From positions 15,525,151 through 15,589,150 of the forward strand of contig NC_045143.1 in NCBI RefSeq assembly GCF_008831285.2: 64,000 nucleotides of DNA, written 5' to 3'. Made by a program: the position numbers and the translations under genes. The first letter of the stretch is position 1. Every line of letters starts with the position of its first letter. Shown here piece after piece: positions 1 through 64,000 of this stretch. The notes under the pieces were generated by a model. The model saw nothing but the letters and a program-made list of their open reading frames with translations, ran no database searches and was not told where the DNA came from. This stretch comes from Nymphaea colorata. Its lineage: Eukaryota > Streptophyta > Magnoliopsida > Nymphaeales > Nymphaeaceae.

Positions 1-813
1 CTTTTTATGTACTCTTAAAGCTCTACCTGATAAAAAACCAATCAAAAGCCATAAAATTGGTGTGATTTTGTTTGCAAATGCAACATTTTGAGTAAGTTAC
101 TTTCTAACTATGAACAAATGCAGAGTGGAGGGCTGAATCGGTAAGGTTATTAGGTAATTAAGTGAGCCAAATTGCTTGGTCCTAGAGGCCTTAAGCTCAA
201 TGGACCAAGAAGGGTGTGCTGCATGCCCAGTTTTTGAAGTCCGTGCACATCAATCCATTATTGTATAAACAACTAGACTAGCTGTATGCTTTTCGAAGGA
301 TCTAATGTCTTCCTATGTCTTGCATCTGTACACCTTTAATTATATAATATGGCTTAATATTATGGGTTCCTGTGAACTAATATAAATGAATAATTTACCA
401 ATGGCACTTAAATTTAAGTTATATCACATGCATGTTAAAGTTTTGAACAGAAAAATCGTTTTACTTCCGGTGTAGTTTCACAATCGTGTTGTACCCCTAT
501 TGGTAGGTTGGCGTGCACCACTTATACAATGGGAAATGAGATCCATGTAACTGCAAGCTTAACGGCTTAAACAAGTTTTTTTCATCTCTCCTCTTATTAA
601 ATGCTTTCTTCTTAGTAATAATGTCAAAAAGATAGAAACGAAAATGCCTTGAACTTCTAATTTAGCAACCCAAAAAATTTTGTCTATCTTTTCACATTAA
701 ATGCTCACTGTAGATCATTGTGAGAAGAGTGTATTGAAGTTAGTCGTTTCTATTCTCTCAGTAAATGAAAGTACATTCAATAAGTGATTATCAACATGTG
801 TGTGTGTGTGTGT

Positions 814-912
<99 letters not shown>

Positions 913-3900
913 GTGTGACGTGGATCATGAGGTCATTTAGAAGGATTTTTCAACTTGGATAGCTCACATGGTGTAACTATGATTCTCCCTTCCCCTCAAC
1001 GTTTACTTCGACATTCTTCCCTATATAGTTGTAGCTTTCTCTTCCAACATGGTGCGCCTACAGTTCTCTTCCTCACTCTAACTCTTGAATGTCCATGATG
1101 TAAGCAGCGGTCCCTAGGAATATATATGTTTAAGGAAGAGAAAAGTGAAGCTCGCAATATGGGATCTTCAACCTGCTCATGATGCACCCTTGTAAATTTA
1201 ATTAGAATACGTATGTTGTCACTTGTCTCGCCAAGCAATTTTTACAACTGAAGCTGTGCACTTGAGTAGCCCATAGCGTTAAGCGAGCTATTATACAATC
1301 TACACTTTCTTGCTTTTATATTGACAAAAAGTTGGATGTAACATCGATTGGGCTGTCGGGGAATTAAAGGGGATATTGATCCGATACGTACGAAACACAA
1401 GGCCAGGCATGGAAATTTGAGAAATATGAATATCAATAAGCTGTGTGTGAGAGGTTGTTAAACTTTTGCTTGCAAAGTCGTCGTCCTAGATAATAGACCC
1501 TAGCAAGTTGGCGCACAAACCCATTGTCTTCCTTGATTTTTTTAGTAAACAACTCGAGCCCTTAAAATCCCTAGTGTTTTCTTTTCTTCGTGTTCTGCCT
1601 TGGTCTAGATTCCTTTAAACGCGAGGCAACTGGAAGAGCCCATAATGTTCATTAAAAAAAAAAAACTTTCACAGGATATTCATTCAACTTATATCTTTAA
1701 AAAGGCATAACTTGGCTGGTCCAACAACTGGTGCCCATGGAGAATAACAGTCGATTTCTATGGGCATATGCTCCTGGGCTCTATGAATGTTGCATGGTAA
1801 TACATCGTTTCTATACGAAGGGTCCCCCAGCCCTAGACTCTGGTGGCAAGGGAAGCGGAGCGGCTCTCATCAAGACAGTGGGTTTCCTTGTGCTGATCAC
1901 GCTGAATAATATATATATATATATATACCCTACCCTATAACTTATATGTATTTTAGATGCAGCTGCACTGTTTGTTCAGTTTCCAATGTATCAGAATTTA
2001 AAAAAAAAAAATGTGCTTAATTTCTTCGTAGCCATTTGGCCTTGACTTTGGCTGTTCAGGATTTTCTCGCATCGGCATTCACATTTTAATTGTTACGACA
2101 TGAATTAAGCTAGCAAAGCTGAATGTGGTCACTTCTTGAGCAGAAAGTCCCAATCTCTTTAGAAACAAGAATTTTGAGTATAAGTCTATTAATTCTCACA
2201 GAAGTTACTTATTAGTTTCACCTTTCCAGAAGGTTATCGTCCTAACTCTTGTGAACATGCCACTTTCTTTTTTTTTATTTCTTTTATCTCCATTGTTGAC
2301 CTCCATTTGCATTTGCAGTAAATATTAATTTTATTCCGTAGAAAATTAACTATATATCGACCATATATATGTAGCCACTACTAGATTTGTTTGAAACTTT
2401 TTATGAACAGTTTGCTTCATATGTAATTTTTCTGTTTCTTATTTCTTTTTGCCATGTATTAGTGGTCCCATAAATTTATAACTCTGCAACTGCTTATGAT
2501 TTTTCTCCAAAAAATATATTTTAGCCACTCAAAATGTAAGGTTACACTTCTTCTACATCTTCTTTTGTTGAAAAAATTAAAACATGATCGCTCCACAATG
2601 TTCTTTTCTTGACATGGATAAGCAGATTGTACACAGATTACGCAAATGGCATATCCAAGGCATTGAACTGTTTATCTTCGTCTTGTTAAGTCGTGAGTAG
2701 GCCCACTCGTCCAGTTTAATTTTGTTGGCTCCTCAAACTTGTATGTTAAACTTATGATTTAAATCATAATGTAAGACTCTCAATGAGTGCGCTTTGCCAG
2801 GCTATACATCTTAAAAGAAAAAATGGACGCGTTGTATTTTAAGGATAGTGATGAAGGCAAAGACAAGTGCGATTTTGTCAAGGTAGATCCTCCCATATTG
2901 ATAGCAACCACTAGAGATAAAGGCAAGACCAGCACCTTGCCGTTACCTCAGTATAACAAGATTGAAGGAAATGATTGACATAAACTTGTAAACAAATTAA
3001 ATGTAACAGTCAAGTGATTATCTCTTAAAACCGAGGAAACCACTGCCATTGATGTTACTTGAAAGGGATTTCATAGTGGCACTCTCCTATCTCTAAGTGT
3101 GTGAGAAACAGACGTAGAGAGAGATTCGTGGACGTAGACCTCTGGTCGAACCATATCAAACTCTTGCATCGTGTGTTTCTTTATTCCTCTTTCTTTCTCA
3201 ATCTCGTTGAGTTTGCAATGTAATAAAAACTGCCTCTGCAGTATATCCATATTAAAAGAAGATAATTTTTCAAAAATTTTCTTGTACATTATATGTCATG
3301 TACACTTCCACTATATATAGCACCACAAAAAGGATTAAGAGAAAGCATCAAGAACAATTTTCTTTTAATAGGATAAATTTTCCGGAGAATCAATATGAGA
3401 AATTCCCAAAACCAGGATTAAAGAATGGGAATAGTCAATTAAGCACACATTTAACGTTTTAATATTGTTAGGAAGACACTTAATATTTTCAGATTAATTG
3501 AAAAAAAGAAAACATTTGTCTATTATGATCTCTAGATTATAGTTAAAAGATATCATTAATAATGATAAATTGTAATTAAATTCATTGGCTAGTTTGTATT
3601 GCGTTTTAGGTATATCCAACAATATGGCACATAATTAATTAGTTATATCCAACTAACTTAGCATTTTGCAAATACTTAAAATAATGATGTTATACGTTAC
3701 TAATTAATGTAATAAAATTCTCGAAGCAAAACGTAGATGTATCTAACTTCAGCGCTATTTTTTGGAGGCCACAAGGCATGGTAAACATTTATTGATTCAA
3801 CAAGTAGGTTACATGGTAATCCTATGAATAATTTTATTAAAAATTTGGAAACGTTACTCATAACTGTTCGAATTTTTAAGTGCATTTTCGAGACATCCCA

Positions 3901-4540
3901 AAAAAATAATAGAATATTAAAATGTCAGAGTAAAAGATTCGGCCTTAAAAACAAAAAATGATATAGTGAAAGAAGCGAAGTTTTTAGCACTGAGTCAACG
4001 TGCAACCAACGATGCCGCAAGAGTTCTAGTACCTAAAAAGTAAGAGCCTACCTCGAACCACTCATATCTTTTAAACAATGGGAAACTAAATACGTAATGA
4101 CGAATGCAAGCTAGACAGGCCCCCAGAGAAGATGGTATCAGCTTTGGTAAGGGATAGAAATATATCTTACATATGAAAAAAACAAAAACAAAGAGAACGT
4201 GCATATAAGATATTGCTGCACCTTTGAGATGCACATATTCAAGATTCACTTGGGGTCAAAGCCGAGGGAGATGAAGTTGATGGAGGCAAGACTGGTGGCT
4301 CGGAGGCCGTCTGCTTCCAGGACGGGAGACCTACTGTCTTGACAAGCTCTTTTTTCCATCGTACTGTTTAATTTGTTCTCTCCATTATGCTCTTCATTTT
4401 GGCCGCACATGCAAGCCTCCTATTAGTCTTTACATGCTCTTCATCGTTCTCTTTCATATTAATATTGCCTCGGGCTCTCTCTTTAACGTCGTATCCTTGT
4501 GGTATATATACAAATATATATATATATGTTGGTAAAAATA
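1..4540. other. Gene-free AT-rich stretch
   Basis: I see no coding region in this stretch on either strand. The open frames are short (under 90 codons), lack recognisable motifs and run through low-complexity sequence. It contains one compound microsatellite near its left end and short (TA)n runs near 1.9 kb and 4.5 kb. Confidence 0.6.
796..910. repeat. Compound microsatellite (TG)n-(TA)n-(GA)n
   Basis: A (TG)n run at about 796-813 is followed by (TA)n at about 817-874, which passes directly into (GA)n up to 910. This is seen directly in the sequence. Such compound tracts are highly length-variable in plants. Confidence 0.95.
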
Positions 4541-4900
4541 CCAGAAAACCACTTAAACAAGGGACAAAAACTAAACCAATAAAATTAATCAAGAAATGAA
4601 TTCTTTTGCAATCTAACTTTATAGTATGATTTTATTAGTTGGTCAAAAACATATATTGAGTTAGTCATTTTTTACTTTACTAATGTTTTTAATAATTAGA
4701 AAATGAAAAACTCTTATACCATAAAAATTTTGATATTAGAAGGATCAATTTTTTTGTTACAAAATTAAACTTGATGTAAAACATTAATTATATTAAATTA
4801 GTATTTACAAATGAATTAAGAGGTTCACATTTTGTTTAAAACATTTCTTAACACAAATTTAAGAGAACTGGTTTTTGTCTTTTACACAAGTAGTATGGTA
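4541..4900. repeat. MITE-like repeat, copy 1
   Basis: First of three related AT-rich copies in this window (others near 8.67-9.01 kb and 10.60-10.97 kb). Shared landmarks in the same order are TTTTGCAATCTAA, ATATTAAATTAGT, an AAAATGAA block, ATCAATTTTTTT, and a right end reading CTGGTTTTTGTC followed by ACAAGTAGTATGGTA. The ends are imperfect inverted repeats: CACTTAAACAAGGGACAAAA at the left against ACTTGTGTAAAAGACAAAAA when the right end is reverse-complemented. There is no coding capacity. The family is not identified. Confidence 0.6.
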
Positions 4901-5038
4901 TATATATATTGAATGGTGACTATAGATAGCCAATTCATTTAACTCACTCATGAGGGCTGTCTATTCTTCTATCATGATCAACAATTGGAAGAAAAACAAG
5001 GAAAAAAATGTGATGAATATTTTCGTCATCTACTATTA

Positions 5039-5187
5039 ATTCATATCTTTTCCTTTTATTTTTCTCTTAATCATCAATTCATATCTTTTCCTTTTATTTT
5101 TCTCTTAATCATCAATCACTATAGATCAAATAACTCTTCTTTTCCTTTTATTTTTCTCTTAATCATCAATCACTATAGATCAAATAA
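5039..5187. repeat. Short tandem duplication
   Basis: A unit containing TCTTTTCCTTTTATTTTTCT followed by CTTAATCATCAAT occurs three times in a row. The last two copies are extended by a shared CACTATAGATCAAATAAC segment. The arrangement fits replication slippage or unequal exchange. It is not coding. Confidence 0.85.
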
Positions 5188-5189
5188 CC

Positions 5190-7771
5190 CTTATGTACTA
5201 GTTGGATGGCTCTGAATAACCAATGCCACCGTCCAGTCAGTATATATGTATATGTGTGTGCACGCTTGCATAGCTTATTATGTTTTTTACCTATATTGTG
5301 GGACATACATATACGAAAAGAGAAAGAGAGAGAAAGAGAAATGAGTTGGAGCCACACGTATGCAGCTAGCTGTAGGTAGTTTGCCTACACCAAGGTAGCG
5401 GTGCCCCTAATGATATGGATGTTCTTGAATTAGCGCCCTTTTTTTTTTAATTCCTGGCTCTCCCACTGAGAGGAAGGGTACATAGATTGGCAGAGAGTCC
5501 GCCAGTTGTTATCTGACCGTTTACTATCTTATATGACGTCTGCATTCTATAAAGCCCCGATTTAATAGTCGCTTTCTTCACAGCATCCAGAGCACATTGA
5601 GTGGGAGCATGCAGGTCTGGAATGCATGTCAACGGTATTGCCAACATCCTACCGATACTGATGCAAATGTTGCGTGGATTGGGTTAGTGGGAACGTGAAT
5701 ATCATAATTTGCTATGGCCACAATAGGATGTCAGGGAATCTGGCTCCAAGTATAAGTTATTTATAAATTTTGCGTACTGCATTCAAACTAGTTCATCGGT
5801 ATCACATTGTTTATCTATTTACCTAATAAATTTATTAATTTAAATAAGTTTTGATCATCGACTTGGATCTCAGACACTATATGCTATACATACCCATGGC
5901 TGAATCAAAAAATTCTAGCTAAGGAACAGTAGGTGAAAAATTTTAAATTTTTAAAAAGCATCAATATGGAAATGAGAAAATTTGATTATAAATATCAAGA
6001 TAAAAATAAGAAGCCTTTTAGTTAGTGTGGGCAATTGGCCCCACCTACCTCCGCCCCTGTACCTTCCTGAATTTTGTTGTAGAAATAATTCTGTAGCCGA
6101 TCAGATGGCCTGTGAAACATATCTGGGACAGCAGAAATCAGGTACCGAAGTTCTTTTGGCATCTAATCTTAAACAAAATAATGGCATCACTCAAATGTTT
6201 TAAAAACGCAGGATGGGAGGGATATCTATCTGTTCAATTCTTGTGGGCTCTATGCCTCTGTATTTTAAGGAGTAGTGCAGTGTCAAATTAATGGCACAAC
6301 CTACTCATACTTGGTGTTGAAGCAGTCTTGGACCTTAAGAGGAGCAGGGTTTTGTTCAACTCTCATATGTGAGATAGGTGCGATATATTAAGTTATTTCG
6401 GGGCAAATTCAGATAAATAAGTCGAAATCAGGGTCTTCCAACAGTAAGTCTAAAGATGAATATTCCGAATCCAATTGGTTCGATTTTTAAACTGAACAAC
6501 TTGTTGCATCACTAACAGCTTCATTGCTGCGGTTTTTAGTAGGTGAACCTTAACTAAGCAATTATCATGAGCCTGGGCCGCAGGATCCATGGCCCCCAAA
6601 AGAAAAATTCTTCATATAATTTAAAATTTTAATTTAGCCTGTATAAAATTTTTGAAAAATACTGATTGGCTTCTATCAAAATTTTGAAAATATATGGACG
6701 AAAATTTTCTATCTCTACATGCCCTGTTGTTCATCATACTGAAAGTGAGAAATATTATTCAGAAATCGGATGGGCACCATTTGTTTCTGGTGAATCTAAT
6801 GAACAATGAATCCAGAAAGACATCACCACTTCTTTGTAAACTGCCATGACGTTGATCATCTTTCTTTGGTTTTTCTTTCTTCCTTTATTTTTTCCCTCTT
6901 CTATGCAGTCCCGTCAATAATAAATAAAGGGTAATCCGAATCCACAGCTGAGATTCTTTTTCTGCCGTACTAGCATAAGAATTTGACATAACATTAGATT
7001 ACATTGGAAGCGTTGAGCAGTGCGACTCGGATGGCGGCTTAACGCATTAATTTAACAACCTTCAAATTCTAAATTATTTTTCGAATCTGTATTTTAAACC
7101 ACGGAAAGCAAAGAAAGCAAGAAGAATCTTTGAATATACATGCTTAAGTTACACGCAAGATGGACTTCAAAGCATCTATTGGCACAAGAAAAAAGTGACG
7201 TGGAAGTTGAGGAATATCAAAGTTGGTAGCTGTAATATAACATATACCTTATTATAAAGTATTGCCAAATCTTAAGTTAAATTGACTTGTTTATGGTGAT
7301 TCATGAGGAAAATCATGACCTTAATTTAAAAAAATCGTTTCTTATAAAATTGAAGTTGAAGTAGTTTGACAGTGGTGATATAGATGTAGAGAGCTTAAAT
7401 TTATTTTCCTAGCAAATTCATATATATCGTACATCTAATTAACTTGACAACAGGAATAAATGATATATATTGAATCTTTAATAAATGTACTGCAAAATTT
7501 ACCCTATGCTAATGGATAAATCTTAGAACTTCATTTGCTGTAACCAAACCTCGGAATGCAGAACATTCTGATCAGTACTGTCCATTTTTAGGCTTACGAT
7601 TCCTTAATACACGCAAACAAAATATTCTGCTACCATTCTACCCCATGCATACACACACAGGCACGGGTCATCGCCAAAAACATCATAAACTATTTATCTA
7701 TAAAAGAACCCCGATGTTTCTGAAGGACAGAATTTTAGTTTTTAACTATTGTGCGACATCTCTCTCTCTCT

Positions 7772-7818
<47 letters not shown>

Positions 7819-8620
7819 CACAAATTTCAACCCGATTTTTCTTTATTATTCATGATTTCCATTCCCTCTTTGGATAAAACTAGAAACAATTAGATTGTAT
7901 TGTGTCTTGGAGGAATAAAATGCACATTCAAATCAATAATGGATGTATTATGATTCATATCGGGCGGGTAGTAGAATCCAACCCGCATCATTAGATTGGA
8001 AGGCTATGGATTGTAGTCGGCGTCAAGTCATAGTGTATTGATTAACAGATAAATTTCAAGATTTAGGTTGTAAAGTAACCTAAAAAAGAAACAGGCCGTA
8101 TAATAAAAGTACAAAAATAGAGAGATATGAAAGAAAAGAAGGAAGTCATAGCAAATCAAAATTCAATTCACATCACCTCTGTCAGCTTTTCCTTGTATTA
8201 TCCAAAGCTACTCTCTTTCTAAATGATCCCTCTGGAGGAGGGGCATTATAAAAGTCCTTCAACTTACTTCCTTGACCTGAATCTTTAGAAAAAGAATTTC
8301 TATTGAGCTATACACACACACATGATATATATATATATATTGGAAGGAGATATATTCTAACTTTTCACAGTACACAACCTTATGCAGTACATTAGGCAGT
8401 CTGTTTAATTACATCCACTTGATGCAATGTGGTGAATGAATGGAGCTCTAGAAAGCTAGATGATTTCAGCTCCTCTCTCTTTTATAATATATATATATAT
8501 ATATATATATTCTGTTGAAAATTAGATGGAAAAATCCATCTATCTCTCACAACACAATACCCAATGCAATTTGTCGGCCATGATCGAACGGATCTGAAGA
8601 TGTCAAGAGGATTTCAGCTA
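5190..8620. other. Gene-free stretch with microsatellites
   Basis: No gene is supported here. (CT)n at 7758-7773 runs into (TA)n at 7775-7815, and (AT)n tracts occur at about 8322-8340 and 8486-8510. A 66-codon minus-strand open frame at 5447-5647 has fairly ordinary amino acid composition, but I recognise no family and it has no support beyond length. Confidence 0.5.
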
Positions 8621-8624
8621 TATA

Positions 8625-8670
8625 TTCTACCAATCAAATATATATATATATATATATTTGATTGGTAGAA
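8625..8670. repeat. Perfect inverted repeat with (TA)n loop
   Basis: TTCTACCAATCAAATA at 8625-8640 is mirrored by TATTTGATTGGTAGAA at 8655-8670, with a self-complementary (TA)n core between. The whole 46-bp block can therefore extrude as a cruciform. It abuts the left end of MITE-like copy 2. Confidence 0.9.
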
Positions 8671-9008
8671 ACTAGACACGTAGGTCAGGTATAAAAGTCA
8701 AACCCTTTAATTTTGATTTTTTAAATATTTTTTATTTTTGCAATCAAACCTTATTGATGCAAAACATATACTAAGTTGAAAATTTGTTAGATTTTAATGG
8801 TGCTTTTATAATAAAAAAAAGTGAACGGCCCCCATGACATGATAATAAAAAAATAAACATTTTGTATAAGACAACTTGAATGAAAGCATGTTTTATATTA
8901 AAAATAGTCTTTTTATAAACATATTAAGGTGTTTACATTTTATTTAAAATATTTTTTTACAAAAAATCAATGGATCTGATTTTTATCCAACCTACGTGCC
9001 TAGTTTTC
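8668..9008. mobile_element. MITE-like repeat, copy 2, with clear terminal inverted repeats
   Basis: The left end GAAACTAGACACGTAGGT is mirrored by the right end, which reads GAAAACTAGGCACGTAGGTT when reverse-complemented. Similarity continues inward through the ATAAAA-TCA motif, giving inverted repeats of about 35 bp. The interior shares landmarks with copies 1 and 3 (TTTTTGCAATC, GTGAACGG, ACATTTTGTATAAGACAACTTG, ACATTTTATTTAAAATATTT). Length is about 340 bp with no coding capacity, as expected of a non-autonomous element. The target duplication is obscured by AT repeats on both flanks. Confidence 0.7.
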
Positions 9009-9011
9009 ATC

Positions 9012-9013
9012 AA

Positions 9014-9082
<69 letters not shown>
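9012..9082. repeat. (AATA)n followed by (AT)n microsatellite
   Basis: Tetranucleotide AATA repeats at about 9012-9050 pass into (AT)n to 9082, directly right of MITE-like copy 2. A microsatellite seeded at a transposon end is common in plants. Confidence 0.95.
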
Positions 9083-9084
<2 letters not shown>

Positions 9085-10603
9085 TTTTACCATTTGAAAG
9101 TAAAATTCAGGTACTAACTGGTCAGCGCGTCCTCATGGTTAGTCTATTGTGGAAAATTTTGACCACGTGAAGTTATCATTCCATGCCTTTTGTAAATAGA
9201 AAATCTCCCTCAGCTGTCAAAAAAGGTGGACTAGATGGACGCCAATAACCAGCTGTCGCTGCCATACAACCAATAGTGAGAAACACGATGCATTACCTGC
9301 ATAAATATTAAAGCCGGAGCCCGATTTTTTTTTCTTTTTTTTTTTGGCTAAGCAAAATTCGATTTTTTTTTTTTTACCAATCACGAAGCAATTCGATTTC
9401 TTTCCCCGGATAGTTTTATATCATTGCCCTCGAAAGTATATTTAAATGGGAGTTTCCCATGAAACTCATTGGGAAAAAGTAAAACTGCCTCTTTCCTTTA
9501 AAACAAAGAGAACGAGGTTTCTTCAAATTAAAGCCAATTCTGTTTAGTCTGCTCGTCTTTTAAATCGCCAAATTACTTTTACTATTAGAAACTCGAGCGT
9601 GAAATGCAAGTATGGCTACTGTTCCCTTTGAGATTTGGACTGCCATTGACCACAGTAGCTCTTTAACGATCGGATAACTCTGTTGCGTTGGTGTTAGCGA
9701 AATAAAGCAATCTAAGTACGTAAGGAGCAACAGTGGTTTAGGTACTTGATAGCTTCGGATTTCAATTCTTTAAGATGTGTAACATGTAACATGCCCGTTT
9801 AAATAAACCTGAGATTTTATTAGCATTGATCTCAAATTCAGATAAATTATATATGTTCCTCAGGCCCAGTAAGTGGGAGGAGTATCCAACTACTTAAGCA
9901 AGATCTGAAGCCTCTAGGAGTTTGAAGCTGCTTTGAGTGTGGGCTGACGGCAATATACAAGATCATAACACCTATGAAAATCAGAGATGGACAGCCAGAC
10001 TCCCACCCGCTCTGAGCCCGACCAGCTATGATATGCTTATTGGGTGGTATCCTTGCCCTCTTTGTTAGAACTAATAACACATTTAGGACAATAATATCGA
10101 AAAGCAAAAAATTTCATGAATTACAAGTTACAAAGGCTGCAGGTTTAAATTCCGGCCTATTTCGTGTTGTTATTAGCGAAAACTAGACATACATTAGAGA
10201 AAAAAATGTCTACTTATTTTGTTTATTTTGATTTATTAATGCACACTGGCATTTCTTCAAGTGTTCAATATAATAGAAAGCCTATAAATCAAGTAAAATG
10301 CATGTTGAAACCGTTTATGAATCTACTGTGATGTGGTTTGGGCCATTGACTTTTGAGCCATCAAAAAGACTTTCATAATATTCCAATTTTTGATCAAACG
10401 TTAATCTCCACTAAACCGACCATGTAGATCACATTATGTAGAGTTAAATTCATTAGAAAACAAAAAATGTTGGTTACATGTGAAATCTACTGTAGAATGA
10501 GTGCATACGATGTCATTTGCATCAGTCAACTCTCAGCCATTGGACATTCTTAATAAGTGGATTTAACACAGTTGACACAATCTAAAAGATTTATATAGGA
10601 AAG
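9083..10603. other. Gene-free stretch
   Basis: I see no coding region or RNA gene. An 86-codon minus-strand open frame at 9847-10107 contains no motif I recognise and is probably chance. Two T-rich runs occur near 9326-9375. Confidence 0.5.
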
Positions 10604-10968
10604 ATGGTACAAACCAGACACCTTAAGTACTAGACAAAAACCGGACCTATTAAAACTAATTATTATTATTATTTTTTTTGCAATCTAATCCAATAGATAT
10701 TATTTTAAGAGTGATTTGGTGAGAAACGTATATTAAATTAGTCATTTCCTTACATGAAAGATACCTTTTTAATAATAAAAAATGAACGGTTTGTATAGCA
10801 TCAAAAGTTTAGTAATAGAAAGATCAATGTTTTTTCAAAAAAATGACTTGAATTAAAGAATGATTCATATTAAATTAGTGTTATAAAGATGTTAGAAGGT
10901 TCCAATTTTTTTTAAAACAAATTTAAGAAGTCTGGTTTTATCCCTTACCCAAGTAGTATGGTATCCCC
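10604..10968. repeat. MITE-like repeat, copy 3
   Basis: Third copy of the family, sharing with copy 1 the blocks TTTTTTTGCAATCTAA, ACGTATATTAAATTAGTCAT, AATGAACGGTTTGTATAGCA, AGAAAGATCAATGTTTTTT, and the right end CAAGTAGTATGGTAT. Its ends are imperfect inverted repeats that share the AGACAAAAACCGG / GGGATAAAACCAGAC motif. A (TA)n run follows immediately at 10972-11001. Confidence 0.6.
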
Positions 10969-11001
<33 letters not shown>

Positions 11002-11003
<2 letters not shown>

Positions 11004-11539
11004 TGCGGTAAGAAATATCACTCTGATTTAGATTTAAGTCATCTATGTTCAGGAAAGTGCTCTACTTAGTTTGGGTTGACAATTTTGAATGTAAAGATAT
11101 GATTATGCGCAAAAGGTTATGTGGTAATATGGACGTAAATGATTATGTATGTGTAGTGCAAGGAAGGAAAATGAACTGCTCAGTCGTAGTTAACCATGAC
11201 TGCCTCTATCCATAAATTCCTCAAGTATGAACTTAAAAACATAAACAGACCCATGTTTGGACATCTATGTAATTTTGAATAAGTATATTACAATCTGTTC
11301 GTAAATATATACACACATATATGTTGCAAGGGTGTATAGAGAGAGTAGTGCAGCAACCATCGTAGACTTGAGTGTCAGTGGACTGTGCTTAAAGTACGCA
11401 GATCAATTGGCAGATTGAGTGAGCATACCTTATATCTTCAGATATGGGAATATCCATCCATGAGTGAAGCATGTAGCTCATGTATATTTGGTGTATTTAG
11501 ATGCATATCAAGATATGTAAATGTATATGTATACGAAAT

Positions 11540-11577
<38 letters not shown>

Positions 11578-11637
11578 TATGTTAATATGCAATGTTAAAC
11601 ATTTGTTGTGAAATGAAGTTATTTGTATCAAAGTTAT
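11002..11637. other. Gene-free stretch with (AT)n
   Basis: No gene is supported. A (TA)n run lies at about 11544-11574. Short open frames that cross it are produced by the repeat itself. Confidence 0.5.
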
Positions 11638-11645
11638 GTTGAAAC
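11638..11645. repeat. Left target-site duplication GTTGAAAC
   Basis: The 8-bp sequence GTTGAAAC directly precedes the element at 11646 and recurs exactly at 12177-12184, directly after the element. Eight base pairs is the duplication size made by hAT transposases. Confidence 0.85.
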
Positions 11646-12176
11646 CTATGTCACCGCGGTACGGCATATTGACCCGCGTACCAGTACACCGGTACCGTGG
11701 TACGTGGTGGTACGTTTGGATTTGGTTTCGGGTCAAAACCAGATCCAAACCAAGTTTACCCGAAAAAAAATGTTTTAAAACCAAATTCTTCTCACCCGTT
11801 GAAGTCTCCCACCACCAACTTACAAACATTGTGAGCGAAAATATTCTTATATGTTAGTTTCTTATTCCAGATTTTTTCGATACAGGACTAAAAAAGCTTC
11901 TTTATAAGTTATAAAGAAGCTTCTTTAGTCCTGTCTGAAACAGGAAACTAATATATAACAATGTTTCCACTTTTCATGTATTGTAAGTCATTGTGAAGGT
12001 TCGTTTTTATGATATGGTGTTTTTTCTCTTCAAAATTTATAATTTTTTTAATTAAAAAATTAACTTTATTGCATAAAATTTACACCGTACCCGTACCATA
12101 AATTTCAAAAACGCCGTACCAGTACCCGTTTTCCCGTACCCGTACCAGCACCCGTACTCGTACCCAGGTGACATAG
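11646..12176. mobile_element. Non-autonomous hAT-like fold-back element (531 bp)
   Basis: The element begins CTATGTCACC and ends GGTGACATAG, a perfect 10-bp terminal inverted repeat, and is flanked by identical 8-bp direct repeats. Subterminal regions on both sides are packed with GTACC / GGTAC / CCCGTACC motifs in opposite orientation, and the middle contains a 24-bp-arm hairpin (about 11882-11934). It encodes no transposase, so it would depend on one supplied elsewhere. Subterminal motif clusters are typical transposase-binding regions of hAT elements. The hAT assignment is inferred from duplication length and architecture. Confidence 0.8.
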
Positions 12177-12184
12177 GTTGAAAC
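12177..12184. repeat. Right target-site duplication GTTGAAAC
   Basis: Exact copy of the 8-bp left flank at 11638-11645. Confidence 0.85.
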
Positions 12185-12224
12185 TGATATAGTGTATAAT
12201 TTTGTGAGACGCGTCTTCTAACTT

Positions 12225-13050
12225 AAAGAAAAACTGAATGAGATAATGTTGTTTGTGTATATTTGTATACATGTCGATCATATGGATATAACATGGATTA
12301 GACAATACTATTGTCTCACACATATATATTTCAATTATATAAATATATCATAGATAAGATCATGTTGTTCTATGACAATTATATGGATATATCGTAGATG
12401 AGATAACGTTGTTTTACACACATATATATGACAGTCACATAGATAATAAATGAGATAATTATATTCTTACACATATATTTATGACAATCATATGGTTATA
12501 TTAGAGATAAAATATTATCGTTTTTGTTCTCATATATATGACAATCATATACATATAACAAAGATGAGATAATATTGTTTTTACATGAATATATATGACA
12601 ACCATATAAATATATCAGGAATGAAATAATATTGTTCTTGCTTGAATGTATATAACAATCATATAGATAAATCAGAGATGAGATAATATTGTTCTTACAT
12701 GAATATATATGACAACCATATGGATATATCAGTGATGAGATAGATATATCAGTGATGAGATAAGACTGTTCTTATACATATATATATTACAATTATATGG
12801 TTATATTATGGATGAGATAATACGATTGTTACACACATATATATGACAATCTTATGGATATATCATAGATACGATAATACTATTCATACACATATGTATA
12901 TGACAATCATATAGTTATGTCAGAGATAAGATAATATTGTTCTTGTTTGAATATATATAACAATCATATAGATATATCAGATATGAAATAATATTATGTT
13001 TACATAAATATATATGACAACCATATAAATATATCAGAGATGAGACAGTA

Positions 13051-13116
<66 letters not shown>

Positions 13117-13229
13117 ATAGATATATTATGGATAAGATAACACTGTTGTTACATGTATATATATATGATAATCACGTAGATATATCATACATGAGATAAT
13201 CATGACCTTACACACACACACACACAGAT

Positions 13230-13305
<76 letters not shown>

Positions 13306-13620
13306 ATCAAATGGATAGATCCTATATGAGATAATATTGCTCTTGATTGAATATATATGTCAATCATATAAATATATCAGAGATGAGATAATAATGTTCT
13401 TACTTGAATATATATGTCAAACATATAGATATATCAAAAATGAGATAATGCTGCTCTTACTTGAATATATATGACTATCATAAAGATATATCCGAGATGA
13501 GATAATAAGGTTCTTACATAAATATATATGACAACCATACAAACATATGAGAAATGAGATAATATTGTTTTTGTTTGAATATATATTGCAACTATATGGA
13601 TATATCAAAGATGATTCCTT
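12225..13620. repeat. Minisatellite array, unit about 57 bp, roughly 22 copies
   Basis: The motif GATGAGATAATATTGTTCTT followed by an A/T-rich half with ATATATGACAATCATAT and GATATATCAGA recurs every 55-60 bp from about 12.23 to 13.62 kb. I count about 22 variants of GATGAGATAA. Two long (TA)n tracts (13053-13113 and 13232-13301, the latter preceded by (CA)n) interrupt the array. Copies differ by point changes, so the array is not recently homogenised. It is not coding: the open frames across it simply translate the repeat. Confidence 0.9.
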
Positions 13621-15700
13621 CATCATAGATTTGAGTTCTTTAAATATTTTTAATAGCTGCCATTCTGGCCTATGACACTCTCTTAAATGTTTGAATAGGA
13701 AGAGAGGAGGTGTCCTCTATTGCTTAGTGGAAATGTTGGCAGTTAGATGTTGTGGCACCTTTTGATCCATGCACCTTCTTAATTAACCCACTCGAGATAT
13801 ATAATCCTCAATTTGTCATATGTATATGGATTTAAACCATTTTATGTTCCAAATATTTTTGGTATAAAAGCTACTTGGTTCAATCTCAGCTGGAACCATA
13901 GTTTCCAACATAATACACTTGCCAATATTTGACTCCATTGAAAAAAGTAGAGTAGAGTATTTCAATACACTTCATATTTAAAAGGATCTTTTTCTGTTGA
14001 GTGAGTATCCAACTTTAGATATGTCATAGAAACAGAAAGATGATGCCAGCAGTATCATAAGTTGTAAGTTCAGACTTGACCCAGATCTGAGACCAAAGGT
14101 ATGGCCTTGCATCAGCATGTTTTACTAGCTTCTCAAAATTTTGAAAAGATATATAATTATAATAATTATTATTATTAAAGAATAAATAGTTATCAGCTCA
14201 ATTGGTTAGAATTGAATATATTTTGTCTCTATGATTCCATATTTGAGGGGCCCATTATCGTTTGCCTATACAGTTTGAGGTCATGACTGATGTCCACAAC
14301 ATTACAATAGATCAAGCTGCGATCCATAATTTTTATATTCTAATATTCGATATCCTTGATTTCTAACATGGATTTGAAATCCTTTGCCTAATAGGTGCAC
14401 AATATGATTTATAATTTTTACATATGAATTTGTGGATCTCAAGCCATACTACCTCTCTGTTCTTTAATTTTTGTATCTTAAAGTTTATGGGCTTCAAGTC
14501 CGACCCCCTCTCTCACTTATGATATGAGAATCTAAGAAATATTCTAGGAATTTAGAAATATTAAGACCTTAAATCTACGGTTTTAATATTTTAAAGCCAT
14601 AATGGTATACTGAGATATTCTTTTAAAATTTAAACTAAGGAATATGCATGTAAATATAAGAATTTAGAAAAAAAAAACTCATAAAACCTGATGTCTTGAT
14701 TGAATGTCACAAGCTGAAACCAAAATTTTGGATCATTAATTTTAGGAATTTCATAAGATCTAATGAAATTAAACAATAATTTTCTGAAAAAAAAAAGTTA
14801 AATGGAAAAATATATAAATTACTTTGAAGGAATATTTAAAAAAAAAAAAACTAACTGGCATATGCCACTCTTGAATTGAACAGTGAATTGAATTGTCGGC
14901 CCCCATATATGTTGTTTTTCTTCCCTAATATATGTTGTTTCTTTGCTCGTTCTTTTATAGTTTGAAGATGTTGGTGTTCAAAGCACCAAAATAGTAATAT
15001 TTAACCTGTGATTAAACAATAGTGGAGCCTGTGGACACAAGAAACATTTGTTTGTGGACACAAGATCTGATTTCATAAATGCCCAAGCACTAGTAGCATC
15101 CAAAAACATCTGATGAAGTGGGGTCATAGTCATACAATAGGATATGAGGTGATCAAGTTGATAACCCAAACACTTCACTGAAGGTTAACCATATGTTATT
15201 CTTGGAGATTTCAGCTTGATGATTGGCAGACAAATATTTCAAATCTGTTACCTTAGCACCACTTTGGCCAACGGAAAATTGATCTTTTTTTTTTCCCAGT
15301 TAAAAGGTTGCTGATCTCAGTTGGAACCATAGTGGCAAATTTTCTTCATATTACCGATCTTGTCAGTCTATGGTAACAAATTGAGGATTTTGAAGTGGTC
15401 ATCGGTAAATAACCATATGAACATTTCCTGATGAACAAGAGAACAGCCACTGCAATTGATGATAGCGTTCGTGTTCATTAGACAGACTAGTTATTATCTC
15501 TCACTTATACTTCTAGATATTCTTTTCAGCAATTCAGTTAATACCTATCCTGCTTTAATCTAATTGCTTTCAGCTAATTACAGAATAGATATCTATAATT
15601 ATATAATAATATGGTATTCTCGTCATTTTTCTATCTCTTTCCATCTTTATCTCTCTCTCTCTATTGATCGAGTGATTCATCATCATTTCTAATCATTGTC
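13621..15700. other. Gene-free AT-rich stretch
   Basis: No coding region is supported here. A 66-codon minus-strand frame at 14978-15178 has no motif I recognise. Homopolymer A runs occur near 14670, 14790 and 14840. Confidence 0.5.
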
Positions 15701-15702
15701 AC

Positions 15703-16040
15703 AAAAAACGGAGACGGGTATTAAACGGCGAGGAAAAAAACGGGTATAATACGGCAAAGTTTTATATATCTGGAATAAAACGGGAAAAGTTCGGCAAATT
15801 TTTTTTAAAAATTAAACATTTAATACATCTTAAAATTATAAAAAATAATAATTAATAAAAAAAAGGCAAAAAACGGAAAAATAACGGCAAAAAATGGGAA
15901 AATAACGTATAATACGGGTATTATACGTGTTTTTTTTGACGTTTTTTTAAAAAAAATGGGAATAGTACGGGTATTATACGGCAGAACTGTTTTTGGCGTT
16001 AAATACGCGTTTTTTTTAAAAAAACAGCGTTAAATTCTAA
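15703..16040. repeat. AT-rich repeat with ACGG / TATACGGG motifs, possible MITE
   Basis: This segment is dense in AAACGG, ATACGGG and GGTATTATACG motifs embedded in A/T-rich sequence, and contains the local inverted repeat ATAATACGGGTATTATACG. A related segment in the opposite sense appears near 17690-17905 (TTTTTTCGTATTTTTTA and GTATAATACCC). I could not define target duplications, so the transposon reading is an inference. Confidence 0.45.
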
Positions 16041-16544
16041 TAAATCTCTGGAAAGCTTCCCATCAGACCTTCAAAAAATTTTAGCTTTTTTTAGGAACCT
16101 TTCTTATAGAGCAAAGCCTCAAGAGCATACAAAGCACTAGTATGTGTCTTGTTTGATTATCTAGATAGAATGAATTCTGCAATTGGCTTGAGCAATTATA
16201 GTTGCCTTACATTTCAGGTATAGTTGATTGCTGCAACAACAATAGGCTTTCTTTAAAAATATTGTCTTACAGGTAGTACATCAACCAACCCTAGCAAGTG
16301 AGGAGCTTTAACCAGATAGGATTTGCATGTTTAAAATATCTGCTTGTAATATGATTCTAGTGGATTGTCTTATTGCTTCAATGCTGAAAGTGATTCCTAT
16401 TATTTTGTGCAGAAGAATCATATGTTGTGCTTTTGATCTTATGTTCTCTCCATGAATTTTTTGCACATGAGGAGTTCATAACAATCCCTATTGTCTATGT
16501 TTTTACATTAATTGCACATCTGGTGACTTTTCAATCTACTGTAT

Positions 16545-16629
16545 GGAGAGTTCAAATTAAACATCAAATGCATTCATGCACCACTCTCTGGTTACATCTC
16601 TCTCTCGCTCTCTCTCTCTCTCTCAAATA

Positions 16630-16681
<52 letters not shown>

Positions 16682-18580
16682 GTGTTTTCCATGCTGATAA
16701 TTATCTCTTCCAGCTGCCAACATGAGCTTGAGATAGCAAGAATAAATGGCATGTTTGGAAACATTGACAGAACACTAGGGTTCCTCAAACAGACATGAAT
16801 TCTTTCCTTTTTCAATTTGTGATAATGTTGCTGAAAAAATGACTCCTAGATGAAATTCAAATGGGCGTTTTCCTTTATAGGAGGGGACAGAGACCAATTT
16901 CTTACCGATATTGTTGAAGCTATGTTGGTCATGTTGAGTGTAGTTCCAAATGTGTGTATCAGCTTGTATTAACTATCCCATTTTTCTTAAAAAATGAAGC
17001 AAAAAAGAAAATGTTAAATAGATTATGCCATTCTAGCTGCCTTTGCTGTAAACTCTAAATATTTGCAGGAAGGACTTGCTCCTGGAGGCTTCAATTTTGA
17101 TGCAAAACTGTAAGTCTTTCTTTTCTGTCCTCAGATTCACCCACATTTCATGTGCATTTTAAGAATTCCAAGTAGGAATATTGGTTTTTTAACTCATCAA
17201 TGCTCTATAGGTATATCAACTGTGAGGTAAATGACTCTGAATGTTGTTTGGTATAAAAGACTTCCGAACTTCAGTATTCGACAGGCAAAGTTTTCACATT
17301 TGTGTCCTGTATGGACTGAAATTTCTTCTTTTATGTAAAGGCACCGAGAAAGAATAGATGTTGAGGAAATGTTTATTGCACATATCTCTGGCATCGATGC
17401 TCTAGCTCATGACCTCCACAATGTTGCTAAACTGCCAGAGGTAAAGGCCAGAAATGTGATGGACCAAACATTTCTCTTTTATGTGCTTGTAACCATGGAA
17501 TCAAAAACATAAATTTGTAAACTGTTAGCATCTGAGATCCTAGGAGTTCTTTGTACCAGATTGACTTGCAAGACCTATCAAAAACTTATAATTTAACCAT
17601 TTGTCATAGAAAATGCATACTAATAAATAAAACATGTATAATACACCAAGAATAAGTCAGCCATATAAAGCAACAATTAGATGTGTTTTTTTAAAAAACG
17701 CCAGAAAATACAAAATGTGAAAAAATGCATATTATATTTGTTTTTCCACGTTTTTTTCGTATTTTTTATTTAATTTTTATTTTTTATAATTTTCAGGATT
17801 TATTAAATGTTTTAAATTTTTTAAAAATTTCATGAGATTTTTTGAAGATATATAACTTTGTTGTATTATACCCAAGAAATTCATCACCGTATAATACCCT
17901 TACATGATATATTTGATGATGAATTCAACTAATCCAACTTGTGTATTCAATTTATATCATAAATTTTGCATTCCTCACCATTGGTATGTATATTTTAAAT
18001 TTCTGAAGGATGGAGCATCGGCCGAGCTAGTGGAGAAGTGATATTCAAGTTTTAATTGAGAACTCGAATCTGTGATTGAGGTTTACATTTCCAAATGTTT
18101 TTTGTATATACAATGGGCAGTTCACGAATTTGCTTTTAAAATCCTACAATTGTAACAGGAGGGAAAGGGTGTTTCTGAGATGCTTGAGATTGTGGCCCTG
18201 GAATCGGGCGAATCATGACTCCCTTCTGCAAGGCAGGTAATTGGAAAATGCCCAATGTGTTGCCAGCCGATGTCTAGTTCCCATGTCTTCATGAGCTGAC
18301 AGCTTGAGTAGGAAGTAATGATCATACTGTGTTATTGGCTTCCTCCCAACGCTGTCCCACACTTTGGGCAGCCTTTGGTACTCGCCCATCCTAGGTTGGA
18401 GATGCACAAGTCCTTGCCATTATTGATGTTCACTTCCTTTTTTACTTTTTTTTTTTTTTTCTTTTATGACAGTCATGTCGCTTCTTATTATTTTCTCTTA
18501 TTATATATAGAACTTATGGAAATCTTCTGTTACTGTCTTCGCAGGAACTTGCTGAGATGATCTTGCAGTCCGCATTGTAG
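16545..18580 (+). pseudogene. xylA-like: Xylose isomerase pseudogene, 3' part, introns retained
   Basis: Xylose isomerase interconverts xylose and xylulose, and plants carry a eukaryotic copy of about 480 aa. Pieces of its C-terminal third appear in order, separated by intron-like sequence: FKLN and LSG near 16551-16592 (Glu and Asn of the metal-binding neighbourhood already altered), CQHELEIARINGMFGNID from 16715, DQFLTDIVEAML near 16891-16935, GLAPGGFNFDAKL near 17072-17111, a RERIDVEEMFIAHISG block at about 17341-17440, and the C-terminal QELAEMILQSAL ending in TAG at 18578-18580. Decay is clear: a frameshift after GNID, TGA codons at 18039-18041 and 18057-18059, and another TGA at 18216-18218 in the penultimate exon. 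Splice sites are mostly kept, so this is a duplicated or dying gene and not a retrocopy. I found no upstream exons, so it appears 5'-truncated. Confidence 0.85.
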
Positions 18581-21473
18581 ATTAGGCGGTGTGGGCATTT
18601 TCTGTTGCTGACAAGAAAATGTGTAGAAGGCTTTACTTCTGTTTTCATTGGGGCTAGAGATAGAGAATAGAACCAGTTAGTGTTACTCAGTATTAATTCA
18701 GCCTCAGAGGAATCACTAAATAAGATAAGGCTCTCCTCTCAATCATATCCTTTGTTTCTTTAACGTTCTTGGTGTTATTCTCTTGGTATAACAGTTGATC
18801 GAAAAGAAGAAGAGTAAGGGGGGAGTTAGCCGAGTTTCTCTTGAGAGAATGAACAATGCAGACAAAAACAGAAAAGCTTATGAACTACTAAAACGTAGAT
18901 CATATTAGCTGCAAGCACGATGTGGCAGTTCAATGGTCAAGATCAAGTACCAATATGAGAAGAAGGAGAAGTTTTGCCTGAAAAACGTTTGATATTCTTA
19001 CCAACCTCATCAACCATAGTGCAGCCATGTCAAGCTAAATATCATCATTCTAGGTAGTTATATGGTATTAGTGGTTACCTTTTTCAGTGACAATTTTTAC
19101 TCTTTTGTTTCGAGATACTGACAGAAGTGCTAGACTTATTACTGCCTAGTGGTCAAAGAGCTCGTGCTGATACTAACACAATCTCTATGGGAATCGTTGG
19201 TGCAGTATGCCCTACTGTTGGTCTTCTGCAAATTTCTCTATTTCTGCATACAACCCCAGGAACATTCAACCAAGCAAGAACTCTGCCTTTGGAGAGGTCA
19301 GAAGAATGTTTGAACTCATGAGCAATCAGTTACTAGCCAGGCCTTCCTTTGTGTCCTTATATGGTCTTTTTTGGTTAATTTGTCATTTGCCTCTTCTGGG
19401 ACCACTAGAGGCATCCTTCTCCTTTTCATCCAAGCATCTCTCTCATTTATTTGAATTTGCAGTTTCCATGAAAGAGTGATGTAATTGGCATACGCTGTTA
19501 TATATGCCTTAATGAAAGAGCTCCTATACTGTGAAATCTAGCTGAAAAAGGGTTGGAAAATGAAACTACATTTTTAATTGGCCATTGGTAACATCATATC
19601 CTTGTGCATAAGTAGTCAAGGAAAACATATAGGAGCAGCATTTTGGTGAAACATAGTACGTATAATATACTGATCATTATTGATTTAGCTTTTCATGCTT
19701 TGCTGTGTGGAGTTCGCAAGGTTTACCTTATTCATGGTTCTTTCGGCAAGTTTTTATGAATGAATCTCTATTTCCAAAATTCAACATGAAATGTAATTTG
19801 TAAAGACCCAGACAGCAATTTTTGGAGAAAATGCTTCACAAATTTGGTCTCCTTCCCCATTATGTGAAAGCAATTTCTAGAACAGTACAGCTGCTTGGTT
19901 CAGGTAGCTAAACTTCACATACATGTTGTCTTAGTACCATGTTCAGGAATTAATCCCATTTGTTATTGTATGCATGCTTACATTCTTTATCCTATTTTTA
20001 AGGCGCATAAGAAATATATAAGCCTTAGCTTGGTTTTTCTTTTTTTAATATTGCAGGAAGTTTTTGGCAGAGAATTAGAAATAAAGCAGGCTCAAGAACC
20101 ATGTTTTGAGTGTATTGTCTCATGCAAACTCCTCGTCAAGAAGAAAAGAAATTCAAGATTGTGGCTACATTTTGTTGTTGTGGTTTGAGGTGTATTTAAA
20201 CTTAGGCACGAGGTCAATGTCAATGTACTTGTGACAATTTTTGTAGAGCTTCTGGCGCTTTATGTAATTTTGTATACTTTGTGGCAGGACACAATTTTTT
20301 TCAAGTTTTTAATAATAAAATTTTAGTTGTGAATATTTTTTGTGTGTTCAATTTCAATATGTGAGTTTGAGTGAGTGTGTGTGTATGTATAGCAGGATGT
20401 AAGCAGGGATCCACTACTACCATTGGCAACTGTAGTGGTTGTGCCCAATTATACAACAGCTCTTGCCCTTGCAGTGGGTCAATGCCAATGGCTGGCCTTA
20501 GATATCCGCAAGGGTGAAGGTAGTTTGCCAATAACATCATTGGCAACAGCTAATGCTTCTATTGGCAATGGTAACGACCGTAGCTAATAGTACCTTTTGT
20601 TGTTGTCGTGTGGACCTTTGTTGTAAAGTTTTTCAACAAAAACAGGGTCCCATACCAAGAAGGAATTCATGGGATGGGGAAGGGCTGATTCGGGCATGAA
20701 ATGGATTAATAGGTGCTGGAAAATATTGTTTCAGGTAGTCATTTGGAGGTTGTGGTGGATGCAGAATATGAATTACACATGACAAAATGTTTGATTCGTG
20801 CATTGACAACATATATTTCTCTATGTGGCAGGACTGTCTTTAGCGTTAAGGATGGTCTGAGAAAGGAAGAGTTGGTTCAACTTGTCAACATCTAGTCTCA
20901 AACAAATCTGATTTATAAGGATGTTGGGAATGTAGTCTCGTGCTAATGTTAACTTAATATTGTAATAATTATCAGCAGAAGGAAAAGGAGGTGGGTGATT
21001 GCGATCTTGGAGCCACTTAATAACAATGATATGTTAATGAATTGGAAAGAGGTTCAGGATGGTGGTGATGCTACAGAGATGGATCTTTAAGATGGAGTTT
21101 GGCTGAGGGAGGGAACAGAATTGAGAAAATGGTGGTAGTGTCTAATAACAGGGGATGAATGAGAAGAGTTAAAGGTTTGTTACAATGTAGTAGAAATTTG
21201 GAGTTCAAGACCGATAGATATAAAGAATCAAGCAAGCATAATTTTGGGAGTAGGTTTGGTGGTCATAAAGGGTCTGAGTTTTTTTTTATGGTAGGCATAA
21301 TTTTGTGTAGGATAGTGGATTGGGGAAGGGTGAGCTTGAAAGGAACTGGCTTTAGATTGTAGTTTCTGTTTTTTTTTTCTTATTATTATAAGGAGCTACT
21401 GGGTTTTAGTAGCTTGTTTTCTGATTTGGTTTTTGTAAACACTCATTTCTGTACATAGCTTATTCTTTTTCAA
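18581..21473. other. Unassigned stretch, possibly with decayed coding pieces
   Basis: I recognise no gene here. Two overlapping plus-strand open frames at 19127-19321 and 19207-19479, and one at 20057-20188, have non-repetitive amino acid composition and could be remnants of exons, but I cannot name a family. Around 20390-20580 there are several TTGGCAA / TTGCCAA words in both orientations, which hints at a small inverted-repeat element without definable ends. Confidence 0.35.
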
Positions 21474-21476
21474 TAA
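21474..21476. repeat. Left target-site duplication TAA
   Basis: TAA directly precedes the GGGCCTGTTTGAT end at 21477 and recurs after the right end at 23777-23779. A 3-bp TAA/TTA duplication is typical of PIF/Harbinger elements. Confidence 0.6.
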
Positions 21477-21531
21477 GGGCCTGTTTGATTGCCCAGAAAA
21501 ATTTGGTGGAGGGGTTGAAATATGTATGGGC

Positions 21532-21685
21532 GGGTGAAATTTCACCCGCCTGACGCAAAAACCATCAAACGGGGTGATATTTCACCCCGTTTACGATAAG
21601 TGAGCGGGTGAAATTTCACCCGCTCAAAAGTCCGAGCTCACAGCTCGGACTTTCGAGCGGGTGAAATTTCACCCGCTCGACATTT
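21532..21685. repeat. Cluster of GGGTGAAATTTCACCC palindromes
   Basis: Within about 150 bp the perfect palindrome GGGTGAAATTTCACCC occurs three times, each extended by flanking complementary bases (for example GCGGGTGAAATTTCACCCGC). A fourth variant, CGGGGTGATATTTCACCCCG, lies between the first and second, and a GTCCGAGCTC / GAGCTCGGAC inverted pair lies between the second and third. The cluster sits just inside the left end of the transposon, where transposase-binding sites are usually found. Confidence 0.9.
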
Positions 21686-22177
21686 TCCTTCCGAAGGCAT
21701 TCACCCGCGCGTCTTCCTCCGCAGTCGACGATCTCCCTCACATTGGAGAATAGCTGCCTGCTCACCATCGCCGCTCCGCCATCGCCGCTCTCACCGCCGC
21801 CGCTCCGCCGTCGCCACCCTCACCGTCGCCGCTCCACCGTCGCTGCTCAACCCTCGCCGCTCCCCTCGGGTTCCGTCTACTTCCCCTCCTTCATCGCTGC
21901 CGCTCAACCCTCGCCGCTTCCCTCAGGTTCCTTTTTCACACTGACTGGTTTTGTCAATGGATCAATTCATGGGTTCGTCTTCTCTCTTGGAGATGTGAGT
22001 GTGAAGACTCTTGAGTAGTTAATGGATGTTCAGTCCAACTCGGAAACTTCCCCAAAATCTGCTTCGTTTTGGACAGAGGCTGATGGCGATGAGTTTTTGT
22101 TTTTGGGGATCTTCGTTTTCTGGATCAATTAGCAGGAATTTTGTGTAATTCAGTAACTTAATTATTTTGGAAGAAAT

Positions 22178-22293
22178 ATGGCGATTGGAGATGAATTGGG
22201 TGCTTCCAAGAAGAAATTGAAGAATGGTAACATGGATGTGCCTATCTTCAACGCTGAGAATTTGCAGAACAATATGAAAACTATCTATTACAG
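22178..22293 (+). pseudogene. EMC6: Captured first exon of EMC6 (ER membrane protein complex subunit 6)
   Basis: EMC6 is a small membrane subunit of the ER membrane protein complex, which inserts tail-anchored and multipass proteins. From the ATG at 22178 the frame reads 38 codons, including the recognisable stretch DVPIFNAENLQNNMKTIYY, which corresponds to the cytosolic N-terminal part just before the first membrane helix. The match ends at CAG|GTTCTT (after 22293), which looks like the original exon 1 donor, and no transmembrane helices follow. The preceding ~150 bp read like a native plant 5' leader. It lies inside the 2.3-kb transposon, so I infer capture by the element at DNA level, with the host intron start included. 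It cannot make functional EMC6 by itself. Confidence 0.8.
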
Positions 22294-22554
22294 GTTCTTT
22301 TTTGAATCCCTGCGATTTTGGATGTCCTGTTTTTTTCCTTGAAGCGTGCATATTTTTTTAGATCAATTCATCAACTAGTTTCATAATATGTAGCCAGATC
22401 TGGTGTTTTCACGACGTCGTTCACAGATTTGGAGCTGAAAAACGAGAGTCAAGTTGAATGCATTTTGACCCAGGCTAATTTGGTTTTTCCCTTCTTGGCA
22501 CAGAGGATCTCCTCCGAATGCAATGTCTGCACTTTGTGAAGCCACAAGAGCAGA

Positions 22555-22690
22555 TAAAGCAGGTCATCAAGATCAATGACTACCAGAAGAGCCGGTTCGT
22601 TAACTGGTAGTTTCGTCCATGTTCAACACTGCTGCTGGTAAAAAAATTGCGGTTCTTGGCTTTGCATTCAAGAAAGACACAGAGAGACCT
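22555..22690 (+). pseudogene. UGD: Captured fragment of UDP-glucose 6-dehydrogenase
   Basis: UDP-glucose dehydrogenase makes UDP-glucuronate for cell-wall polysaccharides. The stretch KQVIKINDYQKSRFVN is recognisable, and in a shifted frame it continues as SMFNTAAGKKIAVLGFAFKK, which is the start of the C-terminal UDP-binding domain with its glycine-rich VLGFAFKK strand. A TAG and a frameshift separate the two parts, so it is not translatable as one piece. Weak similarity may extend upstream to about 22507 (ECN). It lies about 260 bp after the EMC6 exon within the same transposon. In plants UGD is often a single-exon gene, so the absence of introns is uninformative. Confidence 0.8.
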
Positions 22691-22696
22691 CAGTTC

Positions 22697-22900
22697 CTGG
22701 GTTAGTGACAGTGCACTGGACGAAAAGCTTGTTGGTGAATTACTTAATTTCCTTAATTTCCTGGGTTAGTGACAGTGCACTGGACGAAAAGCTTGTTGGT
22801 TTGTTGGGACCAGAGAGACATCAGTTCTTCAGCGTCCTGAAAAATTGCCTTTTGCTTCTAGAGAGTGGACAATCTTCTGCTGATTCTGATGTTCTTTAGC
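22697..22900 (+). repeat. Local tandem duplication plus short open frame
   Basis: CCTGGGTTAGTGACAGTGCA and the following ACTGGACGAAAAGCTTGTTG occur twice, at about 22697-22735 and 22762-22801. The second copy runs into an open frame ending TAG at 22899 (residues LLGPERHQFFSVLKNCLLLL among others) that looks like host coding sequence, but I do not recognise the gene. It could be a third captured fragment. Confidence 0.55.
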
Positions 22901-23603
22901 ACTTGAATGTATACAGTGAAGTAAATGCAATTTTTTCTCTCTGATGTTCAACAGGTTTCAGGTAAACTGCAATTTGATTGACCTTCGTAAACAGAAATTT
23001 GATTGACCTTCCTGTAAACTACAGTACCAATTTCATATTATGTTAGTGTTTGCTGCATTCTCTGTTTTCATGTTGTTGCACCTTAGGTAGCCAACTAGTA
23101 ACGGTTGCCTGTTAGCAAATAGCTGCGTTTTGAGTAATGGTGTGCTTTGGTTTAATACATTTTTGTCATGTGAAAATCTTCACATCAGAAATAAAAAACT
23201 TTGTCATGGCAGTGCCTCTCTTCGTATGATTCATTAGCATATAGATATGGTAAAATGCTTTATGGATCACATTTAGCTGTTACTTTTACAATTATGTTTG
23301 GTTTGGCTAATGTTATATCATGTGAAGGATTTTGCAAGTTACTGCTTGTTCAACTGAATTAAAGCGCTGAAAGTTGAAAGTCACTTTTTTGCACTCAACT
23401 GGGTTTTCATGCTTGATTGCAACCTCAATTCGTTGGTAAATAAATAGGCCATTCCATTGGTTGTGTGTCTAGAATTTGGTTTTAGATGACCAAAAAAATA
23501 GACCATGCTTGTCTGCACGGGTTATATAAACAAAGAGGAAATTGAGGAGGAGAAAGAAAAGAAAAACAACTACTACTAACAATCTTAAAAAAAAATCTCT
23601 CAA

Positions 23604-23776
23604 ATTTTTTATCTTGTGCATCAAAGGGGGTTAATTTTACCACGTTAAATTCTACCCTGTCATCAAACAGGGCCTCAGATTGAAAGAGGGAGAAATTTCA
23701 TCCTATAAATTTTTCCAGAAAATTTTACCATGATAAATTTACTACGTTAAATTCTTCCTGTGCATCAAACGAGCCC
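23604..23776. repeat. Duplicated right terminus of the 2.3-kb transposon
   Basis: The sequence ACCACGTTAAATTCTACCCT leading to ATCAAACAGGGCC (ending 23674) is repeated in diverged form as ACTACGTTAAATTCTTCCTG leading to ATCAAACGAGCCC (ending 23776). The element therefore has two alternative right ends about 100 bp apart. Confidence 0.8.
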
Positions 23777-23779
23777 TAA
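23777..23779. repeat. Right target-site duplication TAA
   Basis: Matches TAA at 21474-21476. Three base pairs alone is weak, but the position exactly at the TIR boundary supports it. Confidence 0.55.
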
Positions 23780-24400
23780 AGGTAGAGGTTATATATAATG
23801 CTCTTAATAAGGGACCGAGTCTTACCTGTTAGAAATATGACTCTATTGGTTCAAATGAAAGACTTTCCCTTATGAAAGTAAAAGTAAAGGCTGAAAAAAA
23901 AACTTTCCTTCATAAAATTATCCAAATACCCCTCTGGTAAAACGTGGGAACATGTCTTCCTATCTTTGCAGCATAACATAGAAAACCTCTTGGTTAAGGT
24001 ATGGTTGAAAATGCAAAATAATATATATTCTTCTTATCAATCAGCGTAGCTTTCTAACCATAATGACCTAGAGTATGATGAATGGATATTATACTTCCAA
24101 AATCTGTACGGACTGGTGAGCGGAGCAGATGATTGGATACACTCAAGTTTAACTGCAGCAGGTATTGAAGAGTGGAAAGCAAAAGCTCTGATTCAGAATT
24201 ATATTAAAGCTTAGCTGCCAAGAAGTAAAAGTTTGCAGTCGTAATGCGTTCTAAGGTAATTTTTTTTTTTCTTACTTTATCCATAAAAAGCGTTGATAAA
24301 ATTGGATCGGGCCAAAGCCGGTCCACTTTTAGCTAGCTCCAAGGTGCAGCCGAACACGACCGTTTACTACGGAACCCCAACTGGCCGCCAACGTCCACAA
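23780..24400. other. Upstream intergenic region of the main gene
   Basis: No coding sequence is supported here. The stretch lies between the transposon and the TATA-like box and presumably contains promoter-distal sequence of the gene that starts near 24.44 kb. Confidence 0.5.
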
Positions 24401-24407
24401 GCCCACC

Positions 24408-24415
24408 TTATAAAT
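24408..24415 (+). promoter_or_regulatory. TATA-like box
   Basis: TTATAAAT lies about 30 bp upstream of a pyrimidine-rich CTCTCCCC/TCTCTC stretch that resembles a plant transcription start region. Downstream is a leader with GAGAGAGAGA and no ATG before its splice donor. The function is inferred from position and composition. Confidence 0.5.
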
Positions 24416-24439
24416 TCCCATCACGTCTCCCTCTCTCCC

Positions 24440-25188
24440 CGTCTCCCCTTTTCTCTCAGTCAACTCTGTCGCCGCAGCGGCGTCTGTCGGCCAATCGAGA
24501 CAGACGAGAGAGAGAGACAGAGAGATTTTGAAAGATTCAACGGAACCCCTAGTCTGAACGCGTTTGATTCCCTCCACCAGAAGCTTCCGGCTACTGCAGC
24601 CTGCTTTCTAGAGAGGTAGCAGTTTTTTTTTTCCGTTTTCCATTTGAAATTTTTGGTCTTCTTCACAACTCGGGCTCAAATTTCTTTACTTGTCGAAGCC
24701 CGAAAGGAAAAGCGGACGAAGCAACTCTGTTGACTGAATTATGGGTCGGACTCGTTATATGCATTTCGTTTTCTTTGAAGCACTATTGAAAAAGAAAGTT
24801 CTTGTTCTTTTGATATATATGCTCTGAAATCGATCGAGAAACTTCACCGGAAAAAATCCAGATATTCCGAGAATCTTCTGTTTGAAATTTAAGCGTCGAG
24901 CGATTTGTCTTCGAAACTCGATTTTCCGTCTTTGATTTGAATTCCTAATGAAGAAAATTCGGGTCGATTTGCAGACAAATTCGTCCGATCGGGAGAATTT
25001 TTATCTCATCTAGCGATCCGTCAGGAGATATTAACTGAAGTCCTGATTTTCGCTTTCTCGATATAGCGAAGGAAAAGGGGAAATCGTTGAGGGAGATTCT
25101 GGAGACGAAGGAAACGACGACTCCTTTCCGGAAATCGAAGGTGTTCGATGACGAGAGTGCGGCCAGGGTAGGCTGGGGGAAGTGGAGG
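24440..25188 (+). other. 5' leader of the main gene, with a leader intron
   Basis: A first non-coding exon probably runs from about 24440 to 24615 and contains no ATG. It ends GAGAG|GTAGC, and a matching acceptor GATTTGCAG lies at 24966-24974, giving a 359-bp intron. The second exon starts at 24975. An in-frame TGA at 25036-25038 closes the main reading frame upstream, so without another splice the coding region must start after it. The transcription start is a guess from the TATA-like box. Confidence 0.5.
25148..25171 (+). promoter_or_regulatory. Upstream open reading frame (7 codons)
   Basis: The only ATG between the proposed leader acceptor and the proposed main start is at 25148. It is out of frame with the main coding sequence, reads seven codons (MTRVRPG) and stops at TAG 25169-25171, 17 bases before the main ATG. 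If the start at 25189 is right, this is a short uORF that could reduce or condition translation. It would be irrelevant if translation starts upstream by another route. Confidence 0.4.
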
Positions 25189-25582
25189 ATGCCGATGGAG
25201 AAGCCGGGCGTGGAGAACGTTAATGTGCTGGCGATCGAGTGCCTGAAAGGCAGCTCGAAGGCGGACGAATGGAACTGGGAGATGTTGCAGACGGGGGACA
25301 TCGTGGAGGAGTTGCGCATCGGGAGCTCGGCGTGTGCCAGGTCGCCGTTCAAGAGCGGACGCAGCGGCGTGCAGAAGCTGCTGCACACGGCCTTCAAGCG
25401 GAACGAGTCGTCCATAACCGTACGGGTGCGGAGGGGCCGTGACGAGTTCGTGGAGCTGCAGGCATGCATCGTCCCCAACGACGCCGCTGGGCGCAAGCAG
25501 TACATGCTCCGTTCCATCGACGACCCGAATTATGCCGTCGGCTTTGTCGATCGCACCGAGAGCGAGTGCTTCGAGCTCCAAG
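25189..25582 (+). CDS. Main gene, coding exon 1
   Basis: It opens at the first in-frame ATG (a second ATG follows two codons later at 25195) and ends CAA G|GTAAGC in phase 1. It encodes residues 1-131, including MLRSIDDPNYAVGFVDRTE near its end. The GC-rich sequence also opens long antisense frames, which are shadows. Confidence 0.7.
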
Positions 25583-28500
25583 GTAAGCCCTCTCTCTCTC
25601 TCTCTCTCTCTGTGGCTTCATCCTTCTTTTTTTTTATTTTATTTTTTTTTTTTTACCTCCTTTAGATTCTTCGGTTGGTGTTATATTTTCCGTTTCAACG
25701 TTTTTTGCCTTAGTCTACAATAGAATTTTTCAGATCCGCTATCTTTTTAGCAAGATTGCTATATGTGGGCCCGCATTCTGATTTTTTTATTTCAAAGCCG
25801 GACATTTTCTGAAGTTTTCACACAAGCTACATGTTGGCTGACGTCTGACAAACAAAGGCATGTTGCTTTGCGAAGCAGAAGATCTTTCTTTCGTTACAAA
25901 TTTTATATCATGCATTTTATATTTGAAGGTATTGTTTCTTCTTTATAATAAAAGGAACTGGTATTCCCCGACTTCTTCCAATCCAATCGAACTTTCAATT
26001 TGAAGGTAATGAATAATAGGGAAGGTAGGAATGTAAATAGGGAAGGTAGGAATGTAACTGGTAACACATCCAACTGATTTGACATCGCTTGATCAGTCAT
26101 ATGCGCATTTTGCACACAGGAAAATCAAATTACTTTGAATTTTTATATGCAATTGTCAAAAACTTGGCCCACAATTTTTCTTCGTTTTACCTTGAAATTT
26201 TTCTTAATGTTTTCCGTTCGTCTTCGGATGGCAGAGGCGCCATCGCGGAAAGCGCGTTTGGTAGGAGAAACGTATGTCCCTCAGCGCAGCAGCGCCTATG
26301 ATTTCCGGTGTGTGTGCAAGTCAACTTATGGACAAACGACTTGCTTTCCGTCAGGCAGAACACGTCGACGGCATTCGTTTCGTTGTCAAAAGTAACGCCG
26401 GCCGAAACCCATGGAGAAAAGCAAAAGAACGAAAGAGAGTTGCCACCCTATATTGGGGGGCGCCCCTGATGTCATTTAGTTTCCAGGTCAACCGTATAAT
26501 GGGTTAGTCGTGAATGGCGGAGCTGAAAATACAGATTAACTGGGATGAACCTGGTAGCAATCGATCTAAAGAGACGGATAGTAGAATGATGTTTGAAAGA
26601 TTTGGGGAGAATGTCGTTTAAATGACTTGGATTCCGAAAGGAAGGGCACAAAATTAAGGTCAAGGAACTATGAGGACGTTGCTTTCAGCTGCTGGTTTGG
26701 TCACAAAGATGACCATACGAACGCCGGAGTTGAATGTGGGTGGCAGGCCTGGCCAGCCGGGCGGTCTCGTCTGCTAGACGAGGCCGAGGTGCCTTAGCCG
26801 GCCGTGGTCAGTCCTGGCCACGTCGGCTGACATGCCTTGGCTGGGGTCTTACCATATAACCACTGGTTTTGATTCTCTCATGACTTTCAATTTTTGGTAT
26901 ACGAGTCGCTCGTAAGGTCTTGGGGCGTTTTCCTTTTCATTTGACTGTATCGTTTTGTAAGGGTAATTTCCTTGGGGAGGTTATTTGTTATGCCATAATT
27001 GTCATTTCACTGTTTAGGTGGAACGCTCAAACCACCTATTGTCAGGGGAACATTTAGACGATGGCATGCAAGGCTGGGCAATAGACTAGGTGCTCGATAG
27101 GTACTCCGTATGGGTTTGGGTTTGGGTTTGGGCTAACAAAATGCTTACCAAGCTGGTCTAATAACTTATTGCCGGTTCGGGTTGGCTCGAAAGGCTCAAT
27201 TCAACATAGTATGTTTTCTTAGTATTATTTTTTATTTTTATAAATGATATATACTTTATTATGATTATTACTTTATATTTAAAAAAATATATTTTTTTTC
27301 TAACCGGGCTAGGCTCGATCTAGCCCGGGCTCAGATTTTTGAATGTCGGGCTTGGGCTGTATCTTGACCCGAGCCAAACTCTTATTGGCCGAGCCAGACC
27401 GACCCGGCCCGATGCCCCCAAACTAGTGGAATTACGTAACACTAAAAGGGCTTTCCTAGTTTCCTTTTTCTTAAAGGCAATTTTTTCATTTTTTTTTTCC
27501 ATTTGATCATTTTGTGCTTCTTATTCAAGGCTTTCCTAGTTTCCTTTTTCTTGAAAGGCAGTTTTTTCATTTTTTTTATCAATTTGATCATTTTGTGCTT
27601 CTTATTCAAGTTAGTCAGACTGATAGCCTGATTGAATGGACTTTAATTTCCGGTTAGGTTGATAGTACTGTTTAGATAGCCACCGTGGAAATTTTATTGA
27701 GCTGTTCTACGCCGATCTGTCCTGTCCTAACGGTAATGAAGGAGCTAGAAAAATTGTCGTGAGACACTTTTTATATATATATATATATATATATTTAAAG
27801 ATGTCTATTTAGAAATAACAAAAATTTTAAAAGACTGATACAGTTAACAGTTGTGATACATCAAGAACGGATGACTCACCGTCAACCACGACGACGTCAT
27901 GAACCGTGGGATGATGTCATGGGAAGTGGTGGGCAAGCAACCAAGGGGATTGCTCTTAACTATTGACGTATCACTTAACCTGAACTTGTTGTTTCTACTA
28001 CTTGATCTGTTCGTGCTCAGTATCCATGGATTGAGCAAGCCATAGTGGCATTCCGGAGTGAAAGTTTATATGTAATGATTGAAGTTGTGCGCAGAAGCGG
28101 TTCGGGGGTTACCTCTACTAAACAACCTTTAACTTGAAACAGATACCGAATTTGAATCGGTCGCAAACCGGTTCAATTCGGTAGCCAATGCGAATTTTAT
28201 ATTATTTTTTACTATTTTATGATTTTTGTATTATCAACTAATTTTTATATAATTTTTATTATTTTCTACAATACATTTTTAAAATATTTTTTACTGACTC
28301 GCGAAAACTCAGCTTACTTATCGAATTGGCCGGTGCAGTCAATAACTGATTTAAACGAAATTTATAGTGCAATAAATTGATGAAAAGTTGCGATAACTAT
28401 GCCAGTCGGCTTTGAAAGCCCATTTTCGGTATTTGGAAAATACAAAAAAGTACCCATTATTTGATTAAATGTCATATTACTGTTCAATTTCTAAAATTAA

Positions 28501-31500
28501 CACGTAGGTGTACAATTTTGGAGAGTTTGGGACAAAACAACCTACTCGTAAAGAACAATAAATTTTTATGTAAAATAACAAAAACATCTCTTCAAAGACA
28601 AAATATTACTAATTGGCCAAGGATGAGCGGTTTTTTATGAAATGTGCTTTTGTCATTTTACATCAAAAGCTACTGTTTTTGTGAGATTTTCTTTTAAAAT
28701 TTGAGCGCATGTTTGTTAACTTTTAAAATATGAATCCTAATTTGTTATTTAACCAAATATTATGTACCCTTCGTAATTTGGATGACATTTTTTGTACGTG
28801 AATGGGACATGGTCAGGTGACCATTGAGTCCTAGAGGATACTATAGATAGTTAGTGCTCGAAATTGACTGGAATATACCTTGCACACGGACAATGACGTT
28901 AGGTGATTTGGTGTTTAAAGAATTCTAAGCTTTCAAATAAATAAAAATGATCAATCCGACTTTACAAAGTTTGTGATGCCTAAATTCTTCAACGTTTTAA
29001 TCTTTTAGATGCTTGGAATACCAGAATAAGCGAGGAGGTGCTTACTGGAGCCAAGTTTTCTGTCTCATAAAATTATGTTTTTTCAAATTTCAGGGGAGCC
29101 ATGTCCTCTGCCGCCGTTGGCTCCGTCTTTGCCGTGGCCTTTCCGGCTATTGATCATGACGAGAGAACGGCAGTAAGGGTGGACGTCTGGCCTGGCCGGC
29201 CCGGCCTGGCCCGATTGGGCTAGAAAATTTTTGGGCCCGGGTCGGTTCGGCTCGACTCGTTTAAGTTTAAAAAATATATATATTTTTTATTTTTTTTGTT
29301 TTAATAATATATATTTATTATTAATAAATATATTTTATATTTTTAAAAAAATTATAATTAAAAAAATTGTTTTTTTATTTTTAAACGCTCGGCCCGAATC
29401 GGGCCGGCCTTTACCGGGTCGAGCAGATTGAACCGGCCTTTACCGGCCCGATGCCCACCTTTAAAATTTAGAACGCCCTTTCACGCTTTCGAGCCTTAAA
29501 TCATGTCAAATAAGTAAGCTTAATAAAAAAAATTATAAGTTTTTAATTTTTTAAATTAAAAGGCGAATGTAGCTGCAAAGCGAAAGTTTCTTTATTTCTC
29601 ATATTAGTCAGCGCCAGTTGTAAAAGGAAAGCCGTCATCCGACCACCGTTTGCGGCCCCAGCCAATCAGTCGCTGACTTGTGGGGCTTGTGCGCTCATCT
29701 TCTCCTCCCATTTGGACCAATGAGCAGTGACGTGGATAGTTGGTCAGGACTCATTTGAATTGGCAGTTGACCAGATTATTGGGCTAATAACAAGTTGATT
29801 CATCGACTTGGCGAGGTCACTCGTAGATTTAGTTGAGTTTTAAAATAACTATATTGTAAATCATTGTAGCTGAATGGAGCGAATTAGGATCGACTCAGAC
29901 CGAGTCAAGGATGAGTGGAGCCAAGTTCCATCGAGTTACGGGTGAGTCAGGGCTCGTGATTGGATTTTTTAACAATCCAAACTGGCTAGAACGGTTCCAT
30001 TTCCGCGAGTTTGCCGAGTTAAACAGCATGGATGGCTGAGCAACTTTGTACTTGCTAGACAGCGGGTGCAAATAATCGTCATGGGCGGCATTATGGAGCA
30101 GATCACACGGTCTGTCAGAACACATTCTTTTTTTGTGGTTTGGAACGACACCACGGGAAGGTTGGTCAAATGCCCTTTTTGAGGCTTACGTCACCTGGCA
30201 CATCTGACAGGGCGTGCATGTATGTGTGTATATATCTAATTTCAGCTAGAAACAATTATAGGTTTTGAGGTGGTGTTTGATGATAGAGCGTTCTTTCTAA
30301 AACATATATTCCTAGACGTATCATTTGATTTAAAAATTACAATCACATCATATTTTTGGTATAAAAACATGGTATATTTAAAATATGTCCTTTATGAATA
30401 TATCTCAAGAATGCAATATTCTTCTTCTTGAACACCATTTAGGATCTGACAACAACTTGCGTCATGTCTTGGTTTGACGTTTTATTTTAGTGTGTTCACG
30501 ATCACTTTTTGAGAAGCTTCGTGTCCTGGCTCGGGTGTTCTCCCGCTTCCCTTTTTAAGTTTATAAATCTTTTAGTCCAGCCATCATAAAAAAAAAGTAG
30601 TATGAGTTGTTTATCAGATTAAAAAGACACTTTCACCCTTAATTATACGTCGACGCATCAAACTCATCGCCAGAAGTTCACTAAACTTGCTGTGTGGTTT
30701 CTATTTTCATTCCAAGCACAAAGACCTAGAAAGCACCAAAATTATCGTTTCGGATTGTAAGAATACCACTTCATAAACTGAAAATTCTTAAATGAATAGT
30801 AATTGTTGTAATTTATATATTATAGTTATAGACAGAAAGGGCACGAGTTCTATCTTGGCACTTAGTTTTCCCATCGTCTCTGTGATTAGGTTTTCATGGG
30901 AAAAGGACTCAGCTTCTTTCCCTTCTTTTCTATATGTCCAAATCCAAGCTTGGCAGTTTCAGAAACAAAAACTGTTCAAAAAATGAAAGTGAGAGGTCGA
31001 GCATGTTAGTACGGACACAGCACTCAGCTTCTTTGGCTTTTGCTTATTCACGAAATTATTTTGTTACTTATGGTTGGGTATGGAAGATTGCACGATACTG
31101 CGCATACATTTACACTAATATAATTGCTTAGGAAAAAGAAGAGAAAGATAATTTGGGGCATTTAATGGTTGATCACACCAAATGAGAAAAAGTAACGTTT
31201 TGCTAGAAAATGGCTGTTTGCAGGCACGAGGAGCACAAGAGTGGTGACTGCACTGTGCACGGCACAGCTGAAGGACGGGTACGTGTCATATGCATGGGAG
31301 AAGATGATGAGGGACTACCTGCCCATCCCAAATTCCAGCTGTTTCCTCTCCCTCCTCGTCCTTCCTAGCGCCCCTGACCGCGTAGCTGCGCACTACAACG
31401 ACCTCGACGACACTCTCGCCAGGGCCAACGCCTGGCTGGTTGCTGCCCAGGCCTCCGGTGTCCCAATCGTCTTTATGAACGTACAGACCGAGCCGCTGCT

Positions 31501-34500
31501 GACAAAGGTAATACTTTAATATAAGCTGCATGGTTAGCTATGAATTCTAAACTTGTTGGTTGGGTTAATTTCATTCCGCCCTCACACCCACGCACCTACA
31601 CACATATACGCCGGTAGGAACATACACATATATATACATACATGTACATGGGTAGGAATACATGCACACACACATGTATACACGGGTAGGAAGAACATTC
31701 CTTTATGAATGCATCAATAGTAATCTTGCTAATTGATGCTGAGATTAAAAAAGAAAAAAAAAGAGATGTATAATGCTAAATGGTTAAGATGTCCTTCTTC
31801 TGCTTCTCTTCCTTTTGTTCCCCAGCCATATTAAGTGTAGATAAAATCAGTGTCTAAAATTCCTGATGGATATAGTGTGGATATAATTTTGTAAAGTGAA
31901 AAAACTAATAGACTGGCTTTTCTTCTTTTTCTTACCCCTATAAATTAAGATATACCACATTCATTCATACAATTGAATTCATGAAAATAAAAAAGATAGG
32001 CTCAAGCAGCCGCATTGGATGGCCACACATATATATATATGTATGTATATAAATTTCGGTTGTACCTATTCAATTTATTGAATGAGGTACGGGGCGGTGA
32101 ATCTCGCTAATGGTTTAGAAGAAATTGGTCATATGCAGTTCACTTTTCTTTTATATAAATATAATGAATGGCAAACGTCTACTTTAACTTGCAATCTTAG
32201 TTAATCATAATATTTACATTTTTCTGAAAATGTTTCCGATAATTAATCCATCCACATGTAGACGACCTGTACGTGTTTGGAACTGTAACATTAAAAATAA
32301 ATCATGAAAATCCAGTGTCCAAATCAGATTTTTTTATAAATGAACTTGTGGTCAGATTCTACAAATCCACTTGTGGGGCTTCAACTTGTGAGGGCCATTA
32401 GGTTGTGCATAAAAGGCTAATTTAATCGGTAGGTCCATTGGTCAAACCTTTTCTTTTGGGTTGTACCATTTTTCAGTGGTCAAACCTATTGTTTTGGGTT
32501 GTACCCTTTTGAAGAAGAGTTTTAACGGCTTACGATGGTCAATTTTTAAATTATTCTTTTCTCATTGATTTCAAGCTCATTTTTTTCTTTTTTTTTAATA
32601 TTTAAATCATAGTCACAAATAATGTCTTAAGTTTTAAATGGCGAGATTTTTCTTGGATATAAATACGACGAGCTTGAAAAAACGAAAAAAAGGGGTCTTA
32701 CCATGTCTCAGTGTCTACATATCAGCAGAGTCCTGTATGTTGCCATGGTAATTACTAATTGAAGATCCGCTGTTCTTGTTGCTGGCAGATCTCGGGGGAG
32801 AGAGCATCTTCAACTGTAAATGCGGGATCTCTGTCTGAGCTATCCAATGTCGCCAATGCTGGACTTTATGGGTTTGAAGATTACCATGGAGTAGACATTG
32901 GAGTAGTCAGATCTGTCAGGTTATGGTATGCGCCTGTTGCTGGAGAGCTGCCTGTGGAGCTTGAGCTAAAGGATGCAGATGGGAGGCTGGGTTTCGCAAT
33001 TAGCCGCACAGAGGAGGTATATTTCTGACTCTGCTTTTGTATCCATAGGAGCATTAATTGAGTACTGTTGAAACAGGGTTGATTATTTTTCTTGGTTTCA
33101 TTAAGATAGTTGATTCAGTTATTTGATAAATTGTATGTTAGTTGCATAGGTTTTCCTATTGCTATTGGACAATTCAGCAATCATCTTCACTTCCTCAACA
33201 CCATTTTGGATGATATGTAACTGCAGTTGAACTTTCTCAGGAAGAAATAATCAGGGAAGAACACAGTTCTGCAATTCTCCTTGAACTGGGTGCTGTCTTC
33301 ATCATTCTATATGCTTGTCATGAACAGTTCGTAATACCTCAGCATTCTACGCATGCACCAAGAAAATTGCCGCCTTGAATTCTTTCTAATATTTTCGTCT
33401 CAAATTATTTTATTTCCCAGAAAGTCTTTCGGTGAAGAAGTATTGCTCGTCTGTACATGCTTGTTTCTAGAAAAATCTCTACAATAACCAATAGAAAGCC
33501 AGGGGTTCAAGTTGCATGAGAAGTTACTGTTGCTCTTCATGCCAGTTGCATGCTTTATGCATTACAGTACTAGAATTGTCTACGAGGCAGATGTATACTT
33601 CTCTCTTCTGCGTTGTGAGATATTAGGCTATCTACATTTATCGATTAGGGTATCTGGCCAATCTGTATGTCTCATAATTCTCGACCACTTCTTATGATGT
33701 GCGCAAGACATGCATTCTGTGTGCCACTGTCATTAACAAGGAAGACATCATGAATCACAGATGAAGGGATCTACCCATGTAGTAAGATATTAAAATCACT
33801 TCGGGGTCGTTTCTCAAATGTAACACAATATTACTGTCCCAAGTTTCTGCTTTTAAAAGTGGAAGAGATTTATGGAACACTTCTGCTCTATTTTTTGGGA
33901 CAAATTTATGGGACATTAGCATATTGTTACCATTGGGAAACAGCCGCTTAGGTCGGTAATAGACACTTTTTACAAGAAAACAGGCAGAATAGTTTTAATT
34001 ATCGACAAGAAGCAGGTGAAACTTGTGAAATCTCAACTGTTTGTTTATCAGGAGACTTGTGAAAAAATCCGTCTATTTATCGCCAGGCAGGGCGTTCTCA
34101 CGGCTTCAAATTACTATTAATTATGTGCCGTCTTCTCCAGGGTTTCATCTACATATCCTCAGTAATGGATGTTGATGGAGATCACCAGTCCGCATCACAG
34201 AGAGCAGGACTTAATTCCCTATACAGAGCTGCGTCGGAAGCATCAAAGCTCCTCGTAGTTTCAAGAGTAGCCAACGAGAAGGTTCTTCCATGGATGGTTT
34301 CCTCTTCCGGTGCAATTCGGTGCTATGACACAGTCTCTCTTAGCCAGAAACTCTCGTTGCACCGACACGCGCTGAAGCCCATCCTCATCCATGTCTTCCT
34401 TTGGGACCGAAACTGCGCCAGAAGTGCTGGTGTATCTCATGCTAAGCGACCACCACCATCAGTACCGCCATCGCCACCACCGGCATCATCACCAACAGCT

Positions 34501-34653
34501 GCTGTAACGCCGCAACCGGCATTTACGCCGGAACTCCGGCCATCCTCCACACATTCTGACGAGCATGGAGGCATGAGAATCAGCAGAGACACGGCTGGGG
34601 AGTTCTCGTTCAGGCTTGAAGATTTGTCGTTGGCTGGAAATAACTGGGTTTGA
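25189..34653 (+). CDS. Conserved plant protein of unknown function, four coding exons (about 472 aa)
   Basis: Exons are 25189-25582, 31224-31507, 32789-33016 and 34141-34653, joined at CAAG|GTAAGC, AAG|GTAATA and GAG|GTATAT donors and CAG acceptors (intron phases 1, 0, 0). The sum is 1,419 nt, an exact multiple of three. Exons are GC-richer than their introns. I do not recognise a named family. Visible features are a basic patch near residues 50-70, a central block with VVTALCTAQLKDGYVSYAWE and long amphipathic segments, and a PDZ-like stretch across the exon 3/4 junction (RLGFAISR then GFIYISSV, then RAGL). A hydrophobic block near residue 380 (PILIHVFLW) and a proline-rich tail (about 405-433) follow. 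There is no signal peptide or clear membrane helix, so a soluble intracellular protein is likely. The start is uncertain: the frame stays open 50 codons upstream (25039-25188) with coding-like composition but no ATG. Confidence 0.75.
27071..27422. mobile_element. GGCC-rich non-autonomous element in intron 1
   Basis: The left end AAGGCTGGGCA and the right end TGCCCCCAAA resemble inverted repeats, and both subterminal regions are rich in GGGTTTGGG / GGCCCGG motifs around an AT-rich core. The style matches the element at 29174-29464 and the SmB-carrying element at 44971-46020. No target duplication is visible, so boundaries are approximate. Confidence 0.45.
27449..27610. repeat. 80-bp tandem direct duplication
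   Basis: GGCTTTCCTAGTTTCCTTTT and the following sequence through CTTCTTATTCAA at 27449-27528 are repeated with a few changes at 27529-27610. Confidence 0.9.
29174..29464. mobile_element. GGCC-rich non-autonomous element in intron 1
   Basis: The left end TAAGGGTGGACGTC and the right end, which reads TAAAGGTGGGCATC when reverse-complemented, form an imperfect inverted repeat. Inside are GGCCGGCCCGG-type subterminal motifs on both sides of an AT-only core. Length is about 290 bp with no coding capacity. I could not find an exact 8-bp duplication. Confidence 0.6.
31224..31507 (+). CDS. Main gene, coding exon 2
   Basis: It follows TTTGCAG in phase 1 and ends ACA AAG|GTAATA in phase 0. It encodes the conserved-looking VVTALCTAQLK region and a long helical stretch with LARANAWLVAAQASGVPIVF. 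A competing acceptor eight bases downstream would shift the frame and is unlikely. Confidence 0.8.
32789..33016 (+). CDS. Main gene, coding exon 3
   Basis: It runs from GGCAG|ATCTCG to GAGGAG|GTATAT, phase 0 at both ends, and encodes 76 residues, including YHGVDIGVVRSVRLWYAPV and the first strand of the PDZ-like stretch (RLGFAISR). Confidence 0.85.
34141..34653 (+). CDS. Main gene, coding exon 4 and stop
   Basis: It follows TTCTCCAG and starts GGT TTC ATC, continuing the PDZ-like stretch. It contains SKLLVVSRVANEKVLPWMV, a hydrophobic PILIHVFLW block, a proline/alanine/threonine-rich linker, and a short C-terminal tail ending in TGA at 34651-34653. Confidence 0.85.
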   Translation, partial: GFIYISSVMDVDGDHQSASQRAGLNSLYRAASEASKLLVVSRVANEKVLPWMVSSSGAIRCYDTVSLSQKLSLHRHALKPILIHVFLWDRNCARSAGVSHAKRPPPSVPPSPPPASSPTAAVTPQPAFTPELRPSSTHSDEHGGMRISRDTAGEFSFRLEDLSLAGNNWV

Positions 34654-35070
34654 GCTGATCTCTAGCTCTTTCCTTCTCTCTTCTCAGTTGTTACAGGGCA
34701 TTCCACCACGAAACTCTACCTAAGGCTCAGTCATCGGCATGAAAGTGCTTTGACTTCAGATATGCCCTCTTGGCACATCTTTGGTTCTCAGCACGGAATA
34801 AGTAACAGATGATAACACCTTTGGCAGTGAACATGGGCGTTTCCTTTTATGATCAGTACAGAATAAAGTCAAGAGGGGCATTAGCCTTCTTCTACCCTTT
34901 CATGTACTCGACTGAGAGCCCGCGAACATTTTGGCAATTTGCCTTTCCAGTTTTGTACATAGCACGACTGCGTTGTCATACTCTGTCCTGTCAAAATATG
35001 AACTTCCGTGAAGCATTTGGCTTTAAAGAAGGAAAAAGGATTGCCAGCTTGGTGAGCTATTGTGTTTAAT
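34654..35070 (+). other. 3' UTR region of the main gene
   Basis: No further coding sequence is supported. AATAAA at 34862-34867 lies about 210 bp after the stop codon and is a plausible polyadenylation signal. An 86-codon plus-strand frame at 34809-35069 overlaps it and is probably chance. Confidence 0.5.
34862..34867 (+). terminator. Candidate polyadenylation signal AATAAA
   Basis: A canonical AATAAA lies about 210 bp downstream of the main gene's stop codon. Plant signals are degenerate, so the true site could differ. Confidence 0.4.
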
Positions 35071-35559
35071 TTGTTGTTGGTTTTGTTCCGAACATTCCCG
35101 ATTCTTTTGTTGCAATTGGAACCGAAGGCAGTAGTCCCATCACAATGTTAAGCAAAAAACGCGGACGTTTTCATCTGTTCACTCTTCCTAGGTGGGATCA
35201 CAGCAAGATGATTTGTAAGCTCTGGCCGGCGCAAACCAGCTAAGCTCATTTCAACGTCTCACCTTTTCACATATAAAGCCACTGATTTTCAATCAAAGAA
35301 CTTTAAGGAGCAATTAAGCGTGTGAATTAGATATATATGGACGATATGTTTGGCATACGCAATTTATAATTTCCTTTTCAAAATTTTCTGGAAGTACAAG
35401 TAAAAAAGAAAAAGTTGCCATTAACCAAACATTCTCTTCACATCTCAAAAGATAGATAGAATATACAAACTGTTCCTACTGTCAAACAAAACCGTAGTGG
35501 ATTCACAGACTATGTTGCTTTGAAAACCTACCCAAGGCCGATGGGATGACGACCCTTTA

Positions 35560-36845
35560 GACGCACCTCCTCCATCATCGAAGAGATTAAGCTAGAGTAC
35601 AATGAAGAGTCCAGCAGCTTTGAGGATGAATGACTTCAAATAGAAAAAGATGATATACAGATCAGTCCATAGGCCATCACCCAATTTGAAAAAATGTTCG
35701 AAAATATGATGAAGAACAATGGAGCCGAATCATCTGGAAATAGTGAAGGAACTTTAGTCAAGGAGACTCTAGCAAATCTATTGAGCCCCTACAATCCCAA
35801 ATTGAGCAGATGGAAAAAATAGTGCACCACATGCAGACTAAGGCAAGCGGCTCTATACAAAAAAGGACTTTTGCAAGGGCCTTGATGATAAAGATTTGAA
35901 GGACCTCTCATGAAGTTCAGCACGTTCAAAGAGACTAAGAGTTACTCACATGTGCACATGAGCATTTTCTTTGTTGAATGCGAAAAAATCTGAGACAATG
36001 ACAAGTTTTTTTTATATTTCCCAAGGAGCTTAAGGGGAGGTGGCACCATGGAATATGGAGCATGTAGACCCCTCAAGAATGAATGATTTTTACGAGGTTG
36101 TAAACATCTTTATTGACAAGTACGAATCCAAATGTTTTGATGTCCTCTCGATTGAATATTCTTATAGAAACAAAACAAGAACCTGGCAAATCTTGCTGGG
36201 ATTATATTCTGAGATGGAAGTCTGTGAGTAGCAAGATGAGAACACTGATGGCAGAGTTCCATTCTCTTACTATGATTCTTGACGGTTTCTAGGAGCACAT
36301 CAGGCATAACATGAGTACGAGTTATTTTACGATCTAACCAAGAAAGAAAATCATATAGAAAGATCATTCAAGGTTGGCAATCTCAAAGCATAAACTAGTT
36401 AGAGCTACTAGGAGAAGGATTATGACGAGTTGGACAAATCTCAAGTCTATGTTTTATCCTTTGCTTAGGCCAACATAATACAAAGCAAAGATCATAGCAA
36501 GCCATGGGAAAAGAAGAATAATGATGGGGACAATAAGTATAATAAAACATGGTCATCTAAAAGGGGTCAATAGAAGATTCTCGAGGTGGACCAAAGACAA
36601 GAAATTTACCCTCATAGAGCAAAACAAAGAGGAGCTTCAATTATCTAGAACCTTTGCAAACTCCCAAAGGTGGCAGATCCTCTTGAGGTGAAAGGAAAGT
36701 ACAAGGATCAATTCTAAAAATTTCATAGGAGTCTTGGCCACAACACTGAAGGCTGTATTCCTCTCAAGCACATTATATAAGATTGCATAAACAAGGGACT
36801 TTTGGTAGAAGAAACAAATCCTAAGAAAAATGCTGGAGACTAAGT
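35560..36845 (+). mobile_element. Ty3/gypsy gag relic (plus strand)
   Basis: The sequence contains, in shifting frames, the gag core (a WNMEHVDPSRMNDFYEVVN-like segment near 36045-36105) and a gag C-terminal knuckle-like motif (SLGHNTEGCIPLKHII near 36730-36780). The same two motifs occur in the minus-strand relics at 54 kb, so they belong to one family. There are many stops and frameshifts, so the gene is dead. A degraded N-terminal part seems to begin near 35560. Confidence 0.7.
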
Positions 36846-39800
36846 TGAACTTGTTATTGTTTTATTTTTTGTGCTTTCATATACATTGTAAGGATAGTAG
36901 CGGTCCCCTCCTCAATCCTTTGACCAATAAAATTGTTTCTTTTTTTAATTTGAATCAAATGCCTCTCTTTTTTTATATGTGGTACATTTCTGTCCATTGT
37001 TTGGTGGCCATACTCATTTGTTTCCCATGATCCCAACACTCCCATTGCTGCTCTTATACTGGGGAAATTCTCATATGTTAACAAGGCCTGCGAAGTCCTT
37101 GAGAATTGGGGAATTCAAATCCATGATCCAGAGGACGTAAGGAGAGGGGTTGACATCCATCTAAGTGATATGTGGCACAAAGAGCAGATGATTTGGGTAC
37201 GAGATCCACAGACATCAAAAAACTTGAACACCCGCACCTGTTGAACAATCTTTGCAAACACAAAACTAGTATACTTACATGTGCATACAAATACATGTGA
37301 TTGCACCAAACTCTTATAATGCATGCCAAACTCACATATTTTGATGCCCCCTCTAAAGCTAGTATTGCATTGGCAAGAAATCCCTTGTTAAACCTCCTTG
37401 ATAGTCCAGTACTACAATAAATGAAACATTTGTAGGTTAGAACTCATTCTCATGTGTATACAGGAATATGTAAACACAAATCTTTGAAGTCATGTACATG
37501 GGCATACGAGAAGCCATGATCACAAACCTTGAAACTCATACTCACATGCATACATGAACATGTGAGCACATTAGAACTTGCACTTTAGTGCACACAAGTC
37601 ATGCTTCGGTGCACACAAGAACACCACAAAACACCCAAAATTTAATAGCAAAGCACCATGCAAATTTCAAAATAAGTATCTCAAATGAGACTTGTTTGTG
37701 AGATTTTTAACGTTTTTAAAAGAAGAGAAATTTCTAATCGTAGCTTCAAGAGCCTAATGAGCAATGATCTTGACAAATCATGACATGAACAAAGAAAGAG
37801 ATGCTAGGTGGCATGAAGAGAGCTGACAATTAGGAAATATCATTGTTCTAGATGGCTAAAAGGCTGCATGGATTTTAGAAGAATTTGTACAAGAACAATG
37901 ATCGAAACTGACTCGACGCAATCAAGATAGATATTAGAAAATGAGCATTGAGAAATGGATTTGAGGCAAGTGTAGTTGTTCCATTAGATTAGTACTAAAG
38001 AATAGTAGGTGGGCATAAAGCTTGATTTACGTCTTTCTTGTGAAGTTATGTGATCTATGAACATTTGTCTCATTATGTCTTTTAAGGCCTTTTAAACTCG
38101 AGCAAGTAAGTTTGAGGGGTGTTCTACACCTGGTATCCTAAGGCCAACTAGTCTGAAAGTTAAAGATTTGAAAGCTCACTACATGGGTATAGTAGAAAGT
38201 TCGATATGCACAACATTGCACAAGATGGAACTATACATGATCACCAAAGTAGTGGGGACCCATAATAGCTTATTGGGTGGTAAAATATTTTTCCTGCAAG
38301 TGAAAGTTGGCCTAATAAAAGAAAGAATAAAAAAAGAGTAAAAGAAAACAGAAGAAAGTGCAAGAGCCAAAGTAGACAAAGCAAATAAAAGAAACATAAA
38401 AGAAAAGAAATAAAGAGTACAATGCGGCCGACCTTTGCCTGCAGATAAAGAGCAAGAGCCAAAGTAGACAAAGCAAATAAAGAGTGAAATTCCTCATGGC
38501 TAGTAAGCCACTAGGTTAATGATTGCTCCATTATAAGACTCTCCATGAAGGGAAAATTATATATTTCAAATGATTATGCAATGACAATTAAGAGGGATAT
38601 GCTTTTTAGAGACCAAAAACTATGGTTAGAGAAATCTCTAACTTCCAAAGATGTCAAAAGATCATAATAGGTCTCTAAAAAGGATATTAAGTTCAAGAAA
38701 AATATAACTTTGTACAAAATGCTGGATTTCACAAGAACTCGTCCTCATGGATACACAATGTCTAGAACTCGTACTCAGGGACACACAATGTCAGAACATG
38801 CTCTCACAGTTACACAATGTCTTGATGTTACACAATGTCTTGAACAAGAAACTCTTCATAATGATTCCAAGTTTTATAACTGATCATTATCTTTCAAAGA
38901 ACACAAAAGATTTTGTTTTCTTTCATAAATCATGAAAGGTTTTTAAAACCAGGAGCTTTTAATGTCAATTTGTGGTTTTTGCAAACCAAAAATTTTCCCT
39001 CCTATTGAGGCATTTTAATTTATTTTGTGTTTTGTCTTTGCCACTAAACATATCTTTGTATCAACTTAGTAGCAAAGATGAGCATCTATAGACAACCTAA
39101 ATTTTCACAAGTCAAAACAACCATTTTACACTTCATAAATTAAGTTTTCAATTGATTTTGTGAAAAAAAAATCAAATCTAGGGGCTTTGAACTAAACCAA
39201 ATCAAATAATATGCTTTAGGTATTAGACACCAAGATTTAGATCACCCAGGTTGTAGTTACCTTAAAAAATTTTACAAAACATTCATGAAAATATGAGAAT
39301 TGTTTTATACAAGATCAATCTAGGTTATTTCCATCTATATAAGTCACTAGGCATCCCCATGATAGGTTTACCACCTCGCATGTGGTTAGAAACGGCCCAA
39401 AAATGGCTCATTTTCTAGTTTTTCTACCATTTCTTGTCGTCAGAACACCTGCAAACTAGATCAAACCTATAATAGGTTCTCTGTAGTGTTACCAAAGTAT
39501 TTTCAACTCCATTTTTAGTTTTCAAGTTTGAATTCTACTATTAGAGTGAGTATTTCTTGGAAACGTTGTCCCCTTTCCCTATTTTCACATATCTGTTCAC
39601 CATTTTTGTTCAATTCAAGATAGTCAGCCTGAGTTGAGCTAGTATTATATTCTCGAATGCTAGATGTCACTATTCTTAACTGCAGTTCAAATAATTCCAT
39701 CTCAAATTGAGCATAATCATAGTTTTCTAGTCACTCCTAGAGTGTCCGCATATGGACATCATCACTAGTGTCCGCATCTAGACATCATCACTAGAATAAC

Positions 39801-39870
39801 GTGTTCATTTTCCACATGAAAGATAAAAATCCATGTTTCCCATTTTACCATTCACATTTTCATTTACAAC
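36846..39870. other. Degenerate retrotransposon interior, no intact gene
   Basis: I cannot recognise a domain here. Short direct repeats are visible (ACACAATGTC repeated near 38750-38835, and a 29-bp repeat of GTGTCCGCAT...GACATCATCACTAG near 39745-39795). A purine-rich AAGTTTGAGGGGTG at about 38107-38120 resembles a polypurine tract. From its position between a gypsy gag and an LTR-like sequence I infer decayed pol. Confidence 0.4.
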
Positions 39871-42080
39871 TGTTAACACCCAAGATTTTTACAAGTCCAA
39901 ATAACTATTTTAGCCTTCATCATTTCCAATTTGATTTTCAAAAATCAAATTTCAAGAGCGAGGATATTTTTTGGACCAAACAAGAAAGTATCACAATAGC
40001 ATTGAGCACACTTATACCTAGATCACCTAGGTCGCCCAAGCGAACAATGATCATTTTGCTCCTGCGCTCAGTCATATTTTCTTGAAAGTAGGGTTTTTTC
40101 ATCAGGTTTTTTGAAAATTTCCCAACATTTAAGCAATTAGGCCAATTCTAAACATTACAAGAACTCAAGAGTTGTTAGAGTCAACTGACTAGAGTTTTCT
40201 TAGCCCAAAAGTCAGTTCACTCTAGCTCAACTATCTCACCGAAATCGAGTACATGCTAATTTTGGAGTAACAAGAACATGTCAATCCGAACCAAGCTAGG
40301 ATCACGAGTATCATGTATAAATCATTCTTTTTGTTTGGTTTAATTTCATTCATCTCAGTTTGAGTTTCAAAGGCCTGAGAGAGCTTTCTCTCTTTTGTTT
40401 TTGGAGGTTTGAGCTGAATTTGAGATCAACAAAATAGAGTGAGCTGAAACCAAGCTGGCATTATATCTGTCATGTATAAACCAATCTCCCCTTAGTTCTG
40501 TATGAGTTCATTCATTCTGGTTTAAGTTCAATTCAGTTATTGAAGCCCTAGAGCTCTTTTTCTCTGCCATTTTTAGGGGTTTGAGCTAAATTTAACAACC
40601 CGATAGAGTGCGCTGAAATTGAGCTATGATTATATTTATCATTTATAAATCAATCTTCTCATAGTTTGATTTCAGTTCATTCGTCATAGTTTGAGTTTAA
40701 TTTAGTTTCAAAGGCTATGGAGCTCATTCATAGTACTTGCTACTTGCTACACTCTGTAAATAATTGTTGAGCTCAATTCAGGTAAATTAGATCAATTTTT
40801 TTTTATTTTTCAACATGTCTTTATAGGTAAGTTACTTATCCAAGCATCCCCAATTTCACCAGTGACAATTCCAATAAAGTTAGATTTTTATAGCCCAAAA
40901 TCACACATGAGGGTATTTTGGTCATTTATTATAATACATGTATTTTCATAAAACCTAACTTAGCAGTCACATGAGCCTAAGTTAGCTTTTTATGTACATT
41001 CACATGAATTCAGTAGGCCTAGGTCTAGAGCTTATACTACCATAATTTCTCACTAAAACCAATGTTTTCCAAAAACAGCTTGCAGGCCAAGCCTATTAAA
41101 CCTATGCCTAACCTAGCCCTGAACCCAGTAGGTGGAGCCAGCCTCAATTCACATTTCAATTTCAGATTCCTCATCCAAATTTCATTTCCAAGTCCAATTT
41201 CTATACCTAGACCCCTAGATCTCATTTCCAAGTCTTAGATCTGTGATATAGTTTCACATAAACCAATTATTTCCAATTTCAAATTTGTGACTATCAAATC
41301 AAGATAAAAATTTCATTAGCATATACAAATCAAATTCTAGAATTTATTTAGATCCGAACCTAGATTTCATTCCCAATGTCAAATCCAGATCCAGGATCCA
41401 CATGTAAGCTTAATGCACGTTATATTTCAAGAACATGTGAATTTCTCACTCCATGCTTAATGTCAATTTGCATGAAAGAACTTGAAAATTGTGAAATTCT
41501 TTACTGAGCACTCCAGCATAGACAAATTGAAATCATTATCCATATGTGGTCAGAATGAATATTTTTCTGTTTCATTGTTATAAACTATGGTTTTAATGTG
41601 TGTTTTCTCCTCTTCATATTGTTGATTCGTTTATTATCCACGCTCAATGTAAATCTGAATTATTTATCATGAATCGATCAGGACTTCTCTGTCCATGCAC
41701 TGCTTTTCATGGAATTGAATTCAGAACATAGATGAGATTGCAACGGACATTTTTTCGATTGAAAACACATTTTAATCCAAGGTTTTGTGCTTCTTGAAGT
41801 GAGGATGAGGTCTAAGAGTTTACTCCTAGATCTCAAATTTTGAGGAGGTCTCCCCTCTCTCTCCTATAAATAGGGCCTAACCCTCTCCTCTCTCATCACA
41901 CTTTGAGGTTGCCTAGAGAAGCTCATAATAGTTGGTTTAATTTCAGCTGGATACTCATAAGGTTTAAGAACAAACAAGTTAAATTTTTAGAGTGTTGGTC
42001 TAAGTCTTGGTTCAGGCTACATTAACACTCAACTTAAATCCAACCAATCTCATTGTAGAGGTCGTGAGGGCAGGCTCAGG
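39871..42080 (+). repeat. LTR-like sequence of a Ty3/gypsy element (plus orientation)
   Basis: It starts TGTTAACACCCAAG, a common gypsy LTR start. Near its far side is a TATA box (TATAAATAG at 41865-41873) followed by CTCTCCTCTCTCATCAC, which resembles an LTR promoter and transcription start. The 3' boundary is not seen, so the end given is approximate. A diverged related piece appears at about 39075-39310. It fits as the 3' LTR of the plus-strand gag relic upstream. Confidence 0.45.
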
Positions 42081-44140
42081 CAAGCCTCCAAGATTAGGTA
42101 ATTCTTTCCCTCCTTTTTTTTTTCATTTTCAATTTATTTTGTTATTTTGTTATGCATGTTTTAGTTTTCTTTTTGCTTTTAATGTGCTTAGTTTATTCTA
42201 TTTTCTTACTTAGTTCTTAGGTTTTCTTTATTTGCTTTCATAATATTTTAGTTTAGTTTATTTTCTTTCTTAAGATAGATTTAATTTAATGCCTTTAGGA
42301 TAGGCATAGGGGTTAGGTATGCCACTCTCTTCCTTGTTTCCTTCTTTTAAAATGTACGTTTTTGCCTACTTAGTTTTTGCTTAAATCATGCATATAGATA
42401 ATAGCATTTCTTTTATGCTTTCACTTAGTCATGCATTGCACTTGATTACCTTGCACCCACATGCACCTTTGTCAACAACCAGAGCAGGTTATCCTAGTAG
42501 CATACCCTGTGGCATTAGCCCAAGTATGTGAAAAACTGAATCTAGCATGGACCTCATACAAAAACCCTTTCAAAATCATAAATTTCTCTAAAATGTTTTC
42601 AAAATCAACTTCATTTAAATAATTTTAAAAACCCTAGGTCATGTAGGCTTGGAGTCCTACCCTAGTCAAGTTCTCTAAGACCTAGCTCAAACCGGCCTTA
42701 GAGCCAACTACTTGTGAAGCTAATCTCATAATTTGACCTAATCAACCTCCTTAAAACCCCATTCATATTAGATTAATATCATGGGCTACATGATTTTATT
42801 AGGATTAAACTAATCTTTTTCAATTCGGCTTGTCCTAACAAACCTAGTTTAGACAAGACTGGATCCAGTCCTTTTTGACCGGCCTAGGCCAAGTCATCTT
42901 GATCAGATTTGATTAATCTTCAACTTAATATTTAACTGAAAGCTATCTTATTCCAATATGGATCTTGAAAGTAGGATTATGGATTCTAAAAATTAGATCA
43001 TGAATTTTGGATCATAAATCCCAAATTATGGATCTCAAATTATGTATCTTGAATTATGAATTTTCGATCTCAAATCATGGATCTTAGATTTCGGACTTTG
43101 GATTTTAGAATCAAATTTCACATAATGAGTTTTGGTTCATAAACTTTAGTTCAATTACCACATAATCTTACTTGAGTATAGAATTTTGAACCTTGAAATC
43201 CTCAGATTCAAAACTATTCTCTCAGAATTTGGATTTTAGGAGGTCCAATTGTAAATACAAGATCAAATTTACTAGATCTTTGACCTTGGGTTTTGGATCA
43301 TGAGACTGAATTACATGATGTGACATTTTCTGACTTCCTTAATATCTCATTTCAATTTTATAACATAAAATCTCTTGGATCCTGATTACAAGTTTTGGAT
43401 TCAGATTCATTTTCTCCCTAATAGGTCCACGTCCTACACCCAAGAACTAGTAGAGTCCACCTCCAAGTCTATATGACCTAGTTTTGCATGCATCATATTA
43501 GATTTAGAATATGGATTTGCATTTATTGGTGATGATTTAGAGACAAACATACGTCACAATTTATTCTTGTTCATAAGTCTATTTCTAGACCTACTTAGAT
43601 TTTTTATCATGCATGATTTTAAAACTTGAGCAGATTTATCTTTCATAGGTTTTGGACAACATTTAGACTTCCGAAATGAAACATTTAGTCTAATCCTTGG
43701 TCTGATTACCCTGGCAAAGGCATCAACAATGGTCAGACCTTGTATCAATAGGTCAAGTTCTGTCTGTCTTGGATTCCCACACATGGGCAATAGAGGTGAG
43801 TATAGAAATTTCATCTCATATAGTCTTTATGTAAGATGTAAAATTTTACATGCTACAAAAGAGGCAACCGTGAAGAGACTTGTCACTATTTGATTAGCCA
43901 AAACGTTTTAATTTTCTATGTTTTAAATGTTATCCCACCCTTAGAGCCATTTAGGTATCTTCATGGTTCAATGTATGCATATATGTTTTTGATGTGCATT
44001 AGAACTTGGAATTGAGAGAGATTTTCCATGCTTATATAGATGTTTTATACAATGTTTATTTGTCTCATTCATTTTAACCCACATTGCATTAGAGTCAACA
44101 ATTTGTTTAGGGTACTATATTGACTAGGTGAAATAAAACC
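42081..44140. other. No gene recognised, retrotransposon-like low-complexity sequence
   Basis: The segment at about 42960-43110 repeats ATTATGGAT / GGATCTTGAATTATG-type words many times, a pattern seen in untranslated parts of large gypsy elements. Minus-strand frames such as 43554-43814 carry no motif I recognise. Confidence 0.4.
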
Positions 44141-44149
44141 GGATGTTTT

Positions 44150-44960
44150 GTCTCAAAGATATCAAGGTCAAGACATATGCAACCCATGCAAGGTTGTCCC
44201 AATCTGTCATATCCATGAATGGAAGTTGATGATGGGGTATAGTCAGCTTGCCTTATGCTGAATGTGCGGGCTGTCAGCTGTGGACAAATGTTTAAGTTGG
44301 CTCCTCCATCGATTAAGACATGAGAAATTCTATTGCCATGGTTTCGACCACTATATGCAAGGCATTATTATGCAATGTTCCTCTAATTGATAGATCTTGG
44401 TCACAAACATGATCAGACCATTGCAATATAGTCCAAAAGCCCATTTGTGTCCCCAATTAGGGTTAAATTTCTCTCTTTTCTCTCTTTTTGAGATCCCATA
44501 TCTATGACTCTTAATCAACCCGTGTGAGTACTTTATTTGCTTGGTCTGGTTTGTTCATATCTAAACCTTTTATCATGCATGAAAAGCAACCGAAAGAAAT
44601 CCAAGGATGCCTTGTTCCTTTTGTTTGTCTCCATGATCTGATGACCGACTATAGAAGTTGTCCCTTTTTCATGTTTAGGAAAAGGTTTTTTGAGAATGTC
44701 CGACAGTTCACTGATGGCCTTAACAATTTCTTCATCAACTATCTTATACACTATTCTTTAGCACAAGACAATCTTTTGTATCATGCTCTAGAGCACGATG
44801 AAATTTACAAAATTGTTCTTTGTTCTTCTCATCATTGGGTTGGGGGGGATTGGAAACTTTAGGAACAAACAGAGTACCTCTTTCAACCGGCTTTTGCATG
44901 ATTTCCTTGTAACTCTATTTCAAGGGGGTAAACTTTCTGTCATATCCCCATCTAGGATGT
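44150..44960 (-). mobile_element. Ty3/gypsy gag C-terminus and aspartic protease relic (minus strand)
   Basis: Read on the minus strand, 44827-44761 encodes a gag C-terminal knuckle-like motif (FCKFHRALEHDTKDC), and 44340-44150 encodes a retropepsin-like segment with VLIDGGANLNICP. There the usual D-[ST]-G catalytic triplet reads D-G-G. Frames are interrupted, so no protein is made. The corresponding gag N-terminal part lies on the other side of the 44971-46020 insertion. Confidence 0.7.
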
Positions 44961-44962
44961 TA

Positions 44963-44970
44963 GTTCTTAA
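44963..44970. repeat. Left target-site duplication GTTCTTAA
   Basis: GTTCTTAA immediately before the element at 44971 recurs exactly at 46021-46028 after it. Confidence 0.9.
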
Positions 44971-46020
44971 TAGGCCTGGGCATGCCGGCCCGACCTGTTT
45001 AAGGCCCATCGTTTAAGGCACGGATTTGGATACGGTCGGCCCGCTACCCGGCCCGATTATTAACGGGCCGGGCCGGGCCGAGTACCGGGCTGGGTCAAGC
45101 ATGTCCGAGGCCCGACCAGGCCCATTTTGTTAACTCCAGGCCGGGCCGGGGTGGGTCGGGCTCGTTCGATTTTTAATCTTTGTTGTGCTCAAGAATCATT
45201 TTGAAACGGACAACCACCTTTCAACTTAGACTTCTCACCTACTCAAACGAGATTGCAAATGCTGGAAAGGAAAAAGAACTTATAACGTTTGTTCTAAAAG
45301 TGAAACGGCATGACCTGTTGAAAAGTGGACCAAAACCCTAATTCATCCAAAACCCTAGCAGACCAGTTTTCAGAACACACGCAGAGAGAGAGAGAGAGAC
45401 TGAGTGAGAGAGAGAGGAGCGAAAATGTCGATGTCCAAGAGCTCCAAGATGCTGCCATATATAAACTATAGGATGAGGGTGACGATCCACGACGACCGGC
45501 AACTCGTCGGGAAGTTCATGGCCTTCGACTGCCACATGAATCTCGTCCTCGAAGACTGCGAGGAGTTCTGGTGCCTTCCCCCTGTCAAGGGTAAGAAGGA
45601 GGAGCATGAGGATCGTCGAACCCTTGGCCTCGTCCTCCTCCATGGTGAGGAGGTCGTCTCTCTGACCGTCAAGGGCCCTCCCCCTCCCAAAGAATCCCGC
45701 GCCACGTCCGTTGTTGTTGGCGTCAGCCCTGGTGATGGCAATGGCAACGGTGGAGACGGCGACGGCTAACGGCGGCGACGGTGGTCGATGGATAACTCCC
45801 TTTCCAATGAAAAGGGAAAGAGACTTAGGTCGAGTTACCTAAGCACTATCGGGCCCCAACGGGCCCCAATTTATAACTGGGACCCGGCCCGTTTTAATGT
45901 CGGGCCGGGCCAGGCACAACGGGCGAAAGCTCAATGTTAGCAAATCGTGGCCCGGACCAGGGCCCGTTCCGGGCTGGGTACTGAGTACCCGCCGGCGATC
46001 CGTTTTGGTGCCCAGGCCTA
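44971..46020. mobile_element. hAT-like Pack-type transposon (1,050 bp) carrying an SmB gene copy
   Basis: The element starts TAGGCCTGGGCA and ends TGCCCAGGCCTA, a perfect 12-bp terminal inverted repeat, flanked by identical 8-bp direct repeats. Both subterminal regions (about 44980-45170 and 45845-46010) are dense in GGGCCGGGCC / CGGCCCG motifs. Between them lies about 650 bp of unrelated sequence with a leader and SmB reading frame. No transposase is encoded. Eight-bp duplications and short TIRs point to hAT. The host site is a gypsy relic, between its gag and protease regions. Confidence 0.9.
45425..45769 (+). CDS. SMB-like: SmB-like spliceosomal Sm protein copy (114 aa) inside a transposon
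   Basis: SmB is one of seven Sm proteins that ring the Sm site of U1, U2, U4 and U5 snRNAs. The frame opens MSMSKSSKMLPYINYRMRVT, contains an Sm1 motif (GKFMAFDCHMNLVLED) and an Sm2-like motif (LGLVLLHGEEVVSLTVKGPP), then PPPKESRA as in SmB, and diverges into a Gly/Asn/Asp-rich tail. Normal plant SmB has a long Pro/Gly/Met-rich C-terminus (total about 250 aa), so this copy is truncated. The Arg of the Sm2 R-G pair, which contacts RNA, is His here (codon 45641-45643), and other changes include R to C after FMAFD. The frame has no internal stop or frameshift. A plant-like leader with AAACCCTAG and (GA)n precedes the ATG. It could be expressed, but normal Sm function is doubtful. Confidence 0.85.
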   Translation: MSMSKSSKMLPYINYRMRVTIHDDRQLVGKFMAFDCHMNLVLEDCEEFWCLPPVKGKKEEHEDRRTLGLVLLHGEEVVSLTVKGPPPPKESRATSVVVGVSPGDGNGNGGDGDG

Positions 46021-46028
46021 GTTCTTAA
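46021..46028. repeat. Right target-site duplication GTTCTTAA
   Basis: Exact copy of 44963-44970. Confidence 0.9.
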
Positions 46029-47262
46029 TGCTAGTGCTGCTGCTATTGGCTTTGTTTGCAACTCCTTTATTATGCCTTAACATTCTTGAAGGTAGCGGCA
46101 TTGGTTATGATATTAGCAGGAGTATTATGACTTTTGTTGTTCTTCTTATTATCTTTTTTTATGTTTTCTCAGAATAACAACGTCAAAAGTTTCATTTTAA
46201 ATCCTAGCCTCGACATATTCGGATCTCTCAGTGAGATCACTAAAAGATTTAATTGGATTCTTGAAAATAGGGCTCCTTGATGGATACATCAAATTGTTTT
46301 TAATTAACTCCAATGCATGGGACTGAGAGATTGGGTTTCTCATCTTGTTACAAGATGACTGGCAATTCTTAATAAAATCCTGACCTTCACACTAGCCTAT
46401 GCTTCAAATACCATAAGGTGGTGATTGTTGGTGTAGTTTCAACATTCTGAATAAATCTTTTGATATTTGATTACTTTGTCAAAATTCTTTAGTTTTATAG
46501 GGTTAATGTGCTCCCCTACCACTATGCTGCAATTCCTTCTAAGCTTCTAGAGAAGCAAAACAAGAAAGCTGTATGATTGTTATGAAATTCATAACATTCT
46601 GCAAAGTATGATTTCACGTCTCCATGGCTGTCAAATTTGATGAATTTTTTAGGCAAGTTCTTGATGTTATCACTTTTTGAAGCTCTCGTAGAAGTCTTTG
46701 CAAATGAAATTTATTTTATTCTTGCCTTTGAGATGAACTACACACAATTTATTTTCAACTTCCTTGAGTTTTGCTTTCTAGGATCCAGCCTTCTTCTTTT
46801 TCTTGGCAGTCTTTTGCCCTTCCTCACTTTTTGATTTTGCAGTAGTGTCTTTGAAGGAATTAGAACTACTTGAGGAAAATTTCTTTGCCTTCTTCCATTT
46901 CTTTTTAACTTTTTCTGCATGAGTGTACTCTTCAATGAACATGATCATGTACTTCAAGAATTTTCTATATTCCTCATACTCTAGATCATTGTCTCCATCT
47001 TGGGAGACGTGTTGGAGGAGGATTCTTCTCTCTTGTCATTTTCATGAGGTTGTTTTGATTCTATCTCTAATCTTCCTTTTTGTTGATTTCTTGTTTCCAC
47101 CATAAAGAGGATGTTTACCTTGTGAGGAAAAAAACTGAAGATGTTAAAATTTGATATGACGAGACATCATCTGCAGAGATGATAAATTGAAAAAAATGAC
47201 AAATTTGATTGTATATTGCAAGGAGAATGATATTGATAAGACTTGACAAAGTTTGACAATAC
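46029..47262 (-). mobile_element. Ty3/gypsy gag relic (minus strand), upstream part
   Basis: On the minus strand, about 46655-46530 reads KFIKFDSHGDVKSYFAECYE and continues to SRSLEGIAA, which is the gag core (kFdG.GDp..y...y........ll..F..sL.G.A). A stop follows where the Trp-rich part begins. Upstream is a lysine-rich coding-like segment (46935-46740). The gag continues beyond the hAT insertion at 44960 and below. Confidence 0.65.
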
Positions 47263-47840
47263 TTGACAAAACTTGACAAAGGTTGACTAAATTAGACTAC
47301 ATCATTCGAACTAAACATGACCATCTAGAACAGAAGGATAGATGGCTGGACTTTCTTTCACTATTTTACATATTCCAGACTCATGCTTGGACCAAGGGCA
47401 AGGTACAAATGGGCATATGATTCCCAACATTATTAGACACGAGTGTATATTCCAAACAATTCTTTGGTATCTAGTTCACACTCCATAATGAATCCTTCGG
47501 ATTCAATTTTATAGGCATTTATGTTTGAGTCTACTCTCTATTGAACATGATAATGTACTTTGAGAATTTTTTGTATTCATGTGCATTGAATCATTGTTAG
47601 CATCTTGGGAGACATGTTGGAAGAGCATCCTTCTCTCTTGTCACTTGCATGAGGTTGTTCCGTTTTCCATTTTCAATCTTTTCTTTTGTAGGTTTTTTGT
47701 TTCTACCATAAAGAGAATGTCTACCTTGTGAGAAGAAAAATTGAAGACGTCAGAATTTGATATGATGAGAGATAATTTGCACAAATGATAAATTGAAGAA
47801 AATGACAATTTTCATTACATATTACAAGGAGAATGATATT
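46971..47840. repeat. Direct duplication of a ~290-bp segment
   Basis: The segment at about 46971-47262 (TTCCTCATACTCTAGATCAT ... CTTGGGAGACGTGTTGGA ... CATAAAGAGGATGTTTACCT ... ACAAGGAGAATGATATT) recurs with changes at about 47560-47840. It lies in the 5' gag region of the minus-strand gypsy relic. The middle, 47262-47560, holds a short GACAAAACTTGACAAA repeat (47246-47290). Confidence 0.75.
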
Positions 47841-48241
47841 AACATGACTTAACAAATGGGCAAATGCTTCCCACCATTGTTGGGTGTGGGTGTATATTCC
47901 AGACCATTCTTCAGTATCCAGTTCACACTCCACAATGGCTCCTTGTGATTCAATTTTGTAGGCATTTCATTGACGTTGCTAGAATTGTCTAATGCAATGC
48001 TTTGGATGATAGTCAACTATGACAAATGGTCCCAATAAAAGGTTTCCTCTAACTGGTTGCAAGTGTATCTAGACTTAGTGATTTGTCTATCAAAGAAGTC
48101 TCAAATGTTGATAGAATCGTCCACTTCATCCATGTTCCCACAGTAATGCTTCACACTAGATAACCGGCCATTGGTATCTAAAAAATGACATAATTATGGT
48201 CCCACATGCTTGTAGAACTATGACTGCAATGCGAAGATATA

Positions 48242-48664
48242 TCATCTTATTGAGACTGCATCCTCAATTAAGAATTTGGTCAATCCTCGATAAAGAAATG
48301 CCATGGCTGCCATTGCTATGGATCTTTGGTGGACTTTAACGTGCCTCCATTTTTTGAGGAGACGAGCTATATGACAGTCCATTACGTGCTCTTTGTTGTT
48401 GAAGAAGATGAAACCCATAGTGCAGGTTACCATGGAATTCTTGTATTTGTTAGTAGCACTTCTAGAAAGTGAAGCAGGATTGACATACTTTGAATATGTT
48501 TTGTCAAGTTCTTCTAACTTGAGGTACCAATGTCCATCTTTTTCTAGAAATGGCCAACTCCGTTTTCCCGTGAGTTTGCAAATCACTCCTAGAGTTTTGA
48601 CTTGACCTTGGTTGACGAGGAATCGGTCCTCTTGGATCACTTTTTGGCTCGGGCAAAAACCCAT
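48242..48664 (-). CDS. Unidentified 140-codon open frame, probably retrotransposon-derived
   Basis: This is the longest open frame between 35 and 58 kb. It begins MGFCPSQKVIQEDRFLVNQG and contains a WPFLEKDGHWYLKLEELDKT block and a C-terminal AMAAMAFLYRGLTKFLIEDA segment. I do not recognise the family. It is on the minus strand upstream of the minus-strand gag relic, a position in which some large plant gypsy elements (Ogre-like) carry an extra open frame before gag. It also vaguely recalls the transposon-borne plant mobile domain. Both are guesses. Antisense open frames over it are shadows. Confidence 0.35.
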   Translation of the reverse strand: MGFCPSQKVIQEDRFLVNQGQVKTLGVICKLTGKRSWPFLEKDGHWYLKLEELDKTYSKYVNPASLSRSATNKYKNSMVTCTMGFIFFNNKEHVMDCHIARLLKKWRHVKVHQRSIAMAAMAFLYRGLTKFLIEDAVSIR

Positions 48665-48699
48665 GATATCCGAGAATTGATCTTAAATGCATACAAGTA

Positions 48700-51320
48700 A
48701 GATGCCTGTAGGTATGGTCATGAAGAGTTCAAGTAATTGATGTCCGGCATTGTAAATAACATGTATATGATCCAAAAAGTCCTTACACGAATCATGATCG
48801 GTCCCACCGATCGTGCCATATGTTCTTCATCTTCATTATTCAAGCGGAGAGTTATGCAAAGTAGCAAATTTCAAATTGGTTTCTTAAAAATTTCAAGTGA
48901 AAGGGATCCACCCATTAGTACAAGGTCCAACCGTTCCTACCACCTTTAACATGGGTAATCAGATCAAGGACTAAGCACTTCTCATATGATAGATAAGGCA
49001 TTTGATTGATGCAAATCATATATGCTTGTGTATAAAAATTTAGATTTGAAATTGAAAGTTCATTACGAACTTGGTTTTGGACAAGAAAAATTTGCGTTTG
49101 TTTTTGGAAAATTAGAGTGAAGTTTGGGCAAGTTGTTTGGAAAATTAACTTGTTTTGAAAAACTATTTAAAAATTCAAATTATTTTGGAAAATTTGGTAA
49201 ATTTCTTTGGACAAAAATGAAAAATTCTTATTTTGGTTTGGACTTTAGACCATTGTTTTGGTTGAAAATATGTGCCTTTGAATTGAATTTCAAAATTGGC
49301 AATAGTGTTGGAATTCACTTCAAATAAATTGGGTTGTGTCTTTGATCCATGATTTGCAGATTTAATTGTTAATTTGACAATTGGGGTTGGGAATTTAGAT
49401 AGAAAATTGAGAATTTGGTCTGAAAAATTAGATTTGGTTTGGAAAATTGGTAATTATTTGAAAAATTTAGGATTTTGGAGATTGAGATCTAGTTCTTTGA
49501 TGTGAACTCAAGATTATCTCATGATTTTGGACTGGATATTTGAGATCAACTTATGATCAAGTTTTAGGAAAATATCATAAGTTCACTTAGAAAATTGATC
49601 AAATTTTGGACAAACTAGCTAAGTTATCTTAGCAAATGAATTAATTTTTCGAATCTCTTTTTGCCAAACCATGTGGTTAAAACCAAAAGATATAAATTTG
49701 ACTTCAAATGAGTGTTCGTTTTAGAAAAAATTTATAGAATTGTTTAAGTAAAACTTACTTTTTTGGTGAAATGAAGATTCCAAAATGTTAGAAAACATGA
49801 TGTTTTTAAATGTATTTTGGCCAAATTGGGTATAATGCATGTGTTTTCTTTTGAAAGTAGGTGAGATTTTTAAATTCTCATTGCAATATGACTTGGTTAC
49901 TTTTTGCAACTCAAATGTGGATCACTTAATTCCTAAAGAAGGTGCACGTGGTGCGATTTGATTGAGTTCATGTTGAATGCATGAAAAAAAATAAAACTAT
50001 ATGAGACATTAATTTTTTCCTTTCCCATAACCTCTCAACATTCATTCAATATAAACATTCACTTCATGATTCACATACAAAAGTAAAGATTGATTTTTAG
50101 TAATTAGAATGTAGGACATTCTCCTAATATGCTTAACATGATATTAAGCACAAAAGTTAGAGATGCAGTACACAGGCTTGAGACTTGAGATAAAATAATC
50201 AAAATAATGAAAAATATGAATATGATGTCAAAATCAATCTTTAAAATAGATTGGAGATGTGGATGGCATCCATTTTTGTCTCAAAATAGATATAAAATCA
50301 GATTTTATGTTGATTTAAATAGCTGAAAATTGAAAACATCGACTCTGAGAAAGTATGATTCTTTGAAAATGATGACATATCTTTGGAAATTTAATTAACT
50401 CTAAATAAGTTCAAGTTTTAAAATTAATAAGAGGAATGCACCTCTTGAGAACATGTTCCCGTTTGTGTTCATATACACGGGTTTTTGACTTGAGGTTTTA
50501 GAAAAATTTCTTTTTCTTAAACCGAATTTGATTTTAAGCTTTATATCAAGAAATTCGTCCATTACCTTAGAACATTAAAGCAAAGCATATTTGATTTCCT
50601 CTTTTGGAGATATGAACTGGATCTTTAAATATGATTTAGCAACCTTTTGAGATATTGGTTAATCCAATGAAAATATAAAAATTGGTAACTGAAATCAGCA
50701 ACTCTAAAAAATAATTTAGGGTGCCGATTTGAATAAAATTAAAATCTTCTTCTAGTTCTATAAAAGGGAGTTAATTCATGGCTGAAGCTACATTTCAAGA
50801 GTTTAACCTTTGATATTCAAAGCTAGATTTTATGAAATCAATGTTTGATTTCAGCAATATGCATGCATTTTTACACAAGTATTGCTGGAATAGGCAATGT
50901 TTTAAGTTGAAAATTTGAACTATCATGTAGTTTTGAACTATGAAGACCAAAATAAAAAGGTTTACAATATATATATATATATATAACTTGTCTCTTAAAA
51001 TAAGAAAATTGAAGAGGGACCAGTTTGCATATGAACCATGATGGTTTATAGCTGGGTTTTTTACGTACGAAAATTGAATACAAGTTTGTAATCTTCACCA
51101 CCACCCTAATCAATTGAATGCATGAATCAAAATGACTCAAGGCGAAAGAAATTGACAGAATACACAAGCTTGTTTGTCTATGATGTTGCCATGTAAGGTG
51201 GACCACATTCATGAGAATGCATCTGTCCCTAATAAAAAATGAAATTACATGTTGCAGCAAATATAAATCTCTCTCTCACCATAAAATTCTCTCATGGTGA
51301 GGAGTGAAAAATAGATTTAG
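48700..51320. other. No gene recognised, low-complexity retrotransposon-like sequence
   Basis: From about 49040 to 49480 the words TTTGGAAAATT and AAATTTGGT recur irregularly, as in untranslated gypsy regions. A TATAAAAGG box occurs at about 50760. Open frames here lack recognisable domains. Confidence 0.4.
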
Positions 51321-51329
51321 AGTGGCTGT

Positions 51330-53286
51330 TTTGAAAGGGGGGAAGAGTCCACTAAAATACCTGAGCTTAGCAAATTTGAAAACAGTGGTTGGGAATGAGA
51401 AAGAGAGAAAGGGAGAAGCATTAGATGACGGCTTCTTCTCCTCGGCTTCTTCTTCCCTTCTTCTTCTTCCTCTTGGATGCTCTTTGCTGCACTTGTCTAC
51501 ACTTGCTCTTGGATGCAACTAAGAGAAAGTGTTGGAAAGTCTTCAAATGGTTGTCCCCCACCCCAGTAATCAAGGTGGGTTTAAATAGATTTGACCATGA
51601 ATAGGGAAAGGGGGAGGTGGTTGTGCACCTTCAACCTTAATTCCCTCTTGGGCACGCCTAAGTCTTGGGGAATCTGCCCCCTTTTGGGTTAGTGAGTTGA
51701 AATAGGTCCAGACATGTGCCAGGCTGGAATTAAAGTTGATTTAAAATCTGGAGAATGGGCTGAGGTAGTTGCCACCTCTGCCAGCCTCCAATTTGGCCAA
51801 TCATTAAGAGAAACTTTGTTTCACATTGGCTTAACCCATAATACATGGATTTCTGATTTGACAAAGGAGGATTAAATGAGTTTTAATCCTATTAAATGAT
51901 TCCAACCAAGCACACCTAGCCCACATGCATGAGCTAGGTGTGCTGGGCTAGGTCTTTTCAGATGTGGTCCAGACCTAGTCAAGGCTAGTTTGAGTCAAGG
52001 TTTAGGTTTGTAAGAACATAGTTTGATTGAAAATCTTGAAAAAATGATCTTGGCTCAGGTTTTAGTTTTTGAAATTGAGCTTGCTAGGTTCGAACCTAGT
52101 AACTAAGCTCTAGAACTTATGAATTGCAATTTATTGCTTGACAATTCAAATGAATTTGAAAAGACTTTGAAATCTTGCGAAATTTGTTTTGAAAAGGACA
52201 TTTTTTGCCATAATTCAATTGAAAATGGTTTTGATAAAATCAAATTTTAATTTGAAATATTGATTTTCAAATTGGTATTTGATTTGTACGCTCGACAAAT
52301 TCAAATGCATACTTGATTTATATAGAATCGTAATTTCATGTTCTATGAATTCAAATTGAATGTGAAAGGACAAATTTATCTGAATTTGGTTAGATGTGAC
52401 CAATTGATCAAACTCAAAGCTCATTTGCAAGCTAATGTTGACTTGGTTTGAGTAAATTTGACGAATTTGAGCTTAGGAAGCATCTAGCTATGGTTCACTT
52501 GAGCTCATTTTTGAATTACACTTTGACTAGGTTTAGTCAAAGTAGACTTGATCTAGTCAGGGTCTATTCATGTCCAGTAGCTAGATCATGGGGTATACCT
52601 AACCTTTTGACTAGGTGTGACTAAGCTAAGCTCATGTCGATGAGTTTAGTGAATGTGGTGTCACTTCTGGGTGCACCAAATTTGAACCCACTTGCCTTAA
52701 GTGTGTTAGGTGAAGCCATGCTGACTTCCTTGGGACTGAAGCCCGCTCCTTAATTAGAGTTCTTTTTAATTAATGAAGAGAGAAAGACTTAGATTTCTCC
52801 TCTTCCCCATGAAATCATAATCATAATCAAATCTTCTTTTCATTGGTTATGATTAATTATTTTGAATTAGAGTAGATATTTTGAAAGAGATGGGGTTCAT
52901 GGCTTCTTGGTGAGCCCTTGGCTATGGAGGTTAGGGAGGCCAACATGTGAGTTCCACTTGGCTTTTGGATCCTAAACTAGATCTAATTTTTGGATTTGAA
53001 TCCAGATTTACATTTTGTAATTGGATATGGGTTCCAAATGACAACTGCAAAGGAATTTGAGTTTCAAACCCCAATTTAGATCTTTGAATACTAGATTAGG
53101 GTTTGGAATCGTAATACTGCAATGAGATTTGTATTACAAGTAACATTCATGATTTGATCCTAAATTGTGTTTGGATTTTAACATTCATTTGAAATTCAAG
53201 TTTTTCAAAGTTGTTTTGTGAAATTCTTTTGTAGGATTTTAAAACTGATTCCATCAATTGATATGAAAAAATTTCGGGTATTAACA
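51330..53286 (-). repeat. LTR-like sequence of a Ty3/gypsy element (minus orientation)
   Basis: Read on the minus strand it starts TGTTAATACCCGAAA at 53286, right after the RNase H relic, as a 3' LTR should. It carries a TATA-like CTATTTAAA at 51588-51580 followed by a plausible start region. The inner end near 51330 is a guess. The first bases resemble those of the plus-oriented LTR-like sequence at 39871. Confidence 0.45.
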
Positions 53287-53289
53287 ATA

Positions 53290-55240
53290 GACTTTTGAGA
53301 AATGTATTCAAAGACATATTGTATAAGGTGCACTTGCCATTTGGTGATTCTTTTCATGAGAAATGGCTGGTCTGGAATATATTTGAGAGCATTCAATTTT
53401 GAAACCACCTTTACTTCATATTGGAGCAAATATTGTCCTAACTTTTGACACATCCAAACAAGAGAAAGAATGTCTTTTCCATCATTGAATCTCTTTTCAT
53501 GTTTCATGAATGTTCTGCTCACATTGTAGATGTCGTGTTCAATCTTGTAGCCTTCTTTCTACTAAGGGAGATGTTTTCCATATGTAAAGCTGTTTATTAA
53601 AATATAAAGCAACAGGGGGCTTCCGAGGACTGATGGTTTCAAAACTGATGGGTTTAATAAATATTGTTTGATGCACTCAAATAATTCTTAACATTTCGGG
53701 CACTACTTGAATTTGACGCCCTTTTTAAGTAGCTGATTGAATGGTTTTAATCTAAGGGTGCGGTCTTAAAAAAATGGCTGATTGATTGTATTCTGCCTTA
53801 TAGACTACACCATTCTTTGTGATTGGTTGGCACTTGCATGTTGATGATGGGCTTGGGTTCATCTGCTTGGATGCATATGGCATTCGTCTTCTTAGTAAGA
53901 GCTTGTATGAAATCCAATGGGCTCTTGATGGGTTTGTTCTTGATGGCCATGACAACCATCTCTTCTTGTGTTCTATGCCTAATGTGGTCCTGAGGGTAAA
54001 ATTGGATTTATCTACCACAACAACTACATTTTTACTGTGGTCTTGGATCGATTTGGTGCATGAGGATTTCTAGAGTTGTCACTTTGACCAAAAAATATTG
54101 GTTAATGAAGTCCTATATTATATGCTTTAGTGTTCTATAATCTTCAGTGCTATGACCCAAGACATGATGGCACTTGCATAACAGATCTCTTATTTTCCCC
54201 TTCGTCTTTGAGGGAATTGACACATGACTTCTTCTCTCTTCTATTTAAGTGGAGTGAACTTTCTATTGCACATCTATCCTAGATTCTAGTCATTGTTCAC
54301 CTTGGACAATACCGACTTTTCCCTCTTATTCACTCTATAGCCCTTCTACTAGCTAGACAGGTTGGGTTGTGCATTGGAGGTAGAACTCCTTGTTGTGAAA
54401 CAGACATGGGCTTGTGTTTTCTTGATTTTCTATTGTCCTCTTTCTTGAAGTTATTACTGCATTAGTTCAAATCCAATTGGAGACAGCCATTTCTAATGGT
54501 TGTTCAATGCACTCAGCCTTCTTGGTTAGATTGTAAAAGTTCTTGTACTAATATTGTATGAGATGGTGGTGAATACCTAAAACTTTCCAACGATCATACT
54601 TAGATTGTGTACTTCTGGCATTGGAGTTCTGAATTTTAAACTAGAGGTTCACCACCTTTATAGGTATTTCCTCACAAATTCTTCAACCTCTTGACGAAGA
54701 TTAATGAGGGTATCCATGGTTTGTACAACTGAAAGATTTGGCTCATGCATCTAGATGAACGCATTGATCACTTCATCAAAGTCACTCATTTGTGTTGGGT
54801 CAATGGTCTCCAAGTACCATTGAGTGGCCTTCTCTTCTAGAATTTGTGAGAAACAAATGAATAGCACCTTGTTATTATTTCTAAACTTCCCAAATTCAGT
54901 GAAGAAAATTGACAAAGAAAGTATGAGGAACTTTCAGTTACCTTGAACATGCTAAATTTACATGGCAGCCCTTCAAAGTCTTCATCATCCTAACCTTCAC
55001 AGAAATCCTTCTTGGAATATGTTCTGTTTCTTTTGCTTTGTATATGTCCAATAGTCTTCTCCATTTCTTCTATCCTCGACTGTGTATGATCTGTCACATA
55101 TGCTATAGAGGTCTTTGGATCTTTACCCCCAGTTGATCCCTTAGATTTCTTGTTGCTAGGTCTGACCGTTGCTCCATTGTTCTCCTTCATCATCTATTCA
55201 ATCATTTTCTAAATGGCCAGCATGAGTGTAGGATTAACTG
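53290..55240 (-). mobile_element. Ty3/gypsy gag-pol relic (minus strand), internally deleted
   Basis: On the minus strand, the order is a lysine/serine-rich gag N-terminus (open frame 55193-54990), the gag core with a WYLETIDPTQMSDFDEVINA segment (about 54835-54760), a gag knuckle-like CKCHHVLGHSTEDYRTLKHI near 54190-54120, and then an RNase H piece (LSLVWMCQKLGQYLLQ and PDQPFLMKRITKWQVHLIQY) in the frame at 53522-53290. There is too little room (about 0.6 kb) for protease and reverse transcriptase, so pol is largely deleted. Multiple stops make it inactive. Confidence 0.7.
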
Positions 55241-58200
55241 TTGGATCATCCATCTCCTGAATCTATGGTTCTCTCTCTTCTTTGCCTTGGGAAATGGTGC
55301 AAGGAGCCATTGGAAATTCTTGCTACTAATTTTACTTAAAAGAGATATGTTTGTTCAAAAAAAGGTAGAAATGACATTGTTTTGGAAATAAGAAAAGAAG
55401 ATCATGCATTCATTGGAAAATTGGAGGAAAAACTAAAATATCATTAAACTATAAATGGTTTTACGACAAGACATGGGCTCAATGACACTAAAGAAAAGAG
55501 CAGGCAGTCTCCCACAACTCTATGTACACTCTAGATCTAGTAGCCTCTCTATACACATAAATCTCATTTCCCATAAATGACTAGCCTCTAATAGCTAGGC
55601 TACAAACACCTCGCCATGCTTTCCTATCCATGTCAAAGTCTGATATTATACCTAAACCTCCTCCAATGGTGTAGAAGTCCATCTACCACTTGGAAAACTG
55701 CATCATACACCGGTCTAGATGATACATGACAACAAAGAATGATCTCAAAAGAAAAATGTATGTCCTCTTATTGTGAAAAGATTAATGAGTCAATTGCTCC
55801 TTCTTGTAGAAATAGTACCAAATGATGTGTTCTTTATCGAACTCATCCAACATTTGCCGGTATGTACGTAATGAAGGAATTTTGTCGTTTATGGGGTTGA
55901 AGGCTCGACCCTCCTAGATGACTTGCCTATAGAACCCCTCCTATAGAAACCAGAGGCAATCCTCTTCATGTTAGAATCCTTCATGACGAATTGTGTGAGA
56001 CCTTTGTATAGAAAGACAAGACCAGCCATAACAAGTGAAAGACATTGGGTCAATGTTTCCCTTCATCCCAAACAGTTGGAGGATATGTAAGTCCATGGTA
56101 CCTTGTCTATTGTTGAAGGTGGTGAGCCCCTACTGTGCAAACAGTCATCACTTCCTTGGTCTTGTGCTACACCTTGGGTGATCTACCTCTCATCTCATTT
56201 GCAAAACCTCTGAAATGGGCATGGAAATCAACTAAACAAGTAAGGCAACAATTCCCTTGCCTCTTCAAGTCTCATCTCCTAATGCTTGTCAGCATGAATA
56301 GCAAGTCCTTGTAGTTGCAAGCTTTCAAATTAGTAATGTACTGCTCATCTGGCTATTGTCACCAGACCAAAGTCGTTTAGATGGTGGGGAAGATGTCTAT
56401 GAACTGCTCAAACCACTAAGGGCCCCAGCCTGATGTGAGCCCACTTGTGGGGATGGGCCTAGTGTATGCATCACTTTCAAGAATAGAATGGACAATGTTG
56501 CCTCAGGGAAATGTCCTGATCATGGTGACTGACAAAATGACATGGTGAGAGTCAAGACAAACCTAAAAATCATCACAAAATTGCAGATGACCTGACTAGT
56601 TGAAGTGACCGTGTCTGTAAAGGTCCGCCCAATACAAGGTTCAGACCTTGCACATGACAAGTCCATCCTTGACAGGTTGAGGAAAACTTAAGGGATGACA
56701 CAAAGACCGAACATCATGGATAGTTTTGACATAGGGAAGCAATGGCTCTTTTTGAAGTCCATGCCCAATTTTGATGGACATACTGTGCAAGGTGTTAATG
56801 AAATGTGATGCATGTAGAAGAAACAACATATAATTAGGCATAACATGCATTAAAATTCTCAAACAACACTCGTTGATGACATAGCTCTGTCATGCAATTA
56901 TTTGCAATCATCTTGGTCATCTAAACTAGACAGCTTGGGACATGAAACATTTAGGAGTTCCATATATCAAATATGCCTATATACTAAACATGAATTTTAG
57001 ATTATGTGGCACAAAATCTTGCAAATATGGTTATAAAGGTTATGGATCGTTGTTCTCCTTGATGACTGACCGATATACTAGGCCACTGCCTTAGTACCGG
57101 TGAGGGGAAGCCAAAACCCACCTCCAGTAGATTGGTTCATCCATTGAACTACTCAAGTTAATGCATACATGGAATATGCAATGACATGATGACCGAGACA
57201 TATATGTAAAGTGAGATTTTAGAATATGCAATCACATGCAAAATTAGCTGGCTCCAATACAATGTAGCCTAAGATGGGGGTTAAAATCCAAAAGAGACAC
57301 CAACATGGTTATCAAACAACTCATTTTTTGGGAAGGGTAATATGTAATCCTATATATATGTGAGCATGGATATGAAATGGCTTTTAAGACTTACGAAATT
57401 GAAACATTTTGTCTCATCTGACAATGACAACTCCCATCATAGTCACCACTTTCGTTTACATGTAAAATTTTCATTTGACACATAGGCCACATAAACTAAA
57501 CTTGTTTTCTTGTACTCGCCTCTATCTGCAAATGCATGATTTTGAGAGATGAGACCCAACCAATCAATATGAGGTCTGACCATTCCTAGAGCTTTTACCA
57601 AGGGTAATCAGACCAAAGGCTAGACTAAATATGCTGAATTTGGAATGACATAGGTTTGATCTCCAGAGTAGGACATGTGAACAAGAGAGATTTAAATAAT
57701 GATTTGTTCATGTCCAGTTCATCGTAGATCCATGCAAACCGATAAACTAAATCTAAGATGATACATGCAATCAAGATCATGTAGACTTGGAATCTACTCT
57801 CTATTGGGACTGAGGTGAAGGATGTGGATTTATCTTTTGGAGTATTGGATCCGACTCCAAATACTCATGATGTTAATTCAAGAATTTCGATGCATGTTTC
57901 CTGAATCATTAGTTCTAAGTTCGAAATGCAGGAGATATTGTAAAAATCCAAAATTGTTTTAATATGATATTGATGTGCAAAATTCATGATCCTTCAGTTT
58001 TTTATGATACCATCTTGATGAGACCAGACCGGAATGTGAACATCTTTGCCAATATTGCTAATAGAGAGGTGGTTCAATGCTTGACTTGACTGAAAAGATC
58101 CAACACTCTATCAAACATGCACATAACCAAAGGCTTTGGAAAGTTGACTTACCAGTCTCATTCCTCATACTAAACAGTCTATCATTAAAGACATGTTTGA

Positions 58201-58502
58201 CAAGTCCTCCTTCCAAGCTCTTAGTCCTATTCGCATTTATGGAACACTTTGGATGTCAACTAGAAGAGATGGAGTCTAGTTTTTGAACTGATTTGAAAAG
58301 AGGACAAGTGAACTTTGATGGATTAGAGCTTTAGATTAACAAGATTTAAGATCCTTGACTCGAGTTCACTTCTATTGAAATTCGCCAAGGGTTTGTGATC
58401 TGATATCAAAGTTTCAAGATCCAAAATTTAGTAATGTAGTTTATTGGATCTAGATTTGGAAGTAGTAAATCTGGATTACTAGACATAATTGGACTCATTA
58501 TC
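55241..58502. other. No gene recognised, probably retrotransposon flank
   Basis: Open frames here are short and I recognise no domain. The stretch lies upstream (minus strand) of the gypsy gag relic, where leader and 5' LTR would be expected, but I could not identify an LTR copy. The copia element begins abruptly at its right edge. Confidence 0.4.
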
Positions 58503-61500
58503 ATGGATTATTTGGGGCGTATTAAGGCCGTCGCAGACCAACTTGCTGCCTCAGGGAATAACATTTCTGATAAGGAAAAGGTGCAACAAACCTTGAATGG
58601 ACTTGGGCATGATTATCATGCTTTTATTACAGCTCTTGAGGTCCTTCCTGTTCTACCTTCATTCAACGAACTACAAGGTAAACTTCTCCAACATGAAATG
58701 AATATGAAAAGAGTCATTGAAAGGACTGATCAAGGGAACTCCCAAAATGTGTTGGCTATGAATGTAAAGTTTGGTAAGAGCCATGGGAACTCCAACCATG
58801 GTGGTCGTGGCATTCTACCAACACCACATAACCAAGGTATGTCTTCTTTGGATACTTCAAGAAAAATACCAATTTGTTTTCAGTGCAACAAGAAAGGACA
58901 CATGAAGGCACAATGTTGGTTTAATCCTCAAAATAAAAACAAAGGGGTAAGACATGATCATAAACAAGGAGGACAAAGTTCTAAATCCACCGCTGAAGAT
59001 ATGCAACAACTATTGATGACCGCATTCTCAAAGATGACTATAAAGCAAAATGAGCAGGGAGAATGGTTCTTGGATTCAGGTGCAGCTACCCATGTGACAG
59101 GAAATGCAAGTAAATTGACTAACTTATCCCCTCATTACGGTAGAAGTTGCATTATAACGGGTGATGGAAAATCTCATCCTATTACACATATTGGAAATGC
59201 ACATATTCCATTGTCATCCTCGTCTCTATCACTGTCTAATGTTGTTCTTCCTCCCAATATCAAAAAGAACATCATATCCATTTCTAAACTCATTGATGAT
59301 ACAAGCTCTTCTGTTGAATTCACACCTTCTTCTGTCTATGTCAATGACCTCCAAACGAAGAAAATGTTCGCTAGAGGGGAGCGTCAAGGGAATATGTACG
59401 TCCTCAAGGAATGTCTACCCAAGGATTCCTCCACTTTTGATATAGGATTGAAGACATTTTCTCTTTCTCATAATGCGTCATCAGTGCCAAGTTCTTGCCA
59501 TTTTCAATCAAAAGTAAGGGGCCCTAACCAATTTTTGGAGTCTGATTTGTGGCATAGTCGGCTAGGACACTGTGGTCGACATTTCATTGAAAAACTTGTC
59601 ACAGATAGTCTCATTCCAAGATCAAGTTTATCTCTTACTTCAAGTGTCAAAAAATGTTCAAGTTGTGGGCTTTGTAAGAGTCATGTTTTACCTTTCCATA
59701 ATATAAATCAAAGGGCTTCCAAACCTTTTGAAACTATTTTTTCTGATGTATGGGGGCCAGCCCCTATTGATTCCATGTCTGGGTCAAGATATTATATCTT
59801 ATTCATTGACTCTTACTCACGTTTCACCTGGATTTACTTCATGAAACACAAATCAGAAGTACCTCACATATTTCGAAACTTCTATGCCATGATTCAAACT
59901 AAATTTTCATCCAATGTGGTGCATTTTCAATGTGATGGAGGGGGAGAATATTTCTCGCTTGATTTTATTGAATTTCTACGTGAAAAAGGGATAACTAGAC
60001 AAATTTCCTGCCCTTACACACCACAACAAAATGGTGTAGTTGAGCGAAAACATCGACATGTAGTTGAAAGCGCCATGAGCATGATGCATGATACTAATGT
60101 GCCCATTTCCTTGTGGACTGAAGCCTTCCATACTGCTGTATACATAATAAATTGTTTGCCTATGACACTCTTGATGTCTAAATCGCCATATTTTACACTC
60201 TTAGGCAAACAACGTGATTACAAGAACTTGAAGATTTTTTGTTGTGTATGCTATGTTCACGTTGATGCTGCCTTGAGGAACAAGTTTCAAGACAAAGCTA
60301 TTCAATGTAGATTCGTTGGATATGCTGATGAATATAAAGGTTTTCGATGCTATGATCCAACAACTAAACGTATCAAAACTTCAAGAAATGTCATTTTTGA
60401 TGAACATAGTTTTGATAATACAAATGAAATGCCTATGACCATTGAATCTTATTATCCCTGGACCAGTACACAGTTATTCAATGCAGATCCTGTTATAGAA
60501 AATGATGTGCCTCAAAGTGAAGATTCAGAGAGAGCAATACAACTGTCGGATATGGCTCAAAGTGAAAATCAAGAAGATCCAACACAGTCATCAAGTCATC
60601 ACGAAAACAATAATGAAGAACAGAGCAACGATGCACATCGGTATTCGGGTCTTATCTACAGTCGACGACTAAGGGACATAGATGCTCACAGTGAAGAAGA
60701 CAACATGCCCCATCTTAGAAGATCCCAACGCATTCGTCATCCCATTCACAGGTGGGTTAGCTATGATTCTTTATCACTTGATTTTCAGTTATTCATGGCA
60801 AAAGTTGGCAAGGAGGAAGAACCTACTTCATTTGATCAAGCATCAAAATCACATCATTGGAGAAAGGCTATGAAAGAAAAAATGGATGCCTTGCATGAAT
60901 GTGGAACATGGGAGATCGTTCTGAGGCCACACGAAAAGAACGTAGTGGGCTCCAAATGGGTATACAAAATTAAATACAAACCTGACGGCAGCATAGAAAG
61001 ACACAAACCAAGGTTAGTAGCAAAAGGGTTTACACAACAATATGGAGAAGATTATGATGAGACATTCAGCCCTGTGATCAAAATAGGAACAATTCGCGTG
61101 ATTATATCATTGGTAGTTGAATATGGATGGAGACTACATCAAATGGACGTGAAGAATGCTTTTCTTCATGGTGATTTAAGGGAGGAAGTATATATGGAAC
61201 AACCTCCAGGATACACGAAAGGAGACTCTCATGCATGGGTTTGCAAACTAAGAAAATCTATTTATGGACTTAAACAGGCCTCATGTTCGTGGTTTGACAG
61301 TTTCTCTTGCAAGATTCAAGAATGTGGTTTTCGGAGATGTCCTCTAGATCACTCTCTTTTCATTTATCGAAAGAAAAACATATTTACTTTACTTCTTATA
61401 TATGTTGATGATATTGTTATCACATGCAATTCAGAAAAACACATAGAAGAAGCTAAAGTTTTGATGATGCAAAACTTCAAAATGAAAGAGCTTTATGATT

Positions 61501-62378
61501 TACGATTCTTTCTTGGAGTGGAGATTGATAGGCACAATAATCGCCTCACATTGACACAACAGAAATACACGTTGGATCTGCTGAAAAAGTCAAGTATGTC
61601 TGATTGTAAGCCTGTTGGAACTCCTAGTGTTCTAAATCAAAGACTAAGTGCTCAAGATGGGGAGTTATATGAAGATCCTACGCAATATCGAAGTATTGTT
61701 GGGGCACTTCAATATCTTACATTTACTAGACCAGATATTATATATGCTGTGAATCAAGTATCTCAATTTATGCATGCACCTAGATATACTCACATGGATG
61801 CTGTCAAAAGAATATTAAGATATCTTAAAGGGACAGCAGGAGATGACTTAGTTTATGGTAAGAGTGAAAATATAACTACTGGACATCAACTTATGACATT
61901 CACAGATGCAGATTGGGCTAGAGATCCCGTTCAAAGAAAGTCCATTTCTGGTTTTTGTATTTTCATTGGACGTAATCTTGTGTCTTAGAGTTGTCGAAAG
62001 CAAAAGGCAGTAGCAAGATCCAGCACTGAAGCTGAATACAGATGCATGGTTGCAGGTACTGCTGAAGTTACATGGGTTAGACATTTGCTAGAAGACATTG
62101 GAGAAAAGATTAAAACATCAATGTTAATGTGCGATAATCAAAGTGCTATTAACATTGCCTTTAATCCTGTACAACATGGTCGAACAAAGCACATTGAGAT
62201 TGATCAACACTTTGTTAGACAAAAGGTGGAAGACAAGGAGATTCAGCCTATTTATGTTCGTACAGATGAACAAGTTGCAGACTTATTTACAAAAGGATTA
62301 ACAAAGGAACGATTCTGGTTTCTAAAAGGCAAGTTGTACATGGTGCAAAACCATGCACAACTTGAGGGAGAGTGTTAA
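58503..62378 (+). pseudogene. Ty1/copia gag-pol polyprotein, 5'-truncated, one in-frame stop
   Basis: A single frame of 1,161 codons, then a TAG at 61986-61988, then the same frame on to 62378. Domains in order are gag (UBN2-like; N-terminal ~100 residues missing), a CCHC zinc knuckle (CFQCNKKGHMKAQCW, from about residue 125), aspartic protease (DSG at about 191-193), and integrase with an HHCC zinc site and the DDE core (QNGVVERKH block). Reverse transcriptase follows (QMDVKNAFLHGD, then YVDD at about residue 966), then RNase H (TDADWARD, then SSTEAEY and CDNQSA after the stop). The stop replaces the tryptophan of the usual V-S-W in RNase H, a one-base change. No frameshift is present, so the copy is young. 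The coding region lacks its start and the element lacks a 5' LTR. Confidence 0.9.
61986..61988 (+). other. Premature TAG in copia RNase H
   Basis: The codon follows GRNLVS and precedes SCRKQKAVARSSTEAEY. The conserved residue at this place in copia RNase H is Trp (TGG), so a single G-to-A change explains it. The downstream 130 codons remain open in the same frame. Confidence 0.85.
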
Positions 62379-62746
62379 AATATAAATCCTTCACCAGCAC
62401 GTTGAAGAGGAGTCTCTTAGGATTCCACCTCCTTGTAGAATGTGTTAAGATATTTAATGTCCTTGTAACATGTGAAGAGTCTCCTAGGATTTTATGTTGT
62501 AGTTAATATCCTTGTTATATGGGAAGTCTCCTAGGATTCTATGTTGTAGTTAATATCCTTGTAATATGTGAAGTCTCTTAGGTTTCTATGATGTAATTAA
62601 TGTCCTTGGAGCTTGTGAAATCTCCTAGGATTCTACGATTGGAGACTCTTAGAATTCTGGAAATAGGATTATAAATAGAGGTCGTGCAAACCATTTTGGC
62701 TACGGCTTCTTCTCCTCAGTTTCTTCTTGTTTTCATTCTCTCTCTT

Positions 62747-62789
<43 letters not shown>

Positions 62790-62822
62790 ATCTTCCTACG
62801 TGAGTGCTGTTTTCTGGTTACA
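62373..62822 (+). repeat. Copia 3' LTR
   Basis: Directly after a polypurine tract (TTGAGGGAGAG) the LTR starts TGTTAAAATATAAATCC. It contains about five diverged ~50-bp direct repeats built on CTCCTAGGATTCTATGTTGT and TAATATCCTTGTAATATG, then a TATA box (ATAAATAG at about 62671), a (CT)n tract, and ends near TTCTGGTTACA at 62822. The TG...CA ends and 450-bp length fit a copia LTR. The right boundary is inferred because the 5' LTR is missing. Confidence 0.75.
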
Positions 62823-64000
62823 GATATTGGTGCTAGATTTCTATCAAAGGGGAACACAAAGGGCCGACCAGGTGGGTTTTGCCTTTTGAAAACTTTTGTT
62901 GTTCCTTTGAAGTAGCTTAATTGTTTGTCTGCCTTTTTATATGCACTAAACTGAATTAGACATGGTGTTTAGGGGCTTTAATGTTTTGTTCCATAGTTGG
63001 GTGTGGCTTGTGGTGTTTGTCGTTTGTTTATTTTGCTTTTGATTAAATCAATGTTGCAAATGCATTCTTGTTTTCTACATAATATGAGCCACTTTTAGCA
63101 TTTCGAAATGGAAATTAAACCGGAGAAGGGGAGACATTTTTTATTTCTGTTAGGAGGATGAGCAGGAAATATTACACGCCTTTCTAAAAAATCTATTTTC
63201 AGAATTTGTACTCATTAAATTAGGTGATTTTATTTAATTTGATGAAAACGTACAATTAATTTGGGCAGTTAGGGTTTAGATTAACACAACTCAATTAAAT
63301 TTTTGAGTTACATTAGTTTATAGAAATTGAAATTCAGCAGTTAAATTATGTTTTTTTATAGACCACCTATGAATTGAATTTTTTTTATAATAGATGTGTT
63401 ACCTATTCATAGAACTCTATTCCTATAAAAGGAAAATTTCCAGCTTAAAATAAAGACTCATAAATAGAGTGTGGAGTTGTATGGATGATACATGAGACTG
63501 CGAGACTAAGGGACACGAGTACCAAGTAGGCTATATAAATTTTTGATTTGTTAAATTCTGTTTGTTATATTGAAAAATAGTTGAAGTACTTTATTTGTTT
63601 TAATTATACTTGTCCATCACATGAGTAGATTAGAATACTTGAATTAAGAATTGTACCAAAAGTCTAAGAGTACTATGAAAAATAACCAGTTTAGCCATAC
63701 CTATTTACTTTATGATTCAATTAGCGATTTGCCCATATAGTAGAAACAATTGGGTCACATAAGCATTTATGAACCTATACATTGATGCAGTCTCTTCGAC
63801 ATATGATTATCCTTGTGACAACAAACAGGAGATTGTTATTAGAGTATGCTCTTTTACTATTCCTCTACAAACTAACCTATCACTAACAGAAGTTCTAGAA
63901 ACCCCTCTAGACGACTGGTATGAAGAAATCACAAGGTGGAGATAATTCAAGACGTCACAAGAATTAAAGAAATGACACCATCCACTCAGTCTTATTTTAG
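62823..64000. other. No gene recognised
   Basis: AT-rich sequence with no supported open frame, RNA gene or repeat structure that I can identify. Confidence 0.5.

Follow-up and report, generated by a model that had tools for sequence, protein, structure and literature searches.

The window analyzed here is a 64,000-nucleotide stretch of the Nymphaea colorata genome (G000:C6:15525151-15589150), and searches beyond it covered the 407.8-Mb assembly. At positions 44971-46020 of the window lies an element of 1,050 bp bounded by perfect 12-bp terminal inverted repeats (TIRs; TAGGCCTGGGCA), with the 8-bp target-site duplication (TSD) GTTCTTAA present in identical form at 44963-44970 and 46021-46028. 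When pairs spaced 200-4000 bp apart were scanned with low-complexity ends removed, this was the sole perfect 12-bp TIR plus 8-bp TSD pair in the window, and none of 30 local shuffles contained any such pair, in support of the inverted ends and duplication noted in the preliminary description; without the low-complexity filter, the scan also returned very many TA-repeat pairs. The TIR word alone, at up to two mismatches, is unremarkable in the window (four matches versus 2.13 expected). The G+C fraction of the element is 0.56, compared with only 0.35 and 0.34 in the A+T-rich 2-kb flanks, and both of its ends show a concentration of GGCCCG/CGGGCC words.

The hAT-family left end (44971-45324, plus strand) was aligned to two defective hAT copies with transposase-frame fragments, L036 (element positions 1-219 and 277-354) and L045 (element positions 56-354), and comprises the TIR (44971-44982), a GGCCCG/CGGGCC-rich subterminal part and then A+T-richer internal hAT sequence. 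A 5-bp filler, GTGGA (45325-45329), separates the end of these alignments at element position 354 from the start of similarity to an SmB gene at position 360, and clear microhomology is absent from this left junction. The captured SmB block follows (403 bp; 45330-45732, plus strand), overlapped by an open SmB-like frame of 114 codons (45425-45766, plus strand; stop codon 45767-45769). The hAT-family right end (45733-46020, plus strand) is closed by the inverted 12-bp TIR at 46009-46020; it was assigned by alignment at 45755-45797, which contains the stop codon of the frame, and at 45796-46020, with L036 matching element positions 785-827 and 826-1032. The 22 bp at element positions 763-784 (45733-45754) have no significant match, and their location and repeat-like resemblance were the sole grounds for placing them in the hAT sequence.

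The left flank is part of a high-copy repeat, the copies of which, among the best 40 of 233 candidates, were 76-77% identical. When the two flanks were joined with a single TSD copy, the joined sequence gave 30 alignments that cross the site, at 71-74% identity; together they represent every one of the 29 loci examined, and 29 of the 30 span the whole 800 bp. At each of these 29 loci, which represent paralogous and not orthologous empty sites, the 8 bp occurs once, as GTTTTTGG or GTTTTTAG. Because the empty paralogous sites carry a single copy, the target pre-existed the element and the 8 bp was duplicated on insertion, as the flanking repeats had been taken to indicate. Within the host repeat, two minus-strand frames (44110-44364 and 44744-44899) resemble by eye an LTR-retrotransposon protease and a gag zinc knuckle; an LTR-retrotransposon identity for 44110-44899 was not adopted, with Pfam returning no family for either frame, and the flanking host sequence is described here only as a high-copy repeat. 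Elsewhere in the window, a stop-free Copia-type frame of 1,161 codons with RVT_2, rve, gag_pre-integrs and Retrotran_gag_2 domains lies at 58503-61988 (plus strand), direct repeats with 82-87% identity lie approximately 606 bp apart at 46985-47250 and 47590-47856, and at 12371-13614 a TA-rich stretch is surrounded by tandem arrays whose periods are 57 bp and multiples of it.

A six-frame genome search with the 114-residue frame identified three places, namely, the element itself, a locus on C9 (L002) and a locus on C10 (L003), so that one SmB-carrying copy of the element was found by this search. L002 contains an uninterrupted frame of 276 codons beginning at the same start codon and including the proline-rich SmB tail, and L003 is a second SmB gene with an uninterrupted frame of the same kind. 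Element positions 360-762 (45330-45732) match L002 positions 1406-1808 without gaps, at 368 of 403 bases (91% identity, 35 mismatches), while the identity of L003 to the block is 80%. These results confirm that an SmB copy was captured and identify the intact gene on C9 as its parent. The block consists of 95 bp 5' of the ATG followed by 102 codons plus 2 nt, all from a part of the parent that is a single uninterrupted exon; no match to the parent was found elsewhere in the element at an E value of 0.01 or better when 10 kb around the parent was searched. The "plant-like leader" reported earlier can now be specified as the 95 bp that precede the start codon of the parent gene. Six of its nine mismatches (positions 71-80) fall inside a GA repeat and, on reading, seem to reflect compensating changes in repeat length, so the statement that the copy lacks indels is safe for the codons but less so for the whole 403 bp.

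The frame at 45425-45766 matched the Pfam LSM family (4.3e-14), and its best match in the PDB was an Sm domain protein (1.7e-36), with human SmB chains next. Both Sm motifs are recognizable, as described earlier, and neither a stop codon nor a frameshift occurs within the codons. The reported 114-codon SmB-like frame stands as an SmB relative by these matches, but only 102 of its codons derive from SmB and the final 12 do not. Its stop codon lies in a stretch aligned to L036 (38 of 43 bases identical), which has the same TAA, and the frame is therefore a chimera of 102 SmB codons, 12 others and a transposon stop. It ends 12 codons past the Sm part, while the parent extends to 276 codons. The arginine corresponding by alignment to R73 of human SmB, in the "RG" of Sm2, is histidine in the element, which bears out the reported loss of this residue; thus, two features of functional SmB, the conserved Sm2 arginine and the full-length tail, are both missing from the element frame.

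A DNA search of the genome for elements with related sequence yielded at least 59 family matches from the best 40 of 249 candidates, and since 40 of the 249 were scored, the family is larger than this count. Of 20 places fetched, 13 possessed both ends and an 8-bp TSD (at most three TIR mismatches per end and at most two TSD mismatches; 10 of the 13 without any TSD mismatch), and in 7 this combination was not found. Two of the 13, L037 (5,362 bp) and L038 (5,372 bp), are 99.3% identical to each other and share the TIR of the element, with one C/T difference at one end, as well as its subterminal sequence. Both contain Dimer_Tnp_hAT (2.3e-28 and 5.4e-30, respectively) and hAT-like_RNase-H domains, with zf-BED additionally in L038. 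The TIR shared with these transposase-coding copies, together with the 8-bp TSD, substantiates the assignment of the element to the hAT type. L037:1402-6763 (C1) and L038:1433-6804 (C2) hold long transposase frames between perfect 8-bp TSDs, and judged by their sequences the two are recently active. Their transposase is on the minus strand where the SmB piece is oriented plus, so the block, which occupies the hAT interior, lies antisense to the transposase.

The remaining 11 both-ended members measure 0.67-1.09 kb, and the family includes relatives of approximately 1 kb that have no transposase domains. In a Pfam scan of eight frames from seven short relatives, six matched nothing. The frame of L041 matched PUNUT (purine transport) at 7.8e-34, above the curated cut-off; this member (L041:525-1416, C10) has perfect TIRs and a TSD, and its PUNUT frame is stop-free over 243 codons. 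It is probably a second captured gene within the same hAT family, and this purine-permease-like frame makes it probable that gene capture took place in the family on more than one occasion. The frame of L047 showed a weak match to the short-chain dehydrogenase family adh_short_C2 (2.2e-4), below the curated cut-off. L047:513-1528 (C3) and L048:591-1601 (C9) are 1-kb members with 99.1% identity and different TSDs. An alpha/beta hydrolase reading of the L055 frame, made by eye, was discarded, as Pfam matched nothing there.

We then compared the SmB codons of the element with those of the two genes. The element and L002 have different codons at 25 of the 102 positions, with an amino acid replacement at 17 and a silent difference at 8, and at all 17 replaced positions L003 retains the parental residue. 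The silent changes at codons 7, 20 and 70 belong to the L002 branch because they are shared with L003. The element branch carries 23 substitutions, spread over 17 codons with a replacement and 5 with a silent change. A three-sequence codon model gave an element-branch omega of 0.72, with a profile interval from approximately 0.25 to more than 12 (unbounded), and omega fixed at 1 was not rejected (2dlnL 0.18, p 0.67). By comparison, a single omega on all branches was rejected (2dlnL 43), as was, for the element branch, the level of approximately 0.005 found on the SmB gene branches. The pairwise NG86 dN/dS of 0.54 lies below 1 and to that extent speaks against neutrality, but it was not taken as a verdict because it mixes the element branch with the constrained branch of the parent. 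Hence, the dN/dS comparison proposed at the outset gave a value compatible with neutrality, while omega as low as approximately 0.25 falls within the interval, and weak constraint at that level on the SmB codons is possible.

In neutral simulations with 23 substitutions under four mutation schemes, 14.7-15.6 replacement codons and 4.8-6.0 silent codons were obtained, and 55-59% of runs were stop-free (substitutions only, no indels, 102 codons). Across the block, the minus strand also has a 166-codon stretch without a stop, which indicates that openness of a frame is cheap here. No indels occur in the 102 codons (306 bp), which speaks against neutral decay; the probability of this outcome is 0.10 over 23 substitutions at an assumed ratio of 0.1 indels per substitution, and at the same ratio 0.45 with 15 CG/CHG deaminations set aside as sped up by methylation. 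Of the 48 invariant SmB positions 5 were replaced, and of the 40 variable ones 7, a slightly lower frequency at invariant positions that is not significant (p 0.37); the other replacements fall outside the 88 aligned positions. The invariant residues replaced include R49, R61, R73 and E83.

Mutation context within the 403-bp block was scored as deamination-type changes, i.e., C>T or G>A from parent to element. These were found at 10 of 62 CG, 5 of 39 CHG and 3 of 131 CHH sites (CG versus CHH, p 0.0008; CHG versus CHH, p 0.016), and every one of the 10 CG and 5 CHG changes falls within codons. A CG/CHG deamination spectrum is the pattern expected of methylated transposon DNA. CG deamination accounts for 9 and CHG deamination for 4 of the 18 replacement base changes, and all five arginine losses (R36C, R49W, R50C, R61H and R73H) are of the CG type. 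The altered key residues pointed out earlier are thus present, but as a sign of retention they carry little, being mostly of the CpG/CHG deamination type; loss of the key arginine is uninformative on retention because CpG deamination does this to CGN codons. At general substitution rates of 6.5e-9 to 1.3e-8 per site per year, 23 changes would amount to approximately 6-12 million years, or to a shorter time if methylated sites mutate faster. Functional retention was considered against the codon model, the neutral simulations, the conserved-versus-variable positions and the mutation context, none of which was supportive. Altogether, the results suggest that the SmB copy is most likely decaying about neutrally, and the earlier proposal that the frame was kept for a dominant-negative or regulatory role is not upheld, since omega of 1 is not rejected and an open frame is expected in 55-59% of neutral runs.

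We conclude, with a probability of roughly 0.88, that the element is a non-autonomous Pack-TYPE hAT element (Pack-hAT) with a gene fragment that is decaying about neutrally. The features of a Pack-TYPE element are present: a host-gene fragment, relatives with the same ends and other or no cargo, and no transposase-like frame among the element's open reading frames of at least 50 amino acids (by reading, with Pfam applied to the SmB frame only). Its interior, where relatives hold transposase sequence, consists instead of an internal 403-bp piece of the host SmB gene, which would have been either copied in through template switching in the course of repair or replication, or brought in by fusion of neighboring insertions. 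A search of the 10 kb surrounding the parent genes found no TIR-like word (GGCCTGGGC), and an origin from neighboring insertions is therefore not visible at the present parent locus. Transposase of L037/L038-like relatives may have mobilized the element in trans; its insertion into the high-copy repeat duplicated 8 bp. The SmB codons then changed at a pace that fits a lack of constraint, mainly through CG/CHG changes of the deamination type. The element was presumably cytosine methylated, and the SmB frame would be a pseudogene fragment that is open by chance.

Three other readings were weighed against this one. It is very improbable that the frame is kept as a protein, i.e., a truncated SmB without the proline-rich tail and the Sm2 arginine that acts as a dominant-negative or specialized Sm subunit. 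A start codon, an intact frame with both Sm motifs recognizable, the lack of indels in the coding sequence and an interval that includes omega below 1 would all fit such a protein, but the element omega does not conflict with a value of 1 and greatly exceeds the level of approximately 0.005 in the genes, invariant residues are replaced about as freely as variable ones, and the C-terminal 12 codons and stop are a junction accident. Moreover, the capture reaches no farther than 95 bp 5' of the ATG, which makes it unlikely that the element contains a full SmB promoter. Equally small is the chance that the SmB piece arose through RNA, as a retrocopy inserted into a hAT element, instead of by DNA capture. 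The parent sequence in the block comes from a single exon without interruption, as a retrocopy would allow, and for that very reason intron loss is uninformative on this point; the piece, however, is an internal fragment without a 3' end or poly(A), and it lies exactly between the left and right hAT parts, with the transposase region missing.

Action through RNA, with antisense transcription from the transposase-promoter side or siRNAs from the block tuning parental SmB, is quite unlikely. The piece is antisense to the L037/L038 transposase and 91% identical to its parent over 403 bp, and according to a review, siRNAs that target donor genes can arise from the gene fragments in maize Helitrons, Pack-MULEs and Sireviruses (PMC13317346). 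Against this, a single SmB-bearing copy sits in a high-copy repeat, 35 mismatches in 403 bp limit perfect complementarity, and the same review expects selection to protect essential donors (PMC13317346). Taking both routes to function together, we give little credence to a block that is in use, with antisense or siRNA output or a truncated R73H Sm protein modulating parental SmB or snRNP assembly. If this were true, a core spliceosome gene would be the target of a Pack-hAT element, and control of the core splicing machinery would thereby be tied to a transposon, but regulation of SmB by the element is required by nothing found here. The Pack-hAT reading with neutral decay instead offers a clean worked example in which one genome displays the parent gene, relatives both defective and with transposase, the empty sites and the spectrum of decay, and it cautions that retention should not be deduced from an open frame, however striking its residue changes.

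Rice Pack-MULEs carry captured gene fragments that are mostly decaying. The element described here likewise contains a captured gene fragment, most likely in decay; unlike Pack-MULEs, which have Mutator ends and longer TIRs, it has hAT ends, a 12-bp TIR and an 8-bp TSD. Pack-hAT elements with 8-bp TSDs have been described in maize and rice (PMC8903248), and our element resembles them in being a short non-autonomous hAT with matching TIRs, an 8-bp TSD, conserved ends and an interior coding fragment. It differs from those elements in that the SmB-bearing member is single-copy, its frame is open from the start codon of the parent to a stop in hAT sequence, and its family was defined by relatives in the same genome rather than by the TIR set of the paper (PMC8903248). 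Gisby and Catoni (2022) argued for fusion of neighboring insertions in the origin of Pack-TYPE elements (PMC8903248), whereas single-copy Pack-TIR cases in animals are explained in another study by gap filling with template switching (PMC8277862). The latter elements, hAT included, share with ours the arrangement of hAT ends around copied gene sequence (PMC8277862), but they are found in animal genomes, and here a 5-bp filler rather than clear microhomology marks the left junction. The commonest fate of captured genes, according to the review cited above, is pseudogenization or loss (PMC13317346). Altogether, the element belongs to the already known Pack-hAT kind, and the one unusual feature of its SmB cargo is a frame that reads open from its own start codon.
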